NCBI GenBank assembly: GCA_009379955.1
Contig: WHST01000067.1
Coordinates: 1-35,198, forward strand
Reading direction: 5' to 3'
DNA from: Streptosporangiales bacterium
GTDB taxonomy: Bacteria; Actinomycetota; Actinomycetes; Streptosporangiales; WHST01
DNA length: 35,198 bases
Part shown: one piece after another, positions 1-35,198 of the stretch
Layout: each line of letters begins with the position of its first letter
How positions within the stretch are numbered: the stretch's first letter is position 1
Notes under the pieces: model-generated
Told to the model about the DNA's origin: nothing
What the model saw: only the letters and a program-made list of their open reading frames with translations
Databases searched by the model: none
Translations under genes and position numbers: made by a program

Positions 1-88
1 ACGGGCGCGAGGCACCGCCCGCAGCGACGCACCACCATCCACCCACGACCAAGCTCAGCGGCATCCAGCCGGTGAGCCAGCCCACCAT
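1..88 (-). CDS. Possible 5' part of a membrane protein, cut by the window edge
   Basis: Reading leftward from an ATG at position 88, the frame stays open to the window edge. It gives a short hydrophobic N-terminus (MVGWLTGWMPLSLVVGGWW) that could be a first membrane helix. An in-frame GTG lies at 100, and a GAGG element (plus-strand 101-104) sits about 12 bases before the ATG, which is somewhat far. It lies just downstream of the Cache gene on the same strand. Too little is visible to name a family, and it could be a chance open frame. Confidence 0.25.
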   Translation of the reverse strand, partial: MVGWLTGWMPLSLVVGGWWCVAAGGASRP

Positions 89-136
89 GCCCAAGCTCAC
101 CTCAAGCCCGGACTTGACTTCGACCTCATAGGTTGG

Positions 137-868
137 TCAGGGGCGGACGAGGGTCCAGGGGAGGCCGTCGCAGTCGGCCCACTCCTGGCCGCGGGGCACC
201 TGAGGACCGTCCGACTGTGCGGAACGCCGCATCGAGCCGACGATCGCGTCCGGTGTGTTCGACGCGATGATCCGGCCCTGGGTGTTCACCAGGAACGCCT
301 GCCGCCCCGCGGCATCGAGCAGCGGCAGCATGGCGAGCTCGAAGTCGGTCGCGCGGATGTCGGCGGCGGCGACGCCGAAGAACTCGTCCGCGGTGGTGAT
401 CGGGCCGGCGAAGGTCAGGATGTACTCGTCGGTGCCCGCGTAGTCGACGTACGGGCCCACGACGACCCGCCGACCGGTGCGGCGGGGGACGTCGAACCAG
501 CGTGCGGACGGGTACTCGTAGCTGCCGACGTTGTGCGGGTCGAGGTCGACGGACAGCCGGTACGGCGACTCCCGGCCGTCGGCCGTGCGCCACCACTCGA
601 GCCAGCGCGGCTCGTCGGCCAGCACCCCGGGTGCCGCGATCACCCCGGTGCCGGCCAGCGGCGGGCTCTCCCGTGCCAGGTGCTCGAGCACCGTCGGCCT
701 GATCGAGGCGAGCTCGTCCGTCGTAGGTTTGCGTCCCTCACCCGCCGCGCGGGCGCACACCGTCGCGGCGAGCTCGCAGAGGATCGCGATGCCGCTGAAC
801 ACCTCGTGGAGCACGGCGTCGACGTGTGTCAGCGCGGCGGTGTCGCCGAGGTCCGGTGCGTTCGCCAC
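137..868 (-). CDS. Soluble Cache-domain ligand-sensing protein
   Basis: A 243-residue protein that I assign to the Cache (PAS-like extracellular sensor) superfamily. The second half carries the expected order of elements: SARWFDVPRRTGRR, then VVGPYVDYAGTDEYILTFAGPI, then DEFFGVAAADI and a closing strand ending in an IIASNT segment. No signal peptide or membrane helix is visible, so this copy appears cytoplasmic and has no attached output domain. I chose the GTG at 868 because GGAGGAG lies just upstream; an ATG at 940 would overlap the GntR gene and adds an unconvincing basic leader. It follows the GntR gene by 58 bases on the same strand, so the two are probably co-transcribed. The Cache protein may bind the ligand or product of the divergent oxidoreductase operon. 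Partnership with the regulator is inferred from context only. Confidence 0.7.
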   Translation of the reverse strand: MANAPDLGDTAALTHVDAVLHEVFSGIAILCELAATVCARAAGEGRKPTTDELASIRPTVLEHLARESPPLAGTGVIAAPGVLADEPRWLEWWRTADGRESPYRLSVDLDPHNVGSYEYPSARWFDVPRRTGRRVVVGPYVDYAGTDEYILTFAGPITTADEFFGVAAADIRATDFELAMLPLLDAAGRQAFLVNTQGRIIASNTPDAIVGSMRRSAQSDGPQVPRGQEWADCDGLPWTLVRP

Positions 869-926
869 GGCTCCTCCGTTCGCGGGCGAGCGGATCGGGG
901 TCGTCAGGGACACCCAACGCCACCCG

Positions 927-1670
927 TCAGCGCTTGGCAAGGTGCAGGTGGAACTCGATCAAGCGCGCGATGCCGAGCTCCACATGCCGCTCCGTCCTGG
1001 CCCTCGCCTTGTCGCCGTCACCCGCCTCGATCGCGGCGAGGATGTCGCGGTGCTGCTCCACCGCCTCGTCGAGGTGGACGGCCTCGCCGAACGGGATCCA
1101 GAGCAGCTCGCCGATCTCGCCCTGCAGATCGATCTCCTGCCTGGTCAGACGCGTCGACTGCGCGGCCGCGGCGATCTCGATGTGGAAGCGCCCGTCTGCG
1201 CGGCGGCGGTCGCCGACGGTCTCCGCCGTCGCGAGCGCGTCGACGAACTCGTGTAGTCGTTCGAGGTGATCACCCGAGGCGCGCTCGGCGGCGAGCCGTG
1301 CGGCCGTGCCCGCGACCGCGAGGTGGTGGTCACCGATCTCCCGCAGCTCGTGCACGCCGGTGTCGCGCAGGACGCGCCGCAGGCGCGCGGTCGACGCATC
1401 GACCGGCGCGCGGACGAAGCTTCCCCCACCACGCCCGCGCCGGGTCTCGAGGAGGCCCTGCCGGCGCAGCGTGGAGAGGGCCTCGCGCAAGGTCACGGTG
1501 GAGACGTTGAACGCACCGGCGAGGTCGGTCTCGCTCGGCAGCTGCTCGCCGTCGCTGATGAGGCCGAGGCCGATGGCCTCACCGATCCGGCGCGCGACGA
1601 CGTCGCCCCGCCCGCCGTCGGCCAGCGGTGCGAAGACGATGTGTCGTGCGGTACCCGACACCTCGCTCAC
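927..1670 (-). CDS. GntR-family transcriptional regulator, FadR/FCD subfamily
   Basis: A 247-residue regulator with an N-terminal winged helix (about residues 22-90: VARRIGEAIGLGLI, LPSETDLAGAFNVSTVTLREAL, LRRQGLLETRRGRGGGSFV). An all-helical FCD-type ligand domain follows, with the His/Asp-rich metal or ligand positions typical of the subgroup (DGRFHIEIAAAA, EQHRDILAAIEAGD, HVELG). The GTG start is preceded by a perfect AAGGAGG. The gene is divergent from the Fe-S/FAD/LLM operon, separated by 138 bases that hold a good promoter and a palindrome, so it probably controls that operon and itself. FCD regulators usually respond to small carboxylic acids, which fits the neighbouring 2-hydroxy-acid-oxidase-like enzymes; the actual effector is unknown. 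Confidence 0.9.
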   Translation of the reverse strand: MSEVSGTARHIVFAPLADGGRGDVVARRIGEAIGLGLISDGEQLPSETDLAGAFNVSTVTLREALSTLRRQGLLETRRGRGGGSFVRAPVDASTARLRRVLRDTGVHELREIGDHHLAVAGTAARLAAERASGDHLERLHEFVDALATAETVGDRRRADGRFHIEIAAAAQSTRLTRQEIDLQGEIGELLWIPFGEAVHLDEAVEQHRDILAAIEAGDGDKARARTERHVELGIARLIEFHLHLAKR

Positions 1671-1747
1671 CGCGAACCTCCTTCGCTGCCCTGCCCGCAG
1701 AGCTTAAGACCTGGTCACGCCGGACGGCGAGACGTGCGTCCTCCCTC

Positions 1748-1776
1748 TTGCTAATTAACCTATGAAGTCATATGTT
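1748..1776 (+). promoter_or_regulatory. Promoter of the Fe-S/FAD/LLM operon with candidate GntR operator
   Basis: TTGCTA (1748-1753) and TATGTT (1771-1776) are separated by 17 bases and resemble -35 and -10 boxes for the rightward operon. Inside the spacer and running into the -10 is the palindrome TATGA-AG-TCATA (1761-1772), well placed for repression by the divergent GntR protein. A TAATTA palindrome (1752-1757) lies beside it. This is an inference from sequence only. Confidence 0.55.
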
Positions 1777-1808
1777 TCACCCCACCGCGAGTCCGGAGGA
1801 CGAGGCCG

Positions 1809-3047
1809 ATGACCGAATCTCACGCGCACTCCCCGGTGACCGAGGAGTTCATCGCGGAGTGGCGCAACGCCTCGTACAGCTGCTTCTCCTCCGGTCACAA
1901 GTTCTGCCGTGAGGTGTGTCCCGTCATGCAGGTGACGCGGAACGAGTCGTGGACGCCCACCGCGTTCCACGCCAACGTCGTCGCGATGGAGCAGGGCGAG
2001 CTCACGGTCGAGGAGGTCGCCGAGGACTACGTCAACTGCACCCAGTGCGGCGCGTGCGAGCTGCGTTGCCCCAACACGCTGTTCACCGGAGACTTCTACC
2101 GCTTCCGCACCCGCACGGTCGACCTCGTCAAGCAGATGCGCACGCTCGCCGTCGACAACGGCGTGCACCAGCCGGGCTACCGCCGCTGGAACATGCTGAC
2201 CGACGAGCGCACCCACGAGCCGGTGCTCGGTGAGGTGCCGGTGAGCCAGGAGCACGTACGCGACTGGAGTGCGGGACTCGACCTGCCGATCGGTGGCGAG
2301 ACGATCCTGTTCGTCGACTGCGAGGCCGCGTTCTACCGCACGTCGGTGCCCAGGGCGGTGGCGCAGATCCTGCAGCGCGCGGGCTACGAGTTCGGCCTGA
2401 TGCGCGAGCAGTGGTGCTGTGGCGGCCCGGCCGCGGAGATGGGGTACCGCGACCAGGCGCGGCGGTTCGCCGAGCACAACCTCGCCGACTGGCGCGCGAG
2501 CGGCGTGCGCCGGGTGCTGGTGCTCGACCCGCACGACTACATCACGTTCACCGAGGACTACCCGAACTTCTTCGGCGACGACTACGACATCGAGATCGTG
2601 CTCGTGATCGAGCTGCTCGCGGGGCTGATCGAGGACGGCACGCTGCGCCCCGAGATCCCGGTCGAGCGCACGATCACGTACCACGACCCGTGTCGGCTCA
2701 ACAAGCGCAAGGGGATCTGGCAGGAGCCGCGGCAGATCCTGCGGTCGATACCCGGCCTGACGTTCCACGACGTCGACCACGTGACGCAGTGGTCGTACTG
2801 CTCGGGCGGCGGGGGAGGCCTGCCGGTCGAGAAGCCCGAGCTGACCGCGAAGATCAGCGCCAGCCGACTCGACCAGGCTGCGAAGCTCGACGTCGACACG
2901 CTCGTGTCCGCCTGCCCGTGGTCGGAGCGGCCGCTGTCGGAGGCGGGGGACGCGCGTTCCGTCGACGTCGTCGACATCCACGAGCTGCTCGCGGAGTCGC
3001 TCGGCATCGAGGTGGGCGGGAGCCGGGGCGGAGGTGGCGGCGTATGA
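1809..3047 (+). CDS. (Fe-S)-binding protein with CCG domains, GlcF/HdrD-like
   Basis: A 412-residue electron-transfer subunit. The N-terminal part has a canonical 4Fe-4S motif C77-x2-C80-x2-C83-x3-C87P, and an earlier atypical set, C25-x7-C33-x3-C37P. Two CCG (cysteine-rich) modules follow: the first ends in WCCGGPA, the second runs from YHDPCRLNK to YCSGGGGGLP with a later SACPW. The family includes GlcF, LldE and HdrD/B-type subunits that pass electrons between a flavoprotein and a quinone or thiol acceptor. The next gene encodes a GlcD-like flavoprotein and overlaps this one by four bases, so the two very likely form a complex. The ATG is preceded by GGAGGA about 8 bases upstream. The C-terminus ends in a Gly-rich tail. 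The acceptor is unknown. Confidence 0.88.
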   Translation: MTESHAHSPVTEEFIAEWRNASYSCFSSGHKFCREVCPVMQVTRNESWTPTAFHANVVAMEQGELTVEEVAEDYVNCTQCGACELRCPNTLFTGDFYRFRTRTVDLVKQMRTLAVDNGVHQPGYRRWNMLTDERTHEPVLGEVPVSQEHVRDWSAGLDLPIGGETILFVDCEAAFYRTSVPRAVAQILQRAGYEFGLMREQWCCGGPAAEMGYRDQARRFAEHNLADWRASGVRRVLVLDPHDYITFTEDYPNFFGDDYDIEIVLVIELLAGLIEDGTLRPEIPVERTITYHDPCRLNKRKGIWQEPRQILRSIPGLTFHDVDHVTQWSYCSGGGGGLPVEKPELTAKISASRLDQAAKLDVDTLVSACPWSERPLSEAGDARSVDVVDIHELLAESLGIEVGGSRGGGGGV

Positions 3048-4555
3048 CACTCGCGCCCGAGCTGTCCGACCGCGTGCTCGGCGAGCTCGTCGACGCGCTC
3101 GGCGGCGAGTACGTCCTCACGTCCAAGGTCGCGCGGATGAACCGCGCCCGCGTGCCCGCGCCGTTCCCCGTGCACCGCTGGCGCGAGCGCATCCCCGACC
3201 TCGTCGTGATGCCGGGGTCGACGGCGGAGGTCGCCGAGGTGTTGCGCGTCGCGCACGCGCACCGCATCCCGATCGTGCCCCGCGACGGCGGCACCGGGCT
3301 CACCGACGGCGCGGTGCCGGAGCGTCGCGGCATCGTCGTCGACGTCAAGCGGATGAACGACATCCGCGAGATCGATCCCGTCAACCGCACGTGCACGGTC
3401 GGGGTTGGCATCAACATGCTCAAGCTCAACGAGGAGCTCGCTCCGTACGGGCTGATCTATCCCGACGACCCGGCGTCGTACCCGTGCTCGCTCGTCGGCG
3501 GCCGCACCGGTACCAGCGGCTGGTCGCTGATCGGCTCGCGGTACGGCCACTCGCGTGACCTGGTGCTCAGCTTCGAGTTCGTGTTGCCCACCGGCCGGGT
3601 GATCAGGGTGGGCGACGGCGGCGGTGCGAAGGTGTCGAAGAGCTCGAGCGGCTACCAGCTCAAGCACCTGTTCATGGGGCACCAGGGCACGCTCGGCATC
3701 GCGACCGAGGCGACGCTGAAGCTCTATCCCAAGCCGGAGGCGGAGCTGTCGCCGTTCTGGGCGTTCCCCGACTACGAGGCGGCGTACCGGTGCGTGCAGC
3801 AGCTCGCGCACGCGGGGATCGCGACGTTCGCCGGTGCCGTGCTGTTCGACGAGTGGAAGGTGGCGTACCTCCGCCGTGACGACGAGGCGTACATCCCGCA
3901 GCCGGCCGACGTGCGTGCGCTGGTGTGCGCGGTCGCGTACGGCCACGAGGACGAGGTGCGCGCGGGCGGCCGGCGGCTGATGCGCATCGCCCGCGACGCG
4001 GGGGCGCGGTATCTCGGTGACGAGATCTCGCAGGGGGACTGGGCGGCCAGGCACGACAGGTATGCGACGCCGTTGCACGGCCGGACCAAGTCGGGTCAGG
4101 TCGCGCCGATGAGCTGGCACTGCGAGGACGCCGCGATCAACTACACCGAGCTGCCCCAGGTGCGGCTGGAATGGCACGGCATCGTCGAGCGGCTGCGCGA
4201 GCGGTTCGACGTCTTCGACGACTGGGGGATGTTCTGCTACACGAGCGCGGACACCGGTGTCGACTACCTGACCGAGATCGACGTCGGCATCTGGGAGCAG
4301 AACCTCGACGACGACGCCTGGGCGGCGTGGGTCGACGCGAAGCGTGACATCGCCGAGGTCGCGCTGCGGTACGGCGGATCGATCAGCGCCTGCCACGGAT
4401 CGTGCCGCGAGGGGGAGGTCGACCTCGTTCCGATGGAGCTGGGCGGCGGCTACGACGTGATGCTGGCGGTCAAGAGGGCGATCGACCCGCACAACATCAT
4501 GAACCCGGGGAAGTACGGCCTCGACCGGGCATATACGTCAGGGGGCGATGTATGA
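3044..4555 (+). CDS. FAD-binding oxidoreductase, GlcD/D-lactate dehydrogenase type
   Basis: A 503-residue flavoprotein with an N-terminal PCMH/FAD_binding_4 domain. VVMPGSTAEVAEVL and PRDGGTGLTDGAVP form the FAD pyrophosphate loop, and GHQGTLGIATEATLKLYP is the typical later FAD contact. A C-terminal FAD-oxidase domain ends in the standard IDPHNIMNPGK. Family members oxidise 2-hydroxy acids (glycolate, D-lactate and relatives). The usual C-terminal active-site HGEHG-type motif reads as CHGSCREG here, so the substrate may be unusual. The ATG at 3044 overlaps the previous stop (ATGA), indicating translational coupling; longer upstream extensions would lie inside the Fe-S gene and are shadows. 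It probably passes electrons to the Fe-S protein. Confidence 0.88.
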   Translation: MTLAPELSDRVLGELVDALGGEYVLTSKVARMNRARVPAPFPVHRWRERIPDLVVMPGSTAEVAEVLRVAHAHRIPIVPRDGGTGLTDGAVPERRGIVVDVKRMNDIREIDPVNRTCTVGVGINMLKLNEELAPYGLIYPDDPASYPCSLVGGRTGTSGWSLIGSRYGHSRDLVLSFEFVLPTGRVIRVGDGGGAKVSKSSSGYQLKHLFMGHQGTLGIATEATLKLYPKPEAELSPFWAFPDYEAAYRCVQQLAHAGIATFAGAVLFDEWKVAYLRRDDEAYIPQPADVRALVCAVAYGHEDEVRAGGRRLMRIARDAGARYLGDEISQGDWAARHDRYATPLHGRTKSGQVAPMSWHCEDAAINYTELPQVRLEWHGIVERLRERFDVFDDWGMFCYTSADTGVDYLTEIDVGIWEQNLDDDAWAAWVDAKRDIAEVALRYGGSISACHGSCREGEVDLVPMELGGGYDVMLAVKRAIDPHNIMNPGKYGLDRAYTSGGDV

Positions 4556-4821
4556 CCGGGTACCGATACGAGGAACAGCACACGCCGCCGCCGGCCCGAC
4601 AGGTCACCGACGTCGCCGTGGAACGGTTCGAGCACATCTTCGAGGTCGACCCGAAGCTGATGACGGTGCACGTCGCGCAACAGCTGTTCCCCAACTGGGA
4701 CACGCTGCGCATCGCTGCCAGCCGAGGTGACCACCTCGACTGGATGCACCGGCACTTCGCCGACCGCGTCGTGTCCGCACAGGAGCTGCTGGACGAGGTC
4801 GAGCGAGAGGCAGACGACTGA
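4552..4821 (+). CDS. Small conserved-looking protein of the oxidoreductase operon, unknown function
   Basis: An 89-residue protein that I do not recognise. Its ATG overlaps the stop of the FAD oxidase gene (ATGA), so it is translationally coupled to it. It is acidic and apparently soluble, with no Cys, signal peptide or membrane helix. The middle segment FEHIFEVDPKLMTVHVAQQLFPNWDTLR looks helical, and the C-terminus (AQELLDEVEREADD) is acidic. From its position between the flavoprotein and the LLM gene it could be an assembly or adaptor subunit of the complex, but nothing in the sequence proves this. Confidence 0.75.
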   Translation: MTGYRYEEQHTPPPARQVTDVAVERFEHIFEVDPKLMTVHVAQQLFPNWDTLRIAASRGDHLDWMHRHFADRVVSAQELLDEVEREADD

Positions 4822-4864
4822 GGCGCGACGATCAACCGACAACGGCACAATGGGGTGACCGACG

Positions 4865-5917
4865 ATGAGATTCAGTTTCGTGATGCTGCCCGACTACCCG
4901 CTCGACGACACGATCGAGTCGATCAAGCTGGCCGACGAGCTGGGCTACTACGGCTGTTACGCCGCCGACGAGACCTGGCACAAGGACCTGTGGCTGCTGT
5001 TCGCGGCGGCGGCCGACAAGACGTCCACCATCAGGTTCGGTCCGAGCCTGTCGGCCGTCACGTTGCGCGAACCGTCGCTGATCGCCCAGGCGACCGCCAC
5101 CCTCGACGAGCTGACCGGCGGGCGTGCCGAGTGTGTGCTCGGGTCGGGCAACTTCGGCCTGCTCGCGCAGTACGGCATCGACTGGGCGAAGACCAAGCCG
5201 CTGAGCCGGCTCAAGGAGGCGCACCACGCCGTCCGCACGCTGCTCGACGAGGGCGCGATCACCAGCGAGGGCGAGTTCTACCGCTACAGCGGCCTGTTCA
5301 CGTTCGCCAGGCCGGTGCAGGAGCGCGTGCCGGTCAAGCTCGGCGCGATGCGCGGCCCGAAGTCGTTCCAGCTCGCCGGGGAGATCTCCGACGGCGTCCA
5401 CCACGCGCTGAGCTACAGCCGTCGCGCGTACGAGTACATGGTCGAGAACGTCCGCATCGGCGCCGAGCGCGCCGGCCGTGACGCGGACTCCCTCGACCTC
5501 GGCGCGTGGGTCGTGTTCGCCACCGGCGCCGACTCGAAGGCCGCGAAGGACGCGGCGCGGGCGATGGTCGGGCTGTACGCCTCGGCGATGCCGAAGGAGC
5601 AGCTGGAGCGCAACGACGTCGACCCCGCCGAGCTCACCGACATCGTCGCCGCGGTGGGCGCGGGCCGCGTCGACCAGGCGTTCGAGCTGACGTCGCCCGA
5701 GCTGGCGGACCGGCTCTCGATCGCGGGGACGCCGGAGGAGTGCGTGGAGAAGATCAACGCGCAGATCGCCGGCACCGGCGTCAACCACATGATCCTCGCG
5801 ATCACCGACGCCGCGCTGGTGAAGGCGTTCTCCGGCATGGACCTGCCCGGCGTCGCGACCATGCGCGAGCAGCTCCAGCTCGTCCACGACAAGGTGATGC
5901 CCGCCGTCCGCGACTGA
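4865..5917 (+). CDS. LLM-class flavin-dependent oxidoreductase
   Basis: A 350-residue bacterial-luciferase-like (TIM-barrel) protein. Characteristic parts are the N-terminal strand MRFSFVMLPDYPLDDTIE, ADELGYYGCYAADE, the strand plus loop IRFGPSLSAVTLREPSLIAQATATLDELTGGRAECVLGSG, the later PVKLGAMRGPKSFQLAGEISDGVH, and IAGTPEECVEKI near the C-terminus. The closest functional relatives appear to be F420-dependent Mer-like reductases, but FMN use cannot be excluded. It lies 43 bases after the small protein gene and probably ends the operon. With the Fe-S and FAD subunits it suggests a pathway in which a substrate is first oxidised and then acted on by a flavin or deazaflavin enzyme, or an electron relay between F420 and the Fe-S protein. 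The pathway is not identified. Confidence 0.85.
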   Translation: MRFSFVMLPDYPLDDTIESIKLADELGYYGCYAADETWHKDLWLLFAAAADKTSTIRFGPSLSAVTLREPSLIAQATATLDELTGGRAECVLGSGNFGLLAQYGIDWAKTKPLSRLKEAHHAVRTLLDEGAITSEGEFYRYSGLFTFARPVQERVPVKLGAMRGPKSFQLAGEISDGVHHALSYSRRAYEYMVENVRIGAERAGRDADSLDLGAWVVFATGADSKAAKDAARAMVGLYASAMPKEQLERNDVDPAELTDIVAAVGAGRVDQAFELTSPELADRLSIAGTPEECVEKINAQIAGTGVNHMILAITDAALVKAFSGMDLPGVATMREQLQLVHDKVMPAVRD

Positions 5918-5959
5918 CCCGCGACCGGCATCTCGCCCGCAGTGCCGGGTCGTCATGAG

Positions 5960-6016
5960 CCTCTTGACATCATGACAAGAACAGTAGCACGCTCATCTTG
6001 TCACGACGTCAAGAGG
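5960..6016. promoter_or_regulatory. Long inverted-repeat operator upstream of the SDR/TetR pair
   Basis: Two 21-base arms, 5960-5980 and 5996-6016, are inverted copies of each other with only two mismatches and a 15-base spacer. Each arm is also close to palindromic (TCTTG...CAAGA ends), so this may be a pair of TetR-type sites. TTGACA lies inside the first arm and could be a -35 box, although no good -10 is visible at normal spacing. The second arm runs into the ribosome-binding region of the SDR gene. The overlapping TetR gene is the likely binder. Confidence 0.65.
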
Positions 6017-6026
6017 GGTGAGGGCG

Positions 6027-6944
6027 ATGGATGGCGAGTTCGAGCTGAAGGGGCGGCGGGTCCTGGTCACAGGGGCGTCGAGCGGTATCGGCCGGGACCT
6101 GGCGAAGGCGCTGGCCGCGCAGGGTATGCGGGTGGCAGTCGTGGCCCGGCGTGCCGACCGGCTGGAGCAGTTGGCCGACGAGGTGGAGAGAGAGTCGGCG
6201 GAGCGGCCGTTGGTCCTCGTCGCCGACCTGTCCGAGCGCGGCGGGGCTGCGGGGATCGCCGCCGACGTGCGCGAGGCCTGGGGTGGCGTGGACGTCCTCG
6301 TCAACAACGCTGGCAGCTCGGTCGGGGGGACGACTTGGGCGGTAGGCGACGGGGAGGTGGCGCGCAGGGCGTTCGAGGTCGACTTCTGGGCTCCGCTCGC
6401 GCTGATCGGGGCTTTCGTCCCCGACCTGCGCCGCCGCGGTGAGGGCGCCGTGGTCAACGTGACCTCGTTGCGGCAGGCGTTCAGCTGGCCGATGTTCGGG
6501 CACAGTTCCGCGGCCAAGGCGGCGCTGGCGATCTCCACCGAGACACTCCGGCTCGAGCTCATGTCGTACGGCGTGCACGTGGTGGAGGTGGTGCCAGGTC
6601 CCATCGACACGCCCTCCCAGGGTCCGACCGCCCTGATCCGTGGCTTCACCGAGGCGGTGCACGACCGGCTCGGCGTCGCGTCGTCGGGTCAGCTCGCCGA
6701 GATGATCGTCGACGCGATCCGGCACCGGACCGATCGCGTATTCTGCCCGGAGGAGACGACGAGGGCGGTGTACGAGAGCCCGGTCGCGTGGCGCGCCCGG
6801 ATCGCCGACGACGTCCGGCGGACGTACGCTGTCGACGCCGCACTGCCGGACGACATCGTTGACGGGCTCGTCGTCGGGGCCGACGACCCGATGGTCACTG
6901 CCGCACGGGACGGTTGGGAGCGGGAACACCGAAGTGCCACGTAA
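6027..6944 (+). CDS. SDR-family protein with the catalytic Tyr replaced
   Basis: A 305-residue short-chain dehydrogenase/reductase-fold protein. The cofactor motif TGASSGIG (residues 15-22), the VVARRADRL segment suggesting NADP(H) preference, LVNNAG and the active-site Ser (S147) are present. The usual S-x12-Y-x3-K reads S147-x12-S160-x3-K164, because the Tyr codon position is AGT (GHSSAAKAAL). Loss of the Tyr normally abolishes classical SDR catalysis, so this protein may be a sensor or binding protein or use another residue such as the adjacent His. I prefer the ATG at 6027 with AGAGGGG upstream over the GTG at 6018. Its 3' end overlaps the TetR start by 11 bases. Confidence 0.85.
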   Translation: MDGEFELKGRRVLVTGASSGIGRDLAKALAAQGMRVAVVARRADRLEQLADEVERESAERPLVLVADLSERGGAAGIAADVREAWGGVDVLVNNAGSSVGGTTWAVGDGEVARRAFEVDFWAPLALIGAFVPDLRRRGEGAVVNVTSLRQAFSWPMFGHSSAAKAALAISTETLRLELMSYGVHVVEVVPGPIDTPSQGPTALIRGFTEAVHDRLGVASSGQLAEMIVDAIRHRTDRVFCPEETTRAVYESPVAWRARIADDVRRTYAVDAALPDDIVDGLVVGADDPMVTAARDGWEREHRSAT

Positions 6945-7467
6945 TCGCAGCGACATCGATCGAGAGGACAAGCTCGACGAGATCCTCAACGCGGCGGAGG
7001 ACATCCTGCGCGCGGACGGGTACGCGTCGCTCACCCACAGCGCCGTGGCCCGTGCGCTCGGGCTGGCACGGACGGCGATCTGCTGGTACTTCCCGACCAG
7101 GGACGACCTGTTCGTGGCGACGGTCGAACGAATCTTTACTGCGACCTTCGCGAAGGCACCGGCTGCCAGGAGCTACCAACGGCGCATCGAATGGGGCATG
7201 GACAGGCTCGCGGAGCTGCAACCGCTCATCCTGGTGCTGCACGAGCGCGCCGGACACTCCGACGCCGCCGCCCGGCTCGAGGCGGCGATCCAGATCCAGC
7301 TGTGCGACCGACTCCGCGATGTCCTCCGGCCACATGTCGAACCAGCGCGACTCGACCGGGTCGCCACGACCGTCGTCGTCTTCATCGAAGGTCTTCTCGC
7401 ACACCGGACCCCGGCGGTCGAACGCCGCCGGATGCTCCGCTTCCTCGTGGCCGAGCTCGTTCCGTAG
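6934..7467 (+). CDS. TetR-family transcriptional regulator
   Basis: A 177-residue regulator with an N-terminal TetR helix-turn-helix: ILNAAEDILRADGYASLTHSAVARALGLARTAICWYFPTRDDLFVATVERIF (about residues 16-67). The C-terminal ligand domain is helical and not assignable to a named subgroup. The GTG at 6934 overlaps the end of the SDR gene, so the two are co-transcribed; longer starts would extend far into the SDR gene. The inverted repeat at 5960-6016 is the likely autoregulatory operator. Its ligand may be the compound handled by the SDR-like partner. Confidence 0.85.
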   Translation: MPRNRSDIDREDKLDEILNAAEDILRADGYASLTHSAVARALGLARTAICWYFPTRDDLFVATVERIFTATFAKAPAARSYQRRIEWGMDRLAELQPLILVLHERAGHSDAAARLEAAIQIQLCDRLRDVLRPHVEPARLDRVATTVVVFIEGLLAHRTPAVERRRMLRFLVAELVP

Positions 7468-7479
7468 GGTCGCGTCGGC

Positions 7480-7971
7480 TCAGCGGTAGTTGACGAACTG
7501 GACCGCGAAGTCGAGGTCCTTCTCCTTGATCAGGGCCTGGATCTGTTGCAGGTCGTCCTTCTTCTTCGACGACACCCGCAGCTCCTCGCCCTGGATCTGC
7601 GCCTTGACGCCCTTGGGGCCCTCGTCGCGGATGAGCTTGCTGAGCTTCTTGGCGTTGTCCGACGAGATGCCCTCGGTGACGTCGCAGCCCAGGCGGTACT
7701 CCTTGCCGGACAGCTGCGGGTCGCCCGCCTCGAGCGACTTCAGGGAGACGCCGCGCTTGACGAGCTTGGACTGCAGGACGTCGAGCACCGCCTTGGCGCG
7801 CTCCTCGCTGCTGGCGCGGATCTCGATCCGCTTCTCACCCGACCAGGCCACCGAGGCGTTGGTGCCCTTGAAGTCGTAGCGCTGCGCGATCTCCTTCGAC
7901 GCCTGGTTGAGGGCGTTGTCGACCTCTTGGCGGTCGATCTTGTTGACGATGTCGAACGACGAGTCGGCCAC
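7480..7971 (-). CDS. YajQ-family nucleotide (cyclic di-GMP) binding protein
   Basis: A 163-residue protein that matches the YajQ/DUF520 family along its whole length: the start [26 protein letters not shown] in the first RNP-like fold, [11 protein letters not shown] in the middle, [31 protein letters not shown], and the terminal VQFVNYR. Family members have two ferredoxin-like folds and bind nucleotides; some Gram-negative members bind cyclic di-GMP. The GTG at 7971 has AAGGAGG seven bases upstream, which gives the usual family length; the longer frame from 8058 is not supported. Confidence 0.93.
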
Positions 7972-8109
7972 GTGTTCCCCTCCTTGTGTCCCGGGCGCCG
8001 CCAGCGTACTCACGGGCGCGGTGGTCACGTACCGCAGCGCGGCGTTGACAGTACCCACCAGGAGGTCCAGGGTATCTGCAGGTTTCTTACCAGCGCGAGG
8101 GAGCCCGCC

Positions 8110-10005
8110 ATGAGGCGCTCGGTCCGGTCAGCCCTGCTCGCCCTCGCCGTCGCCGCACCGCTCACCGCGCTGTCGATGTCGTCCGCCGTGGCCGACCAGG
8201 GTGACGGGGCGCGGTCGCGGCAGGAGGCGTACGCCGCCGCGGCGGAGGAGTTCGGCGTCCCCCAGAGCGTCCTGCTCGGGCTCTCGTACGTCGAGTCGCG
8301 GTGGGATGACCACGCGGGCCTGCCCAGCGCAGGCGGCGGCTACGGGCCGATGCACCTGACCGACGTCCCCGCACGCGCCGTCGACCGCAGTATCGGCGTG
8401 CGTCAGGTGCGGCCGTCGCAGCCCACGCTGCGCACCGCGCGGATCGCGTCCGAGCTGACCGGCGTCGACCTCGCCACGGTGAAGCGTGACCCGGTCGAGA
8501 ACATCCGCGGTGGCGCGGCCGTCCTCGCGCGCTACCAGCGTGACCTCGGCCTGCCGACCGGCACGAGTAGCGCCCCCGGCGGCTGGTACGCGGCCGTCGC
8601 GACGTACGGCGGCTCGAGCACCCAGGGCGCCGCGGAGTCTTTCGCCAACCAGGTCTTCGCGAAGGTGCGTGACGGCGTCGCCCGCACCACCGCCGACGGC
8701 GAGCAGGTGGCGCTGCGTGCCGCGCCTGCCACGTCACCCGCGCGGCAGCAGGTCCAGCGGCTCGACCTGCCCGACCCGGTGGAGGGCCAGCGCGTCGAGT
8801 GCCCGAAGAGCCTCGGCTGCCTGTGGATCCCCGCGCCGTACGAGCAGTACGGTGACGAGCCGGGCGAGTACGGCAACCACGACCTCGGGCAGCGGCAGCG
8901 AGACCTCGACATCGAGTACATCGTCATCCACGACACCGAGACCGACTGGGACACGACGCTGCAGCTCGTCCAGGACCCGGAGTACGTCAGCTGGCAGTAC
9001 TCGATCAGGTCCGGCGACGGCCAGGTCGCGCAGCACGTGAAGAACAGGAACGTCGCCTGGCAGGCGGGCAACTGGTACGTCAACATGCACTCGATCGGCA
9101 TCGAGCACGAGGGCTACGTGCGCGACGCGAGCTGGTTCACCGAGGCGATGTACGAGAACTCCGCCGCGCTGGTGCGCTACCTGGCGAAGAAGTACGGTGT
9201 GCCGCTCGACCGCGCGCACATCATCGGCCACGACCAGGTGCCTGGCACCGTCCCGGCGACCGTGGCCGGCATGCACAACGACCCGGGTCCGTACTGGAAC
9301 TGGGAGCACTACTTCCGGCTGCTGCACGCACCGATCACGCCGCGCCCGTCCCGGCACGGCGGCGTCGTCACGATCAAGCCGGGATTCGACGGCAACGTCC
9401 AGCCGATCACCGGGTGCGGTGAGGACCCGGCGACGCCGTGCGCCGAGCAGGGTTCCAGCGCCGTCTTCCTGCACACCGAGCCGAGCGAGGACGCCCCGCT
9501 GGTCAACGACGTCGGCCTGCGTCCCGACGGCAGCCCGAACACGACGCACGTCGAGGACGTCGGTGCCCGGGTCTCGGCCGGCGCGCAGTACGCGTACGCC
9601 GGACGGTCGGGTGACTGGACCGCGATCTGGTACCTCGGCGCGAAGGCGTGGTTCCACGACCCGAGGTCGGAGCCGACGTCGGTGCGCTCGCTCGGGCTCG
9701 TCGTCTCGCCGAAGAAGGGCAAGGACGCGATCCCGTTCTACGGGCGGGCGTACCCGGAGGAGAGCGCGTACCCCGACGACATCCCGTACCAGGCGGTCAC
9801 GCCGCTGCAGTACTCGCTGCAGGCGGGACAGTCGGCGGTCGTCGGTGACGCGAAGGTCCAGACCGACTACTACTTCGCGACGACGTACCAGACGCCGGGC
9901 CGCCAGGTGCTCGGCAAGGACCGGTACTACGAGATCTGGATGGGCCACCGGATGGGCTATGTGCGCGCCGCGGACGTGGACGTGCGCATCGGTGTCGCGC
10001 ACTGA
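8110..10005 (+). CDS. Secreted N-acetylmuramoyl-L-alanine amidase with N-terminal lysozyme-like region
   Basis: A 631-residue exported cell-wall hydrolase. A Sec signal peptide (basic MRRSVR, hydrophobic [14 protein letters not shown], then SAVA) covers about residues 1-29. Residues 35-185 look like a transglycosylase/lysozyme fold with the possible catalytic E62 in YVESRW, a GYGPMHLTD segment and [10 protein letters not shown]. An Amidase_2 domain follows (about 265-410) with probable zinc ligands H274 (IVIHDTE), H389 and possibly D391 ([10 protein letters not shown]); GIEHEGY (H333) and GHDQVPG are also typical. The rest is an SH3-like or unknown cell-wall region with a short Cys pair. The ATG at 8110 has GAGGGAG six bases upstream. 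Two predicted cutting activities in one chain could cleave both glycan and peptide; the first activity is inferred only. Confidence 0.88.
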
Positions 10006-10033
10006 CGGCCCGCGGAGTGGTTAGTGTGCAGCG

Positions 10034-11002
10034 GTGACGACATCGCAGACCTCCACCTCGACCTCCGCACCACCGTTGACCCGCGCCGAGGTGGCGCAGG
10101 CGTTCGACCGCATCCGTCCCCACGTCCGCCGCACACCGGTGCTCGCCGGCGAGCGGGCCGACGGCGGCCCGCTGGTGCTGAAGCTGGAGAGCCTCCAGCA
10201 CACCGGCACGTTCAAGGCGCGCGGGGCGTTCAACCGGCTGCTGTCCGCACGCGCATCCGGTGAGCTGACCGACGCCGGCGTCGTCATCGCGTCGGGCGGC
10301 AACGCCGGCCTCGCCGTCGCGTACGCCGCGGGCCGGCTCGGGATCCGTGCGGAGGTCTACGTGCCCGAGGTCATCAGCCCGGCGAAGACCGGGCGCCTCG
10401 ACGCCCTCGGCGCGCACGTGGTGGTCGGCGGCGCGAGCTACGGCGACGCCCTCACCGCGGCGCGGCTGCGCATCGCCGAGACCGGCGCGGTGGAGGTGCA
10501 CGCGTACGACCAGCGCGAGGTCTGCGCGGGCCAGGGCACGCTGGCGCTGGAGCTGCTGGACCAGACCGACGTCGACACGGTGCTGGTGGCGGTCGGTGGC
10601 GGAGGCCTGATCGCCGGCATCACGGCCGGGCTGGACGGCCGCGCGACGGTGGTCGCCGTCGAGCCGGAGAACCTCCCGACCCTGCACGAGGCGTTCGCGG
10701 CCGGTGAGCCGGTCGACATCCCGGTCGACACCACGGCGGTGGCAGCCGACTCCCTGGGCGCGAGGCGAGCGGGCACCGTCGCGTACGCGACGACGACGGC
10801 GGCGGGAGTGCAGAGCGTCCTGGTCGACGACCCGGCCATCATCGCCGCCCGCCGCCACCTCTGGGAGACGTACCGCGTGGTCGTCGAGCACAGTGGAGCC
10901 GCGGCTCTGGCGGCACTGCAGGCGGGTGCCTACATCCCGGCCGCGACGGAGCGCGTGGCGGTCGTGTGCTGCGGTGCGAACACCGACCCGTCCGACCTGT
11001 GA
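10034..11002 (+). CDS. PLP-dependent threonine/serine dehydratase-like enzyme
   Basis: A 322-residue fold-type II PLP enzyme. The Schiff-base Lys is K61 in TGTFKARGAFN; SGGNAG (87-92) is the substrate loop and VGGGGLIAG (187-195) the phosphate-binding loop. Length and motifs match catabolic threonine/serine dehydratases without a C-terminal ACT domain, so allosteric control by isoleucine is unlikely. Related serine racemases and hydroxy-aspartate lyases share these motifs, so substrate is open. It starts with GTG at 10034, 28 bases after the amidase gene; no strong ribosome-binding site is visible. Confidence 0.87.
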   Translation: MTTSQTSTSTSAPPLTRAEVAQAFDRIRPHVRRTPVLAGERADGGPLVLKLESLQHTGTFKARGAFNRLLSARASGELTDAGVVIASGGNAGLAVAYAAGRLGIRAEVYVPEVISPAKTGRLDALGAHVVVGGASYGDALTAARLRIAETGAVEVHAYDQREVCAGQGTLALELLDQTDVDTVLVAVGGGGLIAGITAGLDGRATVVAVEPENLPTLHEAFAAGEPVDIPVDTTAVAADSLGARRAGTVAYATTTAAGVQSVLVDDPAIIAARRHLWETYRVVVEHSGAAALAALQAGAYIPAATERVAVVCCGANTDPSDL

Positions 11003-11090
11003 CGGCGGTCTGTGAAACCGCCGACCGGGCAACGCTCCCGGCCCGTCCGGCGTCGTAGGCATCGCGTTGCTATGCTGCACTGCGCGTCAC

Positions 11091-11172
11091 GGCAGGTTGC
11101 CCGAGCGGCCAAAGGGAGCGGTCTGTAAAACCGTCGGCTCAGCCTTCACTGGTTCGAATCCAGTACCTGCCA
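11091..11172 (+). tRNA. tRNA-Tyr (GTA anticodon)
   Basis: An 82-base class II tRNA with a long variable arm. The acceptor stem pairs GGCAGGT (11091-11097) with ACCTGCC (11165-11171), followed by discriminator A at 11172. The anticodon loop CTGTAAA (11123-11129) holds GTA at 11125-11127. The T arm contains the GGTTCGAATCC core. CCA is not encoded. tRNA genes are common integration sites, and the sequence to the right is patchy accessory-like DNA. Confidence 0.96.
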
Positions 11173-11184
11173 CACCCCGCAGAA

Positions 11185-11222
11185 ACGGCCCCTGGCCAGC
11201 GGAAACGCTGCCCAGGGGCCGT
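11185..11222 (+). terminator. Strong hairpin after tRNA-Tyr, probable terminator
   Basis: Arms ACGGCCCCTGG (11185-11195) and CCAGGGGCCGT (11212-11222) pair perfectly. Inside them CAGCG-GAAA-CGCTG (11197-11210) extends the stem to a GNRA tetraloop with only one C-C mismatch. No clear U tract follows, which is common in actinobacteria. It starts 13 bases after the tRNA. Confidence 0.75.
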
Positions 11223-11612
11223 CCTCGTCTGTCCGGCTGTGTCCGGTCGAATCCGGTGACCTACGGCTATCCGTGTCGAATACGTGTCGAAGGTTGAGTG
11301 CCATCGTTCAGGAGGGCAGCTTCGATCCGCGGCGAAGTTTTGCCTTCGCCGTATCGCTGTGCCTCGGTGCCGCCCAGACCTCGCGGACGCTTCGGCCGCC
11401 TTCACCGGTCTAGAGGCGACGACCTCTGTCCTCGTGAGGTGCTCTTCACGTGTTTCAGATGCGACCGCCATGCGGTGCTATCGCGCCGATCCACCGGCGG
11501 TCGTCACTGAGCACGAACCTGCAAGGTGTGGGCCTCTCACGCCGGGGGTAGACAGGCAGAGGTTGATCTCGGGGGGAGGGTGGCCACCTCCGTGGCTCAT
11601 GAGGAGATCTTC
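11223..11612. other. Gene-free stretch after tRNA-Tyr with one small hairpin
   Basis: About 390 bases without a convincing gene on either strand. GTGTCGAATACGTGTCGAA (11273-11291) is an imperfect direct repeat of GTGTCGAA. A perfect 8-bp hairpin (CGGCGAAG, loop of six, CTTCGCCG) lies at 11330-11351. I found no integrase gene or second copy of the tRNA 3' end here. The ribosome-binding site of the next gene (GAGGAG, 11601-11606) is at its right end. Confidence 0.5.
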
Positions 11613-11861
11613 ATGCCATCGGACCGGGTTGTTATCGAGGTCACGCCACGGGGGCGGGAGTGGCACGTCGAAGTCGATGGGTCGCCGCATCTGGTACTGC
11701 AGTCCAAAGAGACTGCGGTCACGGAAGCACGCGTTCAGGTCGTCGCCCTCTCCCAATCCAGCCGCATCGTGGTCCACAACGCCGCTGGCGAGGTCGAGGA
11801 GGAGGTGACCTGCCCGCCGGAAGTTCCGCCTGACCACGCCGGCGGAGGCCCTGACAACTGA
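11613..11861 (+). CDS. DUF2188 domain protein
   Basis: An 82-residue protein resembling the small DUF2188 family: VIEVTPRGREWHVEVDG, then an ETAVTEARVQVVAL helix, then SSRIVVHNAAGEVEEE. Members are short alpha-beta proteins, often near stress genes in actinobacteria, with no established function. The ATG at 11613 is preceded by GAGGAG six bases upstream; the earlier ATG in frame would add a poor leader. The C-terminal tail (CPPEVPPDHAGGGPDN) is not part of the domain. Confidence 0.75.
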   Translation: MPSDRVVIEVTPRGREWHVEVDGSPHLVLQSKETAVTEARVQVVALSQSSRIVVHNAAGEVEEEVTCPPEVPPDHAGGGPDN

Positions 11862-11941
11862 CTGCTCTGCCTCCACGCTGTCGTCGAGTAGCGGGACCAT
11901 CGCCTCTAGGCAGCTCTTGTCGCCACGTGACATGACTCGAG

Positions 11942-12355
11942 GTGATGAACAAGGCCCGCACTGACCTCGCCGAGCTGACGCGCGGCGACAGCTTCGAGCA
12001 GCTGTCGACGAAGACCATTGGCCGCCTCATCTACACCACGGATGCGTTGCCCGCCGTGCAACCGGTCCGGTACATCGTCGATGACGAGACGATCGTGTTC
12101 CGCACCTCAGAGGCCAAGCGCATCGTCGGTACCGGGGACGGAGCGGTCGTCGCGTTCGAAGTCGACGAGCTCGACGCCGACACCGGCATCGGATGGGTGG
12201 TCACCGTGGTCGGTAGCGCCTCGATCCTCGATCGAGCCGAGGCGGAGCGGTACTGCCCGCGGGCGTTGCGACCGCTCTCCTCCGACGAGGTCGCCGGCGG
12301 GCACGTGGTTGCGTTGATCGCCGGCATCGTGACCGGCCGCTGCGTCACGGGTTGA
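11942..12355 (+). CDS. Pyridoxamine 5'-phosphate oxidase-like flavin-binding protein
   Basis: A 137-residue split-barrel protein of the Pyridox_ox_2 type. Typical parts are LSTKTIGRLIYTTDALPAVQPVRYIVDDETIVFRTSE near the N-terminus, VVAFEVDELDADTGIGWVVTVVGSASIL in the centre, and a C-terminal helix ending IAGIVTGRCVTG. Such proteins bind FMN or F420 or sometimes heme; no substrate can be assigned. A GTG at 11942 and an ATG at 11945 are both possible starts, neither with a good ribosome-binding site. Confidence 0.85.
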   Translation: MMNKARTDLAELTRGDSFEQLSTKTIGRLIYTTDALPAVQPVRYIVDDETIVFRTSEAKRIVGTGDGAVVAFEVDELDADTGIGWVVTVVGSASILDRAEAERYCPRALRPLSSDEVAGGHVVALIAGIVTGRCVTG

Positions 12356-12600
12356 GCTGGGCCTTAGCTCGAGCAGCCGGACCGTGTGATGACAACGGAT
12401 TCGTCTCTGTATGGCCGCTACTCTCAGTTTCCGAGACGTTGCTGAGTGACAACCAGCACCACGCTGGTCCTGGTCGATGGGTGCGGTGCACCTGTCCAGA
12501 TCGACGTCAACGTCGAGCAAAAGACATCGGTCAGATTCGTCCGCGGGTCGTGGGGTAGGTCCGGAACGCCGGGGTACCGAGCCGGTAAGGGACGTGCGCA

Positions 12601-13896
12601 GTGTTGGTGGCGGATCGATACCGAGTGGGTGACCTGCTCGGGCGGGGTGGGATGGGTGAGGTCCGGCGTGCCGTGGACGAGTCGCTGGGCCGACCGGTGG
12701 CACTCAAGCTCCTGCCGAACCAAGGAGGCGACGATGTCCGGTCGGCGCGGTTCCAGATGGAGGCCCGAACCGCGGCGCGACTGAACCATCCCCACGTCGT
12801 GATGGTCTACGACTTCGGCGTCGACCGGGACCACCTGTTCCTGGTGATGGAGCTCCTCTCCGGGCGCAGCCTGGCCGACGAGCTCACCGACCACACGCCG
12901 ATGCCCATTCGCCGGGCCGCGGAGCTCGGTGCACAGGCCGCAGCTGGCCTGGCCGCCGCCCACGCCGAGGGCGTGGTCCATCGCGACGTCAAGCCCGGCA
13001 ACCTCCTGCTGACCGACACGGACGAGGTCAAGGTGGGCGACTTCGGCATCGCGCGTTTCGCCGATGAGTCCCACGCCGCCTTGACCAGGACCGGTCAGAT
13101 CATCGGCACCAGCCTCTACCTGGCACCCGAACGAGCGCGGGGGATGCTGGCCGAGCCGCCGGCGGACATGTACGCGCTGGGTTGTGTGTTGTACGAGCTG
13201 GTGACCGGCCATCCGCCGTTTCGTGCGGACACGCCTGCGGCCGTGTTGTACCAGCACGTGGACGCCTCGCCCGAGGCGCCGTGTCACCTCCGCCCCGACC
13301 TGCCCGAGGAATTCGACGCCCTCATCCTGCGACTCCTGGCGAAGGACCCCGAGGACCGCCCCACCGCCGCGCAGGCGGTCGACACGCTGACTGCGGCCGG
13401 GTTGACCACCGGCCGGTCGGCGACCCGTGAAATCGGTGCGCTCGGCGTCCAGAGCCCGGCGGAGACGCGATGGCAGCGAGACCCGAGGCTGCGGCGTTCC
13501 CGTCGCGTCTGGATGGTCGCCGCCGGTGTCGTCGTCCTCGGGGCCGCCGCAGCGACGCTGGGCACCACTCTCCCCGACATCGGCGACGATCCGCCCGTGC
13601 CAACACGGTCGAGTCCTGCTCAGCAGGACACCCAGCGGCAGCCCACAGCCCCCGGCCCGGGCTCCGCGGCCGCGACCACGGCGGTCGCGACGGCCACCGC
13701 GACGCCGACGGACAGGACGTCTGAGTCGCCACCGTCCAAGAAGAAGTCGCAGCAGCCCAACAAGCCAGGAAAAACCGACAAGCCGGAGAAGACCGAGAAG
13801 ACCGAGAAGCCAGACGCGAGCGACCGCCCGGCCACGAGCTCGAACCCGGCTACGAGCTCGAGTGGCGGCGCGGCGGAAACGCCGGCGGGAGAGTAG
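12601..13896 (+). CDS. PknB-like membrane Ser/Thr protein kinase
   Basis: A 431-residue eukaryotic-type kinase. The cytoplasmic kinase domain covers about residues 6-265: Gly loop LGRGGMGEV, ATP-binding K36 in VALKLL, catalytic HRDVKPGN with D129, DFG in VGDFGIAR, and APERARG for the activation-segment end. One membrane helix lies at about 303-322 (WMVAAGVVVLGAAAATLG). The outer region (about 323-431) is low complexity, rich in P/T/S and then in K/E/P repeats, and holds no PASTA repeats, so no muropeptide-binding module is visible. GTG at 12601 has AAGGGA eight bases upstream. Targets are unknown. Confidence 0.93.
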   Translation: MLVADRYRVGDLLGRGGMGEVRRAVDESLGRPVALKLLPNQGGDDVRSARFQMEARTAARLNHPHVVMVYDFGVDRDHLFLVMELLSGRSLADELTDHTPMPIRRAAELGAQAAAGLAAAHAEGVVHRDVKPGNLLLTDTDEVKVGDFGIARFADESHAALTRTGQIIGTSLYLAPERARGMLAEPPADMYALGCVLYELVTGHPPFRADTPAAVLYQHVDASPEAPCHLRPDLPEEFDALILRLLAKDPEDRPTAAQAVDTLTAAGLTTGRSATREIGALGVQSPAETRWQRDPRLRRSRRVWMVAAGVVVLGAAAATLGTTLPDIGDDPPVPTRSSPAQQDTQRQPTAPGPGSAAATTAVATATATPTDRTSESPPSKKKSQQPNKPGKTDKPEKTEKTEKPDASDRPATSSNPATSSSGGAAETPAGE

Positions 13897-14253
13897 TGCC
13901 GCGGAGCTTGCCATGGGTGGCGGCGAACCACATCAGCCAGGACCTGCTGGTGCGGCCGGCGTGGACCCGTTCCGTTGGGTCGCCTCGATCTCGAGTCAGA
14001 TGGCCCCATCTGGTCTCGGGATGCACCCAAGGATGACACCGTTAGCGGGCGAGCGGCTGTTGCAGATCCCGTGCCCCACGGGTCGTGCCTGCGCGAATGG
14101 CCCCCGTCCTGGCGTGCAGCCAGGAAGAGGACCGGCAGCGAATGTTGCGCGTGAGCTTCGAATGTGCCCCTTCGCGGTCGAGTGTGTTCAAGGCGGGAAG
14201 CGTGGGTAGGTGGGCAGAAGGTTGTTGTGGCACCCGGGTACTACAGCGGCATA
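13897..14253. other. Gene-free stretch between kinase and GAF-ANTAR genes
   Basis: About 360 bases at the convergent end of the kinase and GAF-ANTAR genes. An open frame from the ATG at 13913 to 14209 is possible but has no ribosome-binding site or recognisable domain; its end (MCPFAVECVQGGKRG) faintly recalls a WhiB-type Cys cluster but lacks the rest. I do not call a gene. Confidence 0.45.
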
Positions 14254-14288
14254 GGCTCCGGCGCTCTAGACATACGGGCGCCGGAGCC
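14254..14288 (-). terminator. Hairpin terminator after the GAF-ANTAR gene
   Basis: GGCTCCGGCGC (14254-14264) pairs perfectly with GCGCCGGAGCC (14278-14288) around a 13-base loop. It lies 26 bases beyond the stop of the leftward GAF-ANTAR gene. No U tract is present, so efficiency is uncertain. Confidence 0.65.
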
Positions 14289-14314
14289 GCCTGTTACCCG
14301 TCTGCCGGGTCTGC

Positions 14315-15019
14315 CTACCTGTTCTTCAGGCGGGCTTCGTCTTCGGTGGTGACGAGGCGTTCGGCGAGGTCGCGGAGCTTGATGTTGTGCTGCTGGGACG
14401 ACTTGACGAGCATGGTGAAGGCCTCGTCGGTGGTCAGGCGGTGTCGTTCGGCGAGGATGCCCGTGGCCTGCCCGATGCGCTGGCGCGTGGTCAGGCCTTG
14501 TGACATCTGGGCGTGGTTGCGGGCGTCGGCTAGGGCGACCGCGGCGTGTGCGGCGAAGAGCTGCGCGACGTCGCGGGTGACCTCGTCGAAGGCGCCTGGC
14601 AGGTCGGAGAACAAGGTCAGGGCGCCGAGGGTGTCCTGGTGGGTGTACAGCTGGATCGCGACCACGCTGCGCACCCCGTGCTTGGTCGCTTCGGCGGCGA
14701 AGGCCGGCCACCGCTGCTCGGTGGTCAGGTCCTCGGACCACACGACCCGGTCGTGCCAGATCGCTTCCACCCCGGGGCCGTCGCGCAGGTCGTCCTGGGC
14801 CTTGTGCAGGGCGCGGGCGGTGTCGTCGCTGGCGGCCAGCATCGTCGTGACATCACCGTGGTGGCGTTCGGTGATCTTCGCCGAACGGCAGCCGGCGACC
14901 ACGGCCACGGCCAGCTCACAGACCTGATCGAGGGTCGCCTGCGTGCCCTTGGCCGCCTCCAGGTCCCTGGCGGCGTCAGCGAGCCACTGCGCCAGTTGAC
15001 CGCTGCCGATCGAGGACAC
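14315..15019 (-). CDS. GAF and ANTAR domain regulator (RNA-binding antiterminator)
   Basis: A 234-residue protein. A GAF domain occupies about residues 20-160 (LDQVCELAVAVVAGCRSAKI, VWSEDLTTEQRWPAFAAEA, GVRSVVAIQLYTHQDTLGALTLFS). A C-terminal ANTAR domain covers about 170-222, with RQRIGQATGILAERHRLTTDEAFTMLVKSSQQHNIKLRDLAERLV matching the three-helix fold and its conserved Ala/aromatic positions. ANTAR proteins bind paired RNA hexaloops and relieve termination; the GAF part probably senses a signal. The GTG at 15019 has GGAGAGG about six bases upstream; the longer frame is unlikely. Targets are not visible nearby. Confidence 0.88.
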   Translation of the reverse strand: MSSIGSGQLAQWLADAARDLEAAKGTQATLDQVCELAVAVVAGCRSAKITERHHGDVTTMLAASDDTARALHKAQDDLRDGPGVEAIWHDRVVWSEDLTTEQRWPAFAAEATKHGVRSVVAIQLYTHQDTLGALTLFSDLPGAFDEVTRDVAQLFAAHAAVALADARNHAQMSQGLTTRQRIGQATGILAERHRLTTDEAFTMLVKSSQQHNIKLRDLAERLVTTEDEARLKNR

Positions 15020-15302
15020 GCCGACCCTCTCCAGCGCGGGCCCGCGACCGCGCAGACCGAGCGTAGACGAACCCGACCACGGTCGATAGAAGCACCACTG
15101 CACACTCAGATCGACGTCGCCACGTACGTGTCGAGGTCGACGAGGTAACCCGATGTGAGCAGGCATGGCCCCGGGTAACCCTCTCGGGCTCGAAATCCGT
15201 GAGCCCTCCACCTACGGCCGGGACGGTGGCGCCATGGCGTGCACTACCTCCGCGTCCGGCCCGACCTCGCCACCCGGCGCCCGCGGCCCACAGCGCCGAC
15301 GA

Positions 15303-15877
15303 TCAGCCTCGGCGGCGTCTCAGGAGAGCCCTGGCCACGACGTAGGCGACTCCGCCCAGCGCCAGCCATGGCGTTGCGACGATGACCGGGTCGAGCCATT
15401 GATGTGACAGGTCCGCGCGCCTCTTGCCGATCCGTGACGCGATCCCGTGGTGCGAGATTTCGCTGCGAATCCCGGTCTGGGTGATGGGATTGTCCGGACG
15501 CATCGTCACCAGCGAACGAAGGCCGCTCTCCAGGACGTCCACACGGTCGGCGACCAGGAGGAGCAGCCAGTGCGCCGCTCGTGCCTCGCTGAACCTTTGT
15601 ACGCGTGCCTGCGCAGCAATCCGGAGAGCCCCCGAGGAGGGCAGGAGGTGCCGAACACCGGGGTGACGAACCGGTGCTCGATCGATCTCTCACGGGGCCA
15701 AGTCTCCGGTTGCCGGTCAGGGAACTCCCAGTGCGCGCCGTTCAGGTTCGGGTCGAACTGCTCCCGGGGCACCGACGGCCGGTCTCTCGGGTCCAGGTCG
15801 ACGCCCCAACCCGGGATCCGTGCGCGCAGGTCGTCGCTGGACTCGGCGAGCTTCGGCTTGTCCGGCGTGTATGCCAT
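15303..15877 (-). pseudogene. Conserved actinobacterial hypothetical protein broken by a one-base frameshift
   Basis: Two overlapping leftward frames together give one coherent protein of about 190 residues. The first (from the ATG at 15877, with GAGGGAG before it) reads MAYTPDKPKLAESSDDLRARIPGWG and continues through PVFGTSCPPRGLSGLLRRHAY. The second picks up FSEARAAHWLLLLVADRVDVLESGL and ends with a membrane helix (VIVATPWLALGGVAYVVARAL) and RRRRG. The switch is at the TTT run 15596-15598 (AAA on the coding strand), where one base appears to be missing. It follows the Zn alcohol dehydrogenase by 14 bases, so the two were an operon. It may be real decay or an assembly error. Function of the family is unknown. 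Confidence 0.75.
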
Positions 15878-15891
15878 GATCGTCTCCCTCG

Positions 15892-17040
15892 TCAGGCGGC
15901 GTTCGGGATGATGAGCGGCTTGATGCAGTCGTCGAGCTTGGCGGAGAAGATGTGGTAGGCCTCGGCGATGTGTTCGAGGGGGATGCGGTGGGTGACGATG
16001 TCACTGGGCTTGAGGTAGCCGCTCTGCACGTGCTCGAGCAGGCGCGGCCACTGGCGCTTCACCGGGCACTGGTTCATCCGCAACGTGAGTCCCTTGTTCA
16101 TGGCGTCGCCGAACTTGACGGCGCTGAACATCGGGCCGTACGCGCCCATCACCGAGACGGTGGCTCCCTTGCGGACCGAGTCGATCGCCCAGTTGAGCGC
16201 CACGGGTGAGCCACCCTGCAACTTCAGCTTCGCCGAGCTGATGTGCTGGAGGAGGTTGCCGTCGGCCCCGGCTCCGACCGCGTCGATCGCGACGTCAGCC
16301 CCCAGGTGCTCGGTGATCGTCTTCAGGTGCACGACGATGTCGTCGTGCTCGGTGAAGTTGCAGGTCTCGGCCTGGGCGAACGTCCGCGCCTTCTCCAGGC
16401 GGTACTGCAGGTGGTCGACGACGATGACGCGGCCGGCGCCCATCAGCCACGCGGACTTCGCCGCGTACAGCCCGATCGGTCCGGCTCCGAAGACGACCAC
16501 GACGTCGCCCTCAGTGATGTCGCCGAGCTGGGCCCCGAAGTAGCCGGTGGCGAGCGCGTCGGTGAACAGGACGGCGTCGTCGTCGTCCATCCACTCGGGG
16601 ATCGGACTTGGTCCGATGTCGGCGAAAGGCACTCGCACGTACTCGGCCTGGCCGCCGTCGTAGCCACCGCAGGTGTGGGAGTAGCCGTAGATGCCTCCCA
16701 CGGCCGTGGCGTTGGGATTCACGTTGTGACAGTTGGAGAACAGACCACGCGCGCAGTAGAAGCATGACCCGCAGTAGACGTTGAAGGGCACCATGACCCG
16801 GTCGTTCGGCTGCAGGTTCCGCACCGAGGGACCTACCTCGTCCACGACGCCGATGAACTCGTGACCGAAGGTCGTGCCGACCCGGGTGTCGGGCATCATC
16901 CCGTGGTAGAGGTGGAGATCTGACCCGCAGATCGCGGCACGGGTCACCCGGATGATCGCGTCGTTGGGGTGTTCGATCGAGGGGCGGTCCTTCTCCTCCA
17001 CGCGGATCCGGTACGGACCGCGGTACACCATCGCTCGCAT
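15892..17040 (-). CDS. Zinc-dependent alcohol dehydrogenase (MDR superfamily)
   Basis: A 382-residue medium-chain dehydrogenase. Catalytic zinc ligands are C38 (ICGSDLHLYHG) and H60-E61 (FGHEFIGVVDEVG). The structural zinc site is C90-x2-C93-x2-C96-x7-C104. The Rossmann motif is VVVFGAGPIGLYAAKSA, followed by VIVVDHLQYRLEKA. Length and the long mid-region (AVGGIYGYSHTCGGYDGGQAEYVRVPFAD) fit the subgroup related to glutathione-independent formaldehyde dehydrogenases; the substrate is not certain. The ATG at 17040 has AAGGAGG five bases upstream. It sits 31 bases after the ctaD remnant and before the frameshifted partner gene. Confidence 0.9.
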   Translation of the reverse strand: MRAMVYRGPYRIRVEEKDRPSIEHPNDAIIRVTRAAICGSDLHLYHGMMPDTRVGTTFGHEFIGVVDEVGPSVRNLQPNDRVMVPFNVYCGSCFYCARGLFSNCHNVNPNATAVGGIYGYSHTCGGYDGGQAEYVRVPFADIGPSPIPEWMDDDDAVLFTDALATGYFGAQLGDITEGDVVVVFGAGPIGLYAAKSAWLMGAGRVIVVDHLQYRLEKARTFAQAETCNFTEHDDIVVHLKTITEHLGADVAIDAVGAGADGNLLQHISSAKLKLQGGSPVALNWAIDSVRKGATVSVMGAYGPMFSAVKFGDAMNKGLTLRMNQCPVKRQWPRLLEHVQSGYLKPSDIVTHRIPLEHIAEAYHIFSAKLDDCIKPLIIPNAA

Positions 17041-17071
17041 CTGGGCCTCCTTGGCTCTACGCCCGTCCAGG

Positions 17072-17818
17072 TCAGGTCTGTTCGTCATGGTCGTCTCGGC
17101 GTGCGGCCGGTGCGCGCGCCGATTGGTGATGCAGGTCGAACGCGGGCCGATCGGACCTGATCCGCGGCAGCGAGGTGAAGTTGTGCCGCGGCGGCGGACA
17201 GGACGTCGCCCACTCCAGACCCCCGCCGTAGCCCCACGGGTCGTCGACCTCGACCCTGGCGCCGCGCTTCGCGGTGCGCCAGAGGTTGTAGAAGAACGGC
17301 AGCATCGAGATGCCCAGCAGCAGCGCGCCCGCACTGGAGATCTGGTTCATGCCCGTGAACCCGTCATCGGCGCGGTAGTCGGCGAACCGGCGGGGCATCC
17401 CGTAGACGCCGAGGTAGTGCTGGATCAAGAACGTGAGGTGGAACCCGAAGAACAGCAGCCAGAAGTGGATCTTCCCCAGCCGCTCGTCGAGCATCCTCCC
17501 CGTCCACTTGGGCCACCAGAAGTAGAAGCCCGAGAACATCGAGAACACCACGGTGCCGAACAGCACGTAATGGAAGTGTCCGACCACGAAGTAGGTGTCG
17601 GACACGTGGAAGTCCAGCGGCGGGGACGCGAGGATCACACCGGTGAGACCCCCGAACAGGAACGTGACCAGGAAGCCGACCGCGAACAGCATCGGGGTGT
17701 CGAACGAGAGCTGGCCCCGCCACATCGTCCCGGCCCAGTTGAAGAACTTGATGCCGGTGGGCACCGCGATGAGGAACGTCATGAAGGAGAAGAACGGCAG
17801 CAGCACCGCACCGGCGCT
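17072..17818 (-). pseudogene. ctaD: 3' remnant of ctaD (cytochrome c oxidase subunit I)
   Basis: The leftward frame from about 17815 gives the C-terminal 245 or so residues of subunit [69 protein letters not shown] with the two adjacent His of a metal helix, [15 protein letters not shown], and the usual tail [21 protein letters not shown] full subunit I is about 550-580 residues, so the first half or more, including the heme a ligands and CuB His cluster, is absent. The homology stops near 17812, where an unrelated gene remnant begins. A GTG at 17806 opens the frame but gives no functional oxidase. Confidence 0.88.
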
Positions 17819-17820
17819 CC

Positions 17821-18030
17821 TGGGGACACGCGGTCATCACCTGGCCCGACGGCATCAGCTGCGAAGGCTGGCTGCGCGCCGACGACGGCGTGGACTACAC
17901 CGCCTCGGTGGCAGCCGAGGTCGCCGCCCGGCTCGCGCAGGGCGAAGGCAAGCCCGGCGCCTACACACCGGCAGCCGCCTTCGGCCCCGACCTTGCCACC
18001 GCCGCCGGCGCCACCTTCGTCCTGGACTGA
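17821..18030 (+). pseudogene. 3' remnant of a saccharopine-dehydrogenase-like/trans-acting enoyl reductase gene
   Basis: A rightward frame of 70 codons ending in TGA at 18028-18030. It reads [12 protein letters not shown], then EGWLRADDGVDYTASVAAEVAARLAQGE, then PGAYTPAAAFGPDLATAAGATFVLD, which resembles the C-terminus of saccharopine-dehydrogenase-type NAD-binding proteins of actinobacteria. There is no start codon, ribosome-binding site or N-terminal Rossmann domain. Its left edge abuts the 5' end of the ctaD remnant, on the opposite strand. The family assignment is from recognised pattern and is moderately sure. Confidence 0.6.
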
Positions 18031-18072
18031 GGGCATCCTCCCGCCCCCTCGGAACCACCCAGACTTCGTCAC

Positions 18073-18649
18073 TCAGTCGAAGCCCTTGAGGTCGTCGGGG
18101 TCCCTCAGCTCGTCAGTTTCGGATGGTGCTCTCTCTACCCAGCGCACCGTGCGGACCGGTGCCCACCTCTTGCGGTAGTTCACCGCCAGTGTCACGAGCA
18201 CCAAGAGGCCGCCGACCAAGAGCAGGAAGGCGACCCCAGTGACCACCAACTCCGGCCATCCGGCTCCCGGCGCCAACGCGGCGGAGATCCGGTACCCGTT
18301 GAGCAGGAACAGCGCGGGAAGCAACAGCACGACGCCCGGTGCGACAAGCCACCAGAACAGAATAGGTGCGCAGTACTTCACCGGCGCGCAGCCGGGACTC
18401 GCCGTCGATGGAGTACCCAGTCGTGGTCCTGGAGTAGAGACCTGCGTTGTAGTCGCTGGTTGGTCCCTCGCGCAGGTAGAAGCGGTCCATCGGGACGATC
18501 GGCACATAGCAGAACACCAGCCAGCGCGTCGCGAAGCACCGCCCGCTCCGGTCCGCACGGGTGAACCCCTTCAGCTGCAGGCCAAACCCGTTGAACGTAC
18601 CCATCCGGACCCGGTCGGACTCCGGCAACGGCCAGACCTCGTCGATCAC
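18073..18649 (-). pseudogene. Two-TM membrane protein of unknown function broken by a one-base insertion
   Basis: Two leftward frames join into one protein of about 190 residues. The first part reads VIDEVWPLPESDRVRMGTFNGFG, then FCYVPIVPMDRFYLREGPTSDYNAG and GYSIDGESRLRAGEVLRTY. The second continues with LFWWLVAPGVVLLLPALFLLNGY (helix 1), WPELVVTGVAFLLLVGGLLVLVTL (helix 2) and YRKRWAPVRTVRWVERAPSE. The joint is at TATT on the coding strand (plus AATA, 18361-18364), which carries one T too many. The GTG at 18649 is a plausible start, but no good ribosome-binding site is seen. I do not recognise a named family. Confidence 0.65.
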
Positions 18650-18741
18650 GCGGTGAGTGTACGACTCATCGGAAACGTCACAGCGCCGACAAGATCGCAC
18701 ACCTGCGCGCAACGGTTCGGGCTGGCTCGCATGGCCGGCGC

Positions 18742-19347
18742 CTACTGGCCGACGCGGCCGTCGATGCGCTCGCGCAGGAGATCGGCGTGCCCGCAGTGTC
18801 GCGCGTACTCTGCGATCTGCGCCACCAGCATGTCGCGAAGCTGCAAGTCCGCCCCGTCGGGGCCGAGGTCGGAAACGCCGGCGTTCCGGGTGCCGAGGTC
18901 GGCGACTCCGGCCACGAACTGGTCGGTGAGCTCTACCTCGGCCCGCCACTGCCGCCAAGCGTCCTCCACGACTGCCGGGTCGGCGATCGCGCCGTTCCAG
19001 TCGCCGTCACGGTCCTCGTCGGTGCAGTACAGCTTCGGCGCGTCCTCGCCGGCCATGACCCGGCGAAGGTGTCGCTCTCCCTCGGCCAGGTGCCGCACCA
19101 GCCCGAGCAGGGACATCGTGGACGGTGGTACGGATCGCCGGGCAAGCTGCTCGGCGTTCAGGTCGGCGCTTTTCATCTGGAGCGTCAGCCGGTAATGACC
19201 CAGATAGTCGAGCAGTATGCCGCGTTCGTCGACGGCCTCGACATCGGTTTCGCGCGGATCGTCGTCCGGGTCGACCCACATGTCGCGGTACACGGTCGAC
19301 TTCGTCCACGGCGTCGGGACGGGTTCACTCGCATCCGAGGTGGTCAT
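18742..19347 (-). CDS. DinB-family (DUF664) protein
   Basis: About 201 residues of a four-helix DinB-like protein. The DUF664 signature is clear: LNAEQLARRSVPPSTMSLLGLVRHLAEGERHLRRVMAGE, then LYCTDEDRDGDWNGA, and DMLVAQIAEYARHCGHADLLRERIDGRVGQ at the end. Conserved His in the VRHLAEGE, ARHCGHADLL segments are the likely metal ligands. Related proteins are thiol-dependent (mycothiol or bacillithiol) transferases or unknown. Starts at 19347, 19365 and 19404 are in frame; none has a strong ribosome-binding site, and I chose MTTS at 19347 as most typical. It is divergent from the PCD-VOC gene. Confidence 0.85.
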   Translation of the reverse strand: MTTSDASEPVPTPWTKSTVYRDMWVDPDDDPRETDVEAVDERGILLDYLGHYRLTLQMKSADLNAEQLARRSVPPSTMSLLGLVRHLAEGERHLRRVMAGEDAPKLYCTDEDRDGDWNGAIADPAVVEDAWRQWRAEVELTDQFVAGVADLGTRNAGVSDLGPDGADLQLRDMLVAQIAEYARHCGHADLLRERIDGRVGQ

Positions 19348-19427
19348 CACGGCATCGTCGGCCATTCCGGCCCCGGGTGCCATCGAATATCCAGCGGCGG
19401 TCACACCTGACTGAAGTCGACGTCAGA

Positions 19428-19450
19428 TTCCGGACTCCGATCGTCCGGAA
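19428..19450. repeat. Inverted repeat in the DinB/PCD-VOC divergent promoter region
   Basis: TTCCGGAC (19428-19435) and GTCCGGAA (19443-19450) are perfect inverted arms with a 7-base spacer. It lies 19 bases before the ATG of the PCD-VOC gene and 80 bases upstream of the DinB start. It could be an operator or a hairpin in the leader. Confidence 0.5.
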
Positions 19451-19469
19451 CCCGGATTATGGTCCGTCC

Positions 19470-20156
19470 ATGGACATGCTGACGGGCGAGCAGATCGCCG
19501 AGACCAACCTGACCGACTGGCGCAAGCTGGGTCAAGGACTACATGCCCGCTACGTGGTCGGCGACTTCGGCGCCGGCGTACGGTTCGTCGCCGCAGTGGG
19601 CGAGGCCGGCGACGCGCTCGACCACTACCCACGCGTGACGATGGGCGACGGGTACGTCGATCTCAAGCTGCTCAGCGACGACGCCGTCTACCGCGACGAC
19701 GAGGGCACCGAGCACGTCGTCGAATGGGTGACCCAGCAGGATGTCGACCTCGCGCGACGGGTCACCGAGATCGCCACCGAGCAGGCGGTCGCCGCAGACC
19801 CGGCCTCGATCACCGCGATCGAGCTCGCCCTCGACACGGCGCACGCCGCGACGATCGCCCCGGTGTGGGCGGCTTTGCTGACCGGGAGCGCCGAGGCGCA
19901 GGGTCGCGGGACCATCGACGACGACGTCCGGGACGCCACGGGACGGGTACCGATCCTGTGGTTCCAGGACACCGACGAGCACGAGCCCCCGCGTCAGCGG
20001 TTCCACGTCGATGTCTGGGTGCCGCCCGAGGTGGCCGAGCAGCGGATCGCCGCCGCTGTCACCGCGGGTGGGATCGTCGTCGATGACAGCCAGGCGCCGT
20101 CGTACAGCGTGATCGCCGACCAGGACGGCAACAAGGCGTGTGTGTGCACCACCTGA
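19470..20156 (+). CDS. Fusion of pterin-4a-carbinolamine dehydratase-like and VOC (glyoxalase-like) domains
   Basis: A 228-residue two-domain protein. Residues 1-100 match the PCD fold (LTGEQIAETNLTDWRKLGQGLHARYVVGDFGAGVRFVAAVGEAGDALDHYPRV, EWVTQQDVDLARRVTEIA); the second His of the usual HHxP is Tyr (DHYPRV). Residues 115-228 match a glyoxalase/VOC domain (IELALDTAHAATIAPVWAALL, VPILWFQDTDEHEPPRQRFHVDVWV, DSQAPSYSVIADQDGNKACVC). The combination occurs elsewhere in actinobacteria as an uncharacterised VOC protein. I start at the ATG at 19470; the ribosome-binding site is weak. Enzymatic role is not known. Confidence 0.85.
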   Translation: MDMLTGEQIAETNLTDWRKLGQGLHARYVVGDFGAGVRFVAAVGEAGDALDHYPRVTMGDGYVDLKLLSDDAVYRDDEGTEHVVEWVTQQDVDLARRVTEIATEQAVAADPASITAIELALDTAHAATIAPVWAALLTGSAEAQGRGTIDDDVRDATGRVPILWFQDTDEHEPPRQRFHVDVWVPPEVAEQRIAAAVTAGGIVVDDSQAPSYSVIADQDGNKACVCTT

Positions 20157-20199
20157 GGACCGCCGCGCCGCCTCAGGTCGCTGTGGCAGTCTTTCGGCC

Positions 20200-21057
20200 A
20201 TGCAGGTCGTGATGGCGACAAGCCCTGGCACGGCGGGCCGGCCCAACGAGGACTTCACCGGTGCGGTGCCGACCGCAGCCGTCTTGCTCGACGGCGCTGG
20301 CATCGTAGGCACCGAGTCGATCTGCCGCCACGGCGTTGCCTGGTACACCCATCGCCTCGGCGGAGCACTGCTCGGTCGCCTCTCTCGCGAAGACGACCGC
20401 GACCTCACCACGCTGCTCGGCGAAGCCATCGAGGACGTCACCGACGACCACCGTGGAACGTGCGACGTCACAAACCCGATCAGCCCGTCGGCGACCGTCG
20501 TCATGCTTCGGCTCGACGAAGACCGCGCCGACTACCTCGTGCTCGGAGACAGCTTCCTCATGCTCGACCGTGTCAGCGACCGACCGCTCGTCATCACCGA
20601 CGATCGCGAGGTGACCATCAGGTGGCACCTCAGCGCGACCATGCGGGCTGCCGCCGTGGGCACGCTCGAGTACGAGCGGGCTCGGAACGAATGCAGCGAG
20701 GCTCTGCGCGCTCGTCGTAACCAGCCCGGGGGGTTCTGGCTCGCCAAGGACAGCCCGCGAGCAGCAGCCGAAGCGGTCACCGGCAGCCGACCAGTTGCCG
20801 ATCTCGCCGGGGTCGCTCTGCTCAGCAACGGCGTCAGCCGCCTCGTCGACCCGCTCGGGCTCGCCGACTGGCCCGGTGTGCTGGCCGTCCTCCAAGCCGA
20901 TGGACCTGCCGAGATCATCCGCCGCGTTCGGCAAGCAGAAGCCGACGGGACCCGTGACGACGCCACGCTCGCGTATTGCACACGGCTGGGAGAACTCTCG
21001 ACATCGCCTACCCCTGCAACGGAAACCGAGCTGCGGGTCAGGGGTCCAACCGCATGA
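20200..21057 (+). CDS. PP2C-like protein phosphatase domain protein
   Basis: A 285-residue protein with the order of acidic metal motifs of the PP2C superfamily: NEDFTG near residue 16, LLDGAG near 30, LVLGDS near the middle, LLSNGVSRLVD, and DDATLAYC near the C-terminus. It is an atypical, single-domain member without a membrane helix. Such forms dephosphorylate Ser/Thr, but activity here is unproved. Its start ATG at 20200 follows the PCD-VOC gene by 43 bases. The 3' end overlaps the convergent GNAT gene by 20 bases. Confidence 0.75.
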   Translation: MQVVMATSPGTAGRPNEDFTGAVPTAAVLLDGAGIVGTESICRHGVAWYTHRLGGALLGRLSREDDRDLTTLLGEAIEDVTDDHRGTCDVTNPISPSATVVMLRLDEDRADYLVLGDSFLMLDRVSDRPLVITDDREVTIRWHLSATMRAAAVGTLEYERARNECSEALRARRNQPGGFWLAKDSPRAAAEAVTGSRPVADLAGVALLSNGVSRLVDPLGLADWPGVLAVLQADGPAEIIRRVRQAEADGTRDDATLAYCTRLGELSTSPTPATETELRVRGPTA

Positions 21058-21613
21058 GCACGCGGGGGAATCCGCCGGATACCGCGCTCGTGTCGGCGGC
21101 CTTGGTGAAGCCGGCGCGCTCGAAGACCGTGCGAGTGCCGACGTAGGCCATCGTCGTGTCGACCTTCTTCCCCCGGTTGTCCACCGGATAACCCTCGATC
21201 GCCGGCGCATGGTGTGACCGCGCGAACGCCACGGCACCTTCGAGCAGGGCGTGCGCGATGCCGTTGCCGCGGTAGCCGGGACGCACGCGTATGCACCACA
21301 CCGACCAGACGGGCAACCGGTCGATGTGCGGGATCTTCGTCGACCGGGCGAAGGGTAGCTCCGCTCGGGGCGCGACGGCGGCCCACCCGACGACCTCGTC
21401 GTCCTCGTAGCCGAGGACGCCCGGCGAGACCTCGCGGGAGCAGAGCTCCCTGACATACTCGCCCCGCGCGCGTCCGACGAGCTCCCGATTGGTCTTCGAG
21501 TCGAGCCGATGGCTGAGGCACCAGCACACTGAGGATTCGGGATTCTTGGGCCCGAGCATGGTCGCGACGTCGTCGAACCATGCTGATGTCGCGGGCCTGA
21601 CCTCGATGCTCAC
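21038..21613 (-). CDS. GNAT-family N-acetyltransferase
   Basis: A 191-residue acetyltransferase. The acetyl-CoA motif A is seen in VWCIRVRPGYRGNGIAHALLEGAVAFAR (RGNGIA replaces the R/QxxGxG/A loop). Other typical features are EVVGWAAVAPRAEL in the core sheet, and the terminal VFERAGFTKAADTS with FPRVLMRL. An unusual N-terminal CWCLSHR motif suggests a subgroup with YoaP-like or Cys-rich insert. Substrate is unknown. The start is GTG at 21613. Confidence 0.88.
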   Translation of the reverse strand: MSIEVRPATSAWFDDVATMLGPKNPESSVCWCLSHRLDSKTNRELVGRARGEYVRELCSREVSPGVLGYEDDEVVGWAAVAPRAELPFARSTKIPHIDRLPVWSVWCIRVRPGYRGNGIAHALLEGAVAFARSHHAPAIEGYPVDNRGKKVDTTMAYVGTRTVFERAGFTKAADTSAVSGGFPRVLMRLDP

Positions 21614-21699
21614 GCAGCCACGCTATCCGCGGTGGAGTGGTGTGTCGCGTGATGCTCAGGCTGGTCAGGTGGTGCGCGCCTTGAGGTAACGTCCGAGCG

Positions 21700-22359
21700 G
21701 TGGAAGGCGAGCGGCGGTCCCGCGTCATGGCGGAGGAGTGGTCGGCCGGAGGCGGCGGAGCCCCGCTGCTCGCTGCGGCCGCACACGCGGCGGCGGCCGG
21801 TGCGGACCTCCGCGCGGTCGTGCTCGTGGAGGGGATGAGCGACCAGGCGGCGGTCGAGGCGCTCGCCGCGCGCCATCTCCGGGATCTCGATGCCGAGGGC
21901 GTGTCCGTCGTGCCGCTCGGGGGCGCCATGTCGATCGCACCCTTCCTCGATCTGTTCGGGCCGGACGGCGTCGACGTGCGACTGGCGGGCCTGTGCGACG
22001 TCGCGGAGGAGGGCTACTTCCGGCGCGGTCTCGAGCGGGCCGGTCTCGGCGCCGACCTCACCCGCGCCGACATGGAGGCGCTGGGCTTCTACGTGTGTGT
22101 CGAAGACCTGGAGGACGAGCTGATCCGCACCCTGGGCGTCGCGTCCGTGGAACGGGTCATCGAGGACCAGGGTGATCTCCGGTCGTGGCGCGTGCTCCAG
22201 CAGCAGCCCGCCCACCAGGGCCGGAGCGTCGAGGAGGTACTACGTCGTTTCATGGGCACCCGGTCAGGACGCAAGATCCACTACGCGCGCCTGCTCGTCG
22301 ACGCGCTCGACCTCGCCGACGTGCCGCGGCCGCTCGAGCGCGTGCTCGCGCACGTCTGA
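21700..22359 (+). CDS. Stand-alone TOPRIM-domain protein, OLD-nuclease type
   Basis: A 219-residue protein with a single TOPRIM-like domain. VVLVEGMSDQAAVEAL carries the conserved Glu (E44), SVVPLGGAMSIAPFLDLF is a typical next strand, and LAGLCDVAEEGYF has the D100/E pair of the DxD-like metal motif; VEDLEDELIR follows as in OLD-family TOPRIMs. The ATPase domain normally fused to it is absent here and not present in neighbours. It may be a nuclease or a nucleotide-binding protein. GTG at 21700 and ATG at 21727 are alternative starts. Confidence 0.75.
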   Translation: MEGERRSRVMAEEWSAGGGGAPLLAAAAHAAAAGADLRAVVLVEGMSDQAAVEALAARHLRDLDAEGVSVVPLGGAMSIAPFLDLFGPDGVDVRLAGLCDVAEEGYFRRGLERAGLGADLTRADMEALGFYVCVEDLEDELIRTLGVASVERVIEDQGDLRSWRVLQQQPAHQGRSVEEVLRRFMGTRSGRKIHYARLLVDALDLADVPRPLERVLAHV

Positions 22360-22364
22360 CGCCG

Positions 22365-23267
22365 TCAGTCCAGGAGGGCCTTGGCGTCGGCCATGAAGTC
22401 GAGTTGGGTCCGCCAGTCGCCGTTGTCGGGGCCGGCGACGATGCGGTCGGCGCCCGCGGCCCGGTAGGCCGCGAAGAGCTCGGCCAGCTCCTCCGGGGTA
22501 CGCGCGGTCATCGGGGTGCGGACGAGCGCCTCGTGCGCGGATCGGGCGGACTCGTCGTCGCCGAGGACGAGGTGCCCGCCCACGGTGACGCCGGGGGCGG
22601 GCACACCGCGCTCGGCCGCCATCTCACGCAGTCTCGTGACGGCGCCGGCGAGGCCCGCGGGGTCGATGAGGGAGGGGAACCATGCGTCGCCGTGCGCCAG
22701 GACGCGGTGGAACGCGCGCTCCGAACCACCGACCAGGATCGGTGGCACCGCGGACTTCGGCGACATGGTCAGTGCCAGCTGCCTCCGGCGGTCGCGCGAC
22801 AGTGACGGCTCGCCCTCGGCGATCTCGACCGGCTCGCCGGAGAGCAGCCGCGGTAGGAGCGCGAGGGTGGCGTCGGTGGTGCGACCCCGGTCCCGGCCGG
22901 AGACGCCCAGCGACCGCCAGAACGGCGAGTCGGGGAAGCCGCCGGAACCGACGCCGAGCAGCAGTCGGTCGCCGGACAGGTGCTGGAGCGTCGCGACCTG
23001 CGCGGCCAACCACGGGGCGGGACGCAGTGGCACGACGAGGACGCCGAAGCCGATCCGCACCCGTTCGGTGACCGCGGCGGCCGCCGCCAGTGCCAGCGCG
23101 GGCTCCAGGGCGGGAGTGCCGTCGCCGAGGATCAGGTCCGGCAGCCACAGGGACTCGAAGCCCATGTCCTCGAGGTGGCGCGCGGCCTCGGTGACGGTAC
23201 GGACGCCGGCGGCCGCCAGCTCCTCGACGGTCGTCGGGAGTCCGGTGCCGATCTCGATCGAGGTCAT
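22365..23267 (-). CDS. LLM-class (probably F420-dependent) flavin oxidoreductase
   Basis: A 300-residue luciferase-like protein. Typical motifs are AARHLEDMGFESLWLPDLIL, TERVRIGFGVLVVPLRPAPWLAAQVATLQHLSGDRLLLGVGSGGFPDSPFWRSLGV, PPILVGGSERAFHRVLAHGDAWFPSL and a C-terminal AGADRIVAGPDNGDW. The start ATG at 23267 has AAGGA seven bases upstream. The gene runs convergent with the TOPRIM gene, leaving only 5 bases, and divergent from the HTH/Clp-N pair; a palindrome lies in its 5' region. Substrate is unknown. Confidence 0.88.
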   Translation of the reverse strand: MTSIEIGTGLPTTVEELAAAGVRTVTEAARHLEDMGFESLWLPDLILGDGTPALEPALALAAAAAVTERVRIGFGVLVVPLRPAPWLAAQVATLQHLSGDRLLLGVGSGGFPDSPFWRSLGVSGRDRGRTTDATLALLPRLLSGEPVEIAEGEPSLSRDRRRQLALTMSPKSAVPPILVGGSERAFHRVLAHGDAWFPSLIDPAGLAGAVTRLREMAAERGVPAPGVTVGGHLVLGDDESARSAHEALVRTPMTARTPEELAELFAAYRAAGADRIVAGPDNGDWRTQLDFMADAKALLD

Positions 23268-23281
23268 GCGACGATCCTTCA

Positions 23282-23301
23282 ACATCAACTTTGGTTGATG
23301 T
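23282..23301. promoter_or_regulatory. Palindromic operator candidate upstream of the LLM gene
   Basis: ACATCAAC-TTTG-GTTGATGT is a palindrome with 8-base arms and a 4-base spacer, 15 bases upstream of the LLM start. It overlaps a TTGACA on the minus strand (23299-23304). Its sequence differs from the CGTCAAG repeats next to it, suggesting a second regulator. Confidence 0.55.
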
Positions 23302-23316
23302 CAAGCGTTGAGGAGT

Positions 23317-23361
23317 CGTCAAGCTATCTTGACGACCGGGTGCCGTCAAGATAGCTTGACG
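23317..23361 (+). promoter_or_regulatory. Nested perfect inverted repeat with leaderless promoter of the HTH/Clp-N pair
   Basis: CGTCAAGCTATCTTGACG (23317-23334) and CGTCAAGATAGCTTGACG (23344-23361) are exact reverse complements, separated by nine bases. Each arm is itself palindromic at its ends (CGTCAAG-N4-CTTGACG). TTGACG (23329-23334) and TAGCTT (23352-23357) are spaced by 17 bases and look like -35 and -10 boxes; transcription would begin at or near the A of the ATG at 23364, so the mRNA would be leaderless, in line with the absence of a ribosome-binding site. The two arms cover the -35 and -10, the arrangement expected for repression by the encoded HTH protein. Confidence 0.75.
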
Positions 23362-23363
23362 GC

Positions 23364-23603
23364 ATGACGGTGGACCTCGGTGAGAGCAGACGGCTGATGG
23401 ACGCGGCGGCGGGCGCGGACCCGCAGGTGGGGCTGACGGCGGTGGTGGCGTTGCGGCAGTTGGTCGAGGTCCTGGAGGAGCTCCAGGTCGACAACGCCAG
23501 GGCGCGCGGGTGGTCGTGGCGCGACATCGCGCTCCGGCTTGGCGTGACCAAGCAGGGCGTGCACTACAAGCACGGCCTGCGCAGGCGCGCCGAGGGGTCG
23601 TGA
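23364..23603 (+). CDS. Small HTH DNA-binding protein
   Basis: A 79-residue protein. The first 45 residues form one or two helices with a leucine-rich stretch (LTAVVALRQLVEVLEELQV) suitable for dimerisation. A helix-turn-helix is at about residues 51-70 (SWRDIALRLGVTKQGVHYKH), followed by a basic end (GLRRRAEGS). The ATG lies two bases after a perfect operator-like repeat and has no ribosome-binding site, so translation is probably leaderless. Its stop overlaps the start of the Clp-N gene. It is a likely autorepressor of the pair. Leucine positions and fold are inferred. Confidence 0.85.
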   Translation: MTVDLGESRRLMDAAAGADPQVGLTAVVALRQLVEVLEELQVDNARARGWSWRDIALRLGVTKQGVHYKHGLRRRAEGS

Positions 23604-24310
23604 TGCGTGCTCTTCTCCTGCGGGTCGTGCACGCCGCGACCGGCGACGACGGGACCGGCGGATTGTGGAAGCGGCTCACGCCGGACGGTCGTGCGGTCCT
23701 GCGACTCGGCTTCGTCGAGGCTCGGGAGCTCGGCCACCCGTGCCTCGGCGCCGAGCACGTCCTGCTCGGGCTGCTGCGGCACGGTACGAGCGACGCGGCG
23801 GCGCTCGTGCGCGGCCGGGGCCTGGACCTCGACTCGGCGCGCGGCGAGCTGCTGCGGGTGGGGCCGTCGCTCGGTCCGGCCACCGACCCGGCCGCCGCAC
23901 TGGCCGGGATGGGCATCGAGGTCGAGCAGGTGCGCCGACGCCTGGCGGCCGGCTTCGGCAGCGAGGCGGTGCGCGCGGCGGAGTGGCGGGTGCGGCGCCG
24001 ACCACGCTGGCGTGGCGGTCATGCCCGGCCGGACGCGCTGTGCGTGCACCTGCTCGCCAACCGGTCGTTCGCGATCGCGACCCGGGCGGCGTCCAGGCAC
24101 GGCGCTGTCGGCATCGGGCCTGAGCACCTGCTGTACGGAGCCGTCAGCGACGCCCGCGATCCGCTCGGCACCGGCTTCGACCGCCGCAGCCTCCGCCGGT
24201 TGACCCGCGTCGGCTGGACGGCGGGTCGCCCGAATCCGCTGCGGCTGATCCTCGAAGCACGCGGCATCGACCTCACCGCACTGCTGGATGACCTGTGGCC
24301 GGGCGACTGA
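23603..24310 (+). CDS. Stand-alone Clp N-terminal (ClpR) domain protein
   Basis: A 235-residue protein without AAA+ motifs. Residues 25-85 match a Clp-N repeat: LTPDGRAVLRLGFVEARELGHPCLGAEHVLLGLLRHGTSDAAALVRGRG. A second, more diverged repeat is at about 150-230 (FAIATRAASRHGAVGIGPEHLLYGAV, LRLILEARGIDLTALLDDL). The middle is Arg-rich (VRRRPRWRGGHARP). In ClpA/C such domains bind substrates and adaptors, so a free one could be an adaptor, decoy or anti-adaptor of ClpC. The ATG overlaps the stop of the HTH gene (TGATG), implying coupling. No peptide signal or membrane helix is seen. Confidence 0.82.
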   Translation: MRALLLRVVHAATGDDGTGGLWKRLTPDGRAVLRLGFVEARELGHPCLGAEHVLLGLLRHGTSDAAALVRGRGLDLDSARGELLRVGPSLGPATDPAAALAGMGIEVEQVRRRLAAGFGSEAVRAAEWRVRRRPRWRGGHARPDALCVHLLANRSFAIATRAASRHGAVGIGPEHLLYGAVSDARDPLGTGFDRRSLRRLTRVGWTAGRPNPLRLILEARGIDLTALLDDLWPGD

Positions 24311-24317
24311 TCGCCCG
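24300..24317. terminator. Bidirectional hairpin between Clp-N and NmrA-like genes
   Basis: CGGGCGA-CTGA-TCGCCCG gives a seven-base stem with a four-base loop, spanning the stop of the rightward Clp-N gene and ending next to the stop of the leftward NmrA-like gene. Small, but its location between convergent genes supports a terminator. Confidence 0.5.
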
Positions 24318-25187
24318 TCAGAACGCCGGTCGGAGGTGGGAGTAGGCCCAGGACGCGAGCGGCGTCGGCGTGGTCGTGAGCACGGTGCGCTCGTTCTCGG
24401 GCGCGAAGTCGTCGCGCAGCCCGGCCGACATCCCGACGATGCCCTCGACCTGCAGGTCGCCCATGCCGATCGCCCGCAGGGCGTTGCGGAGGGTGTCGTC
24501 GGAGATCGTCTCGGCACGCACCGGACGTCCGATCGCCTCGCCGGTGATCGCGGCGACCTGTGCGAAGGTGTGGTCCTCCAGGCCGTGCACCGCCTGCACG
24601 TGGCGGCCCGACCAGTCGGCGGACAGCAACCGTGCCACCGCGACGTCGCCGATGTCGCGCGGATCCACCCACGGGAGTGCGACGTCGAGCGGCATCGTCG
24701 TCCGCAGGACGCCCTCGCGCAGGCTGTCGACGTCGAGCAGCAGGTTGGTGAAGAAGTACCCGCAACGCAGGTGGACGACGGACGCGCCGGTCTCGTTCAA
24801 CAGCTCTTCGGTACGGGCCAGGCCGTCGATCTCGCCGGCGCCGTCACGCTTCTCGGCGCCGACGCTGCTGACGAAGACCGTGCGTCCGATGCCGTTCTCC
24901 GCCACGGCCCGTGCCGCGTGCGCACCCAGGCGCGCGAATCCCGCGACCGGGTCGTCGTCGGTGCCCGGCGGATCGACCCAGAAGAGCGCGTCGGCGCCCT
25001 TCGTCGCTCGCACGACGGACTCGGCGTCGTCCTGGTCGGCTACGACGACGTCGACGTGGGCACGCGTCTGTGCGTCGAGCCTGTCGGGATGCCGCATCGC
25101 CAGCACCGGTCGCACGCCGGCCTGACAGAGCAGGCGCACCACGCGTGAACCCACGTGCCCGGTCGGTGTGGTCACCACGATCTTCAT
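24318..25187 (-). CDS. NmrA-like NAD(P)-binding protein
   Basis: A 289-residue atypical SDR. The N-terminal cofactor motif is VVTTPTGHVGSRVVRLL, followed by RPVLAMRHPDRL; the middle holds GADALFWVDPPG and GRTVFVSSVGAEK, and the substrate part includes VVHLRCGYFFTNLLLDVDSLRE and PWVDPRDIGDVAVARLL. This is typical of NmrA/HSCARG and azoreductase-like proteins that bind NAD(P) and act as reductases or redox sensors. No complete Y-x3-K catalytic pair is evident. The ATG at 25187 has GAAGGAGG four bases upstream. Confidence 0.88.
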   Translation of the reverse strand: MKIVVTTPTGHVGSRVVRLLCQAGVRPVLAMRHPDRLDAQTRAHVDVVVADQDDAESVVRATKGADALFWVDPPGTDDDPVAGFARLGAHAARAVAENGIGRTVFVSSVGAEKRDGAGEIDGLARTEELLNETGASVVHLRCGYFFTNLLLDVDSLREGVLRTTMPLDVALPWVDPRDIGDVAVARLLSADWSGRHVQAVHGLEDHTFAQVAAITGEAIGRPVRAETISDDTLRNALRAIGMGDLQVEGIVGMSAGLRDDFAPENERTVLTTTPTPLASWAYSHLRPAF

Positions 25188-25262
25188 GCTGCCTCCTTCG
25201 GGTGGATGGGAGTGGCCGTCCACTCCCTACTCCAGCACGGAGGTCGGACACTCAGCGTGGAC

Positions 25263-26495
25263 TCACTGCCCAGGCCTGGCGATGGTCACCGACGCCCACT
25301 GGGTGGCCCACGCCGTTCCCGCGGTGCCGGCGTCGCCGTAGCCCCGGGCGAAGATGGTCATCCCGCCGAGGTCCGCGTCGCCCCACTGGATGACGTACGG
25401 CCTGGCGGTACAGCCGGTCACCTGGCCGGGCTTCAGCGTCCGCTTCACGCAGGTGAAGCCGCTGACGTAGTCGGCGCCGACGCGGACGCCGGTGAACGTC
25501 CGCCTGCCGACGTTCCTGGCGTTGAACCGGAACGTGATCTCGTCACCCTCACCGATCGTGCCGTCGCCGTCGACGTCCCTGGTGGTGGTCTTGTCGGTCA
25601 GGGTCATCGCGCCGTCGAGCGTGCGGTCGAGCGTCACCGACATGCCGGCCTTCTCCACCACATCCGGGCGGCCGGGCACGGTCGCACGCACGGTCGCCGT
25701 GTTCGCCATCGCGCCGGAGGCCTCGTCGGCGGCGGTGATGGTGTACGAGGGACGCGTGAGGCAGCGCGCCCACCCGCCGGCGCGGATGCCGTTCGCGAGC
25801 TCGTTCTCCTCGTGGTCCGCGCCGCCGTAGGAGCAGAGGTGGTTCACGCCGGTGTCGATGAGCTTGGGGTTGCTGATCGTGATCCTGCTGAAGTCGTAGT
25901 CGCCGTCGTTGTCGAGGTCGAGCCGGTAGTACGCGTGGTCGCCGGCGTCGGCGAGTCCGTTCTTGTTCGCGTCGAGGACGCCCGGCCGCACGTCGCTCAC
26001 CGTGTCGCCCGAGAGCTCCGCAGCGAGTCGCACGTGCGACGTGATCGGCGTGGTCGTCGACGCGGTCGCGGCGACCTGGTCGCCGTCGGCGGTCGCGGAG
26101 AGCGTCGCGTTGACCGTCACCTGGCCGGCACGCGCGTCGGAGCTGACGATGTAGTCGGTGAGCTCGGGCTCGCACGTCGTGGACTCGTCGGGAGCGATGG
26201 TCGTCACCGCGCAGTCGGCACCGTGCAGGTTCCTGTCCAGCTGCACGTCGACGTCGGTCAGGGCCCTGCGGCCGTTGTTGGAGACCGTGACGACGTACGC
26301 GATGCGGTCGCCGGAGTCGATCGATCCGCTGTCGTCGGTGTCCTGTGGGGTTGCCTTGATCGACATGACGACCGGGTAGCCGGCGTCCGGCGTGATGTCG
26401 GCGTACGCGCTCGGTGTGGCGACGATTCCTGTCGCTGCCAGCGCGCCGACCGCCACGAAGGTGCCGGATCGGACGAAGCGTCTGGTGGGTCGCAC
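25263..26495 (-). CDS. Secreted repeat protein with three Ca-binding-like loops (DUF11-type)
   Basis: A 410-residue exported protein. A signal peptide covers about residues 1-32 (basic RPTRRFVRS, hydrophobic FVAVGALAATGIVA, then PSAYA). Three repeats of about 125-132 residues follow, each opened by a D-x-[DN]-x-x-G acidic loop: 52-63 (DTDDSGSIDSGD), 175-186 (DANKNGLADAGD) and 307-318 (DVDGDGTIGEGD). Each repeat is an Ig-like fold of the DUF11/DUF7507 type with a Cys pair (95/108, 221/245, 349/362). Such proteins act at the cell surface in adhesion or as structural layers; no anchor is visible here. The GTG at 26495 has GGAGG five bases upstream; longer starts are unlikely. Confidence 0.8.
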   Translation of the reverse strand: MRPTRRFVRSGTFVAVGALAATGIVATPSAYADITPDAGYPVVMSIKATPQDTDDSGSIDSGDRIAYVVTVSNNGRRALTDVDVQLDRNLHGADCAVTTIAPDESTTCEPELTDYIVSSDARAGQVTVNATLSATADGDQVAATASTTTPITSHVRLAAELSGDTVSDVRPGVLDANKNGLADAGDHAYYRLDLDNDGDYDFSRITISNPKLIDTGVNHLCSYGGADHEENELANGIRAGGWARCLTRPSYTITAADEASGAMANTATVRATVPGRPDVVEKAGMSVTLDRTLDGAMTLTDKTTTRDVDGDGTIGEGDEITFRFNARNVGRRTFTGVRVGADYVSGFTCVKRTLKPGQVTGCTARPYVIQWGDADLGGMTIFARGYGDAGTAGTAWATQWASVTIARPGQ

Positions 26496-26616
26496 GGCTG
26501 CCTCCGTCGAGGAGTCTCCTGGGTGGGCGGCCGTACGACGCGCCTCCCCGATCGGCGGTTGGCGGCGACAGATGGCGTCCGGGCCAACGGTCGGCGAACA
26601 CACCACGTTCGCGAGG

Positions 26617-27723
26617 TCAGGGTGTGGTGACGTCTCCCTGCACGCGGCCGAGGGTCGACGCGGCCGAGTGGCAGGCGCCGACGCCGTCGGCGCGGGCGAC
26701 GAGGCGTCGTCGTCCGTCGACGTGGACGGCGGACTCCGTCACGTCGCTGACGGCGGGCAGCCCGGCCGCCGCGGCCACCGCGGCCGAGTCGTCGCACACG
26801 ACCTGCAGTCGGGGCCACGCCGACGCCGGGAACGCCTGGTGCAGGCAGTGCCGGAAGTCGGCGAGGGCGAGGCGGGTCAGTGGCGCGAGCTCGCCGGGGT
26901 CGCCGGTGACGAGGACGGCGGTGACGTCGACGTCGGGCGGCGCGGCTCGCTCGGCCTCCTCGGCTGCGGCCAGGCGGTGCAGGCCGAGGACGGCCACGAC
27001 GCCGTCGCCGTCGAGGCGCGCGGGCTCACCGCGGACCGCGTCGAGCGCCGCGGGCGGCGACCAGGGTTCGTCGGCGGTGAGCGTCGGCGTGCGGATGTGG
27101 GGTGTGTGCGGGGGAGGCCAGGTGTCGTCGAGGTCGAGATCCGCCAGGTGCTCGCAGGCACGGATGACGTTGAACGGCTCGAGGAACCCTGGTGCGGTCG
27201 CGGCCAGCTGGGTCGCGCCGGAGAGGGTGGTGAGCGCGGTCTCGGCGATCCGCACGAGGCGTCCGCCGGCTCTCGCGGGCCCGCGCAGGCGTTCCAGGGA
27301 GAGGCCGAGCAGGATCGCCTGGAGCCGCATCAGCTGGGCGAACGGCCTGCGGGTGCGGTCGTGGGCGAGCACCTCCGGCATCAGGTCCATCGCGAGGCGG
27401 GCCGAGCTGTGGTCGTCGGTCGAGAGGGGGAGCCGGGTGACCCAGGCGCGGGCGAACGCGCCGAGTGCCTCGCGGGGGGTGAGTCCGGGTTCCGTGCGCG
27501 GCTCGTCTGGCACGCGCTCGGCGTCGTCGGCGAGCACCGCGAAGTAGAGGGCACGCTTGCTGGGGAAGTTGGAGTAGACCGCCCCGCGGGTGAGGCCGGC
27601 ACGCTCGGCGATGCCGTCGACCTTGGTGTCGCGGAAGCCCCGCTCGGTGAACTCCCGCCGGGCCGCGGCCAGCACCTCGGCGCGGTTGCGCTCCTGCTGC
27701 TGCGCCCTGCTGAGCCGGCTCAT
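26617..27723 (-). CDS. Large TetR-family regulator with an extra C-terminal region
   Basis: A 368-residue protein, far longer than a usual TetR (190-230). The N-terminal HTH is clear (VLAAARREFTERGFRDTKVDGIAERAGLTRGAVYSNFPSKRALYFAVLADDAERV). The first 200 residues complete a TetR fold. The rest (about 215-368) is an additional alpha-beta domain that I cannot name (DDTWPPPHTPHIRTPTL, PPDVDVTAVLVTGDP, VVCDDSAAVAAAAGLP, VHVDGRRRLVARADG). It is divergent from the first P450 gene, with palindromes in the 94-base gap, so it probably regulates that gene. ATG at 27723, preceded by GGAAGGGG. Confidence 0.85.
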   Translation of the reverse strand: MSRLSRAQQQERNRAEVLAAARREFTERGFRDTKVDGIAERAGLTRGAVYSNFPSKRALYFAVLADDAERVPDEPRTEPGLTPREALGAFARAWVTRLPLSTDDHSSARLAMDLMPEVLAHDRTRRPFAQLMRLQAILLGLSLERLRGPARAGGRLVRIAETALTTLSGATQLAATAPGFLEPFNVIRACEHLADLDLDDTWPPPHTPHIRTPTLTADEPWSPPAALDAVRGEPARLDGDGVVAVLGLHRLAAAEEAERAAPPDVDVTAVLVTGDPGELAPLTRLALADFRHCLHQAFPASAWPRLQVVCDDSAAVAAAAGLPAVSDVTESAVHVDGRRRLVARADGVGACHSAASTLGRVQGDVTTP

Positions 27724-27740
27724 CGTCCCCTTCCTGCCGT

Positions 27741-27808
27741 TTGCGGTCCGTCCGCGGTCAAGATACCGTCACCATCTAGATGATGAGATCATATGCTTTG
27801 ACCATATG
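27741..27808. promoter_or_regulatory. Promoter and palindromes between TetR and P450 genes
   Basis: TTGCGG (27741-27746) and TACCGT (27764-27769) with 17-base spacing are a possible rightward promoter for the P450. Palindromes follow: CATCTAGATG (27773-27782), ATGAT-GAG-ATCAT (27780-27792) and two CATATG sites (27790-27795, 27803-27808) 13 bases apart. They are placed for TetR binding downstream of the start of transcription. Confidence 0.5.
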
Positions 27809-27817
27809 GGAGGCGCC

Positions 27818-29002
27818 GTGACCGTGCCGGAGATCGAACTGAGCGAGCCCGAGGTCGTACGTGACCCGTTCACGGCGTACGGACGCGTGCGCGAGCGGTC
27901 GCCGCTCGGGGTGACCACGATTCCGGGGATCGGCAGGGTCTGGGTGCTCACCAGGCACGAGGGAGCCAGGGCGATGCTCGGCGACCCGCGGTTCGAGATC
28001 AGGACCGACAGCTTCATCCGGCCCGACGTGCCCGCGGACTGCCTGCCGTATCTGCGCACGATGTCGGAGATGAACGGCCCGGAGCACAAGCGACTGCGCG
28101 CGCTGGTGGCGCCCGCCTTCTCCGTACGCCGCGCCGAGGAGTTCCGGCCGCGCATCGAGCCGATCGTCGCCCGGCTGCTCGACGAGCTACCCGGCCGGGT
28201 CGAGGACGGGTCCGTCGACCTGTTCGCGCACGTCATGCGACCACTGCCGATGGACGTGATCTGCGAGCTGGTCGGCATCCCCGAGTCCGACCGGCCGCGC
28301 TGGCGGGAGTACGGCGCCGCCGTCGCGGCGGGGTCCGGTCCGGGCTTCGCCGCCGCCGTTCCCGGCATCGTGGCCGACGCCAAGGCGGCCATCGCCCGCC
28401 GTCGCGCCGAGTCCGGCGACGACCTGCTCGGCGACCTCGTCCGCGCGCAGGCCGAGGACGGTGACCGGCTCACCGACGCCGAGATGGTCACGCTGGTGTG
28501 GCACCTCGTCATCGCGGGACAGACGCCGACGAACTTCATCGCCAACGCCGTCGCCGCGCTGCTCTCGCACCCGGACCAACTGGCCGCGCTGCGCGCCGAC
28601 ACCACGCTCCTGTCGCCTGCCGTCGACGAGCTGATCCGCTGGTGTGGACCGGCCCTGCTGACGATCCCCCGGTTCGCGCGCGAGGACGTCGAGCTGTCCG
28701 GCGAGGCCGTGCACAAGGGCGAGGCCGCGATGGCCTCGGTCGCCGCGGTGAACCGCGACCCGCGCGCCTTCGCCGACCCGGACCGCCTCGACGTCCGCCG
28801 CACCGGCCGGTCGGGCCACCTGGGCTTCGGGCACGGGCCGCACTTCTGCCTCGGGTCGGCGGTGGCGCGCGTGCAGACCGAGGTCGCCCTCGCGGCGCTG
28901 CTGCGTCGCTTCCCCGACCTGGCGCCGGCCGCCGACCTGGCCGAGGTGCGTGCGCCCGACCCGGGCACCTGGCGGCTGACCGCGCTGCCGGTGACGCTCT
29001 GA
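27818..29002 (+). CDS. Cytochrome P450 with altered I-helix motif
   Basis: A 394-residue class I bacterial P450. The heme loop is GFGHGPHFCLGSA with axial C344. The ExxR pair is in VDELIRW. The oxygen-binding I-helix motif, normally AG-x-[DE]-T-T, reads AGQTPT (233-238): the acidic residue is Thr and the first Thr is Pro. This occurs in some specialised P450s and may mean an altered proton path. I chose the GTG at 27818 because GGGAGG stands just before it; an ATG at 27806 is possible but has no such site. No ferredoxin gene is adjacent. Substrate unknown. Confidence 0.92.
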   Translation: MTVPEIELSEPEVVRDPFTAYGRVRERSPLGVTTIPGIGRVWVLTRHEGARAMLGDPRFEIRTDSFIRPDVPADCLPYLRTMSEMNGPEHKRLRALVAPAFSVRRAEEFRPRIEPIVARLLDELPGRVEDGSVDLFAHVMRPLPMDVICELVGIPESDRPRWREYGAAVAAGSGPGFAAAVPGIVADAKAAIARRRAESGDDLLGDLVRAQAEDGDRLTDAEMVTLVWHLVIAGQTPTNFIANAVAALLSHPDQLAALRADTTLLSPAVDELIRWCGPALLTIPRFAREDVELSGEAVHKGEAAMASVAAVNRDPRAFADPDRLDVRRTGRSGHLGFGHGPHFCLGSAVARVQTEVALAALLRRFPDLAPAADLAEVRAPDPGTWRLTALPVTL

Positions 29003-29018
29003 CCCGCGAAGGTGCGGC

Positions 29019-29624
29019 TCAGTCCGCGGGGCCGAAGACCATACGCAGGTGGGCGTCGAAGGCCGCCAGGGCGGTCTCCGGCGGGTAGTGGCCACCGAGC
29101 GTGTGGAGCCCGAGGCCCTCGAAGAGCGCCAGCAGGCCGGTCGCCGCCTGGACGGGGTCGACGGTCGTCGGCGCCGTGCCGTCGTCCTGCGCCGAGCGGA
29201 TCAGGCCGGCCACCATCTCGTGCATCCGGGCAGTGTCCTCGCGGAGCACCTCGGCGACGGCCGGCCGCACCGCCGCGTACGCGAGGAACGCCAGCGACAC
29301 GCTGCCCTCGATGCGCCTGGTCTCGTCGAAGGGGAGCAGCTGGACGAGCAGCGCGCGGATCAGCCCCGCCTGCGAGGTCGGCTCGCCGGTGCGCTCCTCC
29401 TCGGCGACGAGGCGCGCCTCGACGTTCTCCCTGACGACCTGGATGGCGAAGATCATCATCTCGTCCTTGGTGCGGAAGTAGTGCTGCACCATCCCGGACG
29501 AGACACCGGCCTCCGCGGCCACGTGACGCAGGCTCACCGCCTCGAGCCCGCGGTCCGCGGCGACGCGGAACAACGCCTCGGCGATCCGCGTCCGGCGCTC
29601 CTGGTGGTCGACCCTCTTCGGCAC
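29019..29624 (-). CDS. TetR-family transcriptional regulator
   Basis: A 201-residue TetR with an N-terminal HTH: RRTRIAEALFRVAADRGLEAVSLRHVAAEAGVSSGMVQHYFRTKDEMMIFAIQVV. The C-terminal part (LLVQLLPFDETRRIEGSVSLAFLAYAAVRPAVAEVLRED) fits the TetR_C_6/BetI-like group. The start GTG at 29624 is preferred; an ATG at 29654 is also in frame but falls inside a palindrome, as would be expected if that were an operator. It is divergent from the second P450, with twin operators between them, and lies 16 bases from the convergent end of the first P450 gene. Confidence 0.88.
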   Translation of the reverse strand: MPKRVDHQERRTRIAEALFRVAADRGLEAVSLRHVAAEAGVSSGMVQHYFRTKDEMMIFAIQVVRENVEARLVAEEERTGEPTSQAGLIRALLVQLLPFDETRRIEGSVSLAFLAYAAVRPAVAEVLREDTARMHEMVAGLIRSAQDDGTAPTTVDPVQAATGLLALFEGLGLHTLGGHYPPETALAAFDAHLRMVFGPAD

Positions 29625-29635
29625 GCTGCCGATGG

Positions 29636-29700
29636 TTTCACAATGCAGTCGCATTGACAAAGCCCTCGGCCGTGTTTTACATTGCGACTGCAACGTAAAA
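29636..29700. promoter_or_regulatory. Twin TetR operators and promoter of the second P450
   Basis: Two related palindromes: CAATGC-AGTC-GCATTG (29641-29656, symmetry extending to 29636-29661) and a 26-base site 29675-29700 with arms TTTTAC[A/G]TTGC around GACT. Centres are 39 bases apart. A TTGACA (29654-29659) and TACATT (29678-29683) with 18-base spacing lie one in each site and could be the P450 promoter, so occupancy of either site would block it. The divergent TetR is the expected binder. Confidence 0.75.
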
Positions 29701-29719
29701 CGGATCTGAGGGGGACGCC

Positions 29720-30907
29720 ATGGCGACCACGACGAGGATCCTGCCGTTCGACCAGCCCGACCCCCTGGCGCCACCGCCCGCCTACGCGGAGCTGCGCGCC
29801 GCCGAGCCGGTGGCGCGGGTGCACACGCGGGACGGGCGGCAGGCCTGGCTGGTCACCTCGTACGACGCGGTCTCGACCGTGCTCTCCGACCCGCGGTTCG
29901 GCGTCACGCCGCCGGGCGGTGACGGGGAGGCCGACGGGTCGCTGCTGCAGGATGGCGAGGCGCACGCCCGGTTGCGTCGCCTCGTGGGCAAGGCGTTCAC
30001 CGGCAGGAGCGTCGCGGCTCTCCGGCCGCGTATCGAACGGCTGGCGGCCGACCATGCCGGGTCGATGGCTGCCGCAGGCCCGCCGGCCGACCTCGTCGCG
30101 ACGTTCGCCGCCCCGCTGTCGATCGACGTGATCAGCGAGCTGTTCGGTGTGGCGATCGACGAGCGTGCGCACTTTCGCCGGCTGGCCGACGCCGCGAGCG
30201 CGGCCGACCCGTTCGACCTCGACATGGACGAGGCGACGGCGGCCGCGACGCAACGGGCCTGGTACGCGCTCAGCGGATACGTCGCCGGGCTGATCGCCGC
30301 CAAGCGTGCGGACCTCGGTGAGGACCTGCTCAGTGCCCTGATCGCGGTACGCGACGCCGACGACGGACGGCTCTCCGGCGACGAGCTCGTCATCATGGCC
30401 ACGACGATCGTCGCCTCCGGCTACCTCACGGCCACCAACGCCATCGCCGTCGGTGTGCTGCAGCTCGTCTCCGAGGGCCGGTTCGCGGCGCTGGCCGACG
30501 AGCCCGGCGAGGCGGGTGCGGCCGTGGAGGAGGTCGTCCGGCGGCTGGCCGGACTGACCGGCGAGCCCTTCCCGCGCTACGCCCGCGAGGACGTCGAGCT
30601 GGCCGGCGTCTCGATCGCCGCCGGCGACCTCGTCCTCGTCCGGCTCGGTGCGGCGAACCGCGATCCCGCGCACTTCACCGAGCCCGACCGGTTCCTGCCC
30701 GACCGGGTGTCGGGTCCGCACCTGGCGTTCGGCCGCGGGCCGCACTACTGCCTCGGCGCGGCCCTGGCCCGCGTCGAGGTCGGTGCCGCGCTCCGCGCGC
30801 TCGCGCGCCGGCTCCCCGGTCTGCGGCTGCACGTCCCCGTCGACGACCTCGTCTGGATCCGCAGCCACGCCGACACCGGGCCGACCGCCGTCCCGGTCGC
30901 GTGGTGA
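29720..30907 (+). CDS. Cytochrome P450 with altered I-helix motif (second)
   Basis: A 395-residue bacterial P450. Heme loop AFGRGPHYCLGAALARVE with axial C344, ExxR in EEVVRR, and a PERF-like EPDRFLPDR segment. The I-helix, normally AGxxTT, reads SGYLTA (233-238), so the acidic partner is Leu and the second Thr is Ala, while the key Thr (T237) remains. ATG at 29720 with GAGGGGG upstream. Its expression is probably repressed by the divergent TetR through the palindromes before the start. No redox partner is adjacent. Confidence 0.93.
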   Translation: MATTTRILPFDQPDPLAPPPAYAELRAAEPVARVHTRDGRQAWLVTSYDAVSTVLSDPRFGVTPPGGDGEADGSLLQDGEAHARLRRLVGKAFTGRSVAALRPRIERLAADHAGSMAAAGPPADLVATFAAPLSIDVISELFGVAIDERAHFRRLADAASAADPFDLDMDEATAAATQRAWYALSGYVAGLIAAKRADLGEDLLSALIAVRDADDGRLSGDELVIMATTIVASGYLTATNAIAVGVLQLVSEGRFAALADEPGEAGAAVEEVVRRLAGLTGEPFPRYAREDVELAGVSIAAGDLVLVRLGAANRDPAHFTEPDRFLPDRVSGPHLAFGRGPHYCLGAALARVEVGAALRALARRLPGLRLHVPVDDLVWIRSHADTGPTAVPVAW

Positions 30908-30991
30908 CGGCCGGGTCGTGCCGTGGATGGCCCTGCGGATCGTGCTGCTCGAGCCTCGTGACCACGATCCGTCACCACCTGAAACCGTGAC

Positions 30992-31050
30992 TTGAGCGAT
31001 CGCTCAAATCCGAGGTAGCCTCCTGATCAAGAAATTGAGCAATCGCTCAA
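30992..31050 (+). promoter_or_regulatory. Twin palindromic operators with promoter of the SRPBCC-DUF4166-TetR operon
   Basis: TTGAGCGATCGCTCAA (30992-31007) is a perfect 16-base palindrome. TTGAGCAATCGCTCAA (31035-31050) differs by one base. Their centres are 43 bases apart, about four helical turns. TTGAGC of the first site and TAGCCT (31016-31021), at 18-base spacing, resemble a -35/-10 pair, so binding would cover the promoter and the early transcript. The TetR at 32419 is the likely repressor. Confidence 0.75.
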
Positions 31051-31070
31051 GTCACCGGGGGAGGTGCGTG

Positions 31071-31742
31071 ATGGGGCTGTACGTAGAGACGCGGATCCGC
31101 GTCGACCTCGAGGAGCTGTGGCGCCGCACCCAGCGGCCCGACCTGCACCAGCGCTGGGACCTGCGCTTCACCGAGATCGACTACCTCCCGCTCGACGACC
31201 CGGGGAGTCCGCAGCACTTCAGGTACGCGACCCGCCTGCTGCCCGGCGTCGTCGTCGCCGGCACCGGCGTCTCCGCGGGGGAACGGTGGCGCGCGGACGG
31301 CACGTGCACGTCGGTGCTCCGCTTCGGCTCGCCGCACCCGCTCTGCCCGCTCGCCGAGGGGCACGGCTACTGGCGGTACGTCCCGGACGGTGGCGCCGTC
31401 CGCTTCCTGACCGGCTACGACTACGCGCCGCGCTGGGGCCGCATCGGCCGGATCGCCGACCGGTTCGTCGTCCGCCCGCTGATGGCCTGGGCCACCGCGT
31501 GGTCGTTCGACCGGCTCCGCCTGTGGTGCGAGCGCGGCGTCACGCCGGAACGGTCGCTGATCCATGCCTGGGCGGAGGTGGGCGCGCGCGTCGTGGCCAC
31601 CGGCCTGGCGGTCGGCTGGGCGGGCTTCGGGCCGCTCGCCGTCGTCACTGCGCTCGCTGCCGTGCTGCTGCCGCCGCTGCCCTCGACCCCGGCGGCCCAC
31701 CGCTGCCGTTACCACTCCCGCCGACCAAAGGAGCACCGATGA
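31071..31742 (+). CDS. SRPBCC-like protein with C-terminal membrane segment
   Basis: A 223-residue protein. The first 150 residues resemble the START/SRPBCC fold seen in polyketide-cyclase-like proteins (MGLYVETRIRVDLEELWRRTQRPDLHQRWDLRFTEIDYLP at the N-terminus, ERWRADGTCTSVLRFGS, GYWRYVPDGGAVRFLTGYDY, and a final helix with ATAWSFDRLRLW). After residue 165 two hydrophobic stretches (VGARVVATGLAVGWAGFGPLAVVTALAAVLLPPLP) suggest membrane attachment. ATG at 31071 with GGGGGAGG six bases upstream. Coupled to the DUF4166 gene by an ATGA overlap. Ligand unknown. Confidence 0.75.
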   Translation: MGLYVETRIRVDLEELWRRTQRPDLHQRWDLRFTEIDYLPLDDPGSPQHFRYATRLLPGVVVAGTGVSAGERWRADGTCTSVLRFGSPHPLCPLAEGHGYWRYVPDGGAVRFLTGYDYAPRWGRIGRIADRFVVRPLMAWATAWSFDRLRLWCERGVTPERSLIHAWAEVGARVVATGLAVGWAGFGPLAVVTALAAVLLPPLPSTPAAHRCRYHSRRPKEHR

Positions 31743-32422
31743 CGTCCATCTTCCGCCGCGTGCTCGGCTCCGACTTCGACCGCCTGCACCCGCAGCTCCA
31801 GCGACGCTTCTCCGTCGGCCTCGACAGCGGCGAGGCGTGCGTCGGGCGCGGCACGATGGACAGGATCTGGCACGGCAGGGGCTTCGTGCGCCCGTTCCTC
31901 GCGCTCGGCGGCACCCGCAACATCCTCGTCCCGCAGTCCGGTTGCGCTGTACCGTTCGTCATCGAGAACTTCCCGTACCTCGACTCGTACGGACGCGAGA
32001 CCGTCACCTTCGTGCGGACCTTCACGTTCCCCGACGGCCGGCCGCGGCGGTTCGACGCCACGATGGTCCACAGCGCCGAGCGTGGCTGCATCGTCGACTA
32101 CCTCGGCACGCACCAGCATCTGGCGAGCGACCTGCACCTCTCCGTCGACGTCGAGGGGGCGCTGGTCATCAGGTCGGGGGAGCACCGGTTCAGGGAGGGA
32201 CCGGTCGACGTCCGGGTGCCCGGCCTCGTCGGCGGTGACGCCGTGGTGCGTGAGTCGTACGACGAGGCCGCGGGCTGCTTCCGCATCCAGGTGCGCGTGG
32301 AGAACCGCACGTTCGGCCCGCTGTTCGGGTACGACGGCACGTTCACGGCGCGGTACGTGCCCGTGCCCTGGACCGGCACGCCGCGCCGGCTGCGTCCGCT
32401 GCGCGAGGAGGTGCGGGTGTGA
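31739..32422 (+). CDS. DUF4166 domain protein
   Basis: A 227-residue protein that fits DUF4166 over its whole length: the start SIFRRVLGSDFDRLHPQLQRRFSVGLDS, VIENFPYLDSYGRETVTFVRTFTFPDGRPRRFDATM, and the ending RVENRTFGPLFGYDGTFTARYVPV. The domain is often fused to or next to saccharopine-dehydrogenase-like proteins and lipid-type functions; biochemical activity is not known. Its ATG overlaps the stop of the SRPBCC-like gene, preceded by AAAGGAG, and its stop overlaps the TetR start, so the three are translationally coupled. Confidence 0.82.
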   Translation: MTSIFRRVLGSDFDRLHPQLQRRFSVGLDSGEACVGRGTMDRIWHGRGFVRPFLALGGTRNILVPQSGCAVPFVIENFPYLDSYGRETVTFVRTFTFPDGRPRRFDATMVHSAERGCIVDYLGTHQHLASDLHLSVDVEGALVIRSGEHRFREGPVDVRVPGLVGGDAVVRESYDEAAGCFRIQVRVENRTFGPLFGYDGTFTARYVPVPWTGTPRRLRPLREEVRV

Positions 32423-33054
32423 GTGCCGGCACGCGGGACAGGCTGCTGACCGGTGCGCTGACGTGCCTTTCCGGGCAGGGCATCGCGAAGACGTCCGCGC
32501 GGACGATCGCCACCGCGGCCGGCGTCAACCAGGCGCTGGTGTTCTACCACTTCGGCAGCGTCGACGCGCTCCTCGCAGCGGCCTGTCGGCACGGGGCCGA
32601 GTTGCGCGTGGCCCGCTACCGCGAGCGGTTGGCCCAGGTGAGCTCGCTCGCCGAGCTCCTCGATCTCGGCCGCACGCTCCACGCCGAGGAGCACGCCGGA
32701 GGCAACGTCGCCGTGCTGGCGCAGCTCCTGGCCGGCGCGCAGGCGGACCCGAGGCTGGCACCCGCGACCGCGGCCGGGCTGGGGCTGTGGATCGACGAGG
32801 TCGAGCGAGTCCTCGCCCGGGTGCTCGCGGGCACGCCGCTGGCGGGGCTCGTCGACGTGGCCGGACTCGCGCGCGCCGTCGCGGCGTCGTTCGTCGGGCT
32901 GGAGCTGTACGAGGGCGTCGACCCCGAGGGGAGTGCGCGGGCGCTCTCCGCGCTGGAGCAGCTCGTGGCCCTCGCGGCGGTGCTGGAGGACCAGAATCCG
33001 GTGGTGCGCCGCGCGGTCCGCGCTGCGCTGCGCCGCGGTGTCAGGCGCCGGTGA
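32419..33054 (+). CDS. TetR-family regulator of the SRPBCC-DUF4166 operon
   Basis: A 211-residue TetR. The HTH is LLTGALTCLSGQGIAKTSARTIATAAGVNQALVFYHFGSVDALLAAACRHGAE. The C-terminal half is helical. The GTG overlaps the DUF4166 stop (GTGA), so it is the last gene of an autoregulated operon. The twin TTGAGC...GCTCAA palindromes upstream are the expected target. The gene ends 12 bases from the convergent phosphotransferase gene. Confidence 0.9.
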   Translation: MSAGTRDRLLTGALTCLSGQGIAKTSARTIATAAGVNQALVFYHFGSVDALLAAACRHGAELRVARYRERLAQVSSLAELLDLGRTLHAEEHAGGNVAVLAQLLAGAQADPRLAPATAAGLGLWIDEVERVLARVLAGTPLAGLVDVAGLARAVAASFVGLELYEGVDPEGSARALSALEQLVALAAVLEDQNPVVRRAVRAALRRGVRRR

Positions 33055-33066
33055 CGCAACTGTGCG

Positions 33067-34095
33067 TCATGCCGGTGACGAGGTCACGCGGCCGATCAGC
33101 GAGCGGTCGGCGTCTCGGGCGTACAGCGCGAGCAGCTCCGACCAGGCACGGCGCGTGCCCGGCCGCTGCCCGTGCGCGATCGGCGCGACGCCGGCGGCGA
33201 GGTCGGCGAGGGCCGAGACGAACAGCAGCCGCGCGGCCGCGGGAGGCAGGCCGAGCCGGTGCAGCTGTGCGGTGAACGTCCGCGCGGTCACCGTGGCCAG
33301 CCAGCCGTCGCCGGCGAAGGCGCGCAGGGCCGCCACGGTGCCGCCGGGCATCCGGTGCCGCCGCACCGGCAGCGCGCGGGCGTAGTGGTTCAGGAACACG
33401 ACGATCTCGGTGAGCGGCTCGCGGAAGCCGAGCCCGCCCTCCCAGTCGGTGAGCCCGACGGAGGAGCCGGAGATCAGGCAGTTGCTCGGCGTCAGGTCGC
33501 CGTGTCCGGGCAGGAGCGGGATCCGCAGGTCGGGGAACCGCGCCGCCTCCGCCTCGACGGCACGCAGGAACGGCGTCCGCGCCGGCAGGTCTTCGGGCAG
33601 GCAGGCACGGAGCCGTCGCAGCAGCTCCTCCGCGTCGAACGGGGTCGGCCGTCCGGTCCGTCCCGCGTGCAGCGTTGCCAAGCAGGCGAAGACGCCCTCG
33701 TGATCGCGCATGGTCTTGTGCTCACCCGACCGGATGCGACGTCGCAGGATGACGTGGAGCGGTACGCCGGGCAGCGCCGTCTCCGCGAGCACCAGCCACG
33801 GTCCGACCGTGAGGAGCGCGACCGGCGCCGGCATCAGTCCTCGCATGGTGGGGGCGTCGTGCCACGCGAGTGCCTCGTACTCCATGCGCAGCCGCTGCTG
33901 CTCCGCCGGCTTCGTGTCGATCTTCAGCAGCAGGGACGGCGTACCCTCGCGGAGCCCGAAGACGGCGTAGACCGCCCGGCCCTCCCAGCGGCTGCAGAGG
34001 TGTACGGCACGCCGGGGTGCGGAGAGCACGACGGGTGACGGGACTCCCCGGCGCCGCAGGTCCGAGCGCAGCTCGTCGACGACAAGGTCGAGCAT
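33067..34095 (-). CDS. Aminoglycoside-phosphotransferase-fold kinase-like protein
   Basis: A 342-residue APH/choline-kinase-type protein. K59 (LLLKIDT) is in the N-lobe Lys position, the catalytic loop is HGDLTPSN (H198, D200, N205) and the metal-binding DWE is at 217 (LTDWEGGLGF). N-terminal segments are diverged from resistance enzymes, and the C-terminal 80 residues are helical. Such proteins in actinobacterial clusters often act on sugar or amino-alcohol intermediates; there is no evidence for antibiotic resistance. Coupled with the methyltransferase-like gene, 7 bases upstream. Confidence 0.85.
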   Translation of the reverse strand: MLDLVVDELRSDLRRRGVPSPVVLSAPRRAVHLCSRWEGRAVYAVFGLREGTPSLLLKIDTKPAEQQRLRMEYEALAWHDAPTMRGLMPAPVALLTVGPWLVLAETALPGVPLHVILRRRIRSGEHKTMRDHEGVFACLATLHAGRTGRPTPFDAEELLRRLRACLPEDLPARTPFLRAVEAEAARFPDLRIPLLPGHGDLTPSNCLISGSSVGLTDWEGGLGFREPLTEIVVFLNHYARALPVRRHRMPGGTVAALRAFAGDGWLATVTARTFTAQLHRLGLPPAAARLLFVSALADLAAGVAPIAHGQRPGTRRAWSELLALYARDADRSLIGRVTSSPA

Positions 34096-34102
34096 GTGTC
34101 CG

Positions 34103-34756
34103 CTATGCCTCTCTGCGCGCGACGAAGCCGAGGTCGGGGAACAGCAGCGGCGGCAGTCGCAGGTGGGCGGCCGCGCCGAGTATCTGTGACGCGAACGCCC
34201 CCTTGGTGGTCTGCGGGAGGTAGGTGGTGCTGAGGAACCACGTCATGAGGGCGGGCGAGTCGAGGGGGACGAGGTAGCGCGGGGTCTCCAGGTTGCGCGT
34301 CACGCCGTACACGGAGACCCGGGTGAAGCCGTTGCCCTCCAACAGGTGGCGTCCGCGCCTGATCGTCGTGCCCGGACGGGCCCTGGACCTGAGCCGGTAC
34401 GACATGCCGAGGAACAACCCGCCGTCCGGACGCAGCACCCGGGCGAGCTCGCCGGGCACCAGGGGGACGTGCTCGGCCTGCAGGAGGGGGACGAGCACGT
34501 GGTCGAACCGCGCGTCACCACAAGGCAGGGAGCCGGTCGTGACGACGACCTCGCCCGCCACCTGGCCGGTCTGGTCATGCTCGTGCGGGGCGACGGCCGT
34601 GAGCACCGAGCAGCCCGCCGCGTCGAGTGACTTCGTCAGCCGGTGCGAGACGCCGAGCACGAGAACTCGGTCGCCCGCCTTGATGGGCAGCATGAAGCGG
34701 AGCGAGCGCGGGCTCCACGGCCGTGACTTCGCCGGCACGCTGCCGACTGCTGTCAA
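34103..34756 (-). CDS. Class I SAM-methyltransferase-like protein
   Basis: A 217-residue protein with the end of a methyltransferase fold: FDHVLVPLLQAEHVPLVPGELARVLRPDGGLFLGMSYRL corresponds to motifs II and III. Motif I (DRVLVLGVSHRLTKSL) lacks the usual GxGxG, so SAM binding may be altered. The rest (GTTIRRGRHLLEGNGFTRVSVYGVTRNLETPRYLVPLDS) recalls polysaccharide-cluster methyltransferases. Start is uncertain: TTG at 34756 or GTG at 34738, no good ribosome-binding site; the upstream frame stays open without ATG. It is followed by the phosphotransferase gene. Confidence 0.65.
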   Translation of the reverse strand: MTAVGSVPAKSRPWSPRSLRFMLPIKAGDRVLVLGVSHRLTKSLDAAGCSVLTAVAPHEHDQTGQVAGEVVVTTGSLPCGDARFDHVLVPLLQAEHVPLVPGELARVLRPDGGLFLGMSYRLRSRARPGTTIRRGRHLLEGNGFTRVSVYGVTRNLETPRYLVPLDSPALMTWFLSTTYLPQTTKGAFASQILGAAAHLRLPPLLFPDLGFVARREA

Positions 34757-35198
34757 CGGAGAGTCCAGTTCACGCGGGTCGCCGTTCAGCTGTTCCCTCG
34801 GGGCTCCGGTGTCGGAGATCCGCAGCGGCCGGGGTCACGCCGGTGCGGGCCGAGCCGTCAGTGTGCCCGGCGAACCGTCTCGACGGATGACGGCAAGATG
34901 GCCAGAAGATAAACGGAAGATGAGAAAGTGACCAGTTCATGGGACGCTCTTTACCCGGTCTTCCGAGTGCTCATCTCGTTGCCCGCCTGCAGTTCGCGTT
35001 TGACCCTATTGGTACGCACCACGTCTCTCCCGCGCAGGTGAGACATTATGTAGAATGCATCGTGTGTCCTGAAGATGATTGTGAGGTTCTGATGTAGAAG
35101 CTGGAATGCTCGTGATTGTCGTGCTGTGCTGGAGATGAAGGTCGACCCTTCGGGATCGTCATACAGGTGATGGTTTCAAACCACCGCATGCTGCGTTA
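34757..35198. other. AT-richer stretch at right edge without a gene
   Basis: The last 440 bases have no convincing reading frame on either strand. From about 34890 the composition turns clearly AT-richer than anywhere else in the window, with runs such as GACATTATGTAGAATGCAT (35043-35061). A TTGACC is at 35006-35011, but I cannot pair it with a good -10. This may be the promoter region of genes beyond the window or foreign DNA. Confidence 0.5.

Follow-up and report, generated by a model that had tools for sequence, protein, structure and literature searches.

A split HTH/Clp-N gene pair of the ClpC2 kind behind tandem operators in a Streptosporangiales genome

The window, by which we mean the whole stretch of 35,198 nucleotides that was analysed, carries a perfect inverted repeat of 45 bp (23317-23361) immediately upstream of a gene for a small helix-turn-helix (HTH) protein and a gene for a Clp-N protein, which raises the questions of which protein reads the repeat and what the unit behind it responds to. 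The two 18-nt arms are 100% complementary and separated by 9 nt, and 100 dinucleotide-shuffled versions of the window contained no comparable arm pair. The initial annotation had described the arms as exact inverted copies that are each palindromic; the exact inversion held, while the palindromy was confined to the 7-bp half-sites CGTCAAG-n4-CTTGACG and did not include the central CTAT or ATAG.

Promoter, operators and genes of the window

The arms of the repeat form two operators that cover a promoter. The distal operator, CGTCAAG-CTAT-CTTGACG (23317-23334), contains the -35 box TTGACG (23329-23334, + strand) in its right half, and in relatives, too, its equivalent precedes the proximal operator by 27-29 bp. 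The proximal operator, CGTCAAG-ATAG-CTTGACG (23344-23361), holds the -10 box TAGCTT (23352-23357, + strand) and ends 2 bp upstream of the ATG. Both boxes had been pointed out within the repeat before and were confirmed, at a distance of 17 bp. Because the -10 box stops 6 bp short of the ATG at 23364, the transcript would most naturally be read as leaderless. The exact operator was found only at these two sites in the 6.6-Mb genome; all other matches carried two mismatches, and their number was approximately at the control level. A third palindrome, ACATCAACTTTGGTTGATGT (23282-23301), with the core ATCAAC-n4-GTTGAT, was observed at the start of the divergent gene encoding an F420-type LLM oxidoreductase. 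Its core differs from that of the operators and it lies outside the HTH/Clp-N promoter, being probably the site of another regulator.

The first gene (23364-23603, + strand) encodes a putative HTH repressor of 79 aa, which is homologous to the N-terminal domain of ClpC2 and has four predicted helices (residues 5-16, 20-47, 52-59 and 63-78; model pLDDT 86). The last of these is the predicted recognition helix (23550-23597, + strand), in which Gly65 (23556-23558) and Tyr68 (23565-23567) are the predicted base readers. A Foldseek search with the HTH model returned nothing under E 0.001, and the top matches, to sigma-factor region 4, were uninformative.

The second gene (23603-24310, + strand) encodes 235 aa from its ATG, is preceded by the probable ribosome-binding site GAGGGG (23592-23597, + strand) and has an alternative GTG start at 23600. 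An overlap of three bases between the genes had been proposed, and this had to be corrected to one base for the ATG start (TGATG) or four bases for the GTG start. The protein matched Pfam Clp_N (E=1.7e-13) and the N-terminal domains of ClpC in the PDB (E as low as 5.5e-20), and no AAA+ domain was found in it with Pfam or NCBIfam, in agreement with the earlier description of a Clp-N protein without motor. The first Clp repeat (residues about 25-90; 23675-23872, + strand) was clear from both the Pfam and the PDB matches. The second (residues about 143-205; 24029-24217, + strand) is strongly diverged and was identified by alignment alone, because the predicted structure of the protein, with a pLDDT of 41, was unusable and was discarded.

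In addition to the Clp-N gene, genes for the F420-type LLM oxidoreductase and an NmrA-like protein neighbour the HTH gene. Further away, the window encodes an OLD-like TOPRIM domain protein (21700-22356, + strand; Pfam PF20469, E 5e-11) and a DUF11/DUF7507 repeat protein that is likely exported (25266-26606, - strand).

Distribution of the pair and reading of the operator

Members of the HTH family turned up in 85 of the 101 relatives whose genomes were searched, almost all of them from the same order, and, across the class, in 195 of 297 genomes. The initial annotation had made its proposal depend on conservation of the pair. Among 150 HTH loci that were read out, the Clp-N gene followed directly in 116 and was fused to the HTH part in nine, and neither arrangement was found in the remaining 25. 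Nearly all split loci have a pair of operators with a distance of 27-29 bp that stops 1-3 bp short of the ATG. A -35/-10 pair was present in all 108 split loci tested; the spacer measures 17-18 bp in 107 of them, the end of the -10 box is 6-7 bp away from the ATG in 106, and the arm equivalent to the -35 box of the window reads TTGACN in 100. The preservation of this geometry indicates that the promoter layout is under strong constraint throughout the class. The fused loci encode about 240 aa behind the operator CGTCAAC-n5-GTTGACG with the same promoter geometry and occur mostly in one family of the class; by operator and length, we infer that they are of the mycobacterial ClpC2 type.

The initial annotation had also suggested searching for the pair with the exact motif upstream. 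The pair proved to be common with related motifs, whereas the exact motif was found at the window pair only among 395 genomes: tandem GTCAAG-n4-CTTGAC sites were present in seven other genomes, none of them at another Clp-N pair, and the motif is therefore not diagnostic by itself. Where the adjoining regulator was readable, it was an unrelated short XRE-type gene, often together with a membrane protein, or, at locus L197, a RelI-like HTH gene. The XRE-type sites (L191-L196) lie in other families, near short regulators and membrane proteins, and represent an unrelated regulator class with nearly the same motif. A related-locus search with the HTH protein of the window returned a single locus, in Actinomadura craniellae.

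To answer which protein reads the operator, we compared protein and operator variation. The half-sites vary at bases six and seven (GTCA-N-N). When 279 alignment columns from both proteins were ranked, HTH residue 65 came top for base six and HTH residue 68 came top for base seven; these two residues are one turn apart in the predicted recognition helix. Ala or Gly at residue 65 went with GTCAA and Ser or Thr with GTCAG in 105 of 106 loci, a count that overstates independence, as do the others given here, because the sequences are related and effectively represent a few independent switches. Ser or Thr at this residue was gained about three times independently on the tree, and an independent-pairs test on the tree, with too few pairs, did not reach significance. 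The rule for residue 65 was fixed in writing before 60 new loci were fetched, and it predicted base six in all 53 of them in which operators were detectable. Lys or Arg at residue 68 went with C at base seven in 83 of 88 loci of the first set, and other residues rarely did; in the later set, base seven was C in 35 of 37 loci with Lys or Arg and in none of 16 with other residues. A finer rule, by which any other residue 68 calls for T at base seven, was often wrong, with Ala, Gln and Ser going with G, and had a strict score of 39 of 53.

The residue-base tables omit the distal arm that doubles as -35 box. Its sequence often remains TTGACA in loci whose helix favours CTGACA, and this accounts for most exceptions in the counts over four arms. 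Gly65 and Tyr68 together with GTCAAG in the window agree with the rule and are the single case of this combination. The covariation of residues 65 and 68 with bases six and seven shows that the small HTH protein is the reader of the operator. The proposal of the initial annotation that an HTH repressor and a free Clp-N domain make up an autoregulated unit is supported by this covariation and by the conservation of pair and layout, and autoregulation of the window unit is well supported.

Several loci depart from the common arrangement. At L201, L202 and L203 (genomes G020, G023 and G039), tandem operators of the GTCAAC type precede a Clp-N gene that has no HTH gene beside it. The HTH genes of these genomes lie elsewhere (L219, L220 and L096), encode helices with Ala/Lys and lack operators of their own, as if the distant HTH genes acted on the Clp-N genes in trans; linkage in one operon is therefore not essential. 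Conversely, related HTH genes without a Clp-N neighbour (L221, L223 and L224) start directly after a single operator, GGTCAATTACAGTTGACC, and are apparently leaderless too. In one clade (L088, L089, L097, L100 and L106), the two halves of each operator differ (AAGCAAC and AGTCAAC), and in several members the tandem sites jointly form a mirror image.

Relation to ClpC2 and other known systems

The initial annotation knew of no characterised system of this form, which no longer stands: mycobacterial ClpC2 (Rv2667, or Msm ClpC2 in M. smegmatis), described by Taylor et al. 2023 (PMC10030653), combines both parts in one fused HTH/Clp-N autorepressor with the same leaderless layout of tandem operators, CGTCAAC-n5-GTTGACG. 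Cyclomarin binds its Clp-N part, upon which repression is lifted, ClpC2 accumulates and the drug is sponged (PMC10030653); in a later paper, ecumicin and ilamycin were reported to bind ClpC2 without inducing it. The window pair and ClpC2 share a homologous HTH-type N-terminal domain, a Clp-N part without AAA+ motor, GTCAA-type tandem operators that cover the -35 and -10 boxes, a leaderless start and self-repression, the last two being predicted for the window. Comparison of the HTH family with the N-terminal domain of ClpC2 by hhalign gave 97.4% probability (E 1e-11); the 48 aligned columns take in the recognition helix. The family profile also matched 8ADA, the crystal fragment of ClpC2, with E 0.0046.

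The two also differ. ClpC2 is a single fused polypeptide and the window has two overlapping reading frames; the ClpC2 operator has CGTCAAC with a 5-bp spacer and the window operator CGTCAAG with 4 bp; the Clp repeats are 71-78 aa apart in ClpC2 and 123 aa in the window; and the cyclomarin-contacting Phe pair of ClpC2, F96/F172 (equivalent to F2/F80 of ClpC1), is replaced by Trp and Val. Because fusion and the exact ClpC2 operator are missing and the drug-contact residues are absent, we classify the window pair as a new, split form that would act in the manner of ClpC2, and not as ClpC2 itself. Split operons and the residue-base rule were found in no paper, in a literature search that covered few subscription papers, and this search turned up no experimental work on split pairs.

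The rule also bears on where ClpC2 contacts DNA. The crystal fragment of ClpC2 comprises residues 4-72 (PMC10030653), being limited to these because of proteolysis, and comparison with the fused sequences placed its end in 8ADA, at SMGV, directly N-terminal to TKQAAQKRF, which corresponds to the recognition helix. With this helix absent from the structures, the ClpC2 authors turned to the Clp-N part for the DNA contacts and arrived at R185 and R189, loss of which weakens binding (PMC10030653), whereas the rule places the reader in the HTH part. The position equivalent to R189 is Arg in nine of nine fused and in 19 of 113 split Clp-N proteins. In the simplest reading of these sequences, the HTH part would give specificity, and the Clp-N arginines would help where present.

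An HTH domain in ClpC2 is not new. It was named earlier in the paper on RelI (PMC13284704), the antitoxin that stands beside the RNase RelS in RelS-RelI (Rv2664) and whose similarity to the HTH region of ClpC2 was noted there. RelI belongs to the same small HTH family as the window protein (phmmer E 0.01; profile E 3.4e-5), but the partner in the window is a Clp-N protein and no RelS-type RNase gene adjoins the HTH gene, so that the pair was not assigned to RelS-RelI. Two further resemblances were weighed. An inverted repeat of the CTTGA/TCAAG type upstream of a chaperone-related operon superficially recalls the HAIR element of heat-shock regulation, CTTGAGT-N7-ACTCAAG, which is bound by the MerR-type regulator HspR; however, arm sequence, spacing and HTH family are unlike those of the window, and the window HTH protein had no MerR match in Pfam or NCBIfam. 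Stand-alone Clp-N proteins of the chloroplast ClpT and ClpC3 type have a Clp-N double repeat without motor, as is predicted for the window protein (PDB 4y0b and 8b9o were matched). They have another function, in the chloroplast, and are not known to have an HTH partner or an operator of their own.

Proposed function and alternative readings

We propose, with a probability of about 0.62, that the window pair senses and sponges a ligand in the manner of ClpC2, as an autoregulated unit of two genes. A dimer of the HTH protein would bind the two tandem operators, which form the -35/-10 region of the leaderless promoter, and silence its own operon, and the co-expressed Clp-N protein, which corresponds to the docking domain of ClpC1 on its own, would serve with it as co-repressor or sensor. 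If a small molecule directed at ClpC1, a protein inhibitor or an unfolded protein filled the Clp-N pocket, repression would be lifted; derepression would supply more Clp-N decoy and spare ClpC1. That occupancy of the Clp-N protein reaches the separate HTH protein by direct contact is a plain guess.

The ClpC2 precedent, together with the fact that most split Clp-N proteins keep Phe at the two positions in question, leads us to propose that the split family senses and sponges a ClpC1-directed ligand or client. The positions Phe2 and Phe80 of the ClpC1 drug pocket are kept in 75 and 67, respectively, of 113 split Clp-N proteins and in nearly all fused ones. For the window copy, which is a diverged member of the family, the ligand would be different and is probably not cyclomarin-like; it may even be absent, because Trp and Val stand at the Phe positions and the second repeat is barely recognisable.

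Alternatively, the Clp-N protein could be an adaptor or anti-adaptor of ClpC1 that delivers the HTH repressor to ClpC1P or shields it, so that the operon follows protease load. Removal of the repressor by such an adaptor had been suggested in the initial annotation. The Clp-N domain is the ClpC docking domain and is co-expressed with the small HTH protein from one overlapping operon, as this reading would have it; however, the protein contains no known adaptor domain of the MecA-like sort, Clp_N being the only domain found with Pfam and NCBIfam, and the precedent of ClpC2 is release from DNA upon ligand binding rather than degradation of the repressor. We regard an adaptor as unlikely, and a ligand- or substrate-binding decoy whose occupancy relieves repression is more likely.

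A simple HTH autorepressor that senses the signal itself, with the Clp-N protein as a stress-induced holdase or ClpC1 modulator outside repression, would fit both the setting of operator specificity by the HTH protein alone and the HTH genes that stand apart from the operator-bearing Clp-N genes L201-L203. The adjacency of the genes in 116 of 150 loci and their fusion in nine speak against it, as does the binding of the inducer by the Clp-N part in ClpC2, and it seems rather improbable. The window copy could also be in decay, a paralogue of a typical pair in the same genome (L057) and without any remaining sensing function; this could be suspected from its long branch, the loss of the pocket Phe residues, the divergence of the second repeat and the absence of an ortholog from the two same-genus genomes searched. 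Yet both frames are intact, the operators, which are perfect, match no promoter but their own, and under decay the repeat would blur first, which makes decay very unlikely.

The sensor-and-sponge reading has consequences beyond this locus. Among the drug targets in tuberculosis is ClpC1, and at least one of its natural inhibitors is made less effective by ClpC2. If split pairs are the common form, mycobacterial ClpC2 would be a fused representative of a module found throughout the class, and producers of natural products would themselves carry many such sensors, through which further ClpC1 ligands may come to light. With the residue-base rule, two HTH residues predict the DNA site in a pair that is widespread among actinobacteria, and the DNA reader and its specificity become directly testable.

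The segment between the Clp repeats is a candidate element for docking of the HTH protein. It measures 123 aa in the window and 75 in ClpC1; its length is 105-128 aa in most split proteins, 82-89 in two split clades and 71-79 in ClpC1, fused and stand-alone Clp-N proteins, and the values of 34-47 and 70-72 for a few split proteins appear to stem from cut or misaligned rows. As a marker of HTH pairing, the long segment is only suggestive, because its length also tracks clades. More speculatively, and with doubt on our side, there might be a large actinobacterial family of split HTH/Clp-N pairs, several per genome, each kept separate by a recognition-helix and operator code of its own and tuned to a different class of ClpC1-directed inhibitor or stress protein, in which the window copy responds to something other than cyclomarin and the inter-repeat segment docks the HTH dimer. 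The genome of the window does contain a second, typical pair on another contig, L057, with the operator CGTCAAC and the helix TRQAVHKK; since helices and operators differ, we infer that it and the window pair would operate without cross-talk.
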